The notes beneath the pieces are model-generated. The model saw nothing but the letters and a program-made list of their open reading frames with translations. It was not told where the DNA came from and did no database searches. Shown piece by piece: positions 1 through 64,000 of a DNA stretch of 64,000 nt. Source of the DNA: Parasphingorhabdus marina DSM 22363 (GTDB lineage: Bacteria > Pseudomonadota > Alphaproteobacteria > Sphingomonadales > Sphingomonadaceae). Position numbers and translations under genes: made by a program. The first letter of the stretch is position 1. Every line of letters begins with the position of its first letter. The DNA lies in NCBI RefSeq assembly GCF_900128895.1, contig NZ_FSQW01000001.1, forward strand, positions 496,001 to 560,000, read 5' to 3'.

Positions 1-398
1 CAATTGAAGACCGGCTGGCAATCCGGGAACTGCATGACAGCTATTGCGATGCCGTGCTGCGCAACGACCCGGATGACTGGGGGGCCTTGTGGACCGAAGA
101 TGCAGTCTGGTCGCTGATGGGCACCGAAGTGGTCGGACGCGAGAATATCGTCAATTTGTGGAACGGGGCGATGAGTGCCTTTGATGCGGTCAGCTTTCTC
201 GGGATTCCCGGGAGCCTTGAGGTGACCGGAGACACGGCTTCGGGCCGCTACCAGACCCACGAGATCCTGGTCGAGAAAGGCGAACCGCGTATTGCCGGCG
301 GACGCTATGACGACGAGTTCGTCAAGATTGACGGCCAGTGGCTGTACAGCAAACGCATATTCAATGTTGTCGCCCAGCTGGGCGGACAAAAGCTTTAG
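1..398 (+). CDS. SnoaL-like / NTF2-fold protein, 5' truncated by window edge
   Basis: The frame is already open at base 3 and runs to TAG at 396-398, giving 131 visible residues, so the true start lies left of the window. The visible N-terminus (IEDRLAIRELHDSYCDAV) followed by WGALWTEDAVW and a C-terminal GRYDDEFVKIDGQWLYSKR is the usual pattern of SnoaL-like proteins, a small cone-shaped fold used by dehydratases, isomerases and ring-hydroxylating-dioxygenase small subunits. The exact reaction cannot be read from the sequence. It is followed after 13 bases by a monooxygenase-fold gene and then a P450 and an SDR, all on the same strand, so I infer one catabolic or tailoring operon. Confidence 0.8.
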   Translation, partial: IEDRLAIRELHDSYCDAVLRNDPDDWGALWTEDAVWSLMGTEVVGRENIVNLWNGAMSAFDAVSFLGIPGSLEVTGDTASGRYQTHEILVEKGEPRIAGGRYDDEFVKIDGQWLYSKRIFNVVAQLGGQKL

Positions 399-411
399 GA
401 GGGATGCCTTT

Positions 412-753
412 ATGGCAAAAATACTGATCGCGGCCCATATCGATGTGGATCCCGCACAACGCGAGGAATGCCTGAAAACCGGGCAGCCCTATATCGACGG
501 CGCGCTGACGCAGGAAGGCTGCCTGTGCTACAGCTGGTGCGCCGACCTCAACAACCCCGCGCGGATCGAGGTGTTCGAGGAATGGACCAGCGAAGAAGCG
601 CTCGCCCAGCATTTCCAGGATGTGCATTATGCCAGCATGCGCGATCATATCGGGAAATTCGGGCTGACCAATGCGGTCAGCGCCAAATATCGCGTGGATG
701 CAGAAGGCCCGGTCTATAATGACCAGGGCATGCCCACACCGGCCTTTGACTGA
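412..753 (+). CDS. Antibiotic biosynthesis monooxygenase (ABM)-fold protein
   Basis: This encodes 113 residues with the ABM ferredoxin-like pattern: a first strand with AKILIAAHIDVDP, a central EGCLCYSWCADLNNP, then FEEWTSEEALAQHFQ with the histidine usual in this family. Such proteins are small cofactor-independent quinol or aromatic monooxygenases, or act as dimeric heme or quinone handlers. The start at 412 is chosen because GGAGGG ends 8 bases upstream (398-403) and the open frame further 5' would overlap the previous gene. It lies between a SnoaL-like gene and a P450 on the same strand, which supports a shared oxidative pathway; the substrate is unknown. Confidence 0.75.
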   Translation: MAKILIAAHIDVDPAQREECLKTGQPYIDGALTQEGCLCYSWCADLNNPARIEVFEEWTSEEALAQHFQDVHYASMRDHIGKFGLTNAVSAKYRVDAEGPVYNDQGMPTPAFD

Positions 754-771
754 AATCCCGGGAACAGAACC

Positions 772-2025
772 ATGAACGAAGTCGCCAGCAAATCGCTCTT
801 TCAGCCAGATATCCTTGTTGATCCATTTGAGTTTTATGAAGAGCAGCGCAAGGACAATCCGGTCTTCTTCGACGAAGCCAGTGGCACCTATATCGTGCTT
901 GATTATGACCTGATCTCCGAAGCGGTCGGGCGGCTCGATGATTTTTCCAACAATTTCAATGCGCTTCTTTCGGGTGGGAAATCAAAGGAAGAACTCGACA
1001 ATGACGAAGAGCTGCAGGCGATCCAGTCGAAAGGCTGGCCGCAGGTCGACACGTTGCTCACCGCCGACCAGCCGCGTCACACACGCTTTCGCAAGCTGGT
1101 CAATCTGGCCTTTTCCATGCCGAAGGTGAACAAGCTCGAAGACAGCATTCGGGCCATGTCCAATGAGCTGATCGACGGTTTCATCGACAAGGGCGAATGC
1201 GAGTTCGTCAGCGAATATGCGATCCCGATGCCAGTGAAGACCATTGCCGGGCAGCTCGGTCTGGATGTCGCGGATGCCGATACGATCAAGCGCTGGACCA
1301 ATGCCTTTGTCGACCGGCTGTCGGGCATGATGACCCGCGAACGCCAGCTCGAGACCGAGCGTGAAGTCGTGGAATATCAGCATGCGCTGAAAGCCAATAT
1401 GGACGAGCGGCGCAAGCAGGCACAGGAGGACATTCTCTCGGACCTGGTCAATGCCCGGGTTGATGGCGAACGGCCGCTGGACGATGCCGAATCGCTTTCC
1501 ATTGTTCAGCAGCTGATGGTCGCGGGCAACGAGACCACCACGGCCGCCCTCGCCGAAGGATTGCGGCTGTTTGCGACCAATCCGGATCAGTATAAAAAGA
1601 TCCAGGATGATCCCTCGCTAATCCCCAATGCGGTGGAGGAGGTGCTGCGCATGTCAAGCGGATCGTCGGGCATCTGGCGGGTTATGCACCGCGATGCGGA
1701 ACTGGGCGGCGTGATGCTGCCCAAGGGCGCAATGGTGATGATGCGCTATCACGCGGCCAATCGCGATCCGAAACAGTTCGAGAACCCGAACGAGTTCCAG
1801 GTCGACCGCAAGAATGCCCGCACGCATCTCGCCTTTGGCAAAGGCATCCACATGTGCGTCGGCAACATGCTCTCGCGCAAGGAAATGACCGTGTCGTTCC
1901 AGCAATTTGCCAAACGTATCGACAATATCCGGATCAAGGAAGGTGCGGAGCTCACCTATCCGCCCAACATGATGCTGCGCGGGCTGACCAATTTGCCGCT
2001 CACCTTTGACAAAAGACAGGACTGA
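772..2025 (+). CDS. Cytochrome P450, soluble bacterial class
   Basis: The product is 417 residues, the usual size for a soluble bacterial P450. Diagnostic motifs are visible in order: the I-helix AGNETTTAA (oxygen activation), the K-helix EEVLR (ExxR), and the heme-binding loop FGKGIHMCVG with the axial cysteine near residue 362. No membrane anchor is seen. P450s of this type take electrons from a ferredoxin, and no ferredoxin or reductase gene is adjacent, so its redox partner must be elsewhere. The gene sits 18 bases after the ABM gene and 3 bases before an SDR, which suggests that a hydroxylated product is then oxidised by the SDR. The substrate cannot be inferred. Confidence 0.93.
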   Translation: MNEVASKSLFQPDILVDPFEFYEEQRKDNPVFFDEASGTYIVLDYDLISEAVGRLDDFSNNFNALLSGGKSKEELDNDEELQAIQSKGWPQVDTLLTADQPRHTRFRKLVNLAFSMPKVNKLEDSIRAMSNELIDGFIDKGECEFVSEYAIPMPVKTIAGQLGLDVADADTIKRWTNAFVDRLSGMMTRERQLETEREVVEYQHALKANMDERRKQAQEDILSDLVNARVDGERPLDDAESLSIVQQLMVAGNETTTAALAEGLRLFATNPDQYKKIQDDPSLIPNAVEEVLRMSSGSSGIWRVMHRDAELGGVMLPKGAMVMMRYHAANRDPKQFENPNEFQVDRKNARTHLAFGKGIHMCVGNMLSRKEMTVSFQQFAKRIDNIRIKEGAELTYPPNMMLRGLTNLPLTFDKRQD

Positions 2026-2028
2026 CAT

Positions 2029-2799
2029 ATGGGCATGATGGACGGAAAAGTCGCACTGATTTCAGGCGGCGCGGAAGGTATTGGCGGGACCGCCGGACAG
2101 CGGTTCGTCGAAGAGGGCGGCTCGGTAATGCTGGCCGATATCCAGATTGACAAGGCGAAGGCGCATGCCGAAGCGCTGGGCGAACGCGCCGCCGCGGTCG
2201 AACTGGATGTCCGCGATCTGGATCAGTGGCAGGCCGCGGTCGACGCCACAAAGGCGAAATTCGGCAAGATGACGACATTGTTCAACGTCGCCGGCATTTC
2301 CGAGCCGGGGTCGGCGGACGAGGTTGATCTCGACAGCTGGAACCGGACCATCGACATCAATTTGCAGGGCACATTTTACGGCTGCCGGGTGGGTCTGCCG
2401 GCGATCATCGAGAGCGGGGAAGACGGCGCGATTGTCAATATCGGCTCGATGCTGGCGATGCGTCCCGGGGCGCAATTTGCCGCCTATTGCGCCAGCAAGG
2501 CAGCGGTCACCTCTCTCAGCAAGTCCCTGGCGCTGCACTGCGCGGCAGAAAAATATCCCGTACGCGTCAACACGGTCCATCCCGGCGCGATCGACACGCC
2601 GATGTACCAGCGCTACCTCGCGGCCTATCCCGGACCGCATGACGAGGCGGTCGAAGTGTTCAACCGCAATCATCCGATCAACCGGGTCGGGCAGGCCGTG
2701 GAGGTCGCCAATGCGATGCTCTGGCTGGCCAGCGATGCGAGCAGCTTCACGACCGCCAATGACATCACCGTCGACGGCGGCGGCAGCTACCGGGAATAG
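2029..2799 (+). CDS. Short-chain dehydrogenase/reductase (SDR)
   Basis: A 256-residue classical SDR. The cofactor-binding motif SGGAEGIG is at residues 12-19, a conserved Asn is at 111 (NLQG), the catalytic Ser is near 140 and Tyr153/Lys157 form the YxxxK pair (YCASK). The C-terminus ends with the family-typical DITVDGGGSYRE. It would oxidise or reduce an alcohol/ketone with NAD(P). The start at 2029 is 3 bases after the P450 stop; a second ATG two codons in (MM) could also be used. It is the last gene of the left-hand plus-strand block. Confidence 0.92.
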   Translation: MGMMDGKVALISGGAEGIGGTAGQRFVEEGGSVMLADIQIDKAKAHAEALGERAAAVELDVRDLDQWQAAVDATKAKFGKMTTLFNVAGISEPGSADEVDLDSWNRTIDINLQGTFYGCRVGLPAIIESGEDGAIVNIGSMLAMRPGAQFAAYCASKAAVTSLSKSLALHCAAEKYPVRVNTVHPGAIDTPMYQRYLAAYPGPHDEAVEVFNRNHPINRVGQAVEVANAMLWLASDASSFTTANDITVDGGGSYRE

Positions 2800-2821
2800 G
2801 GTTCGACCACAGCAAAAATGC

Positions 2822-2847
2822 AAAAAAGGGGCAGCCGAAACTGCCCC
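2822..2847 (-). terminator. Intrinsic terminator of the 2896-3651 lipoprotein gene
   Basis: GGGGCAG (2828-2834) and CTGCCCC (2841-2847) form a perfect 7-bp stem with a CCGAAA loop. On the minus strand the stem is followed by six T (2827-2822), so it terminates leftward transcription of the lipoprotein gene. It may also block read-through from the convergent SDR gene, although the plus-strand T-run is poor. Confidence 0.8.
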
Positions 2848-2895
2848 GGTCCGGATTTTATGAAATGCGAAGTCCGGACATGTTCTGTGCCCCGA

Positions 2896-3651
2896 TCAGC
2901 GGCCGTTGCTGGCCACGATATCGACAACCGAACCGCCACCGGCGCGCTTGTTCAGCGTGATCACAAAGGCGCCGTCATCACTGCTGCGGGTTCCGCCCAG
3001 GACATGTTCGGCACCGCGCAGCAGATATTCCGCACTGTAGCCGCTATTTTTGGCCTGGGTGTAATAATAGTCCACGACATTCTTGATCGAAGATGCGGTC
3101 GAAAAGCTGACGACGCGAATATCGCACAGGCCGCCTTCGACACCAGCCGCTTCTTTCACATTGGCTCGCGGATAAACCGGGAATTCGGGTGGCATGCGGT
3201 TGGCCCAGCCCATGTCATAGCTGAGCTTCTGGTCGCAGGTTCCCTTGCCGCGCTGCGCCGACTGCTGCTCCGCCTTGGCGCCGAGAGTCATGCCCTGTCC
3301 GGATCCCCCGCAGCTGGTGCATTCATCGTCCGACGTCATATTGCGCGGCTTGGGTGCGCTGAGCAATTTGCCGGTAACGGCAGAGCCAGCGGTACCCGCA
3401 GCGGGCGGCACGGCGCCGTCAATGGCACCATTGGCGCTGCGGACCGCATTGCTGTTGGACTGATCGGCCAGATCGGGATCCACCAGGATGGAATCTTCCA
3501 GCGCATCATTCATCGCCGGATCCGCCGTCAGATTATCGTCCAGCTCGGCCAGTTCGGCGGCATTGTCTTCATTGCTGCCGCACGCAGCCAATGTCATCGG
3601 CAGCGTCAGTGCCGCAGCAGCGAGCAATAGCGAGCGAGTGGATTTTGACAT
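2896..3651 (-). CDS. Predicted lipoprotein of unknown function
   Basis: A 251-residue protein. The N-terminus has a basic start, a hydrophobic stretch and LAAC-G, a good lipobox, so it is probably a lipoprotein. An acidic, Asn/Asp-rich linker follows, then a CTSCGGSGQG segment and a C-terminal half with DMGWANRMPPEFPVYPRA and a predicted alpha/beta part ending in VVDIVASNG. I do not recognise a named family. SD AGGAG stands 8 bases before the ATG but lies in one arm of a hairpin (3660-3675), see that entry. The gene is monocistronic and converges on the SDR with a terminator between them. Confidence 0.75.
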   Translation of the reverse strand: MSKSTRSLLLAAAALTLPMTLAACGSNEDNAAELAELDDNLTADPAMNDALEDSILVDPDLADQSNSNAVRSANGAIDGAVPPAAGTAGSAVTGKLLSAPKPRNMTSDDECTSCGGSGQGMTLGAKAEQQSAQRGKGTCDQKLSYDMGWANRMPPEFPVYPRANVKEAAGVEGGLCDIRVVSFSTASSIKNVVDYYYTQAKNSGYSAEYLLRGAEHVLGGTRSSDDGAFVITLNKRAGGGSVVDIVASNGR

Positions 3652-3659
3652 GGATATAA

Positions 3660-3675
3660 CTCCTGATTTCAGGAG
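3660..3675 (-). promoter_or_regulatory. Shine-Dalgarno-sequestering hairpin (possible RNA thermometer)
   Basis: On the minus strand CTCCTG AAAT CAGGAG is a perfect 6-bp inverted repeat (7 bp if the loop is only AA). Its 3' arm is the ribosome-binding site AGGAG of the lipoprotein gene that starts at 3651. Pairing would hide the SD, so translation could depend on melting, ligand or a trans factor. The structure is seen; the regulatory role is inferred. Confidence 0.4.
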
Positions 3676-3764
3676 GTAAATGGCCCGTAAACCGTTAATA
3701 ATCCGTTAGGGAATATGGTTAAACCGGAGAGATTTTGTTAACCGGCTGTGCCAGATCGGGATTC

Positions 3765-4226
3765 TCAGCCAAAGCCGTCCGCACCTTCCAGTTCTCCGAA
3801 CCTTATCAGCCGCGATGTCAGAACCGCTGCCTGGCGGTTGACCACGGCTTTTTTATAATCCGGATCGCTGATCATCTCCATGAATGCCGCGCTATTCGGG
3901 TAGCGCGCGATAAATGAACTGTCCCAGAATTTTTCCTGCGGTCCAATCACCATGGCTTCCATTTTTCCGCGCCAGATGATGGTGCCGCCGACCCGCTGGA
4001 AAATCGGGCCGCTGGTCTTGCCATATTCGGCATAGGCCCGTTCCCCGCTCCAGCCGTGGTCGGCATTGGGATGATCCTCGGGATATTGCGCCTGTTCGTG
4101 GAAGCGCAGCAGGTTGAGCATGTTGATCGGCACGTCCCGGGGCAGGGCCTTGAACGCGTCGAAACTCTCCCGTGTCGGATCGAGAAACAGTTTTCCGTCC
4201 TGCTCTCCGCCTGTGGCATCCGTCAT
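3765..4226 (-). CDS. DUF1330-like protein
   Basis: The product from the chosen start is 153 residues. The core VPINMLNLLRFHEQAQYPE, AYAEYGKTSGPIFQRVGG, MVIGPQEKFWDSSFIARYPN and FMEMISDPDYKKAVVNR is the dimeric ferredoxin-like fold of DUF1330/NIPSNAP-type proteins, of unknown biochemical role. I prefer the start at 4226: GGGGAG precedes it by 5 bases and it follows directly after the stop of the upstream GNAT gene (TGATCATG). A start at 4268 would overlap that gene by 40 bases. The two genes are probably co-transcribed. Confidence 0.75.
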   Translation of the reverse strand: MTDATGGEQDGKLFLDPTRESFDAFKALPRDVPINMLNLLRFHEQAQYPEDHPNADHGWSGERAYAEYGKTSGPIFQRVGGTIIWRGKMEAMVIGPQEKFWDSSFIARYPNSAAFMEMISDPDYKKAVVNRQAAVLTSRLIRFGELEGADGFG

Positions 4227-4228
4227 GA

Positions 4229-4792
4229 TCAGCTCCCCCGTCCAAATTTCCTGCGGTTCTCCATCCACTGTTCGCGCGACTGTCCCCAGTCGTCAACCCT
4301 CGCATCCTGATAAGGATCGGGTAACCGGGTGGGACCCCGATTGGTTGAACCCAGTCTCTCGGCGAGGCGGATCGAAGCCGTGTTCGCCGGATCAATCGTA
4401 TGGCAGATATCGCTCCAGCCGAGCTCGTCGACGACATAGTTCATCGAGGCCACCGCCGCCTCGAGCGCATAGCCCTTTCCGGCATGAGAGGGCGCCACAC
4501 CCCAGCCGACTTCGGTGCCCGGCCAGCCTTCCGGCTGCCACGGACCGATCCGGCCAATCCATTGGCCGCTATCCTTGAGAATCAGCGAAAACATCGCAAA
4601 GCCCCGAACATGCCAGGCGCCGACCATGCCGCACAGGTCCCGCCAGGAAGCGGACCGGCTCTTGGCTCCGCCAATATAGGTCATGGTGTCCGCATCCGAC
4701 TGAAACGCCGCCCATGCGTCAAAATCCTCCGCGCTGGGCGGACGCAAGATCAGCCGTTCTGTTTCCAGCCGGATATCTGCAATGTCAGGCAT
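4229..4792 (-). CDS. GNAT-family N-acetyltransferase, RimJ/RimL-like
   Basis: A 187-residue acetyltransferase. It begins IRLETERLILRPPSAEDF, the opening typical of RimJ/RimL-type GNATs, and has the acetyl-CoA-binding loop near GVAPSHAGKGYALEA followed by a conserved DPANTASIRLAERLG helix. These enzymes transfer acetyl groups to protein N-termini or small amines; the substrate here is unknown. AGGGAAA lies about 7 bases before the ATG. The next gene (DUF1330) starts 2 bases after its stop. Confidence 0.88.
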   Translation of the reverse strand: MPDIADIRLETERLILRPPSAEDFDAWAAFQSDADTMTYIGGAKSRSASWRDLCGMVGAWHVRGFAMFSLILKDSGQWIGRIGPWQPEGWPGTEVGWGVAPSHAGKGYALEAAVASMNYVVDELGWSDICHTIDPANTASIRLAERLGSTNRGPTRLPDPYQDARVDDWGQSREQWMENRRKFGRGS

Positions 4793-4846
4793 GTGAATTT
4801 CCCTTCAAACCAGTGGCATAGCGACAGAGGGTCCGTGCATAAAGAC

Positions 4847-4875
4847 TTGAAATCACACTGCTCTATGCCTATAAT
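4847..4875 (+). promoter_or_regulatory. Strong sigma-70-type promoter giving a leaderless transcript
   Basis: TTGAAA (4847-4852) and a consensus TATAAT (4870-4875) are separated by 17 bases. The ATG of the next gene is at 4882, exactly where a start site 6-7 bases after the -10 would fall, and there is no Shine-Dalgarno. The transcript would therefore begin at or next to the start codon. Confidence 0.7.
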
Positions 4876-4881
4876 ACAGTT

Positions 4882-5103
4882 ATGGCGAATATTATATCCA
4901 TACTCATCGGCGGCATCGCGCTTGTTCTGGCTTTTGTCGGACTGGTTCCCCTGCTGGGCTGGACCAACTGGCTAATCCTGCCCATTGCGGGCGTTGGCGC
5001 GTTGTTCGGCCTCATTTCCAGCAAGTCCAGCGGCATGTATTTCTGCATCATCGTGATGGGCATCTGTGCATTCCGGCTGTGGATCGGCGGCGGTATCATC
5101 TGA
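4882..5103 (+). CDS. Small inner-membrane protein
   Basis: The 73 residues are almost wholly hydrophobic, with two or three short membrane segments (about residues 4-25, 29-46 and 51-70) joined by a small polar loop GLISSKSSGMY. No family is recognised. The evidence that it is real is the excellent promoter immediately upstream and its compact membrane-protein composition. The mRNA is probably leaderless. Nothing nearby suggests a partner. Confidence 0.65.
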   Translation: MANIISILIGGIALVLAFVGLVPLLGWTNWLILPIAGVGALFGLISSKSSGMYFCIIVMGICAFRLWIGGGII

Positions 5104-5231
5104 CTTTTGGCGCGGGCCGCGCCACAAGCGGACCGCGCGATAGACTGGCTGTTTCCGGCAAAAGAATCGGTTGCTGCCCGAACGGCAGTTAATCATTGCC
5201 CCGGCCGCAGCGCAGGCCTAATCGCGTTGGC

Positions 5232-6140
5232 ATGACACAACAGCAAAGCGACAGCCCTCTGGGCCTCGTCCAGGCCTTGATTGCCTGCACCTTCTGGGGT
5301 GTCATGCCCATCTATTTCAAATTGCTGCAGGTCATTCCGCCGCTCGAAGTCGTCGCCCACCGTGCCATCTGGCTGGTGCCGCTGCTGTTGCTGATTCTCT
5401 GGTTCAGGAAAAACATCTCCGGACTCAAGGCCGCCCTCGCAGACCCCAAAATTCTCGGATATCTGTTCCTGAGCGCCTTTTTCATAGCGGCCAACTGGTC
5501 CATCTATGTCTGGGCGGTGCAGGAGGACCATGTCCTTGCGGCCAGTCTCGGCTATTTCATCAGTCCGCTGCTGATCGTGTTCCTCGGCAGCCTCGTGCTC
5601 AAGGAGAAACTCACCCGCAATCAGTGGATCGCCGTCGCGGTTGCCGCTGCTGGCGTATCAGTGCTGGCCGTCGAGGCCTGGCAGACATTGTGGATCAGTC
5701 TCCTGCTCGCCGGATCCTGGGGACTTTACGGCCTGATCCGCAAGGTGACGCCTGTCGGCCCGATGGTCGGTCTGACGGTGGAAACCGGGTTGCTCTTTCC
5801 GCTGTTCCTGGCCTGGCTGATCTGGCTGTCGATGAGCCCGGAAGGAATCGGCTTTGGCCAGTCCTGGCCGATCGATCTGTTGCTGATCGGCGGTGCAGCG
5901 GTCACGGCAATCCCCTTGTTGTTGTTCGCGGCGGCCGTCCGGACGGTCAGCCTGACCACCATGGGCCTGCTGCAATATGTCGCACCGATCATGCAGTTCC
6001 TGATTGGGGTATTTGTCTACAACGAACCGCTGACAACATCGCACATGATCTGCTTTGGCCTGATCTGGATCAGCCTCGCGATTTTTTCCGCCGATGCCTG
6101 GCGCAATGCCCCCGGCCGCAAGCCAGCTGCAACCGTCTGA
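5232..6140 (+). CDS. rarD: EamA-family transporter RarD
   Basis: A 302-residue DMT-superfamily permease with about ten hydrophobic segments. The opening GLVQALIACTFWGVMPIYFKLLQ and the internal ALYFSLI-type repeats, with VAHRAIWLVPLL, match RarD proteins (chloramphenicol-sensitive protein family). Substrate transport has not been settled for RarD. I use the ATG at 5232; an in-frame upstream start at 5196 would add a basic 12-residue tail that the family lacks. Its stop TGA directly abuts the convergent pyrC stop (TGATCA at 6138-6143). Confidence 0.85.
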   Translation: MTQQQSDSPLGLVQALIACTFWGVMPIYFKLLQVIPPLEVVAHRAIWLVPLLLLILWFRKNISGLKAALADPKILGYLFLSAFFIAANWSIYVWAVQEDHVLAASLGYFISPLLIVFLGSLVLKEKLTRNQWIAVAVAAAGVSVLAVEAWQTLWISLLLAGSWGLYGLIRKVTPVGPMVGLTVETGLLFPLFLAWLIWLSMSPEGIGFGQSWPIDLLLIGGAAVTAIPLLLFAAAVRTVSLTTMGLLQYVAPIMQFLIGVFVYNEPLTTSHMICFGLIWISLAIFSADAWRNAPGRKPAATV

Positions 6141-7220
6141 TCAGCCAGCAAAGCGCCAGCCGAGCTGTTCGCCGGCATGAAAAGGCACGATTCCCGTACC
6201 GCCTGCCGCAATATTTTCCGGAACGTCAACCGGCTGACGCTCGAGCGTGACCGTGCCCTCATTGCGGGGCAGGCCGTAGAAGTCCGGACCATGTTCCGAC
6301 GCAAAGCCCTCCAGCCGGTCGAGCGCGTCTTCCTCTTCAAACACCGTCGCATAGCTTTCCAGCGCATAGGGCGCGTTGAAAATACCCGCACAACCGCAAG
6401 CGGTCTCCTTGGCGGCCACTTCGTGCGGGGCGGTGTCGGTACCGAGGAAAAATTTCGGCGAACCGGAGGTCGCTGCACGGCGCAGCGCCAGCCGGTGCTG
6501 CTCCCGCTTCGCCACCGGCAGACAATAGGCATGCGGACGGATCCCGCCGGCAAAAATCGCGTTGCGATTGATATGCAGATGCTGCGGCGTGATCGTCGCC
6601 GCGACATGGGGGCCGGATGCCATCACAAAATCCACGGCGTCCGATGTGGTGATATGCTCGAACACGATTTTCAGCTCCGGCAGATCCCGCGCGAGACCCG
6701 ACAATATCCTCTCGATGAAGACCGCCTCGCGGTCGAAAATGTCGATTTCGCTATCGGTGACTTCGCCGTGGACGAGCAGCGGCATGCCGATCTTTTGCAT
6801 CCGCTCCAGAACGGCATGCAGATTCGCAACGTCGGTCACGCCATGCGCGCTGTTGGTCGTGGCATTGGCCGGATAGAGCTTGGCCGCCGTGAAGATCCCG
6901 TCCGCAAACCCCTGCGCCAGATCATCAGCATCAGTCGTGTCGGTCAGATAACTGGTCATCAGCGGTTCGAAATCACAGCCCTCGGGCAGCGCCGCCATGA
7001 TCCGGTCGCGATAGGCGGCGCCCGCCGCCGCGGTGATCACCGGCGGTGACAGATTGGGCATGACAATCGCCCGGGCAAACTGGCGCGCGGTATATTGCGC
7101 GACGGCCTGCAACATGTCGCCATCACGCAAATGGACATGCCAGTCATCGGGGCGGCGGATGGTCAGATTGTCGGCTGTGCTCACGTCATTCTCATTCAGC
7201 TTGGTATTTTGCCCGATCAT
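6141..7220 (-). CDS. pyrC: Dihydroorotase, class II (PyrC)
   Basis: A 359-residue amidohydrolase that cyclises carbamoyl-aspartate to dihydroorotate in pyrimidine synthesis. The metal site HVHLRDG (His28, His30), MPNL, the carbamylated-lysine segment [11 protein letters not shown] (Lys114), a later metal-ligand histidine in LLVHGEV and the catalytic Asp in FLGTDTAPH are all present. E. coli PyrC is 348 residues, so the first dozen residues may be untranslated and a start slightly downstream is possible. The gene is divergent from ygfZ with 15 bases between them, so the two share one control region. Confidence 0.93.
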
Positions 7221-7235
7221 CCCTACCTAAACCCC

Positions 7236-7976
7236 ATGACCGAGACCAGACTTATTGACCGCGCGCTGATCCGTTTGTCCACCGATGATCCGGAAGAGGA
7301 TATGCGGGAGTTTCTCCAGGGGCTGGTCACGCAGGACGTGGCGGCGGTCCGGGCAGATGCTCCGCAATGGTCCGCCCTGCTGTCCGCGCAGGGAAAGCTG
7401 CTGTTCGATTTCCTCCTCTGGGCCGATGGCGAGGACATTTTGATCGATTGCGAGGCTTCGGCAAGGGACTCGCTGATCAAGCGGCTGAAGCTCTATCGCC
7501 TGCGCCGCAAGATCACTATTGCGGCGGAAGACAATCTGGCCGTGCACTGGGCGTTGGACGCGCCCGACAAGCCGCATGATCCCCGGCTCGATGCACTTGG
7601 CCATCGCTGGCTGGAAGCCAGTGCCACTGATCCGGAAACAGGTGCGGATGCTGACTGGCGGCGCCATCGGCTGTCTCTCGGCGTGGCCGAGGGTGAAGCT
7701 GAACTGGGCAGCGAAAAAACGCTGTGGCTGGAATGCAATGCCGCGGAACTGAACGGCGTCAGTTTCGAAAAGGGCTGCTATGTTGGCCAGGAAAATACCG
7801 CACGGATGAATTACCGGCAGAAAATCAATCGGCGGATCGTGGTGGTGCCACTCGAGAAGGCCGACACAAAACGTCAGCGCAAAGCCTGGCCCGAGCTCGG
7901 CCTGTCGGTCGAGCATCGGCGGATTGACGATCTGGCAGATCTGGATCTGCCGGACTGGCTGCAACAAGCGTTATAG
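7236..7976 (+). CDS. ygfZ: YgfZ/CAF17-type folate-binding Fe-S cluster protein
   Basis: A 246-residue member of the GcvT-like YgfZ family, which uses folate to help repair or insert iron-sulfur clusters. The signature KGCYVGQE is at residues 179-186, followed by ENTARMNYRQKINRRIV. The N-terminal FLQGLVTQDV and the LFDFLLW segment are also typical. The ATG at 7236 is selected because an upstream in-frame extension would run through the divergent pyrC start. The complete SUF operon for cluster assembly lies 20 kb to the right, but there is no direct operon link. Confidence 0.9.
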   Translation: MTETRLIDRALIRLSTDDPEEDMREFLQGLVTQDVAAVRADAPQWSALLSAQGKLLFDFLLWADGEDILIDCEASARDSLIKRLKLYRLRRKITIAAEDNLAVHWALDAPDKPHDPRLDALGHRWLEASATDPETGADADWRRHRLSLGVAEGEAELGSEKTLWLECNAAELNGVSFEKGCYVGQENTARMNYRQKINRRIVVVPLEKADTKRQRKAWPELGLSVEHRRIDDLADLDLPDWLQQAL

Positions 7977-7995
7977 AAATCGCCTGACGACCTGG

Positions 7996-8652
7996 TCAGG
8001 CGGCGTCGCCCTCTTCCGCCTTCGGCTTGACCGCCCGGCGCTTGCGCACCGGCTTTTCGGCCGGCTCTTCTTCCACCGCTTCGGCGGCGTCAGAATCATC
8101 GCTGTCCACGGAAATTGCGGGCGGCAAGGCACTGGCGTCCAGTCCATTGGCTTCGCCATTGCCTTCCGACGCGTCACCATTGGCAGCCTTGCGCGGCCGG
8201 CGGCTGCGCACCGGTTTTTTCTCTTCGGCCGGTTCTTCGGAGGCTGTTACATCCTCTTTCTGGCCTTCCGGCTTGCGGTTATCGCGTTGCGAGCGACCAC
8301 GGGACTGACGGCGATCCTGATCGTCCTCATCTCCGGAATCCTTGCGATCCGCGTTGTTGCCGCGGGCTTCTTCGCGGGCGAGGCGCTGCTCTTCCCGGCG
8401 CGCCTGACTGTCCGCATTGACCCGGAAATAGTGGTCGGCAAACTGATGATAATATTCCGCGTTGACGCGGTCGCCATTGACCTGGGCGTCCTGGGCCATC
8501 TTCTTGTATTTGTCGAGCATCTGCGCCGCATTGCCACGCGCCCGGTTGTCGATCCGGTTTTCCCGGTCGATTCCGCCACCGCCCCGGTTGTTGTTGCGGT
8601 TATTGTTGTTGTTCCGGCCACGACGGCGGCCAGCCTGACGATTATTCATCAA
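7996..8652 (-). CDS. DUF4167 protein
   Basis: A 218-residue protein. The first 30 residues are Arg/Asn/Gly-rich (RRRGRNNNNNRNNNRGGGG), then the conserved ENRIDNRARGNAAQMLDKY, YKKMAQDAQVNGDRVNAEYYHQFADHYFRVNAD core of DUF4167, followed by a long charged, disordered tail with several RKRR-type clusters. The family is found in alphaproteobacteria and its role is unknown; the basic, low-complexity ends suggest nucleic-acid or membrane-surface contacts. Convergent with ygfZ, 19 bases apart. Confidence 0.9.
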   Translation of the reverse strand: MMNNRQAGRRRGRNNNNNRNNNRGGGGIDRENRIDNRARGNAAQMLDKYKKMAQDAQVNGDRVNAEYYHQFADHYFRVNADSQARREEQRLAREEARGNNADRKDSGDEDDQDRRQSRGRSQRDNRKPEGQKEDVTASEEPAEEKKPVRSRRPRKAANGDASEGNGEANGLDASALPPAISVDSDDSDAAEAVEEEPAEKPVRKRRAVKPKAEEGDAA

Positions 8653-8888
8653 ATCCTGGGTGTCCTTTTACCGTTAAAATACTCGGTCTTCCTGTTCCTG
8701 GTCCGCAACACGCGGATTCCCCGCTGCGGAACAGATGATCCGCAGCCACCCATGGAGAGACAAATTTTGCCGGACATCAGCAATATTATCAATATGGGAG
8801 CGGGCCAGAGATTTTGGGAATGTGCCAGAAATCATCTGGGCCTTCGCCATGCTTAGCCGCTTCAAAAGGCAATTCCAAGCAAATTTTG

Positions 8889-9734
8889 TCAGCCGGAGGC
8901 AAGTGTCAGTATCAGCAACCGGTCATTTCCACCCAGATCCTGGAGACATTCCGCCAAAAACCCATGTGATTCAGCGAGTTGGGAAAGCTTGTCTGCCTGA
9001 TCATAGCCAATTTCCAGCAATATGTGACCATCCGGGCCCAGCAGATTGCCAAGGCCAGGCAACAGAATCCGGTAATCATCCAGCCCTTCCGGCCCCGCAA
9101 ACAGTGCCTCATGCGGCTCAAATTCCTGAACTTCCGCCGACAGCTCCGCTGCGGTGGACACATAGGGCGGATTGGCGAGAATCAGGTCAAACGGTGCCGG
9201 CAACGGGTCCTGCCAGCCGGGTTCGGTCCAGTCGAGCAGCTGAAACTGCACCCGGTTCGACAGTCCCAGATGATCAGCGTTACTGTGCGCGACGCCCAGC
9301 GCCGCTGCGCTCGCGTCCACGCCCACACCCCGCGCATCCGGAAATTCCGACAGCGCAGACAGCAACAGCGCGCCGCTGCCGGTGCCCAGGTCCAGAATTT
9401 GCGCGGGCGGGCGCTGCGCACCGATGCGGACTGCCGCTTCGATGAGCAATTCGCTGTCGGGACGCGGGATAAGCACATCGCCGGATACGCGAAAAGACAG
9501 GCCCCAGAATTCCTTTTCCCCGATGATATGCGCCACCGGCTCTCGTGCGATCCGGCGTTCGAGCAGGGTGGCAAAACCGTCCGGTTCGGGGAGGCACGGA
9601 AGATCGAGCAGCAGCGCCTCCCGCGTGATGCCGAGGGCATGGGCCATGAGCAGTTCCGCATCGAGGCGCGGCGTGTCAGACAGGTCCTCCAGCGCCTGCG
9701 CTGCAGCGCGCAAACCGGACGCGGCGTCAGCCAT
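8889..9734 (-). CDS. prmC: Release factor glutamine methyltransferase PrmC (HemK)
   Basis: The 281-residue product methylates the Gln of the GGQ motif in release factors. It has an N-terminal helical domain, the SAM-binding motif DLGTGSG at 115-121 and the catalytic NPPY at 188-191. The start is set at 9734, where ATGGCTGA overlaps the end of prfA by 8 bases; this couples translation of the enzyme to its substrate. A frame upstream of this ATG exists but would lie deep inside prfA. Confidence 0.95.
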
Positions 9735-10803
9735 CCAGATTGGCCAGTCGGCTGGCCTCATCCTCGGCAATCAGCGCGTCTATCAATTCGCCAAGGGCTC
9801 CGCCTTCGACAATTTCCGGCAGCTTGTGCAGCGTCAGGTTGATCCGGTGATCGGTTACCCGCCCTTGCGGATAATTATATGTGCGGATGCGTTCGGAACG
9901 ATCGCCGGATCCGACCATCGACTTGCGCGCTTCGGCTTCCTCGCCCGCGACCAGTTCGCGTTCGCGTTCGTACAGCCGCGCACCCAGAACCTTGAGCGCC
10001 TGCGCCTTGTTCTTGTGCTGGGACTTGCCGTCCTGACACTGGACGACCAGCCCGGTCGGCAGATGGGTGATGCGAATCGCACTGTCGGTCTTGTTGACAT
10101 GCTGCCCGCCGGCGCCGCTGGCGCGATAGGTATCGATGCGCAGATCCTCGGTGCGGATATCGATATCGACCTCTTCCGGTTCGGGCAGAATCGCCACTGT
10201 GGCGGCGGAGGTATGGATGCGGCCGCCGCTTTCGGTCTCCGGCACGCGCTGCACCCGGTGGACACCGGATTCGAACTTGAATTTTGCGAACACGCCCTTG
10301 CCGCTGATATTGGCAACCACTTCCTTGAACCCGCCGACTTCGGAAGAATTGGCCGAGATCATCTCGACTTTCCACCCCTGCAATTCGGCATAGCGCGTGT
10401 ACATGCGGTAGAGGTCACCGGCAAAAAGCGCCGCTTCGTCGCCGCCGGTTCCGGCGCGGATTTCGAGCATAGCCGGCCGGTCATCCGCCGAATCGCGCGG
10501 CAACAGTTTCAGCGCCAGCGCGCGCTCCGCTTCCTCCAGCGCCTTTTTCACGCCATCCACTTCATCCGCCGCCATCGCCTTCATTTCGGCATCGTCTCCG
10601 GCCAGCATCTCGTCCAGTCCGGCCTGTTCGTCACGCAGGCTCTGGACTGTCGCGGCGGCCGCAGCGACTGGCTCGATCTCGGCATATTCCTTGGAGATCT
10701 CGACAAACCGGTCCCCGTCCAGTTCGCCAGACGCCATCATCGCCTGCAATTCGGCAAAGCGCGCCTCGATCTGGGCAATCCGCTCAGGAGTGATGGTGGT
10801 CAT
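9727..10803 (-). CDS. prfA: Peptide chain release factor 1
   Basis: A 358-residue RF1 that ends translation at UAA and UAG. The stop-codon-reading PxT motif is PET at 188-190 and the peptidyl-hydrolysis motif GGQ is at 232-234, at nearly the same positions as in E. coli RF1. The gene follows hisS on the same strand with about 190 bases between them, filled by a palindromic repeat, and overlaps prmC at its 3' end. Confidence 0.97.
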
Positions 10804-10821
10804 CGAACCTTACCCGCCGCC

Positions 10822-10975
10822 GTCATTCCCGCGCAAGCGGGGATCCATTTCCGGTGACTCACGCGAAGACGCGAAGGCACGAAGAAGTTATGCTCAGTCT
10901 TGGCATCTTCGCGTCTTCGCGTGAATCCTCTGGCGGCAAGCGGAGGAAATGGATTCCCGCTTGCGCGGGAATGAC
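10822..10975. repeat. Nested palindromic intergenic repeat (modules A inside B)
   Basis: The outer arms, GTCATTCCCGCGCAAGCGGG onward at 10822-10852 and its complement at 10945-10975, agree at 30 of 31 positions. Within them, TCACGCGAAGACGCGAAG (10859-10876) is perfectly complemented at 10907-10924. The element fills the hisS-prfA gap and could fold into one long hairpin in either transcript. The same two modules occur side by side at 32.3 kb. It resembles REP/MITE-like intergenic repeats of proteobacteria. Confidence 0.9.
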
Positions 10976-10993
10976 AATCGAGAGAGGAGGCCG

Positions 10994-12325
10994 TCACTCA
11001 CTCTCTCCCAGTTTCGCCACATCCTGTTCGAGCGCTTCAATGTCCGAACCCAGTGCGCCGAGATCTTCGGAAAAACGCAGATCCCACATGTTTTCGATCA
11101 CTTCGGCGATATCCAGCGCGGATTGCTCCCCGGTCGCCAGATTCTTGAACTGCACCTTGCCCGAAGCCAGCTCGTCTTCGCCGATGATGACCACAGCCAG
11201 CGCCCCGGCCTGATTAGCCCGGGTCATGCGCTTCCTGAACTTTCCGCTGCCGAAAATTTCCGCGGAAAACTGGGCGCCGCGCAACTCGCTGGCAACCGAA
11301 AGCGCCTTTGTCATGGCCTCATCGCCCATTGGCAGAACTGCCAGCTCCGGCCGGTCCGGCTCGACGCCTTCAACCAGCATGGCCAGCCGCTCGATCCCCG
11401 CGGCCCATCCGACGGCCGGCATCGCATTGCCGCCCAGCGCCTCGATCAGACCGTCATAGCGGCCACCGGCCAGCACCGTCCCCTGCGCGCCCAGCCGGTC
11501 GGTGACAAATTCAAATGCGGTATGGCGATAATAGTCGAGCCCGCGCACCAGCCGGCTGTTGCGTTCCCATTTCACCCCGCAAGCATCGAGGCCTTCGGTG
11601 ACTTGCGCAAAAAACTCTTTCGCCTCGCCCGACAGATAAGCATCGATATCCGGCGCGCTGTCAGCAATCGGTCGGTCCTGGCGTTCCTTGCTGTCGAGAA
11701 TGCGCAGAGGATTGCGTTCGAGCCGGTCCCGGCTGTCTTCGGAAAGCTCTTTTTCGTGCGCCCGGAAATGCTCGACCAGCGCATCACGCCAGGCGTCCCG
11801 GCTTTCGGCATCGCCAAGCGTATTGAGTTGCAAAGTCACGCCATCATCTATGCCCAGCTGCCGGAGCAGCTGATCGGCAAAGCAGAGCAGTTCGACATCC
11901 GCAGAGGCTTCCCCTGCCCCGATAATCTCGGCATCGAGCTGGTGAAACTGGCGGTATCGCCCCTTTTGCGGGCGTTCGTAACGGAACAGCGGACCGTGGG
12001 TCGACAATTTCAGCGGGACATGTTGCTGCCAGCCATTGGTCAGAAACGCGCGCGAAAGACCGGCGGTAAATTCCGGGCGCAGGGTCAGGCTGTCCCCGCC
12101 GCGATCCTCGAAACTGTACATCTCCTTCGACACCACATCTGTGGTCTCGCCGAGCGATCGGGCGAACACCGCCGTCGGTTCGAAAACCGGCATTTCCACG
12201 CCCTTGAATCCATAAAGCCGCCGCACGCGTTCGAACGTGTCGACAACATGGCGAAACCGTTCCTGGTCCTCGCCAAATATGTCCTGGGTGCCGCGCACCG
12301 GCTGCGGGGTTTGCACTTTTGCCAT
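10994..12325 (-). CDS. hisS: Histidyl-tRNA synthetase
   Basis: A 443-residue class II synthetase that charges tRNA-His. It opens with the family-typical [12 protein letters not shown], has the motif 2 region [19 protein letters not shown], the histidine-specific [15 protein letters not shown], motif 3 region [14 protein letters not shown], and a C-terminal anticodon-binding domain. It is the first gene of the hisS-prfA-prmC row on the minus strand. Confidence 0.96.
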
Positions 12326-12483
12326 AATATCCTTTGTCCTTCGGGCGCTTTAGCGGCTGAATGCCAAAAGCGGAAGTGGGCTTATTTTGTCGCATCGCTC
12401 TGGACGCAGCGGGGAAAAACCGCCATTCACGAGAGCGGCTTACCTATCCGGGGAGCCGCATGTTATCAGGGGATTGTCTGCAA

Positions 12484-14454
12484 ATGCGCGTGATCGCACC
12501 ACTGGGCCTTGCCGCGGGCCTGCTCTTTCTGTCTTCCATATCCAGCCCTGATGCGGTCCATGCCGAACCGGCGATGCCGGACAATCTCAGCAAACCGGTC
12601 TGGGCTGCCCCGGATTCGACGATCCCGGCGCCACAGGATGTGCCCTATCCCGGTACGATGCGCCTGAGTGTCGACGCAACCGACAACAAACAGGGCATAT
12701 TCCGCGTCGAACAGGTGATTCCTGTTGCAAAAGCGGGGCGGCTGACATTGCTTTATCCGGAATGGCTGCCCGGAAACCACGCGCCACGCGGGGAAATTGA
12801 AAAACTGGCCGGGCTCGAATTCGCGGCAAACGGGCAAACGCTTGAGTGGATTCGCGATGATGTCGATGTCTATGCCTTTCATGTAACCGTGCCGGAGGGC
12901 GTGTCGGAAATCACCGCCCGGTTCCAGTTTGTCTCTGCTACCAGCCCGAGCCATGGCCGGATCGTCATGGCGCCCTCGATGCTGAACCTGCGCTGGCATC
13001 AGGTCTCGCTCTATCCTGCTGGTCATTATGTCCGCCAGATTGCGGTGGAGGCGCGCGCCAAATATCCGGACGGGTGGCAAGCGGCCAGCGCCATGCGGCC
13101 CAATGGTGAAAAGGAAGACGGATATGTCGTCTACCGCAAGACCGACTATGACACGCTGATTGACAGCCCGGTTTTTGCGGGCGCGCATTTCCGCACGTTC
13201 CGGCTGACCCGGCGGACGCATCTCAATGTCGTGGCGGATGCGGGCAAGTTCCTGCGGGTCAAGCGATCCCATCTCGCCGCCCATACAAAACTGGTCCGTG
13301 AGGCGCAGGCGCTGTTCGGCAGCCGCCCCTTCGACCGCTATGATTTCCTGCTGGCTTTGACCGAGGAAATGGGCGGCATCGGGATCGAACATCACCGGTC
13401 GTCCGAAAATGCGGTGAACCGCGAATATTTCACCGAATGGGACAAGGGACCGGGACGCCGCAACCTGCTGCCGCATGAGGTCGTTCACAGCTGGAATGGC
13501 AAATTCCGGCGGCCCGCCGCCATGTGGACACCCGATTTCCGGCAACCCATGCGGGACAGCCTGCTCTGGGTCTATGAAGGCCAGACCCAGTTCTGGGGCT
13601 ATGTGCTCGGCGCGCGGTCGGGCATGTATTCGAAACAGGACACGCTCGATGCCTTTGCCGCGATTGCCGCCAATATGGACCGGCGGGTCGGCCGCGAATG
13701 GCGCCCGCTGATCGATACCACTCATGATCCGATCATCGCCGCCCGGAAGCCCAAACCCTGGTCCAGCTGGCAGCGGTCGGAGGACTATTATAACGAGGGC
13801 CTGCTGATCTGGCTGGAGGCGGACGGCATTATTCGCCGTGAATCGGACGGCACAAAATCTCTCGACGATTTCGCACGGCAGTTTTTCAAGGGCCGCAATG
13901 GCGATTATGGCGTTGTCACCTATACCGAAGCGGACGTGATCGCCGCGCTGCAGGAGGTTCAACCCTGGGACTGGGAAAGCTTTGTTCGCGAGCGGGTTTA
14001 CGCGGTGAGCAACGAGGCGCCCAAGGAAGGGCTGACACTCGGTGGCTATCAGCTGGTCTATACCGACCAGCAGACGCCCTATATTGCGGCCAATGACAAG
14101 CGCCGCAAACAGATGGATCTCAGCCACTCGATCGGACTGGTTGTCAGCAACAAGGGCGTCGTCACGTCGGTGATCTGGAACAGCCCGGCCTTTCGCGCGG
14201 GACTCAAGGCGGGACTGAGCATATCCGCCGTCAACGGCAAGGCCTACAGTGCCGAGGCGCTGCGCCTCGCGGTCGAGGAAAACCGCGACAAACCGGGCCC
14301 GATCGAGATATTTGCGAAATATGATGACCAGTACAGCAATTTTCTGGTCGATTATTCCGGAGGGCTTCGCTATCCGCATCTGCAAAAAATACCGGGACAG
14401 GATGACAGGACTGAAGGGGGAATAGACCGGCTGCTCAAGCCAAAAACCAGATAA
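12484..14454 (+). CDS. M61-family metallopeptidase with PDZ domain, secreted
   Basis: From the start at 12484 the protein has 656 residues with a signal peptide (MRVIAPLGLAAGLLFLSSI.. cut near AVHA). The zinc motif HEVVH is at 331-335, preceded by GGIGIEHHRSSEN, which is typical of M61 (glycyl aminopeptidase) enzymes. A PDZ-like part near residues 540-610 contains VVTSVIWNSPAFRAGLKAG. It would trim peptides in the periplasm. AGGGGA lies 10 bases before this ATG; an earlier ATG at 12460 is less likely. Followed 14 bases later by ppa. Confidence 0.9.
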   Translation: MRVIAPLGLAAGLLFLSSISSPDAVHAEPAMPDNLSKPVWAAPDSTIPAPQDVPYPGTMRLSVDATDNKQGIFRVEQVIPVAKAGRLTLLYPEWLPGNHAPRGEIEKLAGLEFAANGQTLEWIRDDVDVYAFHVTVPEGVSEITARFQFVSATSPSHGRIVMAPSMLNLRWHQVSLYPAGHYVRQIAVEARAKYPDGWQAASAMRPNGEKEDGYVVYRKTDYDTLIDSPVFAGAHFRTFRLTRRTHLNVVADAGKFLRVKRSHLAAHTKLVREAQALFGSRPFDRYDFLLALTEEMGGIGIEHHRSSENAVNREYFTEWDKGPGRRNLLPHEVVHSWNGKFRRPAAMWTPDFRQPMRDSLLWVYEGQTQFWGYVLGARSGMYSKQDTLDAFAAIAANMDRRVGREWRPLIDTTHDPIIAARKPKPWSSWQRSEDYYNEGLLIWLEADGIIRRESDGTKSLDDFARQFFKGRNGDYGVVTYTEADVIAALQEVQPWDWESFVRERVYAVSNEAPKEGLTLGGYQLVYTDQQTPYIAANDKRRKQMDLSHSIGLVVSNKGVVTSVIWNSPAFRAGLKAGLSISAVNGKAYSAEALRLAVEENRDKPGPIEIFAKYDDQYSNFLVDYSGGLRYPHLQKIPGQDDRTEGGIDRLLKPKTR

Positions 14455-14468
14455 GGACAGGTTCAACC

Positions 14469-15002
14469 ATGGACATCAGCAAGATTGCTATTGGCGATAA
14501 TCCGCCGGAAAGCCTCAACGTCATCATCGAGGTCCCGGTCGGCGGGGAACCGGTAAAATATGAATTTGACAAGGACAGCGGCGCGCTGTTCGTCGACCGC
14601 ATCCTGCACACGCCGATGCGCTATCCCGCCAATTATGGCTTCGTGCCCCACACCCTGTCCCCCGACGGTGATCCACTGGATGCGCTGGTCGTCGCTCGCT
14701 CGCCGTTCATGCCAGGCTGTGTCGTCCGCTGCCGGCCGATCGCGGTATTGAACCTCGAGGATGAGCATGGCGGCGACGAAAAGCTGCTCTGCGTCCCGAT
14801 TGATGCGACCTTTCCCTATTACCGGAAAATCGGCGAGGGCAATGACCTGCCCGAAATCGTGATGCAGCAGATCGAGCATTTCTTCACCCATTACAAGGAT
14901 CTCGAGGCGGAAAAATGGGTGCGGGTCGGCAAATGGGGTGATGCCGAAGAGGCCCGGCAGGTGATATTGGACGCCATCGAACTGGCTCGTTCGAAGGAAT
15001 AG
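14469..15002 (+). CDS. ppa: Inorganic pyrophosphatase, family I
   Basis: A 177-residue soluble pyrophosphatase that hydrolyses PPi to phosphate and pulls biosynthetic reactions forward. The family signature DGDPLDALVV, the metal-binding aspartates around it, and the flanking YPANYGFVPHT segment are intact. Length equals the usual bacterial hexameric type. SD AGGACAGG precedes the ATG. It follows the M61 gene closely and may share its transcript. Confidence 0.97.
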   Translation: MDISKIAIGDNPPESLNVIIEVPVGGEPVKYEFDKDSGALFVDRILHTPMRYPANYGFVPHTLSPDGDPLDALVVARSPFMPGCVVRCRPIAVLNLEDEHGGDEKLLCVPIDATFPYYRKIGEGNDLPEIVMQQIEHFFTHYKDLEAEKWVRVGKWGDAEEARQVILDAIELARSKE

Positions 15003-15041
15003 CCACCCGCCTTGCCAGGGCGAAAGGAGCGGAGCCAGGCC

Positions 15042-15563
15042 ATGGCCGAAGAATGGATCATCCGGCGTGCGAGCGAAGAGGACGCCCCCCTTCTCCCCGA
15101 TATCGAAATATCGGCTGGTGCCGCCTTTCGCACGCAACAGGACCTCGAATGGGTGGCGGATGACGAGGTCTGGTCGGCAGAAGAACATCTCGACTGGATG
15201 GAAAAGGGGCTGGTCTGGGTAGCGGCGGAAAGCCGCAACCGGCCGGTGGCGTTCCTGATCACGGAAGTTTTCGGAGATACGCTGCATGTCTGGGAAGTGT
15301 CGGTCCACCATGCCGAGCAGGGGCACGGGCTCGGACGGCGACTGATGGAAGTGGCGGAAGCCCATGCCCGGGAAGCCGGCTTGCGGGACCTCACGCTCAC
15401 CACATTTCGCGACGTCGTGTTCAACGAACAATTTTATCACAGGCTCGGCTATCAGACGCTCCATGCGGACGAAATTTCGCCGCGATTGCAGCAGGTGCTG
15501 GAGCGGGAGGCTGCGGAAGGGTTGCCGATCGACCGGCGCTGCGCGATGCGCAAACGACTCTGA
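15042..15563 (+). CDS. GNAT-family N-acetyltransferase
   Basis: 173 residues from the ATG at 15042. The sequence IIRRASEEDAPLLPDIE is a typical GNAT opening, VWEVSVHHAEQGHGLGRRLM holds the acetyl-CoA-binding Q-x-x-G-x-G loop, and AREAGLRDLTLTTF followed by FYHRLGYQ completes the fold. The substrate is unknown. The start gives an SD-like GGAG 8 bases upstream. It ends 18 bases from the convergent serine hydrolase gene. Confidence 0.88.
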   Translation: MAEEWIIRRASEEDAPLLPDIEISAGAAFRTQQDLEWVADDEVWSAEEHLDWMEKGLVWVAAESRNRPVAFLITEVFGDTLHVWEVSVHHAEQGHGLGRRLMEVAEAHAREAGLRDLTLTTFRDVVFNEQFYHRLGYQTLHADEISPRLQQVLEREAAEGLPIDRRCAMRKRL

Positions 15564-15581
15564 CGGCGCGCTTTCCCGGTC

Positions 15582-16703
15582 TCAGTCTTCGCCGACAAAC
15601 AGTTCGAGAAATCTGGCGGCGACCGGGCTGCCTTCAACAGCCGCACCGGTCAGCGGATTGCTCCACCAGAGATTTTCATTATTGGCCAGAACAATCAGCG
15701 ACAACCGCTTCCCTGGAACCTTCAGATAGATGGCGGAATAGCGCTCGGGCTCCCAACCCGAATGCCAGACCAGACGGTGACCGTTCCAGTCTTGCACAAA
15801 CCAGCCCCAGCGATAATCGCCCTTCGCAGGCGGCAGAGCGCCCTTGGTGATCCGGTTCGTCCAGGCTTCCGGCAACAGGTCTCCGCGATCCAGCGCCATG
15901 TCAAATTGCGCGACATGGCGCGCACTCGCGATAATGCCGGCGGCGGCGCGCAGGTCGTCATCGGCAAAAGAGGCCTTTTCATCGGACCCGTCCTCGCGAA
16001 CCGTAAAGGGCGGGGCGAGCAGGCGCAGCGCGGAGCCGCCTTCGGGATCCTGCCAGCCCAGCGCGACATCGCTCATGCCCGCCGGCGTCAGGACATTGTC
16101 GCGCAGGATATCGCGCAGTGCCCTGCCGCCACCGGCCGTAATCGCGCGGTCTATCCGCGCATAGGCCATCGGGTTGTAGACAAAATTGCCATCCGGATCC
16201 CCATTGGCGCGCATGTTGAGAATCTCGCTCAGCCGCGGTGCGGGGTCACAGCGAACCGATGCGATCGGGGTACTGTCGCTGTCGACACCTCCGCCGCCAA
16301 AGGGAATTCCCGAACCGGCGAACCAGGCGCAAAAACCTTCCCATCCCGCATGAGCCGACAAAGGCAGGTCCCGCGACACGCGGTCCGCAAGCGATTCCCG
16401 GATGATCGCGGTGGCGGCGATCGGTTTGGTGACCGACGCAATGCTGAACGTGGTATCCATGGTCGCCGGAATATCGCCCTCGTCATCAGAGGTGCCGAGC
16501 GCCTGTTCCCAGCGGATTTTGCCGTCTTTCACAATGACAGCGGTGAGCGCCCGAATGGACTTTTCCTTGCGGAAATCTGCCAGAAATTGACCAAAGGTTT
16601 CTAACTGGTCGATGACTTTCTCCTCCGCCGCAAGGGCCGGCGCGCTGGCCGATGCGAAGAGGAGAAGCACCGCCAGCAGGGCAGGGCGCTTTGCCGGTGA
16701 CAT
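15582..16703 (-). CDS. Serine hydrolase of the beta-lactamase / class C family, secreted
   Basis: With the start at 16703 the product is 373 residues with a clear signal peptide (SPAKRPALLAVLLLFASASA, cut after ALA). The acylation motif SVTK is at residues 90-93; a later HSGWEPERY probably corresponds to the third active-site element. Family members include esterases, D-aminopeptidases and penicillin-binding-protein-like enzymes, so beta-lactamase activity should not be assumed. An upstream in-frame ATG at 16781 would place 26 polar residues before the signal peptide and is rejected. Confidence 0.85.
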   Translation of the reverse strand: MSPAKRPALLAVLLLFASASAPALAAEEKVIDQLETFGQFLADFRKEKSIRALTAVIVKDGKIRWEQALGTSDDEGDIPATMDTTFSIASVTKPIAATAIIRESLADRVSRDLPLSAHAGWEGFCAWFAGSGIPFGGGGVDSDSTPIASVRCDPAPRLSEILNMRANGDPDGNFVYNPMAYARIDRAITAGGGRALRDILRDNVLTPAGMSDVALGWQDPEGGSALRLLAPPFTVREDGSDEKASFADDDLRAAAGIIASARHVAQFDMALDRGDLLPEAWTNRITKGALPPAKGDYRWGWFVQDWNGHRLVWHSGWEPERYSAIYLKVPGKRLSLIVLANNENLWWSNPLTGAAVEGSPVAARFLELFVGED

Positions 16704-16880
16704 GATATAATCTCCTCCATGCTGGCAGCGATCTGTGCCGTGAACGGGAAACCAGCATTGCAGAGCGGTGTATATAGGCAAGAATTATCTCAAATCGGGG
16801 TGGAAATAGGTATCTGACTGTGCTTTAGCCGTCGCAAAGAGACTCACTTCAAACCCAATGAAAGGCTGCGCCTCTCTCTC

Positions 16881-18080
16881 ATGAACATCCATGAATATCA
16901 GGGCAAGGATCTGCTTGCCAAACACGGCATTGCCGTACCCGCCGGCCATGCCGCTCTCTCCGTGGAAGAGGCGGTCGCCGCCGCCGAAAAACTCCCCGGA
17001 CCGCTTTACGTAGTGAAAGCCCAGATTCATGCTGGCGGCCGCGGCAAGGGAAAATTCGCCGAGCTCGGCCCGGACGCCAAGGGCGGTGTGCGTCTCGCCC
17101 AGTCGGTCGAGGAAGTCCGCGCCAATGCGGAAGAAATGCTCGGCAATACGCTGGTCACGATCCAGACCGGTGATGCCGGCAAGCAGGTCAACCGGCTCTA
17201 TGTCACCGACGGCGTCGACATCGACAAGGAATTCTATCTCTCCATGCTGGTCGACCGCGCGTCGGGCCGCGTGGCGATGGTCGTGTCGACCGAAGGCGGC
17301 ATGGATATCGAGGAAGTCGCCCACAGCGCGCCGGAAAAGATCCGCACGATCACGATCGACCCGGCCCAGGGCTTCATGCCGCACCATGGACGCTCGGTCG
17401 CCTTCGCCCTGCAGCTGACCGGTGATCTCAACAAGCAGGCCCAGAAGCTCGGCAAGAAATTGTACGAGGCTTTCATGGCGATGGATTGCGAAATGCTCGA
17501 AATCAATCCGCTGGTTGTCACCAAAGATGAGCAACTGCTGGTGCTCGACACCAAGATGAGCTTTGACGGCAATGCGCTGATGCGTCACCCGGACCTCGCC
17601 GCCCTGCGCGACGAAACCGAAGAAGATCCGGCCGAAGTCGAAGCCAGCAAGCATGATCTCGCCTATATCAAGCTGGACGGCAATATCGGCTGTATGGTCA
17701 ACGGTGCCGGCCTCGCCATGGCGACGATGGACATCATCAAGCTCAATGGCGCCTTCCCGGCCAACTTCCTGGATGTCGGCGGTGGCGCGACAACGGAAAA
17801 AGTCACGGCTGCTTTCAAGATCATCCTGGCGGATGACGCGGTCGAAGGCATTTTGGTGAATATCTTTGGCGGAATCATGAAATGTGACGTGATTGCCGAG
17901 GGCATTGTGATTGCTGCGAAGGAAGTTGAACTCGACGTTCCGCTGGTCGTCCGGCTGGAAGGCACGAATGTCGCGAAGGGCAAGGAAATCCTCGCCAATA
18001 GCGGCCTGCCGATCGTTCCCGCCGATGATCTGGGTGACGCCGCACGCAAGATCGTGGCGCAGGTGAAAGAGGCGGCATAG
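16881..18080 (+). CDS. sucC: Succinyl-CoA ligase beta subunit
   Basis: 399 residues. The product forms succinate, CoA and ATP from succinyl-CoA in the TCA cycle, as a complex with SucD. It begins [16 protein letters not shown], has the ATP-grasp loop AGGRGKGKF and the C-terminal [16 protein letters not shown] nucleotide-binding segment. sucD is not next to it: the following genes are etfB and etfA. This separation would need sucD elsewhere in the genome. Confidence 0.97.
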
Positions 18081-18152
18081 TTTTACCGTCACTCCAGCGA
18101 ATGCTGGCATGACACTATCAAGATCAATAATGCTGCACCGCAGCACAAAATA

Positions 18153-18181
18153 TTGACGTTTACGTTAGCGTAAGCTAACAG
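18153..18181 (+). promoter_or_regulatory. etfBA promoter with palindromic operator in the spacer
   Basis: TTGACG (18153-18158) is a good -35, and TAACAG (18176-18181) a weak -10, 17 bases apart. The spacer is filled by two overlapping inverted repeats: TTACG-TTAG-CGTAA (18160-18173) and GTTAGC-GTAA-GCTAAC (18164-18179). Placement between -35 and -10 is characteristic of MerR-family regulators. The TTTACGTTAGCGTAAG core resembles operators reported for LiuR, the MerR-type regulator of branched-chain amino acid breakdown. The assignment to LiuR is inference. Confidence 0.5.
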
Positions 18182-18209
18182 GATTGAGAATCAAAAAAAG
18201 GAAACAGCA

Positions 18210-18956
18210 ATGAAAATCCTGGTGCCCGTCAAGCGGGTGATTGACTATAATGTGAAACCGCGGGTCAAATCCGACGGCAGTGGCGTCGATCTCGCCAATG
18301 TCAAAATGTCGATGAACCCCTTTGACGAAATCGCTGTCGAAGAAGCGATTCGGCTGAAGGAAGCCGGCAAGGCGGAAGAAATTGTCGCCGTGTCGGTTGG
18401 CCCGGCCAAGGCGCAGGAAACCTTGCGGACTGCCCTCGCCATGGGCGCCGACCGCGCAATCCTCGTCCAGACCGATGACGAAGTCGAGCCGCTGGCCGTC
18501 GCCAAGATCCTTGCGAAGATCGCCGAGGAAGAAGCCCCGAAACTGATCATCACCGGCAAGCAGGCGATTGATGACGACAGCAACCAGACCGGACAGATGA
18601 CTGCCGCGCTCCTCGGCTGGGGCCAGGGCACATTTGCCAATACCGTGGATGTCGATGGCGATGCCATTGAAGTGAAACGCGAAATTGACGGTGGCCTGCA
18701 GACGGTCAAGCTCAGCCTGCCCGCCGTGGTCACCACCGACCTGCGGCTCAATGAACCGCGCTATGCGTCGCTGCCCAACATCATGAAAGCGAAGAAAAAG
18801 CCGCTCGATGAAAAGACACCTGCCGATTATGGCGTCGACACCGCGCCGCGCCTGACCACCACCAATGTCAGCGAACCGCCGGTTCGCCAGGCCGGGGAAA
18901 AGGTCGAGGACGTCGATGCGCTGGTCGCAAAACTCAAAGCAGCAGGAGCTATCTAA
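18210..18956 (+). CDS. etfB: Electron transfer flavoprotein beta subunit
   Basis: 248 residues beginning [20 protein letters not shown], as in EtfB/FixA. The AMP-binding segment with [14 protein letters not shown] and the signature region [29 protein letters not shown] are intact. With EtfA it carries electrons from acyl-CoA dehydrogenases to ETF-quinone oxidoreductase. AAGGAAA lies before the ATG. Its stop TAA touches the ATG of etfA. Confidence 0.97.
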
Positions 18957-19886
18957 ATGAAAACGCTCGTATATGTAGAACATGACAATGCCGAAATGAA
19001 AGATGCCACGCTGGCGGTTGTCACGGCGGCATCGAAACTGGGTGAAGTCCACGCGCTGGTCTGTGGTTCCGGCTGTGCAGCCGTGGCGGACCAGGCCGCG
19101 AAGGTTGACGGCGTCAGCACCGTGCATCTCGCCGATGACGCATCGCTCGCCAACCAGCTGGCTGAAAATGTCGCGCCGCTGGTTGCCAGCCTGATGGAAA
19201 GCCATGACGCATTCCTCGCGCCCGCCACCACCACCGGCAAGAACATCGCCCCGCGCGTCGCCGCCCTGCTCGACGTGATGCAGATCAGCGACATTCTTTC
19301 GGTTGAAGATGAAAATACCTTCACGCGCCCGATCTATGCCGGCAACGCGATTGCCACGGTACAGTCAAGCGATGCGAAGAAGGTCATCACCGTCCGCGGC
19401 ACCGCATTTGACAAGGCCGCAGCCGAAGGCGGCAGCGCGGCGGTCGAAGGCGTCACCGGCGCCGGCGAATCCGGACTGTCGACCTTCGTCAGCGAGGAAA
19501 TTGCCAAGTCCGAACGGCCCGAACTGACCAGCGCCAAGATCATCGTTTCCGGTGGCCGTGCTCTGGGTTCCAGCGAAAAGTTCGAGGAAGTCATCACCCC
19601 GCTCGCCGACAAGCTCGGTGCCGGCATCGGTGCTTCGCGTGCCGCCGTCGACGCAGGCTATGTCCCGAACGACTATCAGGTCGGCCAGACCGGCAAGATC
19701 GTCGCACCCGAAGTCTATATCGCCATCGGCATCTCCGGCGCGATCCAGCATCTCGCGGGCATGAAGGACTCCAAGACGATCGTCGCGATCAACAAGGACG
19801 AAGACGCCCCGATCTTCCAGATCGCCGATATCGGCCTGGTCGCGGATCTGTTCGACGCGGTTCCGGAACTGACCGGGAAGGTATAG
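18957..19886 (+). CDS. etfA: Electron transfer flavoprotein alpha subunit
   Basis: 309 residues. The C-terminal FAD domain is complete: [41 protein letters not shown] and [16 protein letters not shown]. It begins directly after the etfB stop, so the two subunits are translated from one message in equal amounts. Regulation is likely through the operator upstream of etfB. Confidence 0.97.
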
Positions 19887-19996
19887 CATTTAAATTTCGC
19901 AAGCCTAAGGACAGGTAGGGGGTCGTCGATGAATGCGTCGACCCTCTATTGAATGGACCGATCAAGCTGCTCACTTCTGGCTTGCTAATACGTGAC

Positions 19997-20923
19997 CTAT
20001 ATTTTCGCGCGAACCACACATTCTTGAAGTTTGGTTGGCAATGAATTTATCTTGATGACTGCACGCTTAAGTTGAGTTTTGGTAACAGTCTGAGTTCCGG
20101 AAAGCATAAATTTGGTTTCGTCCATCTCACCGGCGATTTCTTCGCCATCAGACGCACCCTCTTGTTCTTCCCTTTTGAGCTCCTTCACTTGTGCAATAAC
20201 ACCTGCAGCATCGTAAACAATTTCATTATTTAGCCGATGTGCAACAACGCGATCTACGTTCAACAACGCAGAATAAATCAAATCAAAATATTGAACTGAG
20301 TAAGGGATCTCAATCGTTGATTTGCCATTAGCAGAATCATTGAGCAATTTGGTGTTCTGCGCCTCAGAGTTGCCATTACCCGTCAGCATTTCACCTACTT
20401 TGACCGACAATGGATCGATACCAACTGCTACAGTTTTGATGCATGTTAGGGCATCAACACCACTCAAAAGTATATTGGCTTTTTGTTGAGGTCCATAATA
20501 TCCGTTGCCAGCAGACAGGGCAGCGCTTGTGATTCCCGCCGCCACCGTTGCGTCTGGGTTGCCATCGAGTGCAGCGACTGCCGGAGCACCTATAGCGGCT
20601 ATCAAAGCCGGAAATTCAAATGACTGGCGTCCATTTGCGGCACCTTTTGCTGCACAGCGATAAGCAAAAATGAAGTTATCGGTTAGTTGTCGAGCACCGT
20701 CGACGGTGTCTTGCGGAATAGGAATATGATTTTCAGTGCTAGTCGCTTGGTTGGCTTTCTGCCCAGGCTTTTTTCCGATGGTCTTGATTAGGCGAGGGGC
20801 ACAATCGACGCCGGAAGCAGTCGTTCGGTAGTGTGATTCAACCGATGGGGGCGCAAAACTTAACGTGGAACATGCGCTGGTAAGTGGCAACACAAATAAA
20901 GACAGCCCATGTACAGGTTTCAT
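19997..20923 (-). CDS. Orphan putative lipoprotein in a lower-GC patch
   Basis: 308 residues. The N-terminus is hydrophobic and ends PLTSAC, an imperfect lipobox with Cys18. The rest is Asn/Ser/Lys-rich with a long central Ala/Gly segment (FPALIAAIGAPAVAALDGN) and a C-terminal half containing SVQYFDLIYSALLNVDRVVAHR and a coiled-coil-like KELKREEQEGASDGEE. No family is recognised. Base composition is clearly less GC-rich than its neighbours and codons ending in A/T are frequent, suggesting transfer. It stands alone, next to the tRNA-like cluster. Confidence 0.65.
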   Translation of the reverse strand: MKPVHGLSLFVLPLTSACSTLSFAPPSVESHYRTTASGVDCAPRLIKTIGKKPGQKANQATSTENHIPIPQDTVDGARQLTDNFIFAYRCAAKGAANGRQSFEFPALIAAIGAPAVAALDGNPDATVAAGITSAALSAGNGYYGPQQKANILLSGVDALTCIKTVAVGIDPLSVKVGEMLTGNGNSEAQNTKLLNDSANGKSTIEIPYSVQYFDLIYSALLNVDRVVAHRLNNEIVYDAAGVIAQVKELKREEQEGASDGEEIAGEMDETKFMLSGTQTVTKTQLKRAVIKINSLPTKLQECVVRAKI

Positions 20924-21529
20924 TTTCGCCCCCCCTTTTGGTTAAATTGTATTCACACGGGTCGGAAAAATAGTCAACTAATTCTGTATTTGTATCTACT
21001 TCAACTGAGAATTCTATTGTTCTAATATCCGGTGATTTGGTGATTCGTTTAATGATAAGATTAGATCTTGCCTCCGATATTTTGCAAAGCCGACTGTAAG
21101 GGCTTATATTAAAACAATTTTTCCGATACTACTAATTTGATTAAATCACAAAGTATTCGTTTCGCAAAGCCTTCCGAAACATAACTATCTGTCTGACCTC
21201 TTCAAAGCCTTGCGCGTCGCGCCAGCCATGGCTCACCATTTTTTGGGCAATGCGTCGGAGGCCATCTCGGTGTAGCCACCCGCTCACGCCCGGTGTTCCG
21301 ACGCCGCCAAATAGTATCAAATGAAACCACCTGCCGCTCACATCCCCCGCTTCATCGCAAACACCGCCCCTCCCCATTGCCAAACCGGAAGCGAGTCACC
21401 AATGGCCCGCCTCCCCGATCGATGGATGGGGCGGACGTCAACGGTTTGGGTTTCATGAAACCCGCCCGCATGCGGTGTCTCTGATACCGGCATGTACGGA
21501 TGCTGCTTTGTCTTTGGTTTGGTACCACA
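20924..21529. other. Gene-poor stretch upstream of the tRNA-like cluster
   Basis: The first 250 bases are AT-rich like the lipoprotein gene; GC content rises again after about 21180. I see no convincing gene. An 80-codon minus-strand frame (21141-21383) could be the remnant of a gene but has no recognisable domain or ribosome-binding site. A perfect GGGTTT-CATG-AAACCC inverted repeat lies at 21448-21463, followed by CCGCATGCGG. A possible rightward promoter lies at 21082-21110. Confidence 0.5.
21082..21110 (+). promoter_or_regulatory. Possible sigma-70-type promoter toward the tRNA-like/slipin region
   Basis: TTGCAA (21082-21087) and TATATT (21105-21110) are 17 bases apart. The stretch is AT-rich, so chance matches are common. 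If used, transcription would start near 21117 and run through the tRNA-like cluster into the slipin gene. Confidence 0.3.
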
Positions 21530-21603
21530 GGGTTTGTAGCTCATTGGGAGAGCGCCGGGCATCACGCCCGGAGGTAGCGGGTTCGATCCCCGTCTGACCA
21601 CCA
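21530..21603 (+). tRNA. tRNA-like body with UCA at the anticodon position (degenerate)
   Basis: A cloverleaf can be drawn: D stem GCTC/GAGC (21539-21553), anticodon stem CCGGG/CCCGG (21555-21571), variable AGGTA, T stem GCGGG/CCCGT with loop TTCGATC (21577-21593). The anticodon loop is CATCACG, which places A instead of the universal U at position 33 and UCA at 34-36. The acceptor stem, GGGTTTG against CTGACCA, pairs at only five of seven positions. ACCACCA follows. It resembles a tRNA-Asp body in outline but lacks its GTC anticodon. It is probably a tRNA-derived RNA or pseudo-tRNA rather than a working tRNA. Confidence 0.45.
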
Positions 21604-21673
21604 TGGATAGCTCAATTGGTAGAGCACAAGACTGTTAATCTTGATGTCGCAGGTTCGATTCCTGCTCCAACGT
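21601..21673 (+). tRNA. tRNA-Asn(GTT)-like body with defective acceptor stem
   Basis: All three arms are perfect: D stem GCTC/GAGC with loop AATTGGTA, anticodon stem CAAGA/TCTTG with loop CTGTTAA (anticodon GTT), variable ATGTC, T stem GCAGG/CCTGC with loop TTCGATT. Only the inner acceptor pairs TGGA/TCCA (21604-21607 with 21666-21669) form, plus one outer C-G pair; positions 2 and 3 do not pair. No CCA is encoded at the expected place. The body overlaps the CCA-like end of the preceding tRNA-like element by 3 bases, so there is no spacer for normal 5' and 3' processing. Confidence 0.55.
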
Positions 21674-21737
21674 TGGCCTCAAAAACCAACCCAGCACTCA
21701 TAATGCTGTTTGAGAAAATACCGGGTTCGGGGACCGG
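21667..21737 (+). ncRNA. Third tRNA-like segment with Met-type anticodon hairpin
   Basis: CAGCA-CTCATAA-TGCTG (21692-21708) is a perfect anticodon arm with the CTCATAA loop of tRNA-Met. Upstream GTTGG/CCAAC (21672-21690) could act as a D-arm replacement, and CCGG-GTTCGGGGA-CCGG (21721-21737) as a T-arm-like hairpin. Alternatively CTCAAA (21678-21683) pairs with TTTGAG (21709-21714), extending the central hairpin and excluding the D-arm form. It abuts the Asn-like body directly. The hairpins are seen; a tRNA identity is only suggested. Confidence 0.35.
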
Positions 21738-22058
21738 CATGTGAACGGCGCGGCGTCTGCGGCAGGCGGGAGTCTTCGGATTTCCAAACGCCGGGGGCAA
21801 AGCACCCGCCACCATGCCAACTGGTTCGATTTGTCCTGAAGACAACGCCGGACCGTGGCCGAGAAAGACGGGTTTTCGGACCCGTCGGATCCGCCGCGGG
21901 GCCTGCCATGTCCGCTCTTGCCGGGTCCGCCAGGCGGCATGCCACCGGTCCCCGGATCTTTTTGATCGCGGGAACCCCGTGACGGGGAACAACCTGCACC
22001 AATTCCGGTGCGGGACAAATGAAAGGAGATTGGCGTGAGCTGATACTTGAAGGTGAGT
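21738..22058 (+). ncRNA. Structured leader between tRNA-like cluster and slipin gene
   Basis: No credible reading frame is present, but stable hairpins follow one another: GGGAGTC-TTCG-GATTTCC (21768-21785, UUCG tetraloop), GACGGGT-TTTCGG-ACCCGTC (21867-21886), CCCCG-TGA-CGGGG (21975-21987) and GCACC-AATTCC-GGTGC (21996-22011). An isolated T-loop motif GGTTCGATT at 21823-21831 repeats that of the Asn-like body. The stretch may be the slipin 5' UTR or an independent non-coding RNA. Confidence 0.45.
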
Positions 22059-23216
22059 ATGATGTTGTATTTGATTGACAAGCTGATGGGCCGCACCCGC
22101 GTGACCATCAATGAAAACGAACGGGCGATCTGGTTCTACAAGGGCGAGGTGCGCGGTATCCTGGGAGCGGGCGAGCATGTTCTGCCGAACCGCCGGAACC
22201 AGGTGCGGATCGAGCGGATAGCGCTGAACAGCGCAGCTTTTGTCTCGGTCTATGAAAAGGCGCTTTTTGAAAAAGCGGCGGATCAGGCCGAAGCGCAGCT
22301 GACCCAGTATCGGACCGGAAGCGACGAGATTGCTGTCATCGAATGCGACGGACGGATTCATTCTGTCCTCTCACCGGATAGCAAGCTCACCGTCTGGACC
22401 GATGCCGGACCGTGGAAGGCGGACGTCATCGCGCTGGAACAGGATCCGGTGATCGCACCGGCCTTGCTGCAGCGGCTGATGAAAGCCGGTGTCGCCAGCC
22501 TGCTCAGCCAGGTCCGGATTGTCGAAGTCGACAAGGGTCAGGTTGGTCTGGTGACGGTCGATGGCCGGATGACCGGTGAGCTGACGCCGGGTGTCACTGG
22601 CTACTGGATGGTCGGTCAGAAGGTCGCCGTGAAGATCGTGGATCTGACGCGGCAGCCGCTTGACGTGACCGGCCAGGAGCTTTTGACCAGGGACCGGGTC
22701 ACGCTGCGGATCAACGTCGCAGCCGAATACCGGGTCGTCGATCCGGTCAAGGCTGTGACCGAAGTGAAGGACTTCACCGATGCGCTGTACCGGGCGCTGC
22801 AATATGCGTTCCGGAAGACGCTGGGCGCGATGACGCTTGACCAAATCCTTGAAAGCCAAGTGACGGTCGATGCCGAAGCCGCAACGAAGGTGCGGTCCGA
22901 CATGGCGGCCATTGGTCTGGAAGTCACCGACATTACGCTCAAGGACGTGATCCTGCCGGGCGAAATGCGGGACATCCTGAACCAGGTTGTTTCTGCCCAG
23001 AAGGCGGCAGAGGCGAACGTCATCAAGCGGCGGGAAGAAACGAACGCGACGCGCTCGCTTCTGAACACCGCGAAGGTGATGGCCGACAACCCGGTCATGT
23101 TGCGGCTGAAGGAGCTCGAAGCTCTGGAAAGCATCGCCGGCAAGGTCGACAAGCTGACGGTGACCAACGGTACCGAAGGCTTGATGAACGATCTCGTCAA
23201 ACTGTCCGGTGACTAG
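22059..23216 (+). CDS. Slipin / SPFH (band 7) family protein
   Basis: The product has 385 residues from the ATG at 22059 (GAAGGTGAG just upstream; the next codon is also ATG). A short hydrophobic N-terminus leads to RVTINENERAIWFYKGEVRGILGAGEH, and after a variable insert the SPFH domain runs VEVDKGQVGLVTVDGRMTGELTPG ... RVTLRINVAAEYRVVDPVKAV ... ALYRALQYAFRKTLGAMTLDQIL, then a helical KAAEANVIKRREETNATRSLLNTAK coiled coil. Slipins oligomerise on membranes. The insert-containing form resembles, from memory, slipins found in RNA-repair gene clusters. Tandem tRNA-like elements upstream fit that link, but rtcB and rtcR are not in the window. Confidence 0.85.
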   Translation: MMLYLIDKLMGRTRVTINENERAIWFYKGEVRGILGAGEHVLPNRRNQVRIERIALNSAAFVSVYEKALFEKAADQAEAQLTQYRTGSDEIAVIECDGRIHSVLSPDSKLTVWTDAGPWKADVIALEQDPVIAPALLQRLMKAGVASLLSQVRIVEVDKGQVGLVTVDGRMTGELTPGVTGYWMVGQKVAVKIVDLTRQPLDVTGQELLTRDRVTLRINVAAEYRVVDPVKAVTEVKDFTDALYRALQYAFRKTLGAMTLDQILESQVTVDAEAATKVRSDMAAIGLEVTDITLKDVILPGEMRDILNQVVSAQKAAEANVIKRREETNATRSLLNTAKVMADNPVMLRLKELEALESIAGKVDKLTVTNGTEGLMNDLVKLSGD

Positions 23217-23245
23217 GTCACCGTCCTGACGGCCGGATAAAAAGG

Positions 23246-23276
23246 AGGGCGCGGGGAGAAATCCCTGCGCCCTTTT
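23246..23276 (+). terminator. Intrinsic terminator after the slipin gene
   Basis: GGGCGCGGG (23247-23255) pairs with CCCTGCGCCC (23263-23272) around a GAGAAAT loop with one bulged T, followed by TTTT. It lies 30 bases after the slipin stop and closes the transcription unit. Confidence 0.85.
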
Positions 23277-23347
23277 GCATTTGCCAGGTTGCCAGGCCAC
23301 CTTGCTCTGTTCTTTATTCTGCAACCTCTCCCTGATACGACAGGTCC

Positions 23348-24361
23348 ATGACCGCCAAAACGAAACCCAATGCCAAACCCGGCAAGCGCGAGGTGCTGGC
23401 GCAGGCGCTGATGGAAGGGTGCCCGCTGGATCAGCTGGCCGCCCGGTTTGTTGCCGCCGGATATAGTGAGAAAGCCGCCAGCTACGAAGCGGCGCGGGCG
23501 ATGAAGGATCCGCTGTTCGCCGCCGGCAAGCGGCTCGGCAATCAGGTGAAGAAGCGCGACTGGACACTCGACATCTATCGTCGGCTGCGCCGTTCGGAAG
23601 CCGGGGATGCGACCGAGATTCCGGTGGTCGACACAATCGATCCCGAGGAATTTTTTGCGAAATATTATCATCGCAACATGCCGGTCAAACTCACAGGTCT
23701 GGTCGATCACTGGCCAGCGATGGAGAAATGGTCGCTGGATTTTCTCGCCGGCAAGATGGGCAGTACGATGATCGAGCTGCAGGGGCAGCGCCAGTCCCGC
23801 GCGGACTATGAAATTGCCAGCAACGAACTGAAGCGCAATGTGACTTTCGCGGATTTTGTCGCCGCGCTGCGCCGCACCGACAGCAGCAATGATTTCTACA
23901 TCACCGCCAATAATGACACGGTCAACAAACAGGCACTGGCGCCGTTATGGGATGATGTCGGCGAGATCAGCCTGCTGAAACCGACCGGCGCCAATGACGG
24001 CTTTTTCTGGATGGGGCCAAAGGGTACGATCACACCCTTTCACCATGACCTCACCAACAATTTGCTGCTCCAGATTGTCGGCCGCAAGCGGGTGACGATG
24101 ATCGCGCCCTATGACAGCGCCTGGATGCGCAACCACAAGCATTGCTACAGCCAGTGGACGAGCCCCGACGAACTGGCGATGCTGGGCGAACAGGCCCCGA
24201 AATTGTGGGAATGCGATCTCGGGCCGGGCGAAGCGCTGTTCCTCCCGGTGGGCTGGTGGCACTATGTGGTCGGGCTGGATCTGACCATCGGCATGTCCTT
24301 CATCAATTTCCGCGCGGACAATGATTTCTATACCGGTTATTTGACGGAAACGGACTTTTGA
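23348..24361 (+). CDS. JmjC-like / cupin_8 Fe(II)-2-oxoglutarate oxygenase
   Basis: 337 residues. An N-terminal helical part (about 1-80) precedes the cupin_8 core, which opens EEFFAKYYHRNMPVKLTGLVDHWPAMEKW. The iron ligands are visible as HHD near residue 230 (PFHHDLTNN) and the distal His in GWWHYVV near 303. The family contains protein and tRNA hydroxylases as well as small-molecule oxygenases, so the substrate is open. The start codon has only a weak SD. It follows the slipin terminator by about 70 bases and is probably a separate unit. Confidence 0.88.
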   Translation: MTAKTKPNAKPGKREVLAQALMEGCPLDQLAARFVAAGYSEKAASYEAARAMKDPLFAAGKRLGNQVKKRDWTLDIYRRLRRSEAGDATEIPVVDTIDPEEFFAKYYHRNMPVKLTGLVDHWPAMEKWSLDFLAGKMGSTMIELQGQRQSRADYEIASNELKRNVTFADFVAALRRTDSSNDFYITANNDTVNKQALAPLWDDVGEISLLKPTGANDGFFWMGPKGTITPFHHDLTNNLLLQIVGRKRVTMIAPYDSAWMRNHKHCYSQWTSPDELAMLGEQAPKLWECDLGPGEALFLPVGWWHYVVGLDLTIGMSFINFRADNDFYTGYLTETDF

Positions 24362-24372
24362 AGCGGAGGGTT

Positions 24373-24400
24373 TTGACAAGCCCGGTCGGCTGGCTAAGCT
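24373..24400 (+). promoter_or_regulatory. Candidate promoter for a leaderless transcript
   Basis: A consensus TTGACA (24373-24378) is followed after 16 bases by TAAGCT (24395-24400), a poor -10. The ATG of the next gene is 7 bases beyond it and has no Shine-Dalgarno. The geometry matches the stronger leaderless promoter at 4847. Confidence 0.35.
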
Positions 24401-24406
24401 GATCTC

Positions 24407-25180
24407 ATGTACATTCGATCCGGCATTTTGTCTCTTTTGTTTGCATGGCATATGGCGGCCGTCGCGCATCAGGATGACCATCCCTCCCAGAGCGGAACCA
24501 TGCATAACGTGGTTGTCGACATGCAAACGGTTGAAAGCCTTGGGCTTGCAGAGCCGCCAAGACGCGAGGCGCTGTTCAAGCTGTCACTCGACGAAGCCGG
24601 CGCAGTGGAAAGTTGCACGCCGCGCTTTCAGAAAAGGGATTCTGCCATCGGTGCGGAAATGTGCAGCCGATTGCAACTGGCCATCAGCTGGCAACAGGAT
24701 TTGCGGCGAGACCAGCACAAACTGGTCCGCAAACAGTCAATCAAACTGGCCTGGCCCAAACGCTCTTCGCAAGACTATCTGTCAGATTTTGGCGGGACAA
24801 TGCCGATTAATATGGACGGCTGGATTCACAATAGCGAGATCCGGACCCTGAATGGTTTCGACACGGGGGAAACAGACTTCCGAATCGAACTGGAAATCTC
24901 GGAACATGGCCGGACCCATTCCTGCTCCACCCGCGGCGACAGCGTGCCTGACGAATTCGCAACGCTGCTGTGCGATCAGCTCCTGTCCCATGCCTTCTGG
25001 ATTCCCCGGGTTGACCATGCGGGCAATCGGGTCGCTGCCCGGGCCAACATTTCTGCACGGCTGATCATGACAGACCGGGGGTGCCGCCGCGGTCTGACCA
25101 TCGGAATGGACCAGCGACACGGCCGCATGGAGATCCGGTCGGCCCCGCGACACATTTCCTGTGGATCATCGGTATTCTGA
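24407..25180 (+). CDS. Secreted protein with two TonB-C-like repeats
   Basis: 257 residues with a hydrophobic N-terminus (YIRSGILSLLFAWHMAAVA) that looks like a signal peptide. Two segments resemble the C-terminal domain of TonB as found in many sphingomonad periplasmic proteins: FKLSLDEAGAVESCTPRF..MCSRLQ (about 65-100) and FRIELEISEHGRTHSCSTRG..LLCDQLLSHAFWIPRVDHAGN (about 155-215). Each carries a pair of cysteines. The last 30 residues are Arg-rich and unlike the rest, perhaps a degenerate end. It is related in design to the gene at 26620. Function unknown. Confidence 0.65.
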   Translation: MYIRSGILSLLFAWHMAAVAHQDDHPSQSGTMHNVVVDMQTVESLGLAEPPRREALFKLSLDEAGAVESCTPRFQKRDSAIGAEMCSRLQLAISWQQDLRRDQHKLVRKQSIKLAWPKRSSQDYLSDFGGTMPINMDGWIHNSEIRTLNGFDTGETDFRIELEISEHGRTHSCSTRGDSVPDEFATLLCDQLLSHAFWIPRVDHAGNRVAARANISARLIMTDRGCRRGLTIGMDQRHGRMEIRSAPRHISCGSSVF

Positions 25181-25242
25181 TTGCGGGTCCGCCCCGACAG
25201 TGCGCACAGCAGACAAATTCGGCCTGGTCGCTGGCCGAAAAC

Positions 25243-26481
25243 CTAAGCCGCCCTCTTATGCTGCAGACCGAAATCCACTGGCAACCGGCGATAGCCATGG
25301 ATGCCGATCCGCCTGATCCACTCGCGGTCATTATAGGCCTGCGTGATCTGCAGATCCGGCCAGCGCGCGAATAGCCTTTCCAGCGCGATCTGGCCCTCGG
25401 CGCGCGCGAGGTGCAACCCCAGGCAGAGATGTATGCCGCCGCCGAAACCGGCGTGGCGGGCGGCATTGTCGCGGTGGATATCGAACCGCTCGGGCTCCGG
25501 GAACATCACCGGATCGGCATTGGCCGCCGCAAGGCTGGCGATGATCCGGTCACCACGTTTCAGAGGCTGTCCGAAATAGTCCATGTCATGGCGCACCACC
25601 CGGGGTTTCGTCATCTGCACCGGACAGTTGAGCCGGTGCAATTCCTCTACCGCCTGTGGCATGAGCGACCCGTCGGTTTTGAGTATTGCGAGCTGGTCCG
25701 GACAGTCCAGCAGCGTGGCGAGGCCGGTCGAGATCAAGTGAGTTGTGGTTTCGTGCCCGGCGACAAACAGGATGGCCACCATCGCGACCAGTTCGTCCTC
25801 GGTCATCTGCATGCCGTCTGCTTCCGCACGCACCAGGTCCACCAGCAGTCCTTCCCGCTCACCAGCCCGCGCCGCGGCAATTTCGCCGCGGATGTAGCGC
25901 ATCATCTTTCCGAGCGCAGGAATCGTCTGAATGATCATCCAGATGCCCAAGGAACGGGTCATCTTGTCGGTCCAGGTGAGAAACTGTTCGCGCTGATCAC
26001 CGCCGGCGAGCCCAAGTAACTCGGAAATGACCCGCAGGGGCAGAGCTCGGGCAAATCCGCTGACAATATCCGGATTTCCGTCTCGCTCCATCTGATCCAG
26101 CAGTTCATCGGCAATTCGCGCCACATCCGGACGCCAGGCGTCGATATTGCGAGCAAGAAATGGCGCATCGACCAGTTTGCGCAACCGCCGGTGATCGGGA
26201 TCATCCAACAGCAGCATGTTCTCGGCGAGCAATTTCATGTTTTTCGGCATCCAGCGCGGAATGGCGCTGTGATTGCCCTCGACATTGCGGCCATCGCTGG
26301 CAAACCTGTCGGCAGCCTTGAGAAAATTACCGACTGCTTCATGGGTGGTTGCACACCAGACCTTGCCCATCAGCGGCACCTTGAGCCGGATCACCGGACC
26401 CGCCGCGCGCATCGCCGCAAGCGTCGGAAACGGATTGCGCATGTAGTCCGCGCTCTGAAGATCAAATTTGTGGACCGTCAT
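25243..26481 (-). CDS. Cytochrome P450, second copy type
   Basis: 412 residues with the I-helix VAGHETTTH, K-helix EELHR (ExxR) and heme loop FGGGIHLCLG with the axial Cys353. An SD AAGAGGTG precedes the ATG at 26481. Overall it differs from the P450 at 772-2025, for instance His rather than Asn in the I-helix motif, so it is another subfamily. It lies between two TonB-C-like secreted protein genes and is divergent from the one at 26620. No redox partner is adjacent. Confidence 0.93.
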   Translation of the reverse strand: MTVHKFDLQSADYMRNPFPTLAAMRAAGPVIRLKVPLMGKVWCATTHEAVGNFLKAADRFASDGRNVEGNHSAIPRWMPKNMKLLAENMLLLDDPDHRRLRKLVDAPFLARNIDAWRPDVARIADELLDQMERDGNPDIVSGFARALPLRVISELLGLAGGDQREQFLTWTDKMTRSLGIWMIIQTIPALGKMMRYIRGEIAAARAGEREGLLVDLVRAEADGMQMTEDELVAMVAILFVAGHETTTHLISTGLATLLDCPDQLAILKTDGSLMPQAVEELHRLNCPVQMTKPRVVRHDMDYFGQPLKRGDRIIASLAAANADPVMFPEPERFDIHRDNAARHAGFGGGIHLCLGLHLARAEGQIALERLFARWPDLQITQAYNDREWIRRIGIHGYRRLPVDFGLQHKRAA

Positions 26482-26585
26482 ATCGGCACCTCTTGCTTGG
26501 CTCTATGACCATAGTCGGGTGGCAGGTCCAAATGGTTCATTCAGACCACAAATCCCTTTCCGCCAGACAAATACGGCCTGATCGC

Positions 26586-26613
26586 TTGCGCGAATAGATG
26601 ACTCAACTATGAT
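26586..26613 (+). promoter_or_regulatory. Candidate promoter for a leaderless transcript
   Basis: TTGCGC (26586-26591) and TATGAT (26608-26613) are 16 bases apart. The ATG at 26620 lies 6 bases after the -10, at the expected transcription start, and no Shine-Dalgarno is visible. Confidence 0.45.
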
Positions 26614-26619
26614 ATCGGG

Positions 26620-27531
26620 ATGGGCATATATTTCCGAAAACTGATCCTTGCCGCTCTCGCCATGCTGCTCTGGTCGCAACCGGCCAGCGCGGTCAGGGAG
26701 CCGATTTATCTGGAACCATCTTCACAATGGGTTCTGCGATATGAGGATGACAGCTGCAAACTGATCCGCTCCTTTGGCAAGGACAGGGACAAGGTCGTGG
26801 TGGTCATGTCCCGCTATGGCCCCGGGGAGGAATTCCGCCTGACACTGGCTGGTGAGCCGGTGAAGGTCAGCCGAAACCGCCGGGACATCAAGATCCGGTT
26901 CGGTGCACATGAAGGCCTGCAAAAAATTCGATATATGTCCGGAACCATGTCCGACATGCCCGCCCTGATCATTCTCGACAGGATCCGGATCGCTGCACCC
27001 ACAGCGGAGGAGCAGGAAGCGCTCGACAAGTGGAAGCCGGGCAACAAACCGGTCATCTACGGGAATATCGAATCCCGGCGTTACGCGGCAGCAGAATATC
27101 TGCTGGTCGACCACCCTCACAAGGCTCCGGTTTATTTGCAAACCGGAGCGCTAGGCAAACCCTTCGCGGCCTTTTCCAAATGTATCGACGAGTTGCTGAC
27201 TCATTGGGGAATCGATGTCGACAAACACAGGAACCTCAGCAGATGGGTCCAGCCAGTTGACACGCCGGCAAGGTGGGTCCGGCCAAAAGACTATCCGATG
27301 AAGATGCTGTGGCAGGGGCGGCAAGGAATTGTGGAATTTCGGCTGAGTGTCGACACGGAAGGCAAGGCCACGCAGTGCCACATACAGCAGTCCACCCGGC
27401 CTCAGGAGTTTGACGATGCTGTCTGCAAGTCCCTGATGAAGCGCAGCAAGTTCCATCCAGCGCTGGATTCTGACGGCAATCCCATTGCGTCGTTTTGGCG
27501 CAGTTCGGTCCGGTTTCAGATACCCCGATAA
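26620..27531 (+). CDS. Secreted protein with C-terminal TonB-like domain
   Basis: 303 residues with a good signal peptide (FRKLILAALAMLLWSQPASA). The middle has WVLRYEDDSCKLIRSFGKDRDKVVVVMSRYGPG-type beta strands, and the C-terminal 80 residues (VEFRLSVDTEGKATQCHIQQ ... FDDAVCKSLMKRSKFHPALDSDGN) match a TonB C-terminal-like domain. It has no membrane anchor besides the signal, so it is unlikely to be an energy transducer itself. It has the same layout as the gene at 24407, which suggests an old duplication around the P450. Confidence 0.75.
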   Translation: MGIYFRKLILAALAMLLWSQPASAVREPIYLEPSSQWVLRYEDDSCKLIRSFGKDRDKVVVVMSRYGPGEEFRLTLAGEPVKVSRNRRDIKIRFGAHEGLQKIRYMSGTMSDMPALIILDRIRIAAPTAEEQEALDKWKPGNKPVIYGNIESRRYAAAEYLLVDHPHKAPVYLQTGALGKPFAAFSKCIDELLTHWGIDVDKHRNLSRWVQPVDTPARWVRPKDYPMKMLWQGRQGIVEFRLSVDTEGKATQCHIQQSTRPQEFDDAVCKSLMKRSKFHPALDSDGNPIASFWRSSVRFQIPR

Positions 27532-27538
27532 CGACCGC

Positions 27539-27901
27539 TCAAACCGTAAAGCTTTCTCCGCAACCGCAGGCGCCCTTGGCATTTGGGTTGTCGAACACGA
27601 AGCCGGCGGTGAAGTCGTCCTCCTGCCAGTCCATCGTGCTGCCGATCAGATAGAGCACGCTGGCCCCGTCGACATAGAAGACACCGCCGGGGGTGACGAT
27701 CTTTTCATCGAGCGCCACTTCCTCGGTCACATAGTCGACCGAATAGGCGAGGCCCGAACAGCCCCGGCGGGGGGTCGAGAGCTTGACGCCAATCGCATCG
27801 TCAGGCGCTTTCGCCATCAGATTGGCGATACGTTCTTCCGCCGCCGGCGTGAGAATGATCGCGGCCGGAATTTCCCGGGTTTTTGTGGTTGTGTCAGTCA
27901 T
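27539..27901 (-). CDS. sufA: A-type Fe-S carrier protein (SufA/ErpA-like)
   Basis: 120 residues with the HesB/IscA fold. The three cluster-binding cysteines are Cys48 (RGCSGLAY) and Cys112/Cys114 (ACGCGESF). It would accept or pass on clusters made by SufBCD. It is the last gene of the SUF operon, overlapping the preceding GNAT gene by ATGA (27898-27901). Whether it is functionally SufA or ErpA cannot be decided from sequence alone. Confidence 0.9.
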   Translation of the reverse strand: MTDTTTKTREIPAAIILTPAAEERIANLMAKAPDDAIGVKLSTPRRGCSGLAYSVDYVTEEVALDEKIVTPGGVFYVDGASVLYLIGSTMDWQEDDFTAGFVFDNPNAKGACGCGESFTV

Positions 27902-28398
27902 CTCTCAAGCCTTTTCTGCCAGAACAGCGCTTTTCCCATGGCCGGGTCCAGTTGATAGTCGCCATAGCCCAGTGACGCATATAATTTGCGGGCGGCGTTA
28001 TTGCCTTCCAGCACTTCCAGAGTCACCTTGCAGGCGTCCATTTCCTGCGCATGGTTTTCGATCTCGGCAAACAGCTTGCGGCCAATGCCGGTGCCACGAT
28101 GGTTCTTGGCGACGACAATATCATGAATGTTCACCAGCGGCCTTGCGGCAAAAGAGGAAAAAGTCGTCATCAGATTCGCCAGTCCGGCCACTTCTTCACC
28201 GACATAGGCAAGCAGCGACGATGCGGCCGGCGAGGCCGCGAGACCCGGTACAAGGTTGGCCTGCACCTGCGGCGACAGATCTTCACCGCCACCCATCGGA
28301 TCCATCGCATAGCTGCGCAACATCTTAACGATATCCCGCGCATGCGCCGGATTCGCATAGTCTGCGCGCACAATGGTCAGGGTCAGCAAATCCGTCAC
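27898..28398 (-). CDS. GNAT-family acetyltransferase inside the SUF operon
   Basis: 166 residues. It contains VNIHDIVVAKNHRGTGIGRKLF, the acetyl-CoA-binding signature, followed by AQEMDACKVTLEVLEGNNAARKLYASLGY. Translation probably starts at GTG 28398 in a GTGA overlap with the stop of the SufT-like gene, and it ends in an ATGA overlap with sufA. Both junctions indicate tight coupling with iron-sulfur assembly genes. What it acetylates is unknown. Confidence 0.85.
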   Translation of the reverse strand: MTDLLTLTIVRADYANPAHARDIVKMLRSYAMDPMGGGEDLSPQVQANLVPGLAASPAASSLLAYVGEEVAGLANLMTTFSSFAARPLVNIHDIVVAKNHRGTGIGRKLFAEIENHAQEMDACKVTLEVLEGNNAARKLYASLGYGDYQLDPAMGKALFWQKRLER

Positions 28399-28904
28399 AG
28401 CATCCCCAGTTCGAGTTTCGCTTCATCACTCATCTTGCCTGGATCCCATGGCGGGTCCCAGACCAGATTGACTTCGGCATGGCCCACGCCCGGCACGCTG
28501 CCGACCTGCAGCTCGATTTCGCCCGGCATCGATTCCGCGACCGGGCAATGCGGCGTTGTCAGGGTCATGGTCACAATGGCATGATTGTCCGGCGTGATTT
28601 CGACGCCGTAGATCAGGCCGAGATCGTAAATGTTCACCGGAATCTCCGGATCATAAATTTCCTTGAGCGTGCCGACGACCGCTTCGTAAAGATCGCCGCC
28701 CGGCTCTCCTGCAGCATCTTCCGCTGGCTGCTGCGCGAGAAACCCTTCGAGATAATCGCGCTTGCGATTGAGCTTTGCCGCATCGCTTTCCGCCTCATAA
28801 GGCGAGGGGGCCATGACCGGCTCAACCGCATCATCGACCTTCGCCTTGGGCGGCTTTTCGACGCTGTCTACTTCTTCCACCATGATTTTCCGTTCTTCGT
28901 TCAT
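28395..28904 (-). CDS. sufT: SufT-like Fe-S assembly protein (DUF59/MIP18)
   Basis: 169 residues: an acidic, disordered N-terminus of about 65 residues, then the DUF59 core (VVGTLKEIYDPEIPVNIYDL, IVTMTLTTPHCPVAESMP) with the conserved Cys. SufT proteins help maturation of Fe-S proteins, especially when demand is high. It starts 9 bases after the sufS stop with AAGGAAA as SD. The N-terminal extension is longer than in compact family members. Confidence 0.88.
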   Translation of the reverse strand: MNEERKIMVEEVDSVEKPPKAKVDDAVEPVMAPSPYEAESDAAKLNRKRDYLEGFLAQQPAEDAAGEPGGDLYEAVVGTLKEIYDPEIPVNIYDLGLIYGVEITPDNHAIVTMTLTTPHCPVAESMPGEIELQVGSVPGVGHAEVNLVWDPPWDPGKMSDEAKLELGML

Positions 28905-28913
28905 GACGTTTCC

Positions 28914-30209
28914 TTACCCGAAAATCTTCCTGACGCGCTCGATCCCGTCGACCAGAGCCGCGACATCGCGTTCATCGCTGTAAATCCCAAAACTCGCGCG
29001 TGCCGTCGCCGGAACACCGAGATAGTCCATCAGTGGCTGGGCGCAATGATGTCCGGCGCGGATCGCCACGCCTCCCTCGTCGAGAATGGTCGCGACATCA
29101 TGCGGATGGACATCGCCGACCGCAAAACTCAAAATACCCATGCTCTGGTCCGGACCAAAGACGCGCACGCTGTTGATACCCGACAGTGCTTCCCGGGCCT
29201 GCGCCAGGGTCGCATTTTCATGGGCGGAAATCGTGTCGAGCCCGATCGCCTCGACATATTGGATTGCGGCATCCAGTCCGACCGCTCCGGCAATATGCGG
29301 GGTGCCCGCTTCAAACTTGCCGGGCGGCGGCGCGAAGGTAGTGCCGTCAAAACTCACCCGGTCGATCATCGACCCGCCACCTTTCCAGGGCGGCATCGCA
29401 TCGAGGGTTTCATAAGGCGCCCAGAGCGCCCCGATCCCTGTCGGGCCGTAAATCTTGTGCCCGGAGAAGACGTAGAAATCACATCCGAGATCCTGGACAT
29501 CGACCGGCACGCGCGGGGCTGCCTGGCAGCCGTCAAGAAGCAGCTTCGCGCCCACGTCATGGGCAATTGTCGCGGCCCGTTTCGCATCGAGGAGCGAACC
29601 GAGCACATTGGAAACATGAGCGAGTGCGACCAGCTTGTGCTGTTCGGTGATATTTTCCTCAATCCAGTCGAGATCGATCTGGCCGTCTGCAGTCAGCGGT
29701 GCGACATCGATCTGTGCGCCTACGCGTTCCGCGAGCAATTGCCAGGGAACGATATTGCTGTGATGCTCCAGCTGGCTCAGCATGATCCGGTCGCCCGCGC
29801 CCAGATTGGCATTGCCCCAGCTTTCGGCGACCAGATTGATGCTGTCCGTCGCGCCGCTGGTCAGGACGATTTCGTTCTCGCTGGCCGCATTGAGCAATCC
29901 GGCCACCCGCCGCCGCGAGGCTTCATAGGCGAGGGTCATGTTCGCACTGCGCTCATAGACACCGCGATGGACAGTTGCATAGTCGGGCCCATAGGCCCGG
30001 GCGATCGCATCGAGCACCACCTGCGGCTTCTGCGCCGTCGCTGCGGTATCGAGATAGTGCCAGCTATCGCCAAGACCGGGGAAGTCGGCGCGGTAGTCCC
30101 CCTCCCGCCTGCGGGAGGGGTTAGGGGAGGGATTGCCCGTGCCGGTCTCAGGCCCTCCCCCCGCCCCTCCCGCAAGCGGGAGGGGAGAAACATTCAAACC
30201 TTCACTCAC
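28914..30209 (-). CDS. sufS: Cysteine desulfurase SufS with repeat-encoded N-terminus
   Basis: The PLP enzyme takes sulfur from cysteine for cluster assembly. The usual family start is seen only at DFPGLGDSWHYLDTAATAQKP; the PLP lysine (SGHKIYG) is near residue 252 and the active Cys is 389 (GHHCAQP). These are 25-26 positions later than in E. coli SufS (226 and 364). The extra N-terminus is encoded by a palindromic repeat at 30098-30186. Translation must begin upstream of it, most likely at GTG 30209, which overlaps the sufD stop as GTGA; no start codon in frame lies between the repeat and the conserved part. Total 431 residues. Confidence 0.93.
   Translation of the reverse strand: MSEGLNVSPLPLAGGAGGGPETGTGNPSPNPSRRREGDYRADFPGLGDSWHYLDTAATAQKPQVVLDAIARAYGPDYATVHRGVYERSANMTLAYEASRRRVAGLLNAASENEIVLTSGATDSINLVAESWGNANLGAGDRIMLSQLEHHSNIVPWQLLAERVGAQIDVAPLTADGQIDLDWIEENITEQHKLVALAHVSNVLGSLLDAKRAATIAHDVGAKLLLDGCQAAPRVPVDVQDLGCDFYVFSGHKIYGPTGIGALWAPYETLDAMPPWKGGGSMIDRVSFDGTTFAPPPGKFEAGTPHIAGAVGLDAAIQYVEAIGLDTISAHENATLAQAREALSGINSVRVFGPDQSMGILSFAVGDVHPHDVATILDEGGVAIRAGHHCAQPLMDYLGVPATARASFGIYSDERDVAALVDGIERVRKIFG
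30098..30186. repeat. Palindromic repeat pair inside the sufS reading frame
   Basis: CCCTCCCGC-CT-GCGGGAGGG (30100-30119) and CCCTCCCGC-AA-GCGGGAGGG (30165-30184) are two near-perfect hairpins. Between them GGGGAGGG and CCCTCCCC form a further stem, so the unit is a REP-type doublet. It is translated as SPLPLAGGAGGG... NPSPNPSRRREG in SufS. The length keeps the frame open. Confidence 0.9.
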
Positions 30210-30952
30210 AACAACGCCTCCAGTGCGGCCAGTGCCTGTTCTTCCACGCCATCGGTATCGGCTGCCACATCGACAAAGGCCTCTGCCACGAACGCATGCA
30301 GCATCAGCCGCTTGGCCGCCTGCGGATCGAGGCCGCGCGAGGCCATGTAGAACAGGGCCTGCTTGTCGAGTTCGCCGACGGTCGCGCCATGGGCGCATTT
30401 CACGTCATCGGCATAGATTTCGAGTTCCGGCTTGGCATTGGCCGTCGCGCCGCGGTCGAGCAGCATCGACTTGACCGACTGCTCGGCGTCGATCCGCTGG
30501 GCGTCACGCGCGATGGTGATCTTGCCAAGGAAACTGCCGGTCGCCTTTTCTGCGAGGACGCTGCGCACGGTCTGGTGACTGGTTGCATCGGGTGCGTGAT
30601 GATTGACCCGGGTGACAATCTCGAGCGTCTGTTCGCCGGACCCGACAATCGCGCCACCCATTTCGAAATGGGCGCCGCTGGCCACATCAATGTCAATCTC
30701 TATCCGGCCATAGGCAGGTGCGAATGCCAGGCAGGCCAGATCCATCCGTGCGCCTTCTTCGAGCACGACATGGAGCTGACGCATGCGCGCGTCGCCTGAT
30801 TCCAGAACCAGCAGCTGCTGCGCCGACTGTCCGGCATCAACAATGATCGGTTCTGGCGCATCCACGGCCTGCCAGATCGTCTCGACCGCCTTCAGGTCGG
30901 CATAGCGCCAGGCTTCGTCTTTTTGCGTGGGGAGAGGCTGGGCCAGAGTCAT
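30206..30952 (-). CDS. sufD: SufD-like subunit of the Fe-S scaffold
   Basis: 248 residues, shorter than E. coli SufD (about 420), as is common in sphingomonads. It keeps the beta-helix core of the SufB/SufD family: ADDVKCAHGATVGELDKQALFYMASRGLDPQAAKRLMLHAF at the C-terminus, with the conserved Cys and His. It pairs with SufB, and the pair binds SufC dimers. ATGA overlap with the upstream 107-residue gene and GTGA overlap with sufS. Confidence 0.9.
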   Translation of the reverse strand: MTLAQPLPTQKDEAWRYADLKAVETIWQAVDAPEPIIVDAGQSAQQLLVLESGDARMRQLHVVLEEGARMDLACLAFAPAYGRIEIDIDVASGAHFEMGGAIVGSGEQTLEIVTRVNHHAPDATSHQTVRSVLAEKATGSFLGKITIARDAQRIDAEQSVKSMLLDRGATANAKPELEIYADDVKCAHGATVGELDKQALFYMASRGLDPQAAKRLMLHAFVAEAFVDVAADTDGVEEQALAALEALL

Positions 30953-31272
30953 CGGCGTTCCTTCCGCATTTCCTTGCGCAGCTGAGCGAGCAGCTTCGGC
31001 TTCTTCTGGTCAATGCACGACTTGATCACCGCGTCCACGGGATTGTCGCTATTGTCCCGCACGCATTTCGCGGCGGTCTTGCACAGGCGCTTGTCCAGCC
31101 GGGTGCTGCCCGAAGTCCGGTCGACCGAACAGGTCAGCTTGCCTTCGGGTGTCCGCCCGACAAGGACGGAAATGCCCTCGAGCCGCTTGCCGATCACGAC
31201 AATTTCCTCGTCCACCGTCATTGGCGGCTCGGCGGCTGGTGCTGCGGCCAATAGGAGCGCGCTCAGGATCAT
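30949..31272 (-). CDS. Small secreted four-cysteine protein in the SUF operon
   Basis: 107 residues with a probable signal peptide (ILSALLLAAAPAAA-like start), then EEIVVIGKRLEGISVLVG and four cysteines at 48, 64, 70 and 86 (CSVD, LCKTAAKC, SCIDQ). The tail is very basic. It overlaps sufC and sufD by ATGA at both ends, so it is translated with them. I do not recognise the family. A periplasmic protein inside a cytoplasmic assembly operon is unexpected. Confidence 0.75.
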   Translation of the reverse strand: MILSALLLAAAPAAEPPMTVDEEIVVIGKRLEGISVLVGRTPEGKLTCSVDRTSGSTRLDKRLCKTAAKCVRDNSDNPVDAVIKSCIDQKKPKLLAQLRKEMRKERR

Positions 31273-32018
31273 GCGGCCTCCGCTATGGCTTCATAGCCCT
31301 CATTTTCGAGCTGCTGCGCCAGTTCCGGTCCGCCGGTTTTGACGATCCGGCCACCCGCCAGCACATGGACATAATCCGGCTGCACTTCGTCGAGCAGGCG
31401 CTGATAATGGGTGATCAGCAGCACCGCCTTGTCAGGTTGACGCATGATCGCGTTAATGCCGCTTCCGACCGTGCGCAGCGCATCGATGTCAAGGCCACTG
31501 TCGGTCTCGTCAAGGATCGCCAGTGTGGGGTCGAGAATGCCCATCTGGACCATCTCGTTGCGCTTCTTTTCGCCACCGGAAAAGCCGACATTTACCGCCC
31601 GCTTGAGCATGTCCATGTCCATCTTGAGCAGCGCCGCCTTTTCCTTGGCGAGCTTGATGAATTCGCCACCGGACAGCGCCTCTTCGCCGCGCTCCCCCCG
31701 CTGGCTGTTGAGGCTTTCGCGCAGGAATTGCAGATTGCTGACACCGGGAATTTCGACCGGATATTGAAAGCCGAGAAACATTCCCGCCGCCGCGCGCTCA
31801 TGCGGGTCCATGTCGAGCAGATCGGTGCCGTTGAAGCTGACCGAACCCGCGGTCACTTCATAACCAGGCCGCCCGCCGAGCGCATAGGCCAGCGTCGACT
31901 TGCCCGCGCCATTGGGGCCCATGATCGCATGGATTTCACCCGCCTGGATCTCGAGCGAGAGGCCCTTGAGGATTTCGGTGTCGCCAACAGTGGCGTGGAG
32001 GTTTTCAATTTTCAGCAT
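31269..32018 (-). CDS. sufC: SufC ATPase
   Basis: 249 residues from the ATG at 32018 (AAGG 7 bases upstream; the ATG at 32033 lacks an SD). Walker A GPNGAGKST is at 34-42, the ABC signature FSGGEKKR follows, and Walker B LAILDETDSGLD with the SufC-specific DETDSGLD is present. It drives conformational change of the SufBD scaffold. The start lies inside the end of the preceding small membrane gene. Confidence 0.97.
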   Translation of the reverse strand: MLKIENLHATVGDTEILKGLSLEIQAGEIHAIMGPNGAGKSTLAYALGGRPGYEVTAGSVSFNGTDLLDMDPHERAAAGMFLGFQYPVEIPGVSNLQFLRESLNSQRGERGEEALSGGEFIKLAKEKAALLKMDMDMLKRAVNVGFSGGEKKRNEMVQMGILDPTLAILDETDSGLDIDALRTVGSGINAIMRQPDKAVLLITHYQRLLDEVQPDYVHVLAGGRIVKTGGPELAQQLENEGYEAIAEAA

Positions 32019-32283
32019 TGTTTGCCTTTTCATGATTCAGTTTTTTCAGCTTTCGCTGATTTATGAGAACGAGCGGAAGCAGGCTTAGCGGTGCAAGAAG
32101 TACCGCAATAATGATCATTTGCAGCGCCAAACTGAGCTGCCAGCCCGCACCTTCTGATGCGGAAGCGAGTTGGGGCAGGGAAAAGAACGACTCTCCGTTA
32201 AAGGTTGTCGCGAACCACCAGAAGGAGGGCGCCAGTATTGCCCAGAATGGAAACATGATCTTGTACCAACGGGGAAAAATCAT
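32005..32283 (-). CDS. Small two-helix membrane protein between sufB and sufC
   Basis: 92 residues with two hydrophobic segments (about 9-26 and 50-72) and a basic C-terminal tail QRKLKKLNHEKANN. It overlaps the sufC start by 14 bases, which supports a translated gene of the operon. No family is recognised. It could anchor or tune the SUF complex at the membrane, but that is speculation. Confidence 0.65.
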   Translation of the reverse strand: MIFPRWYKIMFPFWAILAPSFWWFATTFNGESFFSLPQLASASEGAGWQLSLALQMIIIAVLLAPLSLLPLVLINQRKLKKLNHEKANNAEN

Positions 32284-32317
32284 ATTTCGACTCCTGCGCG
32301 GGAATTGGTCTCCGTGT

Positions 32318-32467
32318 CTTCGCGGCTTCGCGTGAGACCGAAAGACAGAAATTTCTCACGCGAAGGCGCGAAGGCGCGAAGAAGGTCACCAACTTTGTCA
32401 TCCCCGCGCAGGCGGGGATCCGGGGTGGCGGGGCCGGGAAGTGGGTTCCCGCATTCGCGGGAATGAC
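32318..32467. repeat. Intergenic repeat: modules A and B side by side
   Basis: Module A: CTTCGCGGCTTCGCGTGAGA (32318-32337) against its complement at 32354-32373 (19 of 20). Module B: GTCATCCCCGCGCAGGCGGG onward (32397-32421) against a partly complementary arm ending in CGCGGGAATGAC (32444-32467). These are the same two modules that are nested at 10822-10975. The element fills the 205-base gap between sufB and the small membrane gene, the only large gap in the operon. Confidence 0.85.
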
Positions 32468-32488
32468 GGTTGGAGGACAGCGTGGTGA

Positions 32489-33997
32489 TCATCCGACACT
32501 TCCTTCCAGACTGATCGCCAGCAGCTTCTGCGCTTCGACCGCGAATTCCATCGGCAGTTCCTTAAGCACTTCCTTGGCAAAGCCATTGACGATCAGGCTC
32601 ACCGCTTCTTCCTCGTCCAGCCCGCGCTGTTGAGCGTAGAACATCTGGTCGTCGGAAATCTTCGAGGTCGTCGCCTCATGCTCGATCGTCGCGGTCGGGT
32701 TTTTGACCTCGATATAGGGCACGGTGTGCGCACCACACTGGTCGCCGAGCAGCAGGCTGTCACATTGCGTGAAGTTGCGGACATTTTCCGCATTCGCCCC
32801 GACCCGGACCAGACCGCGATAGCTGTTGTCCGACTTGCCAGCGCTGATGCCCTTGGAGATGATCGTCGAACGTGTGTTCCTGCCATTGTGGATCATCTTG
32901 GTGCCGGTATCGGCCTGCTGATAATTGTTGGTCAGCGCGACCGAATAGAATTCGCCGACGCTGTTCTCGCCGTTGAGCACACAGCTCGGATATTTCCAGG
33001 TGATCGCAGAACCGGTCTCGACCTGGGTCCAGCTGATCTTGCTGTTCTTCCCCTGACATAATCCGCGCTTGGTCACGAAATTATAGATTCCGCCCTTGCC
33101 TTCCTCGTCACCCGGATACCAGTTCTGGACCGTGCTGTACTTGATCTCCGCATCATCCATCGCGACCAGTTCGACCACCGCGGCATGGAGCTGGTTCTCG
33201 TCGCGCTGCGGCGCGGTGCAGCCTTCGAGATAGGAGACATAGCTGCCTTCATCGGCGACGATCAGGGTCCGTTCAAACTGTCCCGTATTCTCGGCATTGA
33301 TCCGGAAATAGGTGCTGAGCTCCATCGGACAGCGCACGCCCTTGGGGATGTAGACAAAGGTGCCGTCGGAAAAGACCGCGCAATTGAGCGTCGCGAAATA
33401 ATTGTCGCGCATCGGCACGACCTTGCCGAGATATTTCTTCACCAGTTCCGGATGCTCCTTGATCGCTTCCGAAATTGACATGAAGATCACACCCGCGCTT
33501 TCCAGCTCCTCACGGAAGGTTGTCGCCACAGATACGCTATCAAACACCGCATCGACGGCGACCTTGCGTGCGCCCTTGACCCCGGCGAGCACTTCCTGTT
33601 CGGCAATCGGGATGCCCAGCTTTTCATATGTTTCGCGAATCACCGGATCGAGCTCGTCGAGCGATTCCAGCTCGGGCTTCTTCTTCGGCTCGGCGTAATA
33701 ATAGGCATCCTGATAATCAATCATCGGGATGTCGAGCTTCGCCCAGTCCGGCGATTCCATGTCCTGCCACATCCGGAACGCCTTCAGCCGCCATTCGAGC
33801 ATCCATTCCGGCTCGCCCTTCTTGTCGGAAATGAAACGCACCGTGCCCTCGTTCAGGCCTTTGGGCGCGAAATCCTGCTCGATGTCGGACGACCAGCCAA
33901 ACTCGTAATTGCTGGCACTGTCGACGGCCGCCTGGGCTTCGGCATTCATTTCGGCCCGCTCTTCGTCGCGGTCCTGGAGTTTGAGATTGTCGCTCAT
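32489..33997 (-). CDS. sufB: SufB, core scaffold of the SUF system
   Basis: 502 residues, the normal length. The conserved tracts [49 protein letters not shown] and the C-terminal [20 protein letters not shown] with the cluster-assembly Cys are all present. It assembles nascent Fe-S clusters with SufD and SufC. The ATG overlaps the stop of the regulator gene (ATGA at 33994-33997). Confidence 0.97.
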
Positions 33998-34449
33998 GAG
34001 TGTTCCATTATTTTATGTGATGCTGCGCCGGGCAGTTCCGACAGGCTCGCCAGACTGACATTATCCAGCGCTTCGCGAATCGTCCGGTTGACGACACCCC
34101 AATGGGGCTTGACCGTACAGCCGTCTTCGAGCTTGCAGTCATGATTGCCGTCAATCACGCAACTGGTAATGGCCAGCGGACCTTCGACGGCCTCGACAAT
34201 ATCCGCGAGGCTGATCGAGGCCGGGGGCCGGGCAAGACGGATGCCGCCGCCGACACCGCGGGTTGATTCGATCAGGCCGGCAGCCGTGAGGCGACTGACC
34301 AGCTTTTTGGCGGTGGGCAGAGGCACGCCGGTCTCGGCCGACAGCTTTGTGGCGTTGAGTTTGCCTTCGGCGAGAAGCGCAGCGCCGCAATGTCGCGCGG
34401 CGGCGGACATCAGGACAACTGCATAGTCGGCAAGGCTGGAAAGCCGCAT
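33994..34449 (-). CDS. Rrf2-family Fe-S regulator of the SUF operon
   Basis: 151 residues with an Rrf2 winged helix ([36 protein letters not shown]) and three cysteines at 97, 105 and 111, spaced much like the cluster ligands of IscR. It would sense cluster supply and repress or activate the operon. It is the first gene, in ATGA overlap with sufB, with a perfect palindrome over its promoter. Confidence 0.92.
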
Positions 34450-34476
34450 ATTCTTTCTCGAAACCGGGGTGATTCT

Positions 34477-34517
34477 CTAAATAAGACTTATTTAGTCTCA
34501 TTTATCCGGCATTGCAA
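34477..34517 (-). promoter_or_regulatory. SUF operon promoter and operator
   Basis: On the minus strand TTGCAA (34517-34512) and TAAATA (34494-34489) are 17 bases apart. CTAAATAAGACTTATTTAG (34477-34495), a perfect 9-base inverted repeat around one central base, covers the -10. Binding by the adjacent Rrf2 regulator would occlude RNA polymerase. The palindrome is seen; the regulator assignment is inference. Confidence 0.65.
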
Positions 34518-34590
34518 CAGCCATTGGCGTCAAAAGCGCGGATCAATGGGAAAAACAGGCGTCCAGTTGGTCCAGCCGGACCGGCCAATT

Positions 34591-35460
34591 CTATGTGTCG
34601 GAAGTCAGTGGAGCGATTTTGCCCTTGAGATCGCTGCGCTGATCAATCAGGCGCGCTGTCTCGCCTTCAGCGACACGCAATTTGGTCGGCGTGGTGCCGG
34701 CAAAGAATTTCACTTCGCGTATCATGTGCGACTGGTCGTAAAAGGCATCGACCAGTTCGAGCAGTTCTTCCTCATTATGCTCGGCATAGGCGCGGGCCGC
34801 GCGCAGCGCCCGGTATTTGCGCGCGAGATATTTGGGCGGCATGCCGTAAAGCTTGTTGACCATCCTGAGAACCTGACGCGAACTCTGCTCGGAGCGCGCC
34901 ATCAGCGCACTGACCGGCGGGGACGGCTCGGAAGACAGCCATTCGTCGACCATTCGGGTGAAGGCCTCGACTTCGGGCTTCACCCGGTGCCGCAGGTCCC
35001 GGAATATCCGGTCGGCCCAGGCGGTCATTTCCTCGGCACTCTGGCAATTGCGCAGCAGCTCCAGGCTCTTGTCGATCTCGTCGGTGAATATCTTGTTGGC
35101 CGGTACCGCCTTGTCGGTAAAATCCGCCGCAGATTTCTTGGTCAGCGCCGCCCAGCCCGTTGGCAGCAAGCCGACTCCGAACATCCGAAACGGGCCTTTG
35201 ACATCAAAATGCATCGCACCGGTTGAGGGGCCCACCAGCATGCTGTCCTTCGCCCCATAGGAGGTCTCCCCATTGGCGAAGCTCAGATCTGCAGTGCCTT
35301 CAAGCAGAAACCGCAACTGTGCGATCGCGGCCCGCTCATTGTCGGCAAATTTCGGCTGGTCGACATCGAACAGATAGTAGACCGAAACCAGATCGCGGAC
35401 ATCTTCCGCAGGCACAAAATATTTCAGACTGACCAATGCGAACCCCTTTTTACCTGACAT
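34591..35460 (-). CDS. AraC-family transcriptional regulator
   Basis: 289 residues from the ATG at 35460. The N-terminus (SLKYFVPAEDVRDLVSVYYLFDV) matches the cupin-like ligand domain of a sphingomonad AraC subfamily, and the C-terminal helix-turn-helix has SALMARSEQSSRQVLRMVNKLYGMPPKYLARKYRALRAA. Frames extending further 5' contain a hydrophobic, unlikely leader. The regulated genes are not obvious; it stands between the SUF regulator and a DUF885 gene. Confidence 0.85.
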   Translation of the reverse strand: MSGKKGFALVSLKYFVPAEDVRDLVSVYYLFDVDQPKFADNERAAIAQLRFLLEGTADLSFANGETSYGAKDSMLVGPSTGAMHFDVKGPFRMFGVGLLPTGWAALTKKSAADFTDKAVPANKIFTDEIDKSLELLRNCQSAEEMTAWADRIFRDLRHRVKPEVEAFTRMVDEWLSSEPSPPVSALMARSEQSSRQVLRMVNKLYGMPPKYLARKYRALRAARAYAEHNEEELLELVDAFYDQSHMIREVKFFAGTTPTKLRVAEGETARLIDQRSDLKGKIAPLTSDT

Positions 35461-35511
35461 GTAACATATCAGATGACCGATGGTTGCGCGCTTATAGCTG
35501 AAAAATATAGG

Positions 35512-35548
35512 AAAAAAAACTGGCCTGACCAGAAAACCGGTCAGGCCA
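35512..35548 (-). terminator. Intrinsic terminator downstream of the DUF885 gene
   Basis: TGGCCTGACC (35521-35530) and GGTCAGGCCA (35539-35548) form a perfect 10-bp stem with an AGAAAACC loop. On the minus strand the stem is followed by a run of eight T. It stops leftward transcripts before the AraC-type gene. Confidence 0.85.
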
Positions 35549-35590
35549 ATAAGGAAAAGAACTCTTTGTCCCGGAAAAACCGAGACCAAA

Positions 35591-35700
35591 GCCCTTTGGG
35601 TCGCACCCAAGGCATGCACCAGAATGGTCCGTTTCTCATTGGACAAAAACGACGTTTTTCCCGCTTTGCCCGTGAGATAGACCCATTTTGGGCCTATCTC
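35591..35700. other. Cluster of short inverted repeats between AraC and DUF885 genes
   Basis: Besides the terminator, the 245-base gap holds ACCAAAG-CC-CTTTGGGT (about 35591-35607), the perfect palindrome AAAAACG-A-CGTTTTT (35646-35660), and GAGATAG-ACCCATTTTGGGC-CTATCTC (35674-35700) just after the DUF885 stop. No gene is seen here. They may be mRNA-end structures or operators for the AraC-type gene. Confidence 0.55.
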
Positions 35701-35705
35701 TCCCG

Positions 35706-37529
35706 TCAGCGCGCTCCGGCGATCCAGCTGTCGATGCGCTCTTCCATGATGTTGAGCGGAACCGGCCCGCTTCTGAGAATCACGTCATGGAAATCTCCCA
35801 TGGTGAATTTGTCGCCAAGCCGAGTCTGCGCGCGTTCCCGCAACTCCAGAATCTTCAGTTTGCCGATCATGTAGGCCGTCGCCTGCCCGGGGAACACGAT
35901 ATAACGCTCGATCGCCTTGCGGATATCCCCGTCCGGATTGGGGGTATTCTCGGTCAGGTACGCAATCGCCTTTTCCCGGCTCCAGCGCTTGTCGTGAATC
36001 CCGGTATCAACCACCAGGCGGCACGCGCGCCACAGCTCCATGCCCAGTCGCCCGAAGTCCGAATAGGGATCAGTATAGAATCCCATGTCCTTGCCCAGCT
36101 CCTCGGTATAGAGCCCCCAGCCCTCCGAATAGGCAGTGATTCCGCCGAATTTCCGGAATGCGGGCAATTCGCCCAGTTCGGTCTGAATGGCCAGTTGCAG
36201 GTGATGCCCGGGCAACGCCTCATGATAGGCCAGCGCCTCGAGCTCGGTTTTGGACATGCTCTTCAGGTCGTACAGATTGACATAATAGGTGCCGGGACGG
36301 GATCCGTCGGGAGCCGGCCGCTGATAAAAGGCCTTGCCTGCCGATTTCTCGCGAAACGCTTCCACCGGTTTGATGACAAAGGGCGCCTTGGGCAGGGTGT
36401 TGAAAAATTCCGGCAGTTTTTTCTCCATTTCCGCCAGTTTCGCATTGGCCTCGGCCAGATAGTCCTCGCGACTGGTGTGGAAATACTGATCGCCGGTCCG
36501 CAGATGGACAAAAAATTCCTGCAAGCTGCCCTCAAAGCCGACCTGTTGCATGATCTTGCGCATCTCGCCGTGGATGCGGGCGACATTGTCGAGGCCGATC
36601 TGATGAATCTGGTCTGCGGTCAGGTCGGTGGTGGTGTAATTTTTCAGCCGTTCCGCATAATAGGCAGCCCCGTCCTTGAAGCGCCAGACGCCATCGCCGT
36701 CACCGGCCGTCGCCTGCTGTCGTTCCATTTCCGCGATAAGCTTGCGATAGGCGGGGGCCAGACTGCCCAGCAGCGCTTCCTCGCCACGGGCAATCAGGTC
36801 CCGCTTTTCGGCAGCCGGCAGATCGAGTGCGTTGACCTTCTTCTGGAGGTCAGCGAACAGCGGAGACGGTTCTCCCTCTTCGAACGGGCCGCCGCTGATT
36901 ACGTTTCGGGCGTCACTGATGACATAGGGAAAGACCCAGTCCGGCACCATGATCCCGTCATTTGCCCGCTCGGCTGCCTGTGCAACCAGCGTTTCGATAA
37001 ACGGTCCGACCGCGGACAGGCGACTGACATAGGCTTCGGCATCCTCCTTGTTCGTGACCTGATGGATGTTGATCATGAACGCCGGAATCTGGCTCTGCGC
37101 CCCGCGCATCTGGTCGAAAATATAGCCGTTGCGCCGGAAGGGAAAAGCCGCACGCGACCGTTCGGCCCGGGCCTGGAACAGCCGATAGCTGAGTTGGCCT
37201 GCCGGTGACAGCGAGTCCTTGTCAAACCGCCGTTCCATTTCGGTCAGCGCGGCCTGTCCGCGCTCATAGTCGGCTATCGCCGCCGCCTCGGAAGGGTCAT
37301 CCAGCTTGCCATAATCGGCATCCCGGATTCCGCGAAAGGATTTCGACAGCGGCGAGTTCGCCAGTTCTTCGCGATCATAGTCCTCAAAAAAGGTGTTGAG
37401 CGCTGCGTCCGGATCAACATCCGGGGCCGTCGCTGCTGCGGATTGCGCGCTGGCGCTGTCCACGCCGCCATAGCCCGGAGAACAGGCAGCCAGAAATATC
37501 GTCGAGGCCAGAAATGCGGCTTTTTTCAT
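35706..37529 (-). CDS. DUF885 family lipoprotein, putative metallohydrolase
   Basis: 607 residues from the ATG at 37529. The N-terminus KKAAFLASTIFLAACSPG has a lipobox with Cys16. The zinc-site-like AYHEALPGHHLQLAIQ, with a glutamate further on (AYSEGWGLYTEELG), is the hallmark of DUF885 proteins, which are related to metallopeptidases and have been linked to peptide hydrolysis. Upstream frame to 37550 is unlikely because it spoils the signal. It is followed by a terminator. Confidence 0.9.
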   Translation of the reverse strand: MKKAAFLASTIFLAACSPGYGGVDSASAQSAAATAPDVDPDAALNTFFEDYDREELANSPLSKSFRGIRDADYGKLDDPSEAAAIADYERGQAALTEMERRFDKDSLSPAGQLSYRLFQARAERSRAAFPFRRNGYIFDQMRGAQSQIPAFMINIHQVTNKEDAEAYVSRLSAVGPFIETLVAQAAERANDGIMVPDWVFPYVISDARNVISGGPFEEGEPSPLFADLQKKVNALDLPAAEKRDLIARGEEALLGSLAPAYRKLIAEMERQQATAGDGDGVWRFKDGAAYYAERLKNYTTTDLTADQIHQIGLDNVARIHGEMRKIMQQVGFEGSLQEFFVHLRTGDQYFHTSREDYLAEANAKLAEMEKKLPEFFNTLPKAPFVIKPVEAFREKSAGKAFYQRPAPDGSRPGTYYVNLYDLKSMSKTELEALAYHEALPGHHLQLAIQTELGELPAFRKFGGITAYSEGWGLYTEELGKDMGFYTDPYSDFGRLGMELWRACRLVVDTGIHDKRWSREKAIAYLTENTPNPDGDIRKAIERYIVFPGQATAYMIGKLKILELRERAQTRLGDKFTMGDFHDVILRSGPVPLNIMEERIDSWIAGAR

Positions 37530-37560
37530 GATTGAGAACCCTTGTATCAAAATTGCAAAA

Positions 37561-39498
37561 CTACCGGTTGAGTCGCCCGCTGATCAGGCTGTCCACGACA
37601 CCGGGATCTGCGAGAGTAGATGTATCACCAAGGCTGGCATAGTCATTCTCCGCTATCTTGCGCAAGATGCGGCGCATGATTTTGCCCGAGCGTGTCTTGG
37701 GAAGTGCCGGGGTGAGGTGGAGATGATCTGGCGTGGCAATGGGTCCGATTTCCGTGCGGACATGCCCGCGCAGCTCAGCCACCAGTTCGGCACTGTCCTG
37801 CTCGCCGGCATTGAGGGTCACATAGCAATAGATCCCCTGCCCCTTGATATCGTGCGGATATCCGACCACCGCTGCTTCGGCGACTTTCGGATGGGCGACA
37901 AGTGCACTTTCCACTTCCGCTGTGCCCATCCGGTGGCCCGAGACGTTGATCACGTCATCGACCCGGCCTGTGATCCAGTAATAGTCATCAGCATCTCGCC
38001 GACAGCCGTCGCCGGTAAAATATTTGCCCTTGTAGGTGGAAAAATAGGTCTGGATGAAGCGTTCGTGGTCTCCGTAGACACTGCGCGCCTGACCCGGCCA
38101 GCTATGGGTGATGCACAAATTGCCGTCGGTCGCACCCTCCAGAACGCCACCGTCATTGTCGACCAGTTGCGGGCGGATGCCGAAGAACGGCTTGCCCGCA
38201 CTGCCCGGTTTCATGTCATGGGCACCCGGCAATGTCGTGATCATGATCCCTCCGGTCTCGGTCTGCCACCAGGTATCGACAATCGGCGAAGCGCCGTCCC
38301 CGACCACTTCATGATACCAGCGCCAAGCTTCCGGATTGATCGGCTCGCCGACAGTTCCGAGCAGGCGCAGCGAACTGCGATCATGCTTCTTCACGGGGTC
38401 TTCCCCCTCGCGCATCAGCGCCCGGATCGCGGTCGGTGCCGTGTAGAAAACATTGACCCTATGTTTGGCGATGACCTGCCAGAAGCGGCCATGGTCGGGA
38501 TAGTTGGGCACACCTTCGAAAATCACCTGACTCGCCCCGTTGATCAGCGGACCATAGACGATATAGCTGTGCCCGGTCACCCAGCCGATATCGGCCGAGC
38601 ACCAGAAGATTTCACCCGGTTTATAGTCGAACACATAGTGGAATGTCGTGGCCGTCCAGACCGCATAACCGCCGGTCGTGTGCAGCACGCCCTTCGGCTT
38701 GCCGGTGGATCCGGACGTGTAGAGAATGAACAGCGGATCTTCTGCCTTCATCGGCTCGCACAGGCATTCTGCCGGAACATCCGCGCTGATTTCGTGATAC
38801 CAGTGGTCGCGACCGGTCGTCATCGCAATGTTCGCGCCCGTGTGATTCACAACAAGAACAGCATCGACCTCGACGCCGTCCTTCGACAGGGCGGCATCGA
38901 CATTAGCCTTGAGCGGAACCGGCTTGCCTCCCCTCCTGCCCGCATCCGCACAGATCACGAACCGGCTCTCGCAGTCCGAGATCCGCCCGGCCAGCGCATC
39001 CGGAGAAAAGCCGCCAAACACAACGGAATGTATTGTCCCGATTCGCGCGCAGGCGAGCATGGCAATCGCCCCTTCCGGGATCATCGGCATGTAAATGGTT
39101 ACCCGGTCCCCCTTTTTCACGCCCATGGCCTTCAGGCTGTTCGCCATTCGGATCACTTCTGCAAGCAACTCCGCATAGCTGAGCTTGCGTCCTTCCTCAT
39201 CCGGATCGTCCGGCTCAAATATCAGGGCCACATCGTCGCCTCTGCCGCTGGCAACATGCCGGTCCACGGCATTGTGGCAGATGTTCAGAACCCCGTCTTC
39301 AAACCACCGGATGTCCACCGGATCATAGGACCAGTTGGCAATGGCCGACGGCGCGACTTCCCATTCAATGCGCCGCGACTGGTCTCGCCAGAATGCGTCC
39401 GGATCGGAAAGGCTCTGCGCATAGAGACGATCATAATCGGCCAGCGAGCAATGAGTGTTGTCCGTGGCCCCCGGGCCCGGTGTGATGCGATCGCCCAT
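37561..39498 (-). CDS. acs: Acetyl-CoA synthetase
   Basis: 645 residues from the ATG at 39498, with AAAGGAGA 8 bases upstream. It activates acetate to acetyl-CoA through acetyl-AMP. The adenylate-forming motif [14 protein letters not shown], the hinge region [29 protein letters not shown] and the C-terminal [10 protein letters not shown] with the catalytic, acetylation-regulated lysine are complete. A frame extends 19 codons further upstream but lacks an SD. Confidence 0.96.
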
Positions 39499-39651
39499 CT
39501 GATTCTCTCCTTTGACGGCTTCACCCTTTTCTAGCCATCGCAGGTCTTCCCGCAAATGCTCTTTTTGGGGATCTGCAATGGCCGGCCCAAAATCCCGATG
39601 GCAGAGGGACGTCGAGTCATGCTAGCCTTGGCCAGTCGAGAGGAGAAAAGC

Positions 39652-40512
39652 ATGGCAACGGCAACATCCGCGCCACAGGCAGAATGCGGACTGGAAATCC
39701 GGCAGATGACACCCGGTATCGGGGCAGAAATTTCCGGCATATCGCTGGCAGACCCGCTGGACGAAACGGTAATCTCTGCAGTGCGTCAGGCCTTGCTGAC
39801 CCACAAGGTGATCTTTTTTCGGGATCAGCATCTGTCGCAGGAGCAGCTTCTGGCTTTTGCCCGACGGTTCGGCGAACTGGAAATCCACCCCGCCACGCCC
39901 AGGGACCAGCCGTTCCCGGAAGTGCTCCGCATCGCCCATGGCCCGGACAGCAGGGGCAAGGAAAACATGTGGCACAGTGATGTCACCTGGCGGCCGGAAC
40001 CGTCGCTCGGGTCGGTGCTGAGCGCCGTGGAAATCCCTCCGGTCGGGGGCGACACGCTGTTTGCGAACATGAATCTGGCCTATGAGAAATTGCCGAAAGA
40101 CCTGCGCGAGCGCGTTACCGGCCTGACAGCGGTTCACGATATCGCGCGCGTCTTTGCCAAGCGGCTGGGCAAGTCGCCGGAAGATCTCCACGACAAATAT
40201 CCGCCGCAGGAACATCCGGTCATCCGCACGCATCCCGAAACCGGCTTGCGCGCCATCTATGTCAACAATGCCTTTACCAGCCATATTGTCGGCATGGACC
40301 GCGCCGAGAGTGATGCACTGCTTGCCCGGCTATATGCCACGGCGTCCGATCCGGAAATCCAGTGCCGCTTCCGCTGGGCGGAGGGTGCAGTGGCGTTTTG
40401 GGACAATCGCGCATCCCAGCATTTTGCCGCTTCGGACTATTTTCCGCAGCGCCGGGTCATGGAGCGCGCAACGATTGCCGGCGACCGGCCCTATTTTGAT
40501 GCATCCGCCTGA
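39652..40512 (+). CDS. TauD/TfdA-family Fe(II)/2-oxoglutarate dioxygenase
   Basis: 286 residues with the start at 39652 (GAGGAGA upstream). The fold is clear from GLEIRQMTPGIGAEISGISL and HKVIFFRDQHLSQEQLLAFARRFG. The iron ligands are His108 and Asp110 (MWHSDVTW) and His257 (ASQHFA), with the 2-oxoglutarate-binding Arg in QRRVMER. TauD releases sulfite from taurine, but members also act on other sulfonates, sulfate esters or aryloxy acids. It precedes an FAD oxidoreductase by 14 bases. Confidence 0.92.
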   Translation: MATATSAPQAECGLEIRQMTPGIGAEISGISLADPLDETVISAVRQALLTHKVIFFRDQHLSQEQLLAFARRFGELEIHPATPRDQPFPEVLRIAHGPDSRGKENMWHSDVTWRPEPSLGSVLSAVEIPPVGGDTLFANMNLAYEKLPKDLRERVTGLTAVHDIARVFAKRLGKSPEDLHDKYPPQEHPVIRTHPETGLRAIYVNNAFTSHIVGMDRAESDALLARLYATASDPEIQCRFRWAEGAVAFWDNRASQHFAASDYFPQRRVMERATIAGDRPYFDASA

Positions 40513-40526
40513 AGCCTTTGCCTGAC

Positions 40527-42131
40527 ATGGACCAGAAAATCGACGCGCTGATCATTGGCGGCGGGCATAATGGTCTGGTCTGCGCCTTCTATCTGGCGCG
40601 TGCCGGCATGAAAGTGCGGGTGCTCGAAGCGCGCCATGTCGTTGGCGGGGCGGCGGTCACCGAGGAATTCCATCCCGGATTTCGCAACTCTACCGCCAGC
40701 TATACCGTGTCCCTGCTCCAGCCGAAAATCATCGCCGACATGAAACTGGCAAAGCGCGGATATCGGGTCTCGCTGCGCCCGCTGAGCAATTTTCTGCCAC
40801 TCGGCGGTGGTCATTTTCTGAAACTCGGCGGAGGGCTGGCCGCTACCCAGGCGGAGGTTTCGCGGTTCTCCGAAAAGGATGCCGCCCGATTGCCCGAATA
40901 TTATGCCATGCTGGAAGTCGCAGCGGGTTTGCTACGGGACATGGCGCACAAAATCCCGCCGGGCGCGGGCAGCGGCGCGGCCACTCTTCTGCAGGTCATC
41001 CGCCAGGGCCGGCAATTTCTGAAACTGTCCGCGCTGCAGCAGCACCAGATCGTCCAGCTGTTCACCCTCAGCGCGCGGGAATTGCTCGACCTATGGTTTG
41101 AGAGCGCGCCGATCAAGGCAGCCTTCGGTTTTGATGCGATCGTCGGCAATTTTGCCAGCCCGGATATGCCGGGCAGCGCCTATGTTCTGCTCCACCACGT
41201 CTTCGGTGAGGTCAACGGGGAGCAGGGGCAGTGGGGTCATGTCGATGGCGGCATGGGGCGGATCACCGAGCTGATGGCAGATGCGTGCGATGAAGCCGGA
41301 GTGGACATCCGCACCGAAAGCCCTGTGGAGCAGGTGCTGGTCCATGAGCGCAAGGCTGCGGGCGTACAGCTGGCGGACGGCGAGCAGATGCAGGCGGACC
41401 TCGTCATCGCCAATGTCGGTCCGAAGCTGCTTTATGATCGGCTCTGCGCACCGGACGATCTGCCGGATGACTTTCGCCAAATGATGGCCGGCTACAAGTG
41501 CGGGTCCGGCAGTTTCCGGATGAACCTGGCGCTGGACGGCCTGCCCGGATTTTCGGATTTGCCCGGTGAAGGGGACCATCTGAAATCCGGCATCATCATG
41601 GCGCCATCCCTCGACTATATGGATCAGGCCTGGCGGGATGCGAAGGATTTTGGCTGGTCGCGAAAGCCGGTGGTCGAAATGCTCATCCCCAGTCTGGTCG
41701 ATGACAATCTCGCCCCGCCCGGCAAACATGTCGCCAGCCTGTTCTGCCAGCAATTCGCCCCGAATCTTCCGGGTGAGCGCAGCTGGGACACCGAGCGGGA
41801 TGCCGCAGTACAAGCCATACTGGACGTCGTCGAGGATCACGCACCGGGATTTCGCAAGCTGATTCTGGGCCAGATGGCGCTGTCCCCGCTCGATCTGGAA
41901 CGGAGGTTCGGACTGGTCGGCGGCGACATATTCCATGGCCGCATGTCCCTCGACCAGTTATGGGCGGCGCGGCCGGTTGTCGGCTCAGGTAATTATCGCG
42001 GCCCGATAGAGGGGCTGTGGATGTGCGGATCGGGAACCCATCCGGGCGGCGGAGTCACTGGTGCTCCCGGCCATAATGCGGCGCAAGCCATTCTTGCCAA
42101 CCGCCCGCTCTGGCAACGGTTTTTGAGGTGA
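40527..42131 (+). CDS. FAD-dependent oxidoreductase of the phytoene desaturase-like family
   Basis: 534 residues. The FAD Rossmann motif IGGGHNGLVCAFYLARAGMKVRVLE opens the protein, GGAAVTEEFHPGFRNSTASY follows, and the C-terminal FAD segment is WMCGSGTHPGGGVTGAPGHNAA. Such proteins (related to pyridine nucleotide-disulfide oxidoreductase domain protein 2) oxidise or isomerise unsaturated compounds; carotenoid substrate is not implied. I use ATG 40527; a TTG at 40518 is possible. Confidence 0.88.
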   Translation: MDQKIDALIIGGGHNGLVCAFYLARAGMKVRVLEARHVVGGAAVTEEFHPGFRNSTASYTVSLLQPKIIADMKLAKRGYRVSLRPLSNFLPLGGGHFLKLGGGLAATQAEVSRFSEKDAARLPEYYAMLEVAAGLLRDMAHKIPPGAGSGAATLLQVIRQGRQFLKLSALQQHQIVQLFTLSARELLDLWFESAPIKAAFGFDAIVGNFASPDMPGSAYVLLHHVFGEVNGEQGQWGHVDGGMGRITELMADACDEAGVDIRTESPVEQVLVHERKAAGVQLADGEQMQADLVIANVGPKLLYDRLCAPDDLPDDFRQMMAGYKCGSGSFRMNLALDGLPGFSDLPGEGDHLKSGIIMAPSLDYMDQAWRDAKDFGWSRKPVVEMLIPSLVDDNLAPPGKHVASLFCQQFAPNLPGERSWDTERDAAVQAILDVVEDHAPGFRKLILGQMALSPLDLERRFGLVGGDIFHGRMSLDQLWAARPVVGSGNYRGPIEGLWMCGSGTHPGGGVTGAPGHNAAQAILANRPLWQRFLR

Positions 42132-42215
42132 CGCTACGGCATGCTTCGCCAAGAGCGCCAACTTGCATTGATGTCAGCTAAAGGATAGTTTCAGCACCAA
42201 GGAGAGGGAGAAAAC

Positions 42216-44108
42216 ATGCGCAAGATTCTGTTACTGGCGAGCGGTGCCACCGCGTTGGCACTTTCGGGTTGCGGCGGACTGACCGGTTCGGACGATGCCG
42301 AAGTGGAAGTCACCAACACGGAATATCCGGAGCAGGTATATTGGGGCGACACCCATTTGCACACCGATAACAGCGTCGACGCCTATGGCTTTGGCAACCG
42401 GCTGAACGCCGAACAAGCGCTGCGTTTTGCCCGCGGCGAAGAAGTCACGGCGACCAAGGGTGAAAAAGCGAAACTCTCCCGCCCGCTCGATTTTCTCGTC
42501 ATTGCCGATCATAGCGACGCCATGGGTGCGACCAAGGCGATTGCCGAAGCACCGCGGATCGCGCTGCTCGGCAACGAGTTCCTGCTGCGCTGGCATGACA
42601 TGCTCAACGAAAGCGAAGAAGGCGCCCTGCAGGTCACAGCGGAGCTGATTGACGGTGCAGCCAAAGGCACACTTCCCGAAGAGCTTACTGATCCCGAAGA
42701 ACAGGCCGAACGCACAACCGAATTGTGGAACGCGCATGGCGAAACGGTCGATGAATATAATGAACCCGGCAAGTTTACGGCCTTCATGGGCTATGAATAT
42801 ACGCCGATGCCGCAGGGCGACAATCTCCACCGCGTGGTGATGTTCCGGGATGGGGCCGACAAGGCAACCACCGTCCTGCCCTATTCGTCGCAGGGATTTG
42901 CCGGAAATCCGGAGAATCTGTGGGAGCATATGGCGGCCTATGAGAAAGATACCGGCGGTCAGATGCTGGCGATTCCGCACAACAGCAATGTGTCCAACGG
43001 GCGCATGTTCGAAATGCAGAAATATGACGGCAGCCCGATTGATGCGGCCTATGCCAAAACACGGGCCTTGCGCGAGCCGGTGGTCGAAGTCACTCAGATC
43101 AAGGGCGACAGCGAAGCCCATCCCTTCCTGTCTCCCAATGACGAATTTGCCGGCTTTGGTGACGCGGGCTGGGACCAATGCAATCTCAGCTGCACGCGCA
43201 AAATGGCCCCGGAAAGCTATGCCGGAAGCTATACTCGCGAGGCGCTGAAACGCGGGCTGGAACTGGTGCACAGGATCGGTGCAAACCCGTTCAAATTCGG
43301 GGTGATCGGCTCCACCGACAGCCACACGTCACTGGCGACCGCGGACGAGGACAATTTCTTCGGCAAGCACAGCGCCAATGAAGCCAATGCCAGGGACCGC
43401 GCGCTGCAACCGCAAAATCTCGGGACTCGCGAAGGCCGGTTCGGTTGGCACTATCTGTCCAGCGGCTATGCCGCTGCCTGGGCAACCAGCAACACGCGCG
43501 AGGCCATTTTCGATGCCTTCATGCGCCGCGAAGTCTATGCCACGACGGGCCCGCGGATGACCGTGCGATTCTTCGGCGGCTTCGGATTTACCGCGGACGA
43601 CATGGCTGATCTGGTCAAGGCCGGATATGAAAAGGGCGTGCCAATGGGCGGCGATCTCACCGGCGGAGACGGCACTGCACCCAGCTTCCTGATCAGCGCA
43701 TTGATGGACCCTGAAAGCGCAAGTCTTGACCGCGTTCAGGTTGTCAAAGGCTGGATCGATGCGGATGGCAACTCGCAGGAAAAAATCTACAATGTCAGCT
43801 GGAGTGACGCCGACAACCGCAAGGCCGATGCAGATGGCAAGATCGGAGCCGTGCCCAACACGGTCGACCTGACCAAAGGCACCTGGGACAATGCGACGGG
43901 AGCACCGGAGCTGGCAACCTGGTGGCAGGATCCGGATTTCGAGGCCGATCAGCATGCCTTCTATTATGTCCGGGTGCTGGAAATTCCGACACCCACATGG
44001 CCGGTATATGATGCGCTGAAATTCAACCTGACCCTGCCGGACGAGGTGATCAAGATCCAGCAGGAGCGCGCCTACACCTCGCCGATCTGGTATACCCCCA
44101 AGGCATAA
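42216..44108 (+). CDS. DUF3604 lipoprotein, PHP-like metallo-hydrolase candidate
   Basis: 630 residues. A lipoprotein signal is present (ALALSGC, Cys19). The DUF3604 core has YWGDTHLHTDNSVDAYGFGNRLN, DFLVIADHSDAMG, AFMGYEYTPMP, LAIPHNSNVSNG and GVIGSTDSHTSLA, with many His/Asp residues placed like the metal ligands of PHP phosphoesterases. The true substrate is unknown. SD GGAGAGGGAG. It forms a close row with the two following genes. Confidence 0.9.
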   Translation: MRKILLLASGATALALSGCGGLTGSDDAEVEVTNTEYPEQVYWGDTHLHTDNSVDAYGFGNRLNAEQALRFARGEEVTATKGEKAKLSRPLDFLVIADHSDAMGATKAIAEAPRIALLGNEFLLRWHDMLNESEEGALQVTAELIDGAAKGTLPEELTDPEEQAERTTELWNAHGETVDEYNEPGKFTAFMGYEYTPMPQGDNLHRVVMFRDGADKATTVLPYSSQGFAGNPENLWEHMAAYEKDTGGQMLAIPHNSNVSNGRMFEMQKYDGSPIDAAYAKTRALREPVVEVTQIKGDSEAHPFLSPNDEFAGFGDAGWDQCNLSCTRKMAPESYAGSYTREALKRGLELVHRIGANPFKFGVIGSTDSHTSLATADEDNFFGKHSANEANARDRALQPQNLGTREGRFGWHYLSSGYAAAWATSNTREAIFDAFMRREVYATTGPRMTVRFFGGFGFTADDMADLVKAGYEKGVPMGGDLTGGDGTAPSFLISALMDPESASLDRVQVVKGWIDADGNSQEKIYNVSWSDADNRKADADGKIGAVPNTVDLTKGTWDNATGAPELATWWQDPDFEADQHAFYYVRVLEIPTPTWPVYDALKFNLTLPDEVIKIQQERAYTSPIWYTPKA

Positions 44109-44110
44109 AA

Positions 44111-44944
44111 ATGGCAGAAACACCGCGGCTGAAAAAGCTGCTGAAAGAACCGCTGGTCCACTTTCTTGGCGGCGCACTGCTGGTCTTCGGTTTTTTCTGG
44201 GCGACAGGCAGTGACCGTGATCCGGCGGACTATGCCATTGCTGTGGACGCAACGGACATTGACAGGTTGCGCGCAGGCTGGATTCGCAATTTTCGCCGGG
44301 AACCCACGGCGACCGAATTGGACGGTCTGATCGATCAGGAAATTCGCGAGGAAATCTATTATCGCGAAGCCCTGCGGCTTGGCCTCGACCGAAACGATCC
44401 GGTAATCCGGCGGCGGCTTTTCACCAAGATGCGTTTTCTGCGCAATGCCGAGGCAGATCTCGAACCGGCAGATGCGGTCCTGCAGCAATGGCTGGAGGAG
44501 AACCCGGAAAAATATGGGGGTACAGGCCAGTTTGATCTGGAGCAGGTCTATCTCGGCCAGGCCGGCGAGATGGACGAGAATCGCATTGCGCAATTGCGGG
44601 ACCGGCTGAACGCCGGACAGAAGGAAAACGCCGGCAAGGCGATATCATTGCCGGAGAGCCTGCAGGCAACAGAAACAGAAACCGTCGCACGCCTGTTCGG
44701 AGAAGGTTTTGCCAGAGCACTCGGCGAATTGCCGGTGGGAAGCTGGGAAGGCCCGGTTCTCTCAGGCTTCGGTCTGCATCTGGTCAAAATTGCGAACCGC
44801 AAAGCCGGCACCATCCCTGTGCTCGATGATGTGCGCCAGCAGGTGCGCAATGACTGGCGGGCGGCCGAAACGCAAAAGGCGGAAGAAGGGGAATATCAGA
44901 AATTGCGCGGACAATATGACATCCGGATTGCCGGGCAAGACTGA
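44111..44944 (+). CDS. PpiC/SurA-like peptidyl-prolyl isomerase, membrane-anchored
   Basis: 277 residues. A hydrophobic segment at 17-31 (HFLGGALLVFGFFWA) anchors it. The following helices (GLIDQEIREEIYYREALRLGLDRNDPVIRRRL) are the typical SurA/PpiD-like chaperone part, and the C-terminal part (LGELPVGSWEGPVLSGFGLHLVKI) matches the end of a parvulin-type domain. It begins 2 bases after the DUF3604 stop and overlaps the HupE gene by one base. I infer that it helps fold secreted partners of this module. Confidence 0.85.
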   Translation: MAETPRLKKLLKEPLVHFLGGALLVFGFFWATGSDRDPADYAIAVDATDIDRLRAGWIRNFRREPTATELDGLIDQEIREEIYYREALRLGLDRNDPVIRRRLFTKMRFLRNAEADLEPADAVLQQWLEENPEKYGGTGQFDLEQVYLGQAGEMDENRIAQLRDRLNAGQKENAGKAISLPESLQATETETVARLFGEGFARALGELPVGSWEGPVLSGFGLHLVKIANRKAGTIPVLDDVRQQVRNDWRAAETQKAEEGEYQKLRGQYDIRIAGQD

Positions 44945-45939
44945 TGCGCTGGATTGTCTGGCTGGTCATAATTGTGTCCGGGCTGAACTGGTCGGTCATG
45001 AGTCAGGCCGATGAACTCCGGCCCGCCTATATCGAACTGAATCAGGTCAGCGGTGACAATTGGCGACTGACCTGGAAAGCCTCTGCCCGCTCCCGACTTG
45101 GCCAGACTGGTGCGGTCATTATCCCGGAAAACTGCCGAGCCAATGGCGAACCGGACAGACAGTTTGCCGCCGACAATATCCTCACCTTCCGGGATCTTGC
45201 ATGTTCCGGTTCGATTGAGGGGCAGACGATCGGGCTGAGCGGGCTGGAATTGTCCAATACCGATGCCCTGGTGCGGATTTCGTCATCGGACGGGTCATTG
45301 CAGACACTGCGCCTCACACCTGACGCCCCCAGCGTCGTCATCCCTTCGGCGGACGGTGAAACACGGATCGGCAATGTCGCAGCGGCCTATACGGTGCTGG
45401 GCATCGAACATATTCTGGAGGGCTTCGATCACCTGCTGTTCGTTCTTGCCCTGGTGCTGTTGCTCAAGGGCGGATGGCTAGTGGTCCAGACCGTCACGGC
45501 CTTCACCATAGCCCACAGTCTGACACTGGTCGGAACGACGCTGGGCTATCTGTCCCTGCCGCAACAGCCGGTAGAAATTGTCATCGCGCTGTCGATCGTC
45601 TTTCTGGCGGTGGAAATCGTCAAGGCACAGCCCGGTGAAAGCCGGCTGTCGGAACGCTTTCCCTGGATCGTCGCCTTTCTGTTTGGCCTGCTGCACGGAT
45701 TCGGTTTTGCCGGGGCGCTGGCCGAGATCGGATTGCCGCAGGACGATGTGCCGCTGGCGCTTTTCACCTTCAACCTCGGCGTGGAAATCGGCCAGCTGCT
45801 CATCGTGGCCGGCGGCTTGCTGGTGCTCGCACTGATCCGGCGATTGTCCGGCGAATGGCTGCGACCGGCGAAACTGGTCGCAGCCTATGGCATCGGAACG
45901 ATATCCACCTACTGGTTCCTCGAACGCCTGATCGCCTGA
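44944..45939 (+). CDS. HupE/UreJ-like membrane protein
   Basis: 331 residues. The first 140 form an exported domain after a signal peptide, and the C-terminal half has about six membrane helices with GIEHILEGFDHLLFVLALVLLL, TAFTIAHSLTLVGTTLGY and LLHGFGFAGALAE, which contain the His/Asp pattern of HupE/UreJ metal permeases. It may carry a divalent metal, perhaps for the metal-dependent DUF3604 protein. ATG overlaps the previous stop (TGATG). Confidence 0.88.
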   Translation: MRWIVWLVIIVSGLNWSVMSQADELRPAYIELNQVSGDNWRLTWKASARSRLGQTGAVIIPENCRANGEPDRQFAADNILTFRDLACSGSIEGQTIGLSGLELSNTDALVRISSSDGSLQTLRLTPDAPSVVIPSADGETRIGNVAAAYTVLGIEHILEGFDHLLFVLALVLLLKGGWLVVQTVTAFTIAHSLTLVGTTLGYLSLPQQPVEIVIALSIVFLAVEIVKAQPGESRLSERFPWIVAFLFGLLHGFGFAGALAEIGLPQDDVPLALFTFNLGVEIGQLLIVAGGLLVLALIRRLSGEWLRPAKLVAAYGIGTISTYWFLERLIA

Positions 45940-45945
45940 CCCGGA

Positions 45946-46320
45946 TCAGCCCTGCCGCTCGGACAGCTGTGCCACCCGGAGCTCGATACGTTTCATTTCC
46001 GCCAGCAGGGACAGCAGGTTCATGCGGTCAAACATCCACATCTTCATGAGGCCGACAGCCTGGAACGACAGCAGAAATCCCGCCGCCCACAGCACGGTCT
46101 CGCGCAGTTCCACCGCTTCCAGCGCCCGCCAGCCGGCGTATATGGCGACGCAGAACCAGAGAAAGGTCACCACGGTTATGAGGTAGGACCAGAAGCGCAT
46201 CGGGCCCTGCAGGGTCGCGCCGAGCTGGTCAAAAAGCCCGCGGCCATTTTCCAGATCCTCAAGAAATTCGCGGTCCTCGGCAGCCAGGGCTGCGCCGAGA
46301 TCATTGTCAAATTTGGTCAT
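45946..46320 (-). CDS. Small membrane protein paired with ECF sigma factor (DUF6768-like)
   Basis: 124 residues with two membrane helices (about 42-66 and 74-94) and a C-terminal heptad-like helix NLLSLLAEMKRIELRVAQLSERQ. It overlaps the sigma factor gene by ATGA. From memory the arrangement matches DUF6768 proteins, which accompany ECF sigma factors; an anti-sigma role is plausible but not shown. It ends 6 bases from the HupE gene, convergent. Confidence 0.7.
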   Translation of the reverse strand: MTKFDNDLGAALAAEDREFLEDLENGRGLFDQLGATLQGPMRFWSYLITVVTFLWFCVAIYAGWRALEAVELRETVLWAAGFLLSFQAVGLMKMWMFDRMNLLSLLAEMKRIELRVAQLSERQG

Positions 46321-46880
46321 GTCATCACTCCTTCCGGGACGGGGTTATCATCAAGCTCCGCCTGCAATTGCTTGCGGGCATGAAAAATTCGGGTTTTGGC
46401 GGTGCCCAGGGGCACAGCGGTTACGGCAGCAATTTCCCGCGCGGTCAGCCCTTCGCTGAAATAGAGAATGGCCGCGATCCGGTGATCCGGGCTCAACCTG
46501 TCAAAGGCCTGGTCGATCGTCACCTTATCTTCCGCGCGCGGACCGATCGCCTCTTCCACGCTCGCATCCGCTTCGGAAAACATCTTCCGCTGGCGCTGGG
46601 CCGCCCGGACCCGGTCGGCACAGCGCCGGTGCAAGATCGTATAGGCCCAGGCCGGAAACCGGTTCGGTCCACGCAACCCGCGCCAGCCCTTGCAAATGCC
46701 GGTCCAGGCTTCCTGAACCGCGATCCGGGCCTGGTCTTCATCCCGCAACAGACGGTAGGCCGTGCGCATCAAACGCGGTTGCCAGCGGGCCGCCAGCCGT
46801 TCGCCGGCCCGGCGATCCCCGGCCTGAATGCGGGTCAGCAGCAATTCATCGAATATGCGTTCGGTATCGCTGTAACGCAC
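46317..46880 (-). CDS. ECF-type RNA polymerase sigma factor
   Basis: 187 residues if GTG 46880 is the start (AGGAGG 5 bases upstream). Region 2 is seen as RLMRTAYRLLRDEDQARIAVQEAWTGICKGW and AWAYTILHRRCADRVRAAQRQ, and region 4 as LSPDHRIAAILYFSEGLTAREIAAVTAVPLGTAKTRIFHARKQL. It would recruit RNA polymerase to a stress regulon. Earlier in-frame starts reach 46925 but lack an SD. Confidence 0.9.
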   Translation of the reverse strand: MRYSDTERIFDELLLTRIQAGDRRAGERLAARWQPRLMRTAYRLLRDEDQARIAVQEAWTGICKGWRGLRGPNRFPAWAYTILHRRCADRVRAAQRQRKMFSEADASVEEAIGPRAEDKVTIDQAFDRLSPDHRIAAILYFSEGLTAREIAAVTAVPLGTAKTRIFHARKQLQAELDDNPVPEGVMT

Positions 46881-46948
46881 ACAGACCTCCTGTTCCTTTG
46901 CTACTATAGTCGCAGCGAGGAGCAAAAAGGTTCAAGTGTTCCCAAAAT

Positions 46949-47713
46949 TTATTGCGCGGTATACCCGCCGTCGACAACAAACTCCGCACCAGTCACATAG
47001 GCAGACTCATCCGAAGCAAGAAAAAGTACGCAATTGGCTATGTCGCGGGGCTCGCCGATCCGGCCGATCGGGATGGCCGCGGCAATCGCTTCATAATTGT
47101 CGGCATTATCTTCGGCGCCAGCGCTTTGCATGTTTGTGCGGATAATGCCGGGGTGGACCGTATTGACCCGGATATTGTCTGCCGCTGTTTCGAGCGCCAC
47201 AGATTTGCTGAACATTTTTACCGCGCCCTTGCTGGCGGTATAGGCCGCACTGCCCCGGAAGCCGACCAGACCGGCGACAGATGACAGGTTGATGATCGAC
47301 CCGCCGCCGCCCTGGCGCATCGCTTTCACCGCCTGCTGCGTACCGATGAAGCTCCCGACAAGGTTGACGTCAACCTGCCGGCGCAATCCGTCCAGCGCCG
47401 TGTCACTGGTGATACCGGCAACGTCGAGGATGCCGGCATTGTTGACCAGGATATCAAGGCGGCCATGTTTTGACAGCAGCGCCGCCATGACATCGCTCCA
47501 GTCCTGTTCGGATGACACGTCATGCCGGACCGCTTCTGCCGTGCCACCTTCTGACCGGATGAGAGACGCGGTTTCTGCGGCGCCATCGAAATCGATGTCG
47601 CTCAGAATGACGGTCGCGCCTTCTTCCGCCAAACGCTCGCCTATGGCCGCGCCGATGCCCGGACGGGATGCGCCCCCCGTCACCAGGGCGATCTTGCCGG
47701 TGAGCCTGCTCAA
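46949..47713 (-). CDS. Short-chain dehydrogenase/reductase
   Basis: 254 residues. The NAD-binding TGGASRPGIGAAIG has an extra residue pair compared with the common TGxxxGIG. NNAGILD, the catalytic SSVAG serine, YTASK (Tyr/Lys) and the terminal VVDGGYTAQ complete a classical SDR. It starts 9 bases after the NmrA-like gene, so the two are probably co-transcribed. Confidence 0.92.
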   Translation of the reverse strand: MSRLTGKIALVTGGASRPGIGAAIGERLAEEGATVILSDIDFDGAAETASLIRSEGGTAEAVRHDVSSEQDWSDVMAALLSKHGRLDILVNNAGILDVAGITSDTALDGLRRQVDVNLVGSFIGTQQAVKAMRQGGGGSIINLSSVAGLVGFRGSAAYTASKGAVKMFSKSVALETAADNIRVNTVHPGIIRTNMQSAGAEDNADNYEAIAAAIPIGRIGEPRDIANCVLFLASDESAYVTGAEFVVDGGYTAQ

Positions 47714-47722
47714 GCGCCCGGC

Positions 47723-48655
47723 CTAACCGGCAGAGGGGCGATGGGCCTCATCCGACCAGTCCTGCCGGGCGGCCCATTCTTCCATGGTCTCGAACTCGAC
47801 TTCGGGCAGGCATTCCTGCTGATATTCAAAATTGACCTCGAACGGCCGGGTCGGGGAATCATTGTTATAGTGGTAGAAGGCGGCGATGCCGGCCGAAAAA
47901 TCCTTGCGCGCTTCCGCCGGCATCGAATCCCCCAGGGCTTCGACCAGCAGGTCCCCGAATTCTTCGGGCGTGCAGGGATCATATTTGATCTCGCGCCCGA
48001 ACACGCGGGACAGGATGGCGGTGACATCTGTCGGCTTGAGCCGCTCGGGACCACCGATATTCATCCAGGTGCCTTCCATGTCCGGCCGGTCCAGCGCCGC
48101 CGTCATGCACTTGCCGACATCATCGAGACTGATCCAGTTCGCCTGCAAATGCGGCTTATGCGCATAGACATAGCGGTTCTCATGTACAATGAACGGCCGC
48201 GCCCAGTTGGTCAGCAGATTGTCCATGAACAGCACCGATCCGAAAATCGTTGCGGGAATGCCCGACCGGAAAATGCTGTTTATCGCCGTGGTGTTGTTGC
48301 CATAGGTGAAGGGTTCGCCTGGCCGGTTGGGGATCCAGCTGGAGGTGTTCCAGACAAAGCGCTCGACACCGGCTTCCTTGGCGGCAGCGGCCACGCGCCC
48401 GGTCAGGGTTGCGCGATCCTCGCGCGCCTGCAGGGGATGGGTGTAGAAAACGGCATCCGATCCTTCAAAAGCGGGAACCCAGGTCGCTTCGTCATAAAGA
48501 TCAAAAACCCGGGCTTCGTCTGCCGCATTGCTGCCGCCGAGATCCGGTGTTTCGCTGCGGGACAGGGCGCGCACCTTGCGACCGGACGCGGCCAGCTGTC
48601 TGATTTGGGCCAGTCCTTGCCTGCCTGTCGAACCCACTACCGATACCAGTGACAT
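47723..48655 (-). CDS. NmrA-like NAD(P)-binding protein
   Basis: 310 residues from the ATG at 48655. The Rossmann opening is SLVSVVGSTGRQGLAQIRQLAASGRKVRALSR, typical of NmrA/HSCARG-like atypical SDRs. The YxxxK pair is not obvious, and members act either as redox sensors or as quinone reductases. SD AGGAGGA lies upstream. Gene order with the next SDR suggests one transcript. Confidence 0.88.
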   Translation of the reverse strand: MSLVSVVGSTGRQGLAQIRQLAASGRKVRALSRSETPDLGGSNAADEARVFDLYDEATWVPAFEGSDAVFYTHPLQAREDRATLTGRVAAAAKEAGVERFVWNTSSWIPNRPGEPFTYGNNTTAINSIFRSGIPATIFGSVLFMDNLLTNWARPFIVHENRYVYAHKPHLQANWISLDDVGKCMTAALDRPDMEGTWMNIGGPERLKPTDVTAILSRVFGREIKYDPCTPEEFGDLLVEALGDSMPAEARKDFSAGIAAFYHYNNDSPTRPFEVNFEYQQECLPEVEFETMEEWAARQDWSDEAHRPSAG

Positions 48656-48766
48656 GATACATCCTCCTCCTTGTGAGCGAGGGAAGCTAGCGGCTGGAGG
48701 CGAACGGCCCAATGCGCGTTTTTGTCAGGCCACAAGTGATAGGAGCTCATTGGCCATGGCGGCCGT

Positions 48767-49540
48767 TCAGACATCCTCTCCATTGAGGCGCGCCTGCCAG
48801 CGCTGCATCCCGCCAATCCACCTTTCGGGATCGGCGCCTTTCTGGCGGAGATAGTCGGCGACTTCCGGATGCGGCAATATCAGAAAGCGCTCCTCCGATA
48901 TCGCTTCCAGTGTGGTCTCGGCCACAGCTTCGGCCGATAACAGGCCATCCTTGTCCACGGTTGACGTATCGAGATCGGCAATCAGCGGCGTGTCGACGCC
49001 CTGGGGACAGAGGACGGACACCTTCAGACCTTCGCGGCCATGGGTAATGGCGAGCCATTCGGCAAAACTGACCGCGGCATGCTTGGTGACCGAATAGGGA
49101 GCGGAACCGATCTGCGCCAGCAGTCCGGCGGCGGACGCCGTGCTGAGAATATAGCCCCCGCCCCGCGCCAGCATCCGCGGAACGAGCAGCCGGGCGGCCC
49201 GGATATGCGCCTGGACATTGATATCCCAGATCCGCTGCCAGTCCTCATCGGAAGTGCCGACGCCGCCGTCCATGATGATACCCGCATTGGACACGAACAG
49301 GTCGATCGGGCCGATATCCGCTTCGACCCCGTCAATCAGGGCCGCAATATCCGCCTCTTTCGCCACATCGGTCTCCACCGCCGTGCCGCCGACCTCGGCT
49401 GCCACGGATTGCGCACCGGCGATGTCTCGGTCCGCACAGACAATATGCTTTGGCTGTTCAGCGGCAAAGCGCCGGGCCAGTGCCGCGCCGATACCGCTCG
49501 CACCGCCGGTGATGACGATGACTTTGTTTTTCAGATCCAT
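48767..49540 (-). CDS. Short-chain dehydrogenase/reductase
   Basis: 257 residues from the ATG at 49540; ATG 49549 is also possible, as AGGA stands close to it. Motifs: TGGASGIGAALARRF, SNAGIIMDGG, TASAAG serine, YSVTK (Tyr/Lys). The C-terminal region lacks the usual VDGG and instead has FLILPHPEVADYLRQKGADPERW, which is common to a group of SDRs linked to steroid or aromatic catabolism. It is upstream of the NmrA-like gene on the same strand. Confidence 0.9.
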   Translation of the reverse strand: MDLKNKVIVITGGASGIGAALARRFAAEQPKHIVCADRDIAGAQSVAAEVGGTAVETDVAKEADIAALIDGVEADIGPIDLFVSNAGIIMDGGVGTSDEDWQRIWDINVQAHIRAARLLVPRMLARGGGYILSTASAAGLLAQIGSAPYSVTKHAAVSFAEWLAITHGREGLKVSVLCPQGVDTPLIADLDTSTVDKDGLLSAEAVAETTLEAISEERFLILPHPEVADYLRQKGADPERWIGGMQRWQARLNGEDV

Positions 49541-49668
49541 GGGGTCCATTTCCTGTTGAAGGGCAAAATATGCAGCGCTTCTAGACCAATTGCAGCTATT
49601 GGCAAATGTCTCCCGGGAATTCGGGTCCGGCAGCATGCCGACCCGGCCATCCGTCAGAAATCACGTCG

Positions 49669-52600
49669 TCAGAACCGCTTGGTCAGCTTGAACATTCCCC
49701 CATAGGCTTGCAGATCACCAAATTCGGCAAAGGCATCGGCGGAGAGGGACCAGCCCCGGCCGAAATCATGCTCTACACCGCTTTCAACGACATATTGATG
49801 GCGGACATCTTCTCCCGTCGTGACAAAGCTTGTCGCCGCACTGTTGTTAGCGAAGGAAGAGCCGAACCCAATCTGCGTGTCGCCAACAAAATGATAGCCG
49901 GTCAGGCTCGCATGGAGACGCGTTTTCCCGGTCCACTGATGGTTCATCGACAGACCATATCCGAACGTCGTGCGATCAAAATCACCCTTTCCTGTCACAA
50001 GAGCGGTGGCGCCCTCGCCAATGGTCATGCTGCCCTGGTAGACGTTGTCCCAGGCCACCATGAGATGCGGCTTGACCAGCCAGTCCTTGTCACCAAATCC
50101 GTCAAGAGTGACGCGCAGCCCTGCACCGATATAGTGAATATCGCCTTCTCCCGACTGGGCGGCGGCGTAGCCGACAGCGGGTATTGCAACATTCATGTTC
50201 ACCGTGTTGGTACCGGCGGCAAAGGAAAGCATGCCGTCGACATGCGCGTTGAGGCCCTTGCCCGATGTGTTCATCGGCGCACTGGCAATCGCACCAGCCC
50301 GGAAAACCTCGATCTGCGAACGGTCCGGGGCAGCCAGCTGCTCTTTTGTGTCAATATCGGAATAGCCCAAAGCAAACCCGAATGTGACATCGCCCAATTC
50401 TATTCCGGAGACACCCGCGGCCAGCTCAAAGCTGTCGGCTGCATAATCCGGATTGGACAATGTCCCGTCCTGAACATGCCGGACGTATTGGACATTGCCC
50501 CAGATATGTTTGCCGCCCGACTTCGGCACCGGGGCATAGAGACGGCCATCCAGAGCGGCCGTTTCCACCGGCTGCGTCGGAGCGGTCACCGAACCCGCCG
50601 CCAGACGGTCGAGGAAAAGATTCTGCGAACTGCGAAACACTTCAAGTCCGGCAACAGAAACCTCTGGCCGCAGTTCGCGCAGCGCATTTTCCAGCACGGG
50701 CACGCTGTCGATCAGACCAATGCCCAGTACCAGAGATTCCAGGTCCGCGTTCAACGTCCCGTCGGACAAACCAGACGAAATGTCGGTCGCCACGGAAATG
50801 TCATCGCCATCAACCAGTCCGGTTGTTCCGATTTCGTTGATCGTGGACACGAGCAATACATCAAAATTGTCGGAGTCGTAGACGATTTCCTGGGACACCA
50901 GGGCACCGCCGAGGCCGGTGACATTGGCAAACACGCCATCCAGTGCCGTACCCCCGTCAATCAGTCGCAGTTCGCCCGATCCAAAGGCGGTTTGTGTCAG
51001 TGCCAGCGTTCCATCCAGAACAACATTTCCGGATACGACCAACTGATCAAAGTTCGCGGTGTTGACCACGTTCAATGCAAGAATGGCATCTGCACCCTGG
51101 GTGAAGTCGCCGGTGATATTGAACGCCCCGGCCCCGGTTGCGTTGATTCCCACGGTGCCACTGTTGACGAGATTACCGGTCAGACTGGCACCCTGAGCGA
51201 CCTGGACCACAGCGCCGCTGCTGATCGTCACACGGGTCGAATCCAGCGCGCCCAGCCAGATATTTTCACCGGCGTTGAAGCTGGTTTCCATCAGGCCGGT
51301 GTGACTACCGGCCAAACGGTAGCCGCCATTGTTGAAATTATAGATTTCAAAACCGGCAACATTGTCTGCACCCGTTCCGCCGCTGCTGATCAGCGTGCCA
51401 GTCGCATTGAAGTTCAGGATGTCATTCCCTTCTCCGCCCAGCAACGAAACAAAGGCATTTCCATCCAGATCGAGACGATCGTCTCCGCTTCCCAGAGCGA
51501 TTTCCCCGCTCACGGTTCCGGTGGCGGCAATGCTCACGCTGTCATCACCTTCAAATGTGCCAATGTCGCCATTGACCGTGCCGGCAACAACCAGCACATC
51601 ATTCGACATGCTGCTTCCGGTACGGGTCATGGTTGCTACGCCAAAATCATCGCCAGAAATCGTCTGCCCGACAGCCAAAGTCAGCCGCGTCCCGTTTTCG
51701 GCATAGGTGTGGATCCCGTTTTCGCCTCCGGTGACATCGCCGCCAATTTCGAGAGTCAGGTCGCCCGTTCCGGCATCGACAAAGATGCCATTTTCCCCGC
51801 CCGCTACGGCTGCTGCCGTGTTCAGTGTGACTGCGCTGCCGGTTCCGCCCCCTGTGACTGCAATGCCATTGCCAGCCGTGCCGGTGACCGTTCCGGTGGC
51901 ACTGATCCGGGTTATTCCGGAGCCATTATTGGTGGCAGAAATCCCGCCATTCGCGCCCGATACCGAACCGGTTGTATCAATGGTCAGGCTGGTTCCGGAA
52001 TGGAGGACAGTAAGCCCATCTCCCGCCGTGCCGGAAACATTTGCGCTCTCTATCACCGTGGCCCCGGTGCCCTGATTATCTGCAATGATCCCATGGGTCG
52101 CGCCGGTCACCGTTCCGTCTGTGGTGTCAATGAACAATCCGTCGCTGTTGCTGGCAGCAGTAGCGGAAATACCGGTCTGCGTGGCGCCGGTTACATTCGC
52201 GCTATCGAGCCGGAGAGCTCCGGATCCCGCATGATAGACTTCCATGCCATTGGTGTAGCCGGAGACCGCGCCGGACAGACTGTTGATCGTCAGGCCAGAG
52301 CTTGCCGCCGAACCATGGGCATGGACACCCGTTCCGGCAGTGCCGGTAACGGCAGCGGTTGTGATTGCCGTCGTTCCGGTGCCATTATTGGCTGCTCTGA
52401 TGCCGTCATTTGCCCCCGCGACTGCGCCGAATGCATTGATGGCCAATGTCGTGCCATTATTGGTGGCTTCGATGCCATTGCCGGCCGTGCCGGTGACAGC
52501 AGCCGTGAAAATCGCCGTATAGCCGGTGCCGACATTCTCCGCCGCAACGCCATTGGCGCCAGTGACCGGGAAGTCCCGCACATCGATAATGATATTGCCG

Positions 52601-55600
52601 CCACCATTGGTACCGCCGGTCACCCCATAGGTCGTGCCATTGATCAGCCCGATCGCTCCGGAGGTGCCGATATTGATGCTCCCGCCATTGTCGGCATAGG
52701 CCGCGATCCCGGCGCCATTACTTGCGGTGATACCACCGACCAGGCCCACATCCTGGATCGAAATCGACCCGCTGCCGGCATCTGCAAATATCCCGTTGCC
52801 ATAGCCGTTGATCGTGCCGATCTCGGTCACCGTTATGCTGCCGCCGGACGAAACCAGATGGAGGGCATCCCCGGTCTGGCCAGTCACGCTGCCGATAGCG
52901 TTGACCGTGATCGCTCCGCCTGTTGTGGCGAGATCGAGGCCATCGTTCGCGCCGGTGATGCTGCCGATATTCCGGATGGTGATATCCCCGGTGCCGCTCC
53001 GCGCATGGATGCCATCGGCATCAACCGCGTTGCGGCCTTCGATCGCGCCGGTGATATTGCTGACCGTGATCGCCGCACCGGACGCGCCGCCGTCGGTCGT
53101 ATCCAGATCAAGCCCGGAGCCCGCCTGGCCGATGACGCTGGCCATATTGCTGACAGAAATGTCCGCTCCGGCCGTGCGGCTGTAAATGCCGTCCGTTGCG
53201 CCGACAATATCGGCAGATGGACCCTGAATGGAGATATTCGCTGTCGCCTGCGTGCTGACCGCGCGGATCGCTTCTGCGCCTTGTCCGGTTACATCACCGA
53301 CGGTGATCTGCACCGGGCCGGTGCCGCTGCTTGACACTTCAATGCCCTGATCGGCGCCCGTCACCGTACCGGCACTGCTGTCCACAGTCAGTGTCGAGCC
53401 ATTTCCGAGCGCGAATATGCCGTCTCCGGCATATCCGGTGACATCCGCCGCAGTGATCGCGGTTGCGCCAGCACCGAAATTGAGTGCCGTTATGCCGCGA
53501 CCATCGACGTCGCCCCCGGTGACGGTGCCCGCGCTCGTGTCGATTGTCAGGCCGGTCGCGGTGCTGGCCACATAGGCATAGATGCCATCGAAATCACCGC
53601 CGCTGACATCCGCGGTGGTGATGGTCGTATTACCCGTGCCCGCAACACGCGTGCTGATTCCCTGGCTATCCCCACTTACGCTTCCGGTGCTGGTGTCGAT
53701 CGCGATCGATCCTGATCCATCGGTGACCGCACGAATCCCTTCGGTTGCCCCGCTGACATTGCCGACCGCCAGATCCGTACCGATGGCAATGGACCCGCCG
53801 GCACCGCCCGATGCATCCGCAAAAATACCGGCACCTGCTGTGCCGGTGACACCATCGGTCCGGCCCACGCCCTGCACCGAGATCGCGCCACCGTCGCTGT
53901 CCGCGAGGAGGCCGGTTCCGCCCGTGCCCGCAATGGTGTCGATGTTGGTGATGCTAATCGCTCCGCCTGCGGATGCGGCATCAATACCGTCTCCCGCCTG
54001 GCCGGTAACGCTGGTGAGATTGGTGACAGAAATGTCCGCGCCGGCCGTGCGGCTGTACATGCCATCGGACGCCCCGATCACGTCGCCCGAAGAACCCGTT
54101 ATGGCGATATCCGCATATCGGCCCGTCGACATTGCCACGATACCCGGTCCATCCGTCCCGCGGACAAGCGCGGTCGAGGTCAGAGTGATGTCGGTTGTTC
54201 CCTCAGCCGCCGTGACGACGATCCCAACATTCCCGGTCACATCATCAGATCTGACTTCGACTTTTCCGGTTCCCTGGGAATTCACAGAGATACCGGTACC
54301 GGCAGCGGTCACGCTTCCTGCACGGGAATCGACGATAGTGTCACTGCTATTGTCACCATTGCCAGTCAACTCGACGGCAATGCCGTCGGCATAGGTCCCC
54401 GTGACATCGCCGGTGGTGATGGTGACCGCTTCGTCGATTCTTTGCGTGACAATGATACCGAACCTGCCGCTTACCGCTCCGGCGGTGCTGTCCACGACGA
54501 CCGGCGAAGCGCCACCATTGCTGGTAATCGCGATGCCGGCAAATCCATTTGTGGTCACATCCGCGGTCGTGACCGAAATTTCACCGGTGCCGTTGCCGGT
54601 GACGACAATGCCTGAGCCACCGGAGCCCACCGTGTTTGTCTGGCCGCCAAGGACAGTCCCGGCCGAGGTGTCGACAGTGATGGCGCCCGAACTGACGCCG
54701 CCACTGACACTGATCCCGTCGAATCCGGCGATAATATTTTCGGTCGTAATGCGGATTGCGCCGGTGCCCAGATGCCGGGCATCAATGCCATCCAGAGACG
54801 ATGCAGCAATATCGGCGGCGGTGATGTCCAGCACCCCCGTACCCCGGTTTATCGCATAGATACCGGTCGTGTCCGAACCTGTTGTCCCACCGCTTGTATC
54901 AATGATGATGGCGCCGCCGCCGACCGCGTTCTGGGCGTCGATGCCGAAGCCGAAACCCGCAATATCACCCAGCGCCGTTTCATCGCCGATATGGATATCG
55001 CCCGTGCCCGAGCGGACATAGATGCCCTGCATGTTGGCGCTGCCGATCCCGCCGACAAGGCCGGAACCCTGTATCGAGATGGTGCCGCCGTCGCTCAATG
55101 CCCTGATACCGGCGGAATCGATGGCACGCTGGCCATAGATGGTACCGATATTGGAGATCGTGATGTCGCCGCCATTCGAGGTCAGATCGAGTCCGCTGCC
55201 GCCATTGCCAATGACGCTGTCGAGATCCTGCACCGTGATATCGGCACCCCGTGTCAGGGTCCGAATGCCGTCGGTTCCGCCGGTCACATTGCCGGACGAA
55301 CCCTGTATGATGATGTCGCCATAGGAACCGCTCGATGCGGCATCGATCCCGGCGCCAGTGCCGCCGGTGACATCAGCCGTGGAACGCAGCGTGATCAGCA
55401 TCCGGCCATTTTGCGCTCGCGTCAGAACGGCGGTGCTGTTCGTCGCCGTCACATCGTCGATCGTGAGATCTATCGTCCCCGCATCACCGGTTCCGGCATA
55501 GATTCCGGTGGCCGCCGTGCCTGCGGTCGAGACCGGGCCGGTGCTGGTGATGTCGATATTGCCATCAACCGAGACCACCAGGATGGCATCGGATCCATTG

Positions 55601-58600
55601 CCCTGTGTGGTGACAGCGCCGGAACTGGTGATCGTGGCGTTGCCGCTATAGGCATAGACTTCAATTCCATCCGAATCCGCGCCAGCGGTGGAGATGGTAC
55701 CGGTCGTAGCCACCTTGACATAATTTCCATAGCTGGTCGCATAGATGGCGTTGGAATTGGCGCCCAGTGTCGCAATATTCACCGCCTCGACCGTCACCGC
55801 GCCATAGCCGTCGGCATTGATCCCGGTGGAGCTGATGCCTTCGGTCGTGATATTGCCATTGGCGGTAATCTCGATCGGACCGTCTCTTGTGGTGACGAGC
55901 AGGGCGGATGCAAAATTGCCTTCGGTTGCGACATTGTTGACTTCAACGACGGCATTCGCTGCCCCAGCCGCGATCACGCCCTGGGCAAAGTCGGCATCAG
56001 TCGCAACCGTACCGGTCGCCGTCACCGCCACTTCTCCTTCGGGCGCAAAGGCGAATATTCCGCCAGCAAAACCGAAAACTCCGGTATTGGTCGGAACTCC
56101 GGTCGCTTCCACATTGTTGACGTCGACAGTGACATTGCCGTTATAGCTGTCGGCCAGCACACCTGTCGCGCCTTCGCCGGACACCGCAATCGTGCCGCTT
56201 GATTCGACACTGACATCGCCGGCATAGCTTGTGGCCAAAATGCCCGAAGATCCGCTGGTGGTCGTGGTTACGTCCGCGACGCTGATTTCAATTTCGCCCG
56301 CATAGGTGCCGGCATTGACTCCATTGCTGTCCAGGCCCGTCGTCGAGATGGCGCCGGTTGCTGTAATGCGGATGGCGCCCGTATTGTTCTCCGCCTGGAC
56401 ACCGGCGGCATAGTCGCCTGTCGTCGAGATCGCCGCGACGTTGACGATGATATCGCCGGTCAGGTTTTCGGCTTCGACCCCGTCCGACTCTTCGCCTTCG
56501 GTCGATATCAGGCCGGTTGCGGTTACCGTCACTGTCCCGGAATCGCTGCTGGCATCGACGCCTTCGGAATCAAAACCTTTGGTGGTGATGCCTGCCACCG
56601 ACACGCTGACGGCGCCGGACGTGCTCTGCGCATCGACGCCCTCTGAAGCGGCTCCACTGGTGGAAATCGCGCCGGAAGATTCGACCCGGATATCGCCATT
56701 TACGTTGGCTGCGGAAATACCGATGGCATTGTTGCCGGTTGTTGTCACTGCGGACACCGCAACGGTGACATCGCCCTCGCCATCCGCCTGCGCGGCCACG
56801 CCAGCGCCGCCGGCAGCGGAAATGCGGCCATTGGCCGTGGTGCCGCCAATATTGACGTCACCGCCCGCACCGCCGGTCGCATCAGCGAGGATGCCGGAGC
56901 CGTTGCCGCCCGAAATACCGCCGATCAGGCCGGTTCCCTGGATCGATATCGCGCCGCCGCCGGAAGTGACATCAATTCCGCTGGCGTTAAACCCGTTGAC
57001 GGTCCCGACACCGCTGATGGTGATCGCATCGCCTGTGGAGGTCGCATCTATGGCGTTGCCCATGTTTCCGGTGATGCTTTCCAGTCCGGCAATCATGATT
57101 TCGCCGCCATCCGAATCCATGTGGACGCCCTGGTCCTGGCCGCTGATGGTGCTGCCGGACAGTCCTTGCAAAACCAGATCCCCGCCCACAGAGGAAGCGG
57201 CAACGCCAGCCGCGCTGCCGCCGTCGATCGCGGCGCCGGCGCTTATGGTGATTTCGGTGGTCCCGATTGTCGTATAGGTTTGAATGCCGTTATTGCCGGC
57301 ATAGACACTTCCGGCTGCCACATAGACATTGCCCATGCCCAGATTGCGTGCCGCAATGCCGTCCAGACCCCCGCTCCGGACAAGACCGCTGCTCGTATCG
57401 ATCGTGATCGTGCCAGTACCCGCGCTGATTTCCGCGTTGATGCCGTGGTCGCTGCCCGACACATTGCCGATCGCCGTCACACCGCCAATATTGATGTCAC
57501 CGCCGCTGCTGGTTGCCTGGATTCCCGAGCCGTCGCCGCCGCCCACCAGACCTTCGGTTCCCACGCCAACATTCTGGATGGAGATATTGCCGGCGTCGGC
57601 ATTGGCCAGGATCCCGAACCCGGTCGCTCCGGTGGTCGTCGCTGCGCCATAGCCGATGATATTGGTGATGTTGGCAATAGTGATGTCGCCGCCGGAAGAT
57701 GCGGCATCGATCCCGCTGCCGCCATTGCCGGTCACGCTGTCGAGATTTCGGACGACAATATCCGCACCCAAAGTCCGCGTGGTGATGCCGTCGGTATTGC
57801 CCGTGACGGATCCTGAGCTGCCCTGAATCGTGATATCCGCATCGGATCCGGTTGAAATTGCCGATATCCCGGCAGCCGCCAAGCTGGTCACATCGGCCGT
57901 AGAGGTCAGTGTGATGACCGTGGTTCCGGACGCAGCGCTGGTCATGATCGCCGCGGCGCCGCGCCCATAGACGTCGTCCACGGTGAGAGCGAGGTCTCCC
58001 GCACCGGAATCACTCGCATTGATGCCGAAAGATCCGCCCGTCACTGTTCCGGCCGAGCTGTCGATCGTCACGCCGCCGCCGCGGCTGCTTGCGGTCACAC
58101 CGGCCCCAAAGGTGCTGCTCGTGACATCGGCGGTGGTGATCGACACGCCGCGCTGAGATAGGGATTGGACCCATATGCCGGCTGTGCTGCCGGTCACGGA
58201 TCCCTCCGAACTGTCGATCATGATACTGCCGATCCGTGTGGTGGCGCGAATGCCCCAGACGGCTCCGGTCACATCGCCGATCGCAGTGGTGCCGCCGATA
58301 TCAATATTACCATCGCTGGCGGTTCCGCTGGTTCCGGCCGCATAGGCCAGTATTCCGGCCCCGCCGACGCCGGTGATGCCACCGACGAGGCCGCTGCCCT
58401 GCACCGAAATGCTGCCGCTATCGCTATAGGCGACAATGCCGTGGCGCGCGGCACCCCGAATGGTATCGATATCGGAGACGCTGATGGCACCGCCGGAAGA
58501 ACTCAGATCGAGCCCGTCGCCCGCCTGGCCGGTCACGCTGTCGAGATTGTTGACCACAATGTCGGCCCCCGCCGTCGTGATCTTGATTCCGTCGGTTGCG

Positions 58601-61600
58601 CCGACAATTTCGCCAGAAGAGCCCTGCACGGTAATATTGGCGTCCGACTGGGCGCTGCTCGCCAAAATCCCCTCCGCGCCCTTGCCGGTGACATCATCAA
58701 CCGTAATCGTGACATCGCCGGAGCCGAGGTGACTGGCCTCAATCCCGACTGTATTCCCGGTGACGGTCCCGGCGGCGCTGTCAATCTGCAGCGTCGTTGT
58801 TGCGGAACCGGTAGTGGCACGCACGCCGGCGTAGAGGTCACCGGTTGCGTTCGCGACAGTGATCGATGTGGCACCGCTGCCCAGATTGCGTGCCCAAATA
58901 GCGAATTCCCCACCGGTGACCGCGCCGGCGCTGCTGTCGATGGTGAGATTGGTGCCCTCGGCAAAAGCGTAAATGCCATAGGCAGCATCGCCTTTCACGG
59001 CGGCGGATGTGATGGATACCGCTCCGGCCCCCAGATTCTGAGCCAGGATGCCCGTATCACCGCCAGCAACGGTGCCCGAAGAGCTGTCAATGATGATGTC
59101 GCCGCTGACTGCGGTATCGGCTGCATAGGCTGTGATACCATATTTTTCACCGGTGACATTGCCGACCGCGGTCACGGAGCCGATCAGAATGGATCCTCCG
59201 TCATTGGCACGAGCGCTGATCCCGTCATCAAAAACGCCCGTGCCGGTCACCCCGCCGACCAGTCCGACAGCCTGGATCGAAATGTCGCCGCCGGAGCTTT
59301 CGGCCTGGATGCCGTTGCCGCCAGTTCCAACGATCGTGCCGATATTGCTGATCGTGATCGCCCCGCTGCCGGATGAGGTGTCGATACCATCGCCGGCCTG
59401 GCCGGTGACGCTGTCGAGACTGGTGATCTGGATATTGCCGCCCATAGTGAGCGAATTAATGCCATCCAGCGCGCCGGTGATTGTGCCGGACGAGCCTTGC
59501 ACCGTGATGGCTCCGGTGGTTGCGCGGCTGTCGATGCCGTGGCCGGTTGTGCCCTGCACATCGGTATCGGACCCGATGGTGATTTCTGTCGCGCCGGTCG
59601 TGGCATCGCTGTCAATACCGATCGCGCCGGAAACACTGTCGCCAGACAGGTTGATGTCGATCGTGCCGGATGTTGTGACCTCGGCCACAACCGCGTCCGC
59701 GCCGGACCCTGTGGCCACAATGTCACCGGTCGAGGTGATGGAAATGTCACCTGTACTGGTCTGCAAGTTGATTCCATCGGAATCGGCCTTTGAGCTATCC
59801 GTACCGGTACGGATGTTGCCGCTCACCTCGACCGCAATATCGCCGGTGCTTGTCTGCGCCAGGATCGCATCGCCGCGGCCGTAATTGTCCCCCCGGGTGG
59901 TGATGTCGCCATAGGCGGTAACCGCAATGTCGCCGCCATTGTCATTCCGGACATCGATCCCGGCAGAGATGACACTGCCGCTGGTGATATCGTCATTGAC
60001 GGTGACCGTGGTCGTGGTGCCCGCGTCGTTGCTGATTTCGATCGCGCTGTAAAACCGGCTCTGGACCCCGCCCGTTTCCAGTGTCACAGAACCGCCATTG
60101 CTGTTGTCGATCTCAATTCCGGTGAGGCCAGCATAGGTTGTTCCCGAAACGGCTACGGAAACGGCGCCAGCGCCTTCATTGTTGACCGATACCCCGGATA
60201 TTTCGCCCGAGACATCGCCGTCGGCGACGATGGCTACGCTACCCGACCCGTTCGTCCGTGCGTAGATACCGTCATATATCCCGGCAACGTCACCGATGGC
60301 GTCCTCGGTGCCGATAGCAATATCACCCCCGGTGCCGCCGCGGGCGTCAGCAGAAATGCCGTGGCCGCCGGTGCCCTCAATTCCGCCAGTAAAACCGCTG
60401 CCCTGGATGGAAATATCGCCGCCATCGCTGTCAGCCAGAACGCCGTGACCACCGGTGCCCAGGATCGTGCCGATATTGCTGATGGTGATCGCCCCGCCGG
60501 CCGAGGCCAGATCCAGCCCGTCGCCGGCATTGCCGGTCACGCTGTCGAGATTTCTGATCGCGATTTCGTCACCGGCAGTTCGCACATAGATGCCGTCGGC
60601 CGCCCCCTCGATAACGCCGGAGGACCCCTGGACCGTGATGCTGGACGTGCCCTGCGTCGTGACGGCGTGAATGGCTGCATCGGCATATCCGGTCACGTCA
60701 TTGACGGTGATGATCACATCGCCGCTGCCATTATGGGCCGCATGGATGCCTCTGGTCGATCCGCGCACCTCGCCCGCGCTGGAATCAATGGTCAAAGATG
60801 TGCTGGTGGCAGCATTTTGGACAGTGATGCCATAGCCGGACAATCCGGTGACATCCCCGGTAACAACCGAAAGCGCTCCCGATCCTTCGTTCGATACGGA
60901 GACCCCAGCATCGCCACCTTTCACATAGCCGGCCACCGTGTTGATCGAGATCCCGGTGACGTTCTCCTCGCCATAGGCATCCAGTCCGTGCCCATTGGAA
61001 CTCGTCACATTCGCAGTCGTGACGGAAATGTTTCCGGTGCCGCTGTGATTGACATCGACACCGACATCTTCACCCGTAACCGAACCGGCTCTCGCGTTGA
61101 CCGTGATGTCTCCGATGCCGCTATTTGATGCATATATGCCGTAGGTGCTGCCCTTGATATTGCCCACGGCCGCGACACCGCCAATATCGATCGAAGCCGC
61201 ACCCAGTGTATTGGTGTCGGCATATATTCCCGCGCCGTCTCCCCCCTCAACCAGATTGCCGGTCCCGACACCCACATTCTGGATGGAGATATTTCCACCG
61301 CTGCTGTCTATGGCGATTCCGTTTCCGGGGGTTGTGGTGATGCTGTCACCGCCGACATTTGTGATATTGGTGATGGTCACATCACCGCCCGCCGATTCAA
61401 TGTCGATACCGTCGCCAGCCTGACCGGTCACGCTGTAAAAATTGTCGACCACAATATCGGCCCCGACCGTCGTGATCTTGATTCCGTCTGTCGCCCCCTC
61501 GACATCGCCGGAGGAGCCCTTCACGGTGATGTCGGCTGTCGACTGGGCGCCGCTCGCCAATATCCCCTGCGCGCCCTCGCCAGTGACATCATCGACCGTG

Positions 61601-64000
61601 ATCGTGACATCGCCGGAGCCGAGGTGACTGGCCTCAATCCCAATCGTGCTCCCGGTCACGGTCCCGGCGCTGCTGTCAATCTCCAGCGTGGTCGCCGTGG
61701 AAGCGGTATAGGCCGAAATGCCGACATATTCGTAGCTGGTTGTGTCCGCGGCAGTGATCGATGTGGCGCCGCTGCCCAGATTGCGCGCATAAATACCGAA
61801 TTGCCCACCGGTGACCGCGCCGGCGCTGCTGTCGATGCTGAGGTTGGTGCCCGCGGCATAGGCGTAGATGCCATAAACGTCATCGCCGTTCACGGCGGCG
61901 GATGTGATGGATACCGCCCCGGCACCCGCATTCTGGACATGGATGCCAATGTCTTCGCCAGTGACTGTGCCCGAAGAGCTGTCGATGGTGATATCGCCGC
62001 CGCCCAGCGCTACCCGGGCATCGATGCCATAGGCATCGCCCGTGACATTGCCGATTGCCGTCGTTCCGCCAATATCGATGGAACCGGTCCCGGCATAGGC
62101 GCTGATCCCGTCATCAGTATCGCCCGTCCCGGTCACCCCGCCAACCAGCCCGACACCCTGGATCGAGATATCGCCGTCGTCACTGTCGGCGAGAATGCCG
62201 TTGCCGCCGGTGCCCAGGATCGTGCCGATATCGCTGATCGTGATCGCCCCGCCGCCGGATGAAGCATCGATACCATCGCCCGCCTCGCCGGTCACGCTGT
62301 CGAGATTGTCGACCACAATGTCGGCACCGCTGGTCGAGATGTTGATTCCGTCGGTTGCGCCGGTAATCTCGCCCGACGAGCCCTGCACGGTGATGTCGGC
62401 GGTCGACTGGGTGCTGCTGGCCGATATCCCCTCGGCGCCATAACCGGTCACGTCATTGACGGTGATGACGGTCGCTCCGCTGCCGAAATTGTCCGCATTG
62501 ATGCCGGTCCGCGTGCCCTTGACGATGCCGGCACTGGTATCGATGATCAGCCGCCCGTCGCTGGAGGCGTTGGCCGCGCGTATGGCGTCGGCGTTCGCGC
62601 CGGTGCTGGTGACATTGGCGGTGGTGACCGACAGGTCGCCCGTGCCGCTATTCGTCGCGGCAATCCCGGCCCTGCCGCCGGTGACCGTGCCCGCACTGGT
62701 GTCGATGGAAAGCGACGCCCCACTATGGCCCACAAATACACCATATCCCGTGGTACCGGTCACGCCGGCCGTGGTGATGCTGGTTGCGCCAGTGCCGTTG
62801 TTGAGCACCTGAACACCGTCCGTCCCGCCGGCGACGGAGCCGGCGCTGCTGTCGATGGTCAGTGCGCCGCCATCGGCTTCGACATAGGCTTCGATACCGT
62901 GCCGGCCGCCCGTAATATCACCGATCGCGGTGGTCCCACCGATATCGATGGAGCCGGTCCCGGAAGAGACGTAAATCCCGTCATAAGCCGTCCCCGTCCC
63001 GGTCACGCCGCCGTTCAGACCAACGCCCTGGATCGAGACATTGCCATTGTCGCTGATGGCGCGGATGCCGTGGCCATCCGTACCGGTGATCTTGTCGATA
63101 TTGCTGATCAGGATATTGCCGCCATCGGAATCCGCGTCGATCCCGTCGCCGGCCTCACCGGTGATCGAGTCAAGATTCTGCACGGTAAGCACGCCGCCGC
63201 CGGTTCGCATGTACACGCCGTCCGTCGCGCCGGTGATTTCGCCGGATGACCCCTGGACCGTGATCGCGCCGCCGGTCGACTGCGCGTCGATACCAGCACC
63301 GCCATCCCCTTCGACTTCTGCCGTCGAAGTCAGCGTGATTTCCGTCGCGCCGGTCTGCGCAATCGCCCTGATACCGGCCTGACCGCCGGCGACATCGTCG
63401 ACCTTTATCGTGACGTGCCCTTCATCGTCATCGAGCTGCTCCACGAACAGGCCGTCGACAGAACCGGTCAGCGTGCCGGCGGAGCTATCGATATAGATGG
63501 AGCCATTGCCGTCGTCGCTCTGGTGAATCCGAATGGCGTGACCGCTCGCACCAGTAACATCGGCGGTCGTGATGATGACCGAGCCATTTTGAGTCTTGTC
63601 GACATAAATCCCGTCCGTGGCGCCCTGCACGGTACCGGTCGTCGTCACTGTCACGTCCGATTCGGAACTGTCAGATTGCACCAGGATGGCTTCTTTGCCG
63701 CCGGCAAGCACGGTGACGTCATGCGCGGTAATCGAAACGTCGCCATTACCATATTGCCTGGCATCGATTCCGCGGTAGCCGCCGGTCACGGCACCCGCGC
63801 TTGTATTGATCGTTATATCGCCAGCGCTAATGTCATTGATCGCAATGATTCCGTTACGGCTGGCCGTGACATTGCCGATCGCGCCGATCACCGCACCGGT
63901 CGCGCTGTCGGTTTCGCCGCCGATACTGATCTCACCGGCGTAGGCATATACGTTGATCCCGTCGCCGTCCCGGCCCTCAACCAGATTGCCGTCCCCGACG
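49669..64000 (-). CDS. Giant autotransporter adhesin, 5' end beyond the window
   Basis: The frame stays open to the right edge with the same repeat style, so at least 4,776 residues are encoded and the start is not visible. The passenger is a Gly/Thr/Ser/Asp-rich beta-helix of stacked rungs such as IDSSAGTVTGGTDGI, NLDSVTGQAGDGID and ISIQGVGLVGG. Near its end an RTX-like stretch GSGDDRLDLDGN...LLGGEGNDIL occurs, then an autochaperone-like part (NSGTVGINATGAG). The last 280 residues (49672-50511) are a beta-barrel translocator ending in Phe. I noticed no cysteine. It would be a type Va secreted surface protein, probably an adhesin. Stop at 49669-49671. Confidence 0.92.
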   Translation of the reverse strand, partial: VGDGNLVEGRDGDGINVYAYAGEISIGGETDSATGAVIGAIGNVTASRNGIIAINDISAGDITINTSAGAVTGGYRGIDARQYGNGDVSITAHDVTVLAGGKEAILVQSDSSESDVTVTTTGTVQGATDGIYVDKTQNGSVIITTADVTGASGHAIRIHQSDDGNGSIYIDSSAGTLTGSVDGLFVEQLDDDEGHVTIKVDDVAGGQAGIRAIAQTGATEITLTSTAEVEGDGGAGIDAQSTGGAITVQGSSGEITGATDGVYMRTGGGVLTVQNLDSITGEAGDGIDADSDGGNILISNIDKITGTDGHGIRAISDNGNVSIQGVGLNGGVTGTGTAYDGIYVSSGTGSIDIGGTTAIGDITGGRHGIEAYVEADGGALTIDSSAGSVAGGTDGVQVLNNGTGATSITTAGVTGTTGYGVFVGHSGASLSIDTSAGTVTGGRAGIAATNSGTGDLSVTTANVTSTGANADAIRAANASSDGRLIIDTSAGIVKGTRTGINADNFGSGATVITVNDVTGYGAEGISASSTQSTADITVQGSSGEITGATDGINISTSGADIVVDNLDSVTGEAGDGIDASSGGGAITISDIGTILGTGGNGILADSDDGDISIQGVGLVGGVTGTGDTDDGISAYAGTGSIDIGGTTAIGNVTGDAYGIDARVALGGGDITIDSSSGTVTGEDIGIHVQNAGAGAVSITSAAVNGDDVYGIYAYAAGTNLSIDSSAGAVTGGQFGIYARNLGSGATSITAADTTSYEYVGISAYTASTATTLEIDSSAGTVTGSTIGIEASHLGSGDVTITVDDVTGEGAQGILASGAQSTADITVKGSSGDVEGATDGIKITTVGADIVVDNFYSVTGQAGDGIDIESAGGDVTITNITNVGGDSITTTPGNGIAIDSSGGNISIQNVGVGTGNLVEGGDGAGIYADTNTLGAASIDIGGVAAVGNIKGSTYGIYASNSGIGDITVNARAGSVTGEDVGVDVNHSGTGNISVTTANVTSSNGHGLDAYGEENVTGISINTVAGYVKGGDAGVSVSNEGSGALSVVTGDVTGLSGYGITVQNAATSTSLTIDSSAGEVRGSTRGIHAAHNGSGDVIITVNDVTGYADAAIHAVTTQGTSSITVQGSSGVIEGAADGIYVRTAGDEIAIRNLDSVTGNAGDGLDLASAGGAITISNIGTILGTGGHGVLADSDGGDISIQGSGFTGGIEGTGGHGISADARGGTGGDIAIGTEDAIGDVAGIYDGIYARTNGSGSVAIVADGDVSGEISGVSVNNEGAGAVSVAVSGTTYAGLTGIEIDNSNGGSVTLETGGVQSRFYSAIEISNDAGTTTTVTVNDDITSGSVISAGIDVRNDNGGDIAVTAYGDITTRGDNYGRGDAILAQTSTGDIAVEVSGNIRTGTDSSKADSDGINLQTSTGDISITSTGDIVATGSGADAVVAEVTTSGTIDINLSGDSVSGAIGIDSDATTGATEITIGSDTDVQGTTGHGIDSRATTGAITVQGSSGTITGALDGINSLTMGGNIQITSLDSVTGQAGDGIDTSSGSGAITISNIGTIVGTGGNGIQAESSGGDISIQAVGLVGGVTGTGVFDDGISARANDGGSILIGSVTAVGNVTGEKYGITAYAADTAVSGDIIIDSSSGTVAGGDTGILAQNLGAGAVSITSAAVKGDAAYGIYAFAEGTNLTIDSSAGAVTGGEFAIWARNLGSGATSITVANATGDLYAGVRATTGSATTTLQIDSAAGTVTGNTVGIEASHLGSGDVTITVDDVTGKGAEGILASSAQSDANITVQGSSGEIVGATDGIKITTAGADIVVNNLDSVTGQAGDGLDLSSSGGAISVSDIDTIRGAARHGIVAYSDSGSISVQGSGLVGGITGVGGAGILAYAAGTSGTASDGNIDIGGTTAIGDVTGAVWGIRATTRIGSIMIDSSEGSVTGSTAGIWVQSLSQRGVSITTADVTSSTFGAGVTASSRGGGVTIDSSAGTVTGGSFGINASDSGAGDLALTVDDVYGRGAAAIMTSAASGTTVITLTSTADVTSLAAAGISAISTGSDADITIQGSSGSVTGNTDGITTRTLGADIVVRNLDSVTGNGGSGIDAASSGGDITIANITNIIGYGAATTTGATGFGILANADAGNISIQNVGVGTEGLVGGGDGSGIQATSSGGDINIGGVTAIGNVSGSDHGINAEISAGTGTITIDTSSGLVRSGGLDGIAARNLGMGNVYVAAGSVYAGNNGIQTYTTIGTTEITISAGAAIDGGSAAGVAASSVGGDLVLQGLSGSTISGQDQGVHMDSDGGEIMIAGLESITGNMGNAIDATSTGDAITISGVGTVNGFNASGIDVTSGGGAISIQGTGLIGGISGGNGSGILADATGGAGGDVNIGGTTANGRISAAGGAGVAAQADGEGDVTVAVSAVTTTGNNAIGISAANVNGDIRVESSGAISTSGAASEGVDAQSTSGAVSVSVAGITTKGFDSEGVDASSDSGTVTVTATGLISTEGEESDGVEAENLTGDIIVNVAAISTTGDYAAGVQAENNTGAIRITATGAISTTGLDSNGVNAGTYAGEIEISVADVTTTTSGSSGILATSYAGDVSVESSGTIAVSGEGATGVLADSYNGNVTVDVNNVEATGVPTNTGVFGFAGGIFAFAPEGEVAVTATGTVATDADFAQGVIAAGAANAVVEVNNVATEGNFASALLVTTRDGPIEITANGNITTEGISSTGINADGYGAVTVEAVNIATLGANSNAIYATSYGNYVKVATTGTISTAGADSDGIEVYAYSGNATITSSGAVTTQGNGSDAILVVSVDGNIDITSTGPVSTAGTAATGIYAGTGDAGTIDLTIDDVTATNSTAVLTRAQNGRMLITLRSTADVTGGTGAGIDAASSGSYGDIIIQGSSGNVTGGTDGIRTLTRGADITVQDLDSVIGNGGSGLDLTSNGGDITISNIGTIYGQRAIDSAGIRALSDGGTISIQGSGLVGGIGSANMQGIYVRSGTGDIHIGDETALGDIAGFGFGIDAQNAVGGGAIIIDTSGGTTGSDTTGIYAINRGTGVLDITAADIAASSLDGIDARHLGTGAIRITTENIIAGFDGISVSGGVSSGAITVDTSAGTVLGGQTNTVGSGGSGIVVTGNGTGEISVTTADVTTNGFAGIAITSNGGASPVVVDSTAGAVSGRFGIIVTQRIDEAVTITTGDVTGTYADGIAVELTGNGDNSSDTIVDSRAGSVTAAGTGISVNSQGTGKVEVRSDDVTGNVGIVVTAAEGTTDITLTSTALVRGTDGPGIVAMSTGRYADIAITGSSGDVIGASDGMYSRTAGADISVTNLTSVTGQAGDGIDAASAGGAISITNIDTIAGTGGTGLLADSDGGAISVQGVGRTDGVTGTAGAGIFADASGGAGGSIAIGTDLAVGNVSGATEGIRAVTDGSGSIAIDTSTGSVSGDSQGISTRVAGTGNTTITTADVSGGDFDGIYAYVASTATGLTIDTSAGTVTGGDVDGRGITALNFGAGATAITAADVTGYAGDGIFALGNGSTLTVDSSAGTVTGADQGIEVSSSGTGPVQITVGDVTGQGAEAIRAVSTQATANISIQGPSADIVGATDGIYSRTAGADISVSNMASVIGQAGSGLDLDTTDGGASGAAITVSNITGAIEGRNAVDADGIHARSGTGDITIRNIGSITGANDGLDLATTGGAITVNAIGSVTGQTGDALHLVSSGGSITVTEIGTINGYGNGIFADAGSGSISIQDVGLVGGITASNGAGIAAYADNGGSINIGTSGAIGLINGTTYGVTGGTNGGGNIIIDVRDFPVTGANGVAAENVGTGYTAIFTAAVTGTAGNGIEATNNGTTLAINAFGAVAGANDGIRAANNGTGTTAITTAAVTGTAGTGVHAHGSAASSGLTINSLSGAVSGYTNGMEVYHAGSGALRLDSANVTGATQTGISATAASNSDGLFIDTTDGTVTGATHGIIADNQGTGATVIESANVSGTAGDGLTVLHSGTSLTIDTTGSVSGANGGISATNNGSGITRISATGTVTGTAGNGIAVTGGGTGSAVTLNTAAAVAGGENGIFVDAGTGDLTLEIGGDVTGGENGIHTYAENGTRLTLAVGQTISGDDFGVATMTRTGSSMSNDVLVVAGTVNGDIGTFEGDDSVSIAATGTVSGEIALGSGDDRLDLDGNAFVSLLGGEGNDILNFNATGTLISSGGTGADNVAGFEIYNFNNGGYRLAGSHTGLMETSFNAGENIWLGALDSTRVTISSGAVVQVAQGASLTGNLVNSGTVGINATGAGAFNITGDFTQGADAILALNVVNTANFDQLVVSGNVVLDGTLALTQTAFGSGELRLIDGGTALDGVFANVTGLGGALVSQEIVYDSDNFDVLLVSTINEIGTTGLVDGDDISVATDISSGLSDGTLNADLESLVLGIGLIDSVPVLENALRELRPEVSVAGLEVFRSSQNLFLDRLAAGSVTAPTQPVETAALDGRLYAPVPKSGGKHIWGNVQYVRHVQDGTLSNPDYAADSFELAAGVSGIELGDVTFGFALGYSDIDTKEQLAAPDRSQIEVFRAGAIASAPMNTSGKGLNAHVDGMLSFAAGTNTVNMNVAIPAVGYAAAQSGEGDIHYIGAGLRVTLDGFGDKDWLVKPHLMVAWDNVYQGSMTIGEGATALVTGKGDFDRTTFGYGLSMNHQWTGKTRLHASLTGYHFVGDTQIGFGSSFANNSAATSFVTTGEDVRHQYVVESGVEHDFGRGWSLSADAFAEFGDLQAYGGMFKLTKRF
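58500..59560 (-). repeat. Copy 1 of a roughly 1-kb internal duplication in the passenger
   Basis: Tracts such as GCCGAGGTGACTGGCCTCAA (58716) and CACGGCGGCGGATGTGATGG (58996) recur at 61616 and 61892, with the order of rungs conserved over about 1 kb at an offset of about 2.9 kb. Identity by eye is far above that of the other repeat units. Confidence 0.75.
61380..62450 (-). repeat. Copy 2 of the internal duplication
   Basis: This matches 58500-59560 in rung order: NLGSGATSIT, VTGxTxGIEASHLGSGDVTI, VTGxGAxGILAS, then the QGSSG block. Substitutions are mainly scattered, with a few small length differences that shift the offset from about 2,900 to 2,885 bases. Confidence 0.75.

What the first reader, a model, noticed from the sequence alone, without database searches (positions are those of the whole stretch)
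21530..23276. Spacer-less tRNA-like array upstream of a slipin gene: possible new RNA-repair-type system
Two tRNA-like bodies and a third hairpin with a Met-type anticodon loop are packed directly against one another, followed by a structured leader, a slipin gene and an intrinsic terminator. Established knowledge: slipins and tRNA-mimicking RNAs (YrlA-type Y RNAs) occur together with rtcB, rtcR or the Ro60 homologue rsr in bacterial RNA-repair operons. Here none of those enzymes is in the window, so a slipin plus tRNA-like RNA unit may be a stripped-down or new form. The link is inference.
Basis: partly seen in the sequence, partly recalled or inferred. Interest (0 to 1): 0.75.

Follow-up and report, generated by a model that had tools for sequence, protein, structure and literature searches.

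The report
Swappable anticodon-mimic RNA before slipin gene
Just before a membrane-type (slipin) gene this bacterium carries a conserved RNA leader studded with imitation tRNA anticodon arms whose three-letter anticodons differ from species to species; related leaders sit inside known RNA-repair operons, so it may bait or sense enzymes that cut tRNAs.

Summary
Window 21413-22043 is a conserved leader RNA: 5' domain, two abutting tRNA-likes, two anticodon-arm hairpins, 3' domain and a one-codon minigene before the slipin. ARAGORN calls tRNA-likes in 74 of 80 homologous leaders, once in the other 524 kb. Pairs covary. Above threshold, Rfam shows only tRNA there; YrlA stays below.

The surprise is anticodon turnover: in 45 Mesorhizobium leaders the arm stems vary by 0.00 bits, two anticodon triplets by 1.29 and 1.59. 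Of 75 distinct loops, 23 equal real tRNA anticodon loops (13.0 expected, P 0.0006).

Of 11 non-alphaproteobacterial genome loci with this slipin, 10 have a tRNA call in the leader and 10 encode RtcB beside it; the 80 alphaproteobacterial loci show no RtcB, RtcR or RtcA within the stretch held, and the window's genome lacks RtcB, RtcR and TROVE. So "stripped-down RNA-repair unit" is supported; YrlA membership is not.

Best guess: a decoy or sensor panel for anticodon nucleases. Nothing here shows expression or activity; the mechanism is inference.

The parts
21413..21505 (+). 5' domain of the leader RNA (hairpin 21413-21431, GACGTCAACGG 21434-21444, hairpins 21448-21463 and 21469-21494, then TACGGATGCTG)
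   Evidence: alignment A1 of 43 leaders: 15 predicted pairs, 7 with compensatory changes; CM R1 finds it in 4 of 385 alphaproteobacterial genomes, the three others each with a slipin 59-61% identical next to it
21530..21603 (+). tRNA-like 1, ends in an encoded ACCA; anticodon arm 21555-21571 with non-standard loop CATCACG
   Evidence: ARAGORN, Rfam tRNA 36.9 bits, coordinates
21601..21673 (+). tRNA-like 2; anticodon arm 21627-21643, loop CTGTTAA (Asn-GTT type); short acceptor stem (TGGA/TCCA), no CCA end
   Evidence: ARAGORN, Rfam tRNA 62.3 bits; pair counts of its arms 99-100%
21672..21690 (+). hairpin 3 (GTTGG-CCTCAAAAA-CCAAC); in relatives usually a 4-7 bp stem with a 7-nt anticodon-type loop
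   Evidence: here the loop has 9 nt, so in the window itself it is not a clean anticodon loop
21692..21708 (+). hairpin 4, anticodon-arm mimic, loop CTCATAA (Met-CAT type) at 21697-21703
   Evidence: stem 100% paired with changes on both sides in 44 leaders; loop equals the loop of real tRNA-Met of this genome
21724..21958 (+). 3' domain closed by a long-range helix (GGTTCGGGGACCGG with CCGGTCCCCGGATC)
   Evidence: alignment A2 of 43 leaders: 36 predicted pairs, 24 with compensatory changes
22022..22043 (+). Shine-Dalgarno (AAAGGAG) plus one-codon minigene GTG-AGC-TGA (22035-22043)
   Evidence: SD + start + 1-3 codons + stop in 79 of 87 leaders, 7.8 expected from mononucleotide shuffles; in 45 Mesorhizobium leaders start 0.05, second codon 0.68, stop 0.00 bits
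22059..23216 (+). slipin (SPFH/Band 7) CDS, 385 aa from ATG 22059
   Evidence: PF01145 E 3e-29; AlphaFold model with two tandem beta domains (12-125, 152-298) and long helices 301-362; Foldseek best hit human stomatin E 2e-15
23246..23276 (+). probable intrinsic terminator GGGCGCGGGG-AGAAAT-CCCTGCGCCC-TTTT
   Evidence: by eye; not listed by the scan

Best explanation
The leader is a tRNA-mimic RNA that displays a panel of imitation anticodon arms in front of a slipin. Shown by sequence: a conserved, covarying RNA of about 630 nt with two tRNA-likes and one to three extra anticodon-arm hairpins; frozen stems and fast-changing, often tRNA-identical anticodon loops; a tight link to one slipin subfamily; and, outside the Alphaproteobacteria, residence in rtcR/rtcB RNA-repair operons. 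Inferred: the panel is bound or cut by enzymes that act on anticodon loops, most likely anticodon nucleases made by competitors, phages or the cell's own toxins, and so shields the real tRNAs (decoy); turnover of the triplets follows the changing specificity of those nucleases. In rtc operons the RNA would be made together with the RtcB/RtcA repair enzymes when RtcR senses cut tRNAs; in the window's lineage RNA and slipin are kept without the repair enzymes. The slipin probably forms a membrane-bound ring or cage and may hold or use the RNA; the minigene probably tunes slipin translation to the state of translation.
For: Anticodon-loop mimicry: of 75 distinct loops in three array slots 23 equal real anticodon loops of three reference genomes (13.0 expected when columns are dealt anew, P 0.00055; 17.2 when only triplets are dealt anew, P 0.016), and G37 goes with G36 as in real tRNAs (Fisher P 0.0005). 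Turnover: 45 Mesorhizobium leaders, stems 0.00 bits, triplets 1.29 and 1.59; 11 leaders of one genus with RtcR-type loci, loops 0.52-0.89 bits against 0.052 in the rest of array and 5' domain (e.g. hairpin 3 loops CTCCCAC, CTGTTAA, CTGTCAA, CTTTCAC in near-identical RNA). Panel-like: 33 different triplets; in 29 distinct three-slot arrays no triplet occurs twice (2.66 expected, P 0.035). Context: RtcB in 10 of 11 non-alphaproteobacterial genome loci, Pfam RtcR/RtcB/RtcA/RlaP, Citrobacter rtcR-leader-slipin-nucleotidyltransferase. [quoted passage not shown]
Against: No expression, binding or cleavage data. Many loops are not exact tRNA loops: 26 of 34 distinct loops in tRNA-like 2 do not match, and 11 of its 82 loops lack U33; tRNA-like 1 mostly has 5-6-nt or odd loops in Mesorhizobium and in the window; the window's hairpin 3 has a 9-nt loop; so only two of the window's four arms are exact tRNA loops. 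With triplets alone dealt anew the excess is modest (23 against 17.2). Distinct loops are treated as independent although the loci are related. No anticodon nuclease was matched to any leader. E. coli and Citrobacter leaders keep only one T-arm, so the panel is not essential everywhere.
Confidence: 0.45

Rival explanations
1. Fuse or sensor: the anticodon arms are meant to be cut. Cleavage of the leader by an anticodon nuclease changes its fold or makes 5' fragments with 2',3'-cyclic phosphate, which releases slipin translation (minigene, stand-alone form) or feeds RtcR (rtc form).
For: The array is a cis leader of the slipin in the loci read, with the minigene between it and the slipin in 79 of 87; RtcR is activated by tRNA fragments cut in the anticodon loop (PMC7790460); a sensor would also gain from several different loops.
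Against: In rtc operons the RNA would be made only after RtcR is active (sigma-54-like boxes precede the array in 4 of 15 loci by pattern, more by eye), too late for a first sensor; the minigene is absent from the Pseudomonas-type leaders read.
Confidence: 0.2
2. Neutral loops on a structural RNA: the tRNA-likes serve folding, RNase P processing or protein binding; anticodon loops drift because nothing reads them.
For: tRNA-like 1 loops are often degenerate; U33 is lost in 11 of 82 tRNA-like 2 loops; the loop excess over the triplet shuffle is modest. Y32, U33 and R37 could be kept merely for the U-turn.
Against: Loops match real tRNA loops above column shuffles, G37 follows G36, extra hairpins that are anticodon arms only (no tRNA body) are kept with the same loop rules (hairpin 4: 61 of 61 Y32 and U33, 59 of 61 R37; the picker favoured such loops), and triplets within an array do not repeat.
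Confidence: 0.2
3. Y RNA of the YrlA kind: tRNA-mimicking RNA that guides a Ro60/Rsr protein and PNPase.
For: YrlA is a tRNA mimic in rtc operons (PMC7790460); weak sub-threshold matches to its model.
Against: 21.6 bits in the window and 36.2 at best against a threshold of 69; none above threshold in 18 further loci; no TROVE protein in the genome.
Confidence: 0.04
4. Autoregulation by tRNA-binding enzymes (a synthetase, a modification enzyme or the CCA enzyme binds the mimic), as in the E. coli thrS operator (recalled).
For: Anticodon arms are typical binding sites of such enzymes.
Against: The triplet changes between close relatives in the same slot and the regulated gene is a slipin; one specific synthetase cannot be meant.
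Confidence: 0.06
5. Ordinary or decayed tRNA genes next to a slipin by chance.
For: ARAGORN and Rfam score them as tRNA.
Against: 74 of 80 homologous leaders have them across changing neighbours, with covarying stems.
Confidence: 0.02

Closest known systems
YrlA Y RNA of rsr-yrlBA-rtcBA operons (Rfam RF02553)
   Same: tRNA-mimicking noncoding RNA in an rtc RNA-repair operon; competitive inhibition of an anticodon nuclease has been suggested for it (PMC7790460, section 17)
   Different: score far below the family threshold; no Ro60/TROVE partner in this genome; several anticodon arms with changing triplets, own 5' and 3' domains, slipin partner
rtcR / rtcBA RNA-repair operons
   Same: homologous slipins with tRNA-like leaders lie in such operons in other classes
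   Different: the window's genome has neither RtcB nor RtcR; only RNA plus slipin remain
Long tRNA arrays, e.g. the trn operon of Anabaena PCC 7120
   Same: clustered tRNA-type RNAs tied to translational stress; rtcB and a slipin gene (alr0740) are in the same TrcR regulon (PMC10272220, passages)
   Different: those are 26 tRNA genes; here two tRNA-likes with defective acceptor stems plus bare anticodon arms
Type III toxin-antitoxin RNAs (ToxI, recalled)
   Same: works-like analogy: an array of RNA units that titrates an endoribonuclease
   Different: no toxin gene beside it was recognised, units are anticodon arms, not pseudoknots; no homology tested
Stomatin/HflK-HflC/major vault protein family
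   Same: fold of the slipin: stomatin E 2e-15, HflK/C, prohibitin, major vault protein E 7e-11
   Different: two tandem SPFH-like domains; global TM-scores to the query only about 0.4 and pTM 0.57

Membership tests
YrlA Y RNA (RF02553) | score at or above the Rfam gathering threshold (69 bits) | tested here: not met
   21.6 bits in the window, best 36.2 in L040, none in 18 further loci
YrlA Y RNA (RF02553) | Ro60/Rsr (TROVE) protein encoded in the genome | tested here: not met
   PF05731: 0 matches in the window's genome
rtc RNA-repair operon | RtcB ligase and RtcR regulator next to the unit | tested here: not met
   absent from the whole genome and from 80 homologous alphaproteobacterial loci; met in related loci of other classes: RtcB 10 of 11, RtcR 5 of 11
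Functional tRNA gene | 7-bp acceptor stem, CCA end and a 7-nt anticodon loop with U33 | tested here: not met
   tRNA-like 1: CCA but mismatched acceptor stem and loop CATCACG; tRNA-like 2: good loop but about 4 acceptor pairs and no CCA (sequence; charging not testable)
Slipin / SPFH (Band 7) protein | Pfam PF01145 above its cut-off | tested here: met
   102.6 bits, cut-off 23.6; stomatin fold
Known anti-phage defence system (PADLOC) | slipin matches a PADLOC model | tested here: not met
   0 models at E <= 1
Any Rfam 15 family other than tRNA | gathering-threshold match in the leader | tested here: not met
   permissive searches of window 21300-22100 and of nine loci gave only tRNA above threshold inside the leaders
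Anticodon-nuclease decoy | RNA binds or is cut by an anticodon nuclease | not testable with these tools
   needs biochemistry

The most novel reading that the evidence does not exclude
A widespread class of bacterial leader RNAs carries an evolvable panel of anticodon-arm decoys, a molecular 'sampler' of the cell's own tRNAs that is rewritten triplet by triplet in an arms race with anticodon nucleases. It is made with RtcB/RtcA repair enzymes in rtc operons and has become a self-standing RNA-slipin system in Alphaproteobacteria, where a stomatin/vault-like slipin assembly may house the RNA. Related leaders occur in Pseudomonadota and possibly Bacillota (Subdoligranulum record).
Probability: 0.4. 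Interest if true: 0.92.

Novelty: new variant of a known kind. Interest (0 to 1): 0.8.

Why it matters
tRNA cleavage is a weapon of bacteriocins, phage-exclusion systems and toxins, and the purpose of the bacterial rtc system and of its slipin is still debated. If the leader is a decoy or sensor panel, the triplets in each genome would report which tRNAs that lineage has had to defend, turning a genome-sequence pattern into a readout of anticodon-nuclease attack, and it would give the unexplained slipin of rtc operons an RNA partner. The claim is directly testable with short RNAs and known nucleases. I found no description of it: full-text searches for slipin with tRNA-like (0 papers), slipin with RtcB and tRNA-like, slipin with RtcB and operon (neither on this), RtcB with SPFH and tRNA (1 listing, unrelated by title), anticodon nuclease with decoy and tRNA-like (unrelated by title). 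Burroughs and Aravind 2016, the likeliest place for an earlier mention, is not held.

Tried and rejected
YrlA identity; ordinary tRNA genes (acceptor stems); a repair enzyme in the own genome; a known defence system; phage origin (phages: 3 partial matches, none covering 80% of the slipin); conserved neighbour genes within Alphaproteobacteria as partners (neighbours differ between genera). tRNA-SeC reading of tRNA-like 1: its loop is not a real anticodon loop. A sigma-70 promoter right before 21413 was not found by the scan in the window. A JmjC-gene search of the genus for an empty site showed only that this neighbour is patchy (13 of 32 genomes) and was not followed up.

Limits of method, to be read with the counts. 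Slots: T-loop anchors were found in 85 of 87 leaders (not L064, L101); I set the anchor by hand for L038, L102, L104-L107 and L110; downstream hairpins were picked with a preference for Y32-U33 loops, which inflates those two frequencies but not the match of triplets with nucleotides 36-38. The first slotting was faulty and discarded. The first reference of 49 loops (20 of 75, P 0.00095 and 0.023) lacked tRNA-Ile; adding a third genome gave 59 loops. Distinct loops are not independent by descent. Alignments A1 and A2 hold the window plus 42, A3 the window plus 43, of 64 non-redundant leaders (divergent, short or gapped ones left out); hairpin 3 is misaligned in A3 (62.6% paired). One search left out L247 and L253 of 13. 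The motif count (20 of 20, 2.9 expected) uses a pattern chosen after seeing these sequences. The first-listed RNA-model search used strict filters and one sampling per genus mostly.
Full report
1. What is there. The window lies in a 3.55-Mb genome. Two tRNA-likes abut at 21530-21603 and 21601-21673, followed by hairpins at 21672-21690 and 21692-21708. Comparison of 87 leaders (80 from the search for related loci, 7 from the own genus search) shows that these lie in the middle of a longer conserved RNA: a 5' domain (21413-21505) and a 3' domain (21724-21958). RNAalifold on 43 leaders gives 15 pairs, 7 with compensatory changes, for the 5' domain and 36 pairs, 24 compensatory, for the 3' domain. 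For tRNA-like 2 and hairpin 4 a named structure was counted on 44 leaders: acceptor remnant, D, anticodon and T arms and hairpin 4 are 99-100% paired with changes on both sides in each of these helices; hairpin 3 is misaligned (62.6%). Rfam 15 has no family for the RNA: only tRNA passes threshold in the leaders.

2. How tight is the link to the slipin? ARAGORN finds a tRNA-like 250-750 nt upstream in 74 of 80 loci, two in 52, and one call in the other 524 kb. Of the six without a call, L064 ends at the contig edge, and L033, L090, L096, L102 and L110 show tRNA-like sequence in the alignment (L102 also by Rfam, 58 bits). A covariance model of the 5' domain alone finds 4 of 385 alphaproteobacterial genomes, own included; each of the other three has a slipin 59-61% identical next to it. 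Neighbouring genes differ between genera. In the own genus the long slipin is patchy: the window's genome and 6 of 31 relatives.

3. The anticodon turnover. In 45 Mesorhizobium leaders the anticodon stems of tRNA-like 2 and the stem of hairpin 4 do not vary (0.00 bits), the triplets vary by 1.29 and 1.59 bits; hairpin 3 loop 0.46, tRNA-like 1 loop 0.57, rest of the leader 0.30. In a non-alphaproteobacterial genus where 13 of 25 genomes carry the unit, 11 leaders show 0.87, 0.89 and 0.52 bits in the three loops and 0.052 in the rest of array and 5' domain; there hairpin 3 reads CTCCCAC, CTGTTAA, CTGTCAA or CTTTCAC in otherwise near-identical RNA. As a reference I read the anticodon loops of the tRNAs found in three genomes (own, a Mesorhizobium, one of that genus): 59 distinct loops. 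Of 75 distinct 7-nt loops in the three slots 23 are identical to a real one; 13.0 expected when each column is dealt anew (P 0.00055), 17.2 when only triplets are dealt anew (P 0.016). In the 58 with Y32-U33 it is 23 against 12.3 (P 0.00005) and 16.6 (P 0.0066). G37 goes with G36 (5 of 7 G37 loops, Fisher P 0.0005), as in real tRNAs. Other 7-nt hairpin loops downstream: 1 of 20 distinct. The triplets cover 33 types, and none of 29 distinct three-slot arrays repeats a triplet (2.66 expected, P 0.035). Against: 26 of 34 distinct tRNA-like 2 loops are not exact, 11 of 82 lack U33, tRNA-like 1 is often degenerate, and in the window two of four arms (Asn-GTT, Met-CAT) are exact.

4. The minigene. 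Between RNA and slipin 79 of 87 leaders have a Shine-Dalgarno, a start codon, one codon (three CGA codons in 8 Rhodobacteraceae-type loci) and a stop; 7.8 expected by shuffling. Start and stop are conserved while the codon varies. Eight leaders lack it (L007, L068, L095-L098, L101, L103). It is not seen in the rtc-type leaders printed. A role in coupling slipin output to translation is inference.

5. The rtc connection. The slipin N-terminus finds 20 of 398 Pseudomonadota genomes. I fetched 16 of the 20 loci (all but the window and three that resemble the Mesorhizobium ones). Of the 11 from other classes, ARAGORN calls a tRNA-like in the leader of 9 and Rfam of one more (L221, 29.9 bits); L214 shows only a T-arm by eye. 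RtcB lies in 10 of the 11, RtcR in 5, RtcA in 3 (Pfam on ten proteins, including RlaP in L220). Among five plasmid-collection records with the slipin, RtcB is in 3 (Burkholderia, Photobacterium, weakly Subdoligranulum) and RtcR in 3. In 1618 of 5426 E. coli genomes one place covers at least 80% of leader plus slipin, but the E. coli leader keeps a single T-arm. Sigma-54-like boxes precede the leader in 4 of 15 loci by pattern, in L214, the E. coli, Citrobacter and Pseudomonas-type leaders by eye. A shared 5' element (GGTGC...TATGCC type) is in 20 of 20 such leaders, 2.9 expected, with a pattern chosen after the fact. The 80 loci of alphaproteobacterial or unplaced records have no RtcR, RtcB or RtcA at E 1e-10 in the up to 7 kb held, and the window's genome has no RtcB, RtcR or TROVE.

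6. The protein. AlphaFold (29 sequences, pLDDT 82.5, pTM 0.57) gives two tandem SPFH-like beta domains and long C-terminal helices. Foldseek: stomatin, HflK/C, prohibitin, erlin, major vault protein. An assembly into a ring or cage is inference from these families.

7. Mechanism. [quoted passage not shown] passages, section 17). A leader that shows several, changing anticodon loops fits a decoy panel better than any single-specificity binder; a cut-sensitive fuse is the main rival, neutral loops on a structural RNA the sober one. None is tested. I put the decoy at 0.45.

8. Novelty. tRNA mimicry in rtc operons is known; this RNA family, its anticodon panel, the minigene and the RNA-slipin unit without repair enzymes were not found in Rfam 15 or in the held literature, but the key comparative paper could not be read. 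Hence 'new variant of a known kind', with a bolder reading kept at 0.4.

Noticed in passing
L167 (Mesorhizobium amorphae record, 233 bases): Two adjacent tRNA-Thr(TGT)-type calls, the second with a weak anticodon stem (47 bits); a possible decayed or mimic tRNA away from the slipin.
   Followed up: no
L102, L104-L110: Rhodobacteraceae-type leaders replace the one-codon minigene by start-CGA-CGA-CGA-stop, a run of a slowly decoded codon (recalled) kept in 8 loci.
   Followed up: partly
L104 and L105, upstream of tRNA-like 2: An extra hairpin with stem GTGG/CCAC carries loop TTTAGGT in one and TTTGGGT in the other of two related genomes, again a Leu/Pro-type swap.
   Followed up: partly
L068: The only Mesorhizobium leader whose minigene start reads AAG instead of ATG.
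   Followed up: no
L102, L104-L110: Extra T-arm-like segments (GGGTTCGACTCCC) without a tRNA body follow or precede tRNA-like 2, so other tRNA arms may be mimicked too.
   Followed up: no
L220 and L224, 1-3 kb upstream of the slipin: Clusters of further, apparently real tRNA genes (3 and 6 ARAGORN calls) close to the rtc-type locus.
   Followed up: no
L236 (E. coli) and L237 (Citrobacter): Slipin followed by a nucleotidyltransferase gene without rtcB in the stretch; an RlaP-type repair variant with a reduced leader.
   Followed up: partly
window 19997-20923 (-): ORF of 308 aa beside the leader with no Pfam match.
   Followed up: no
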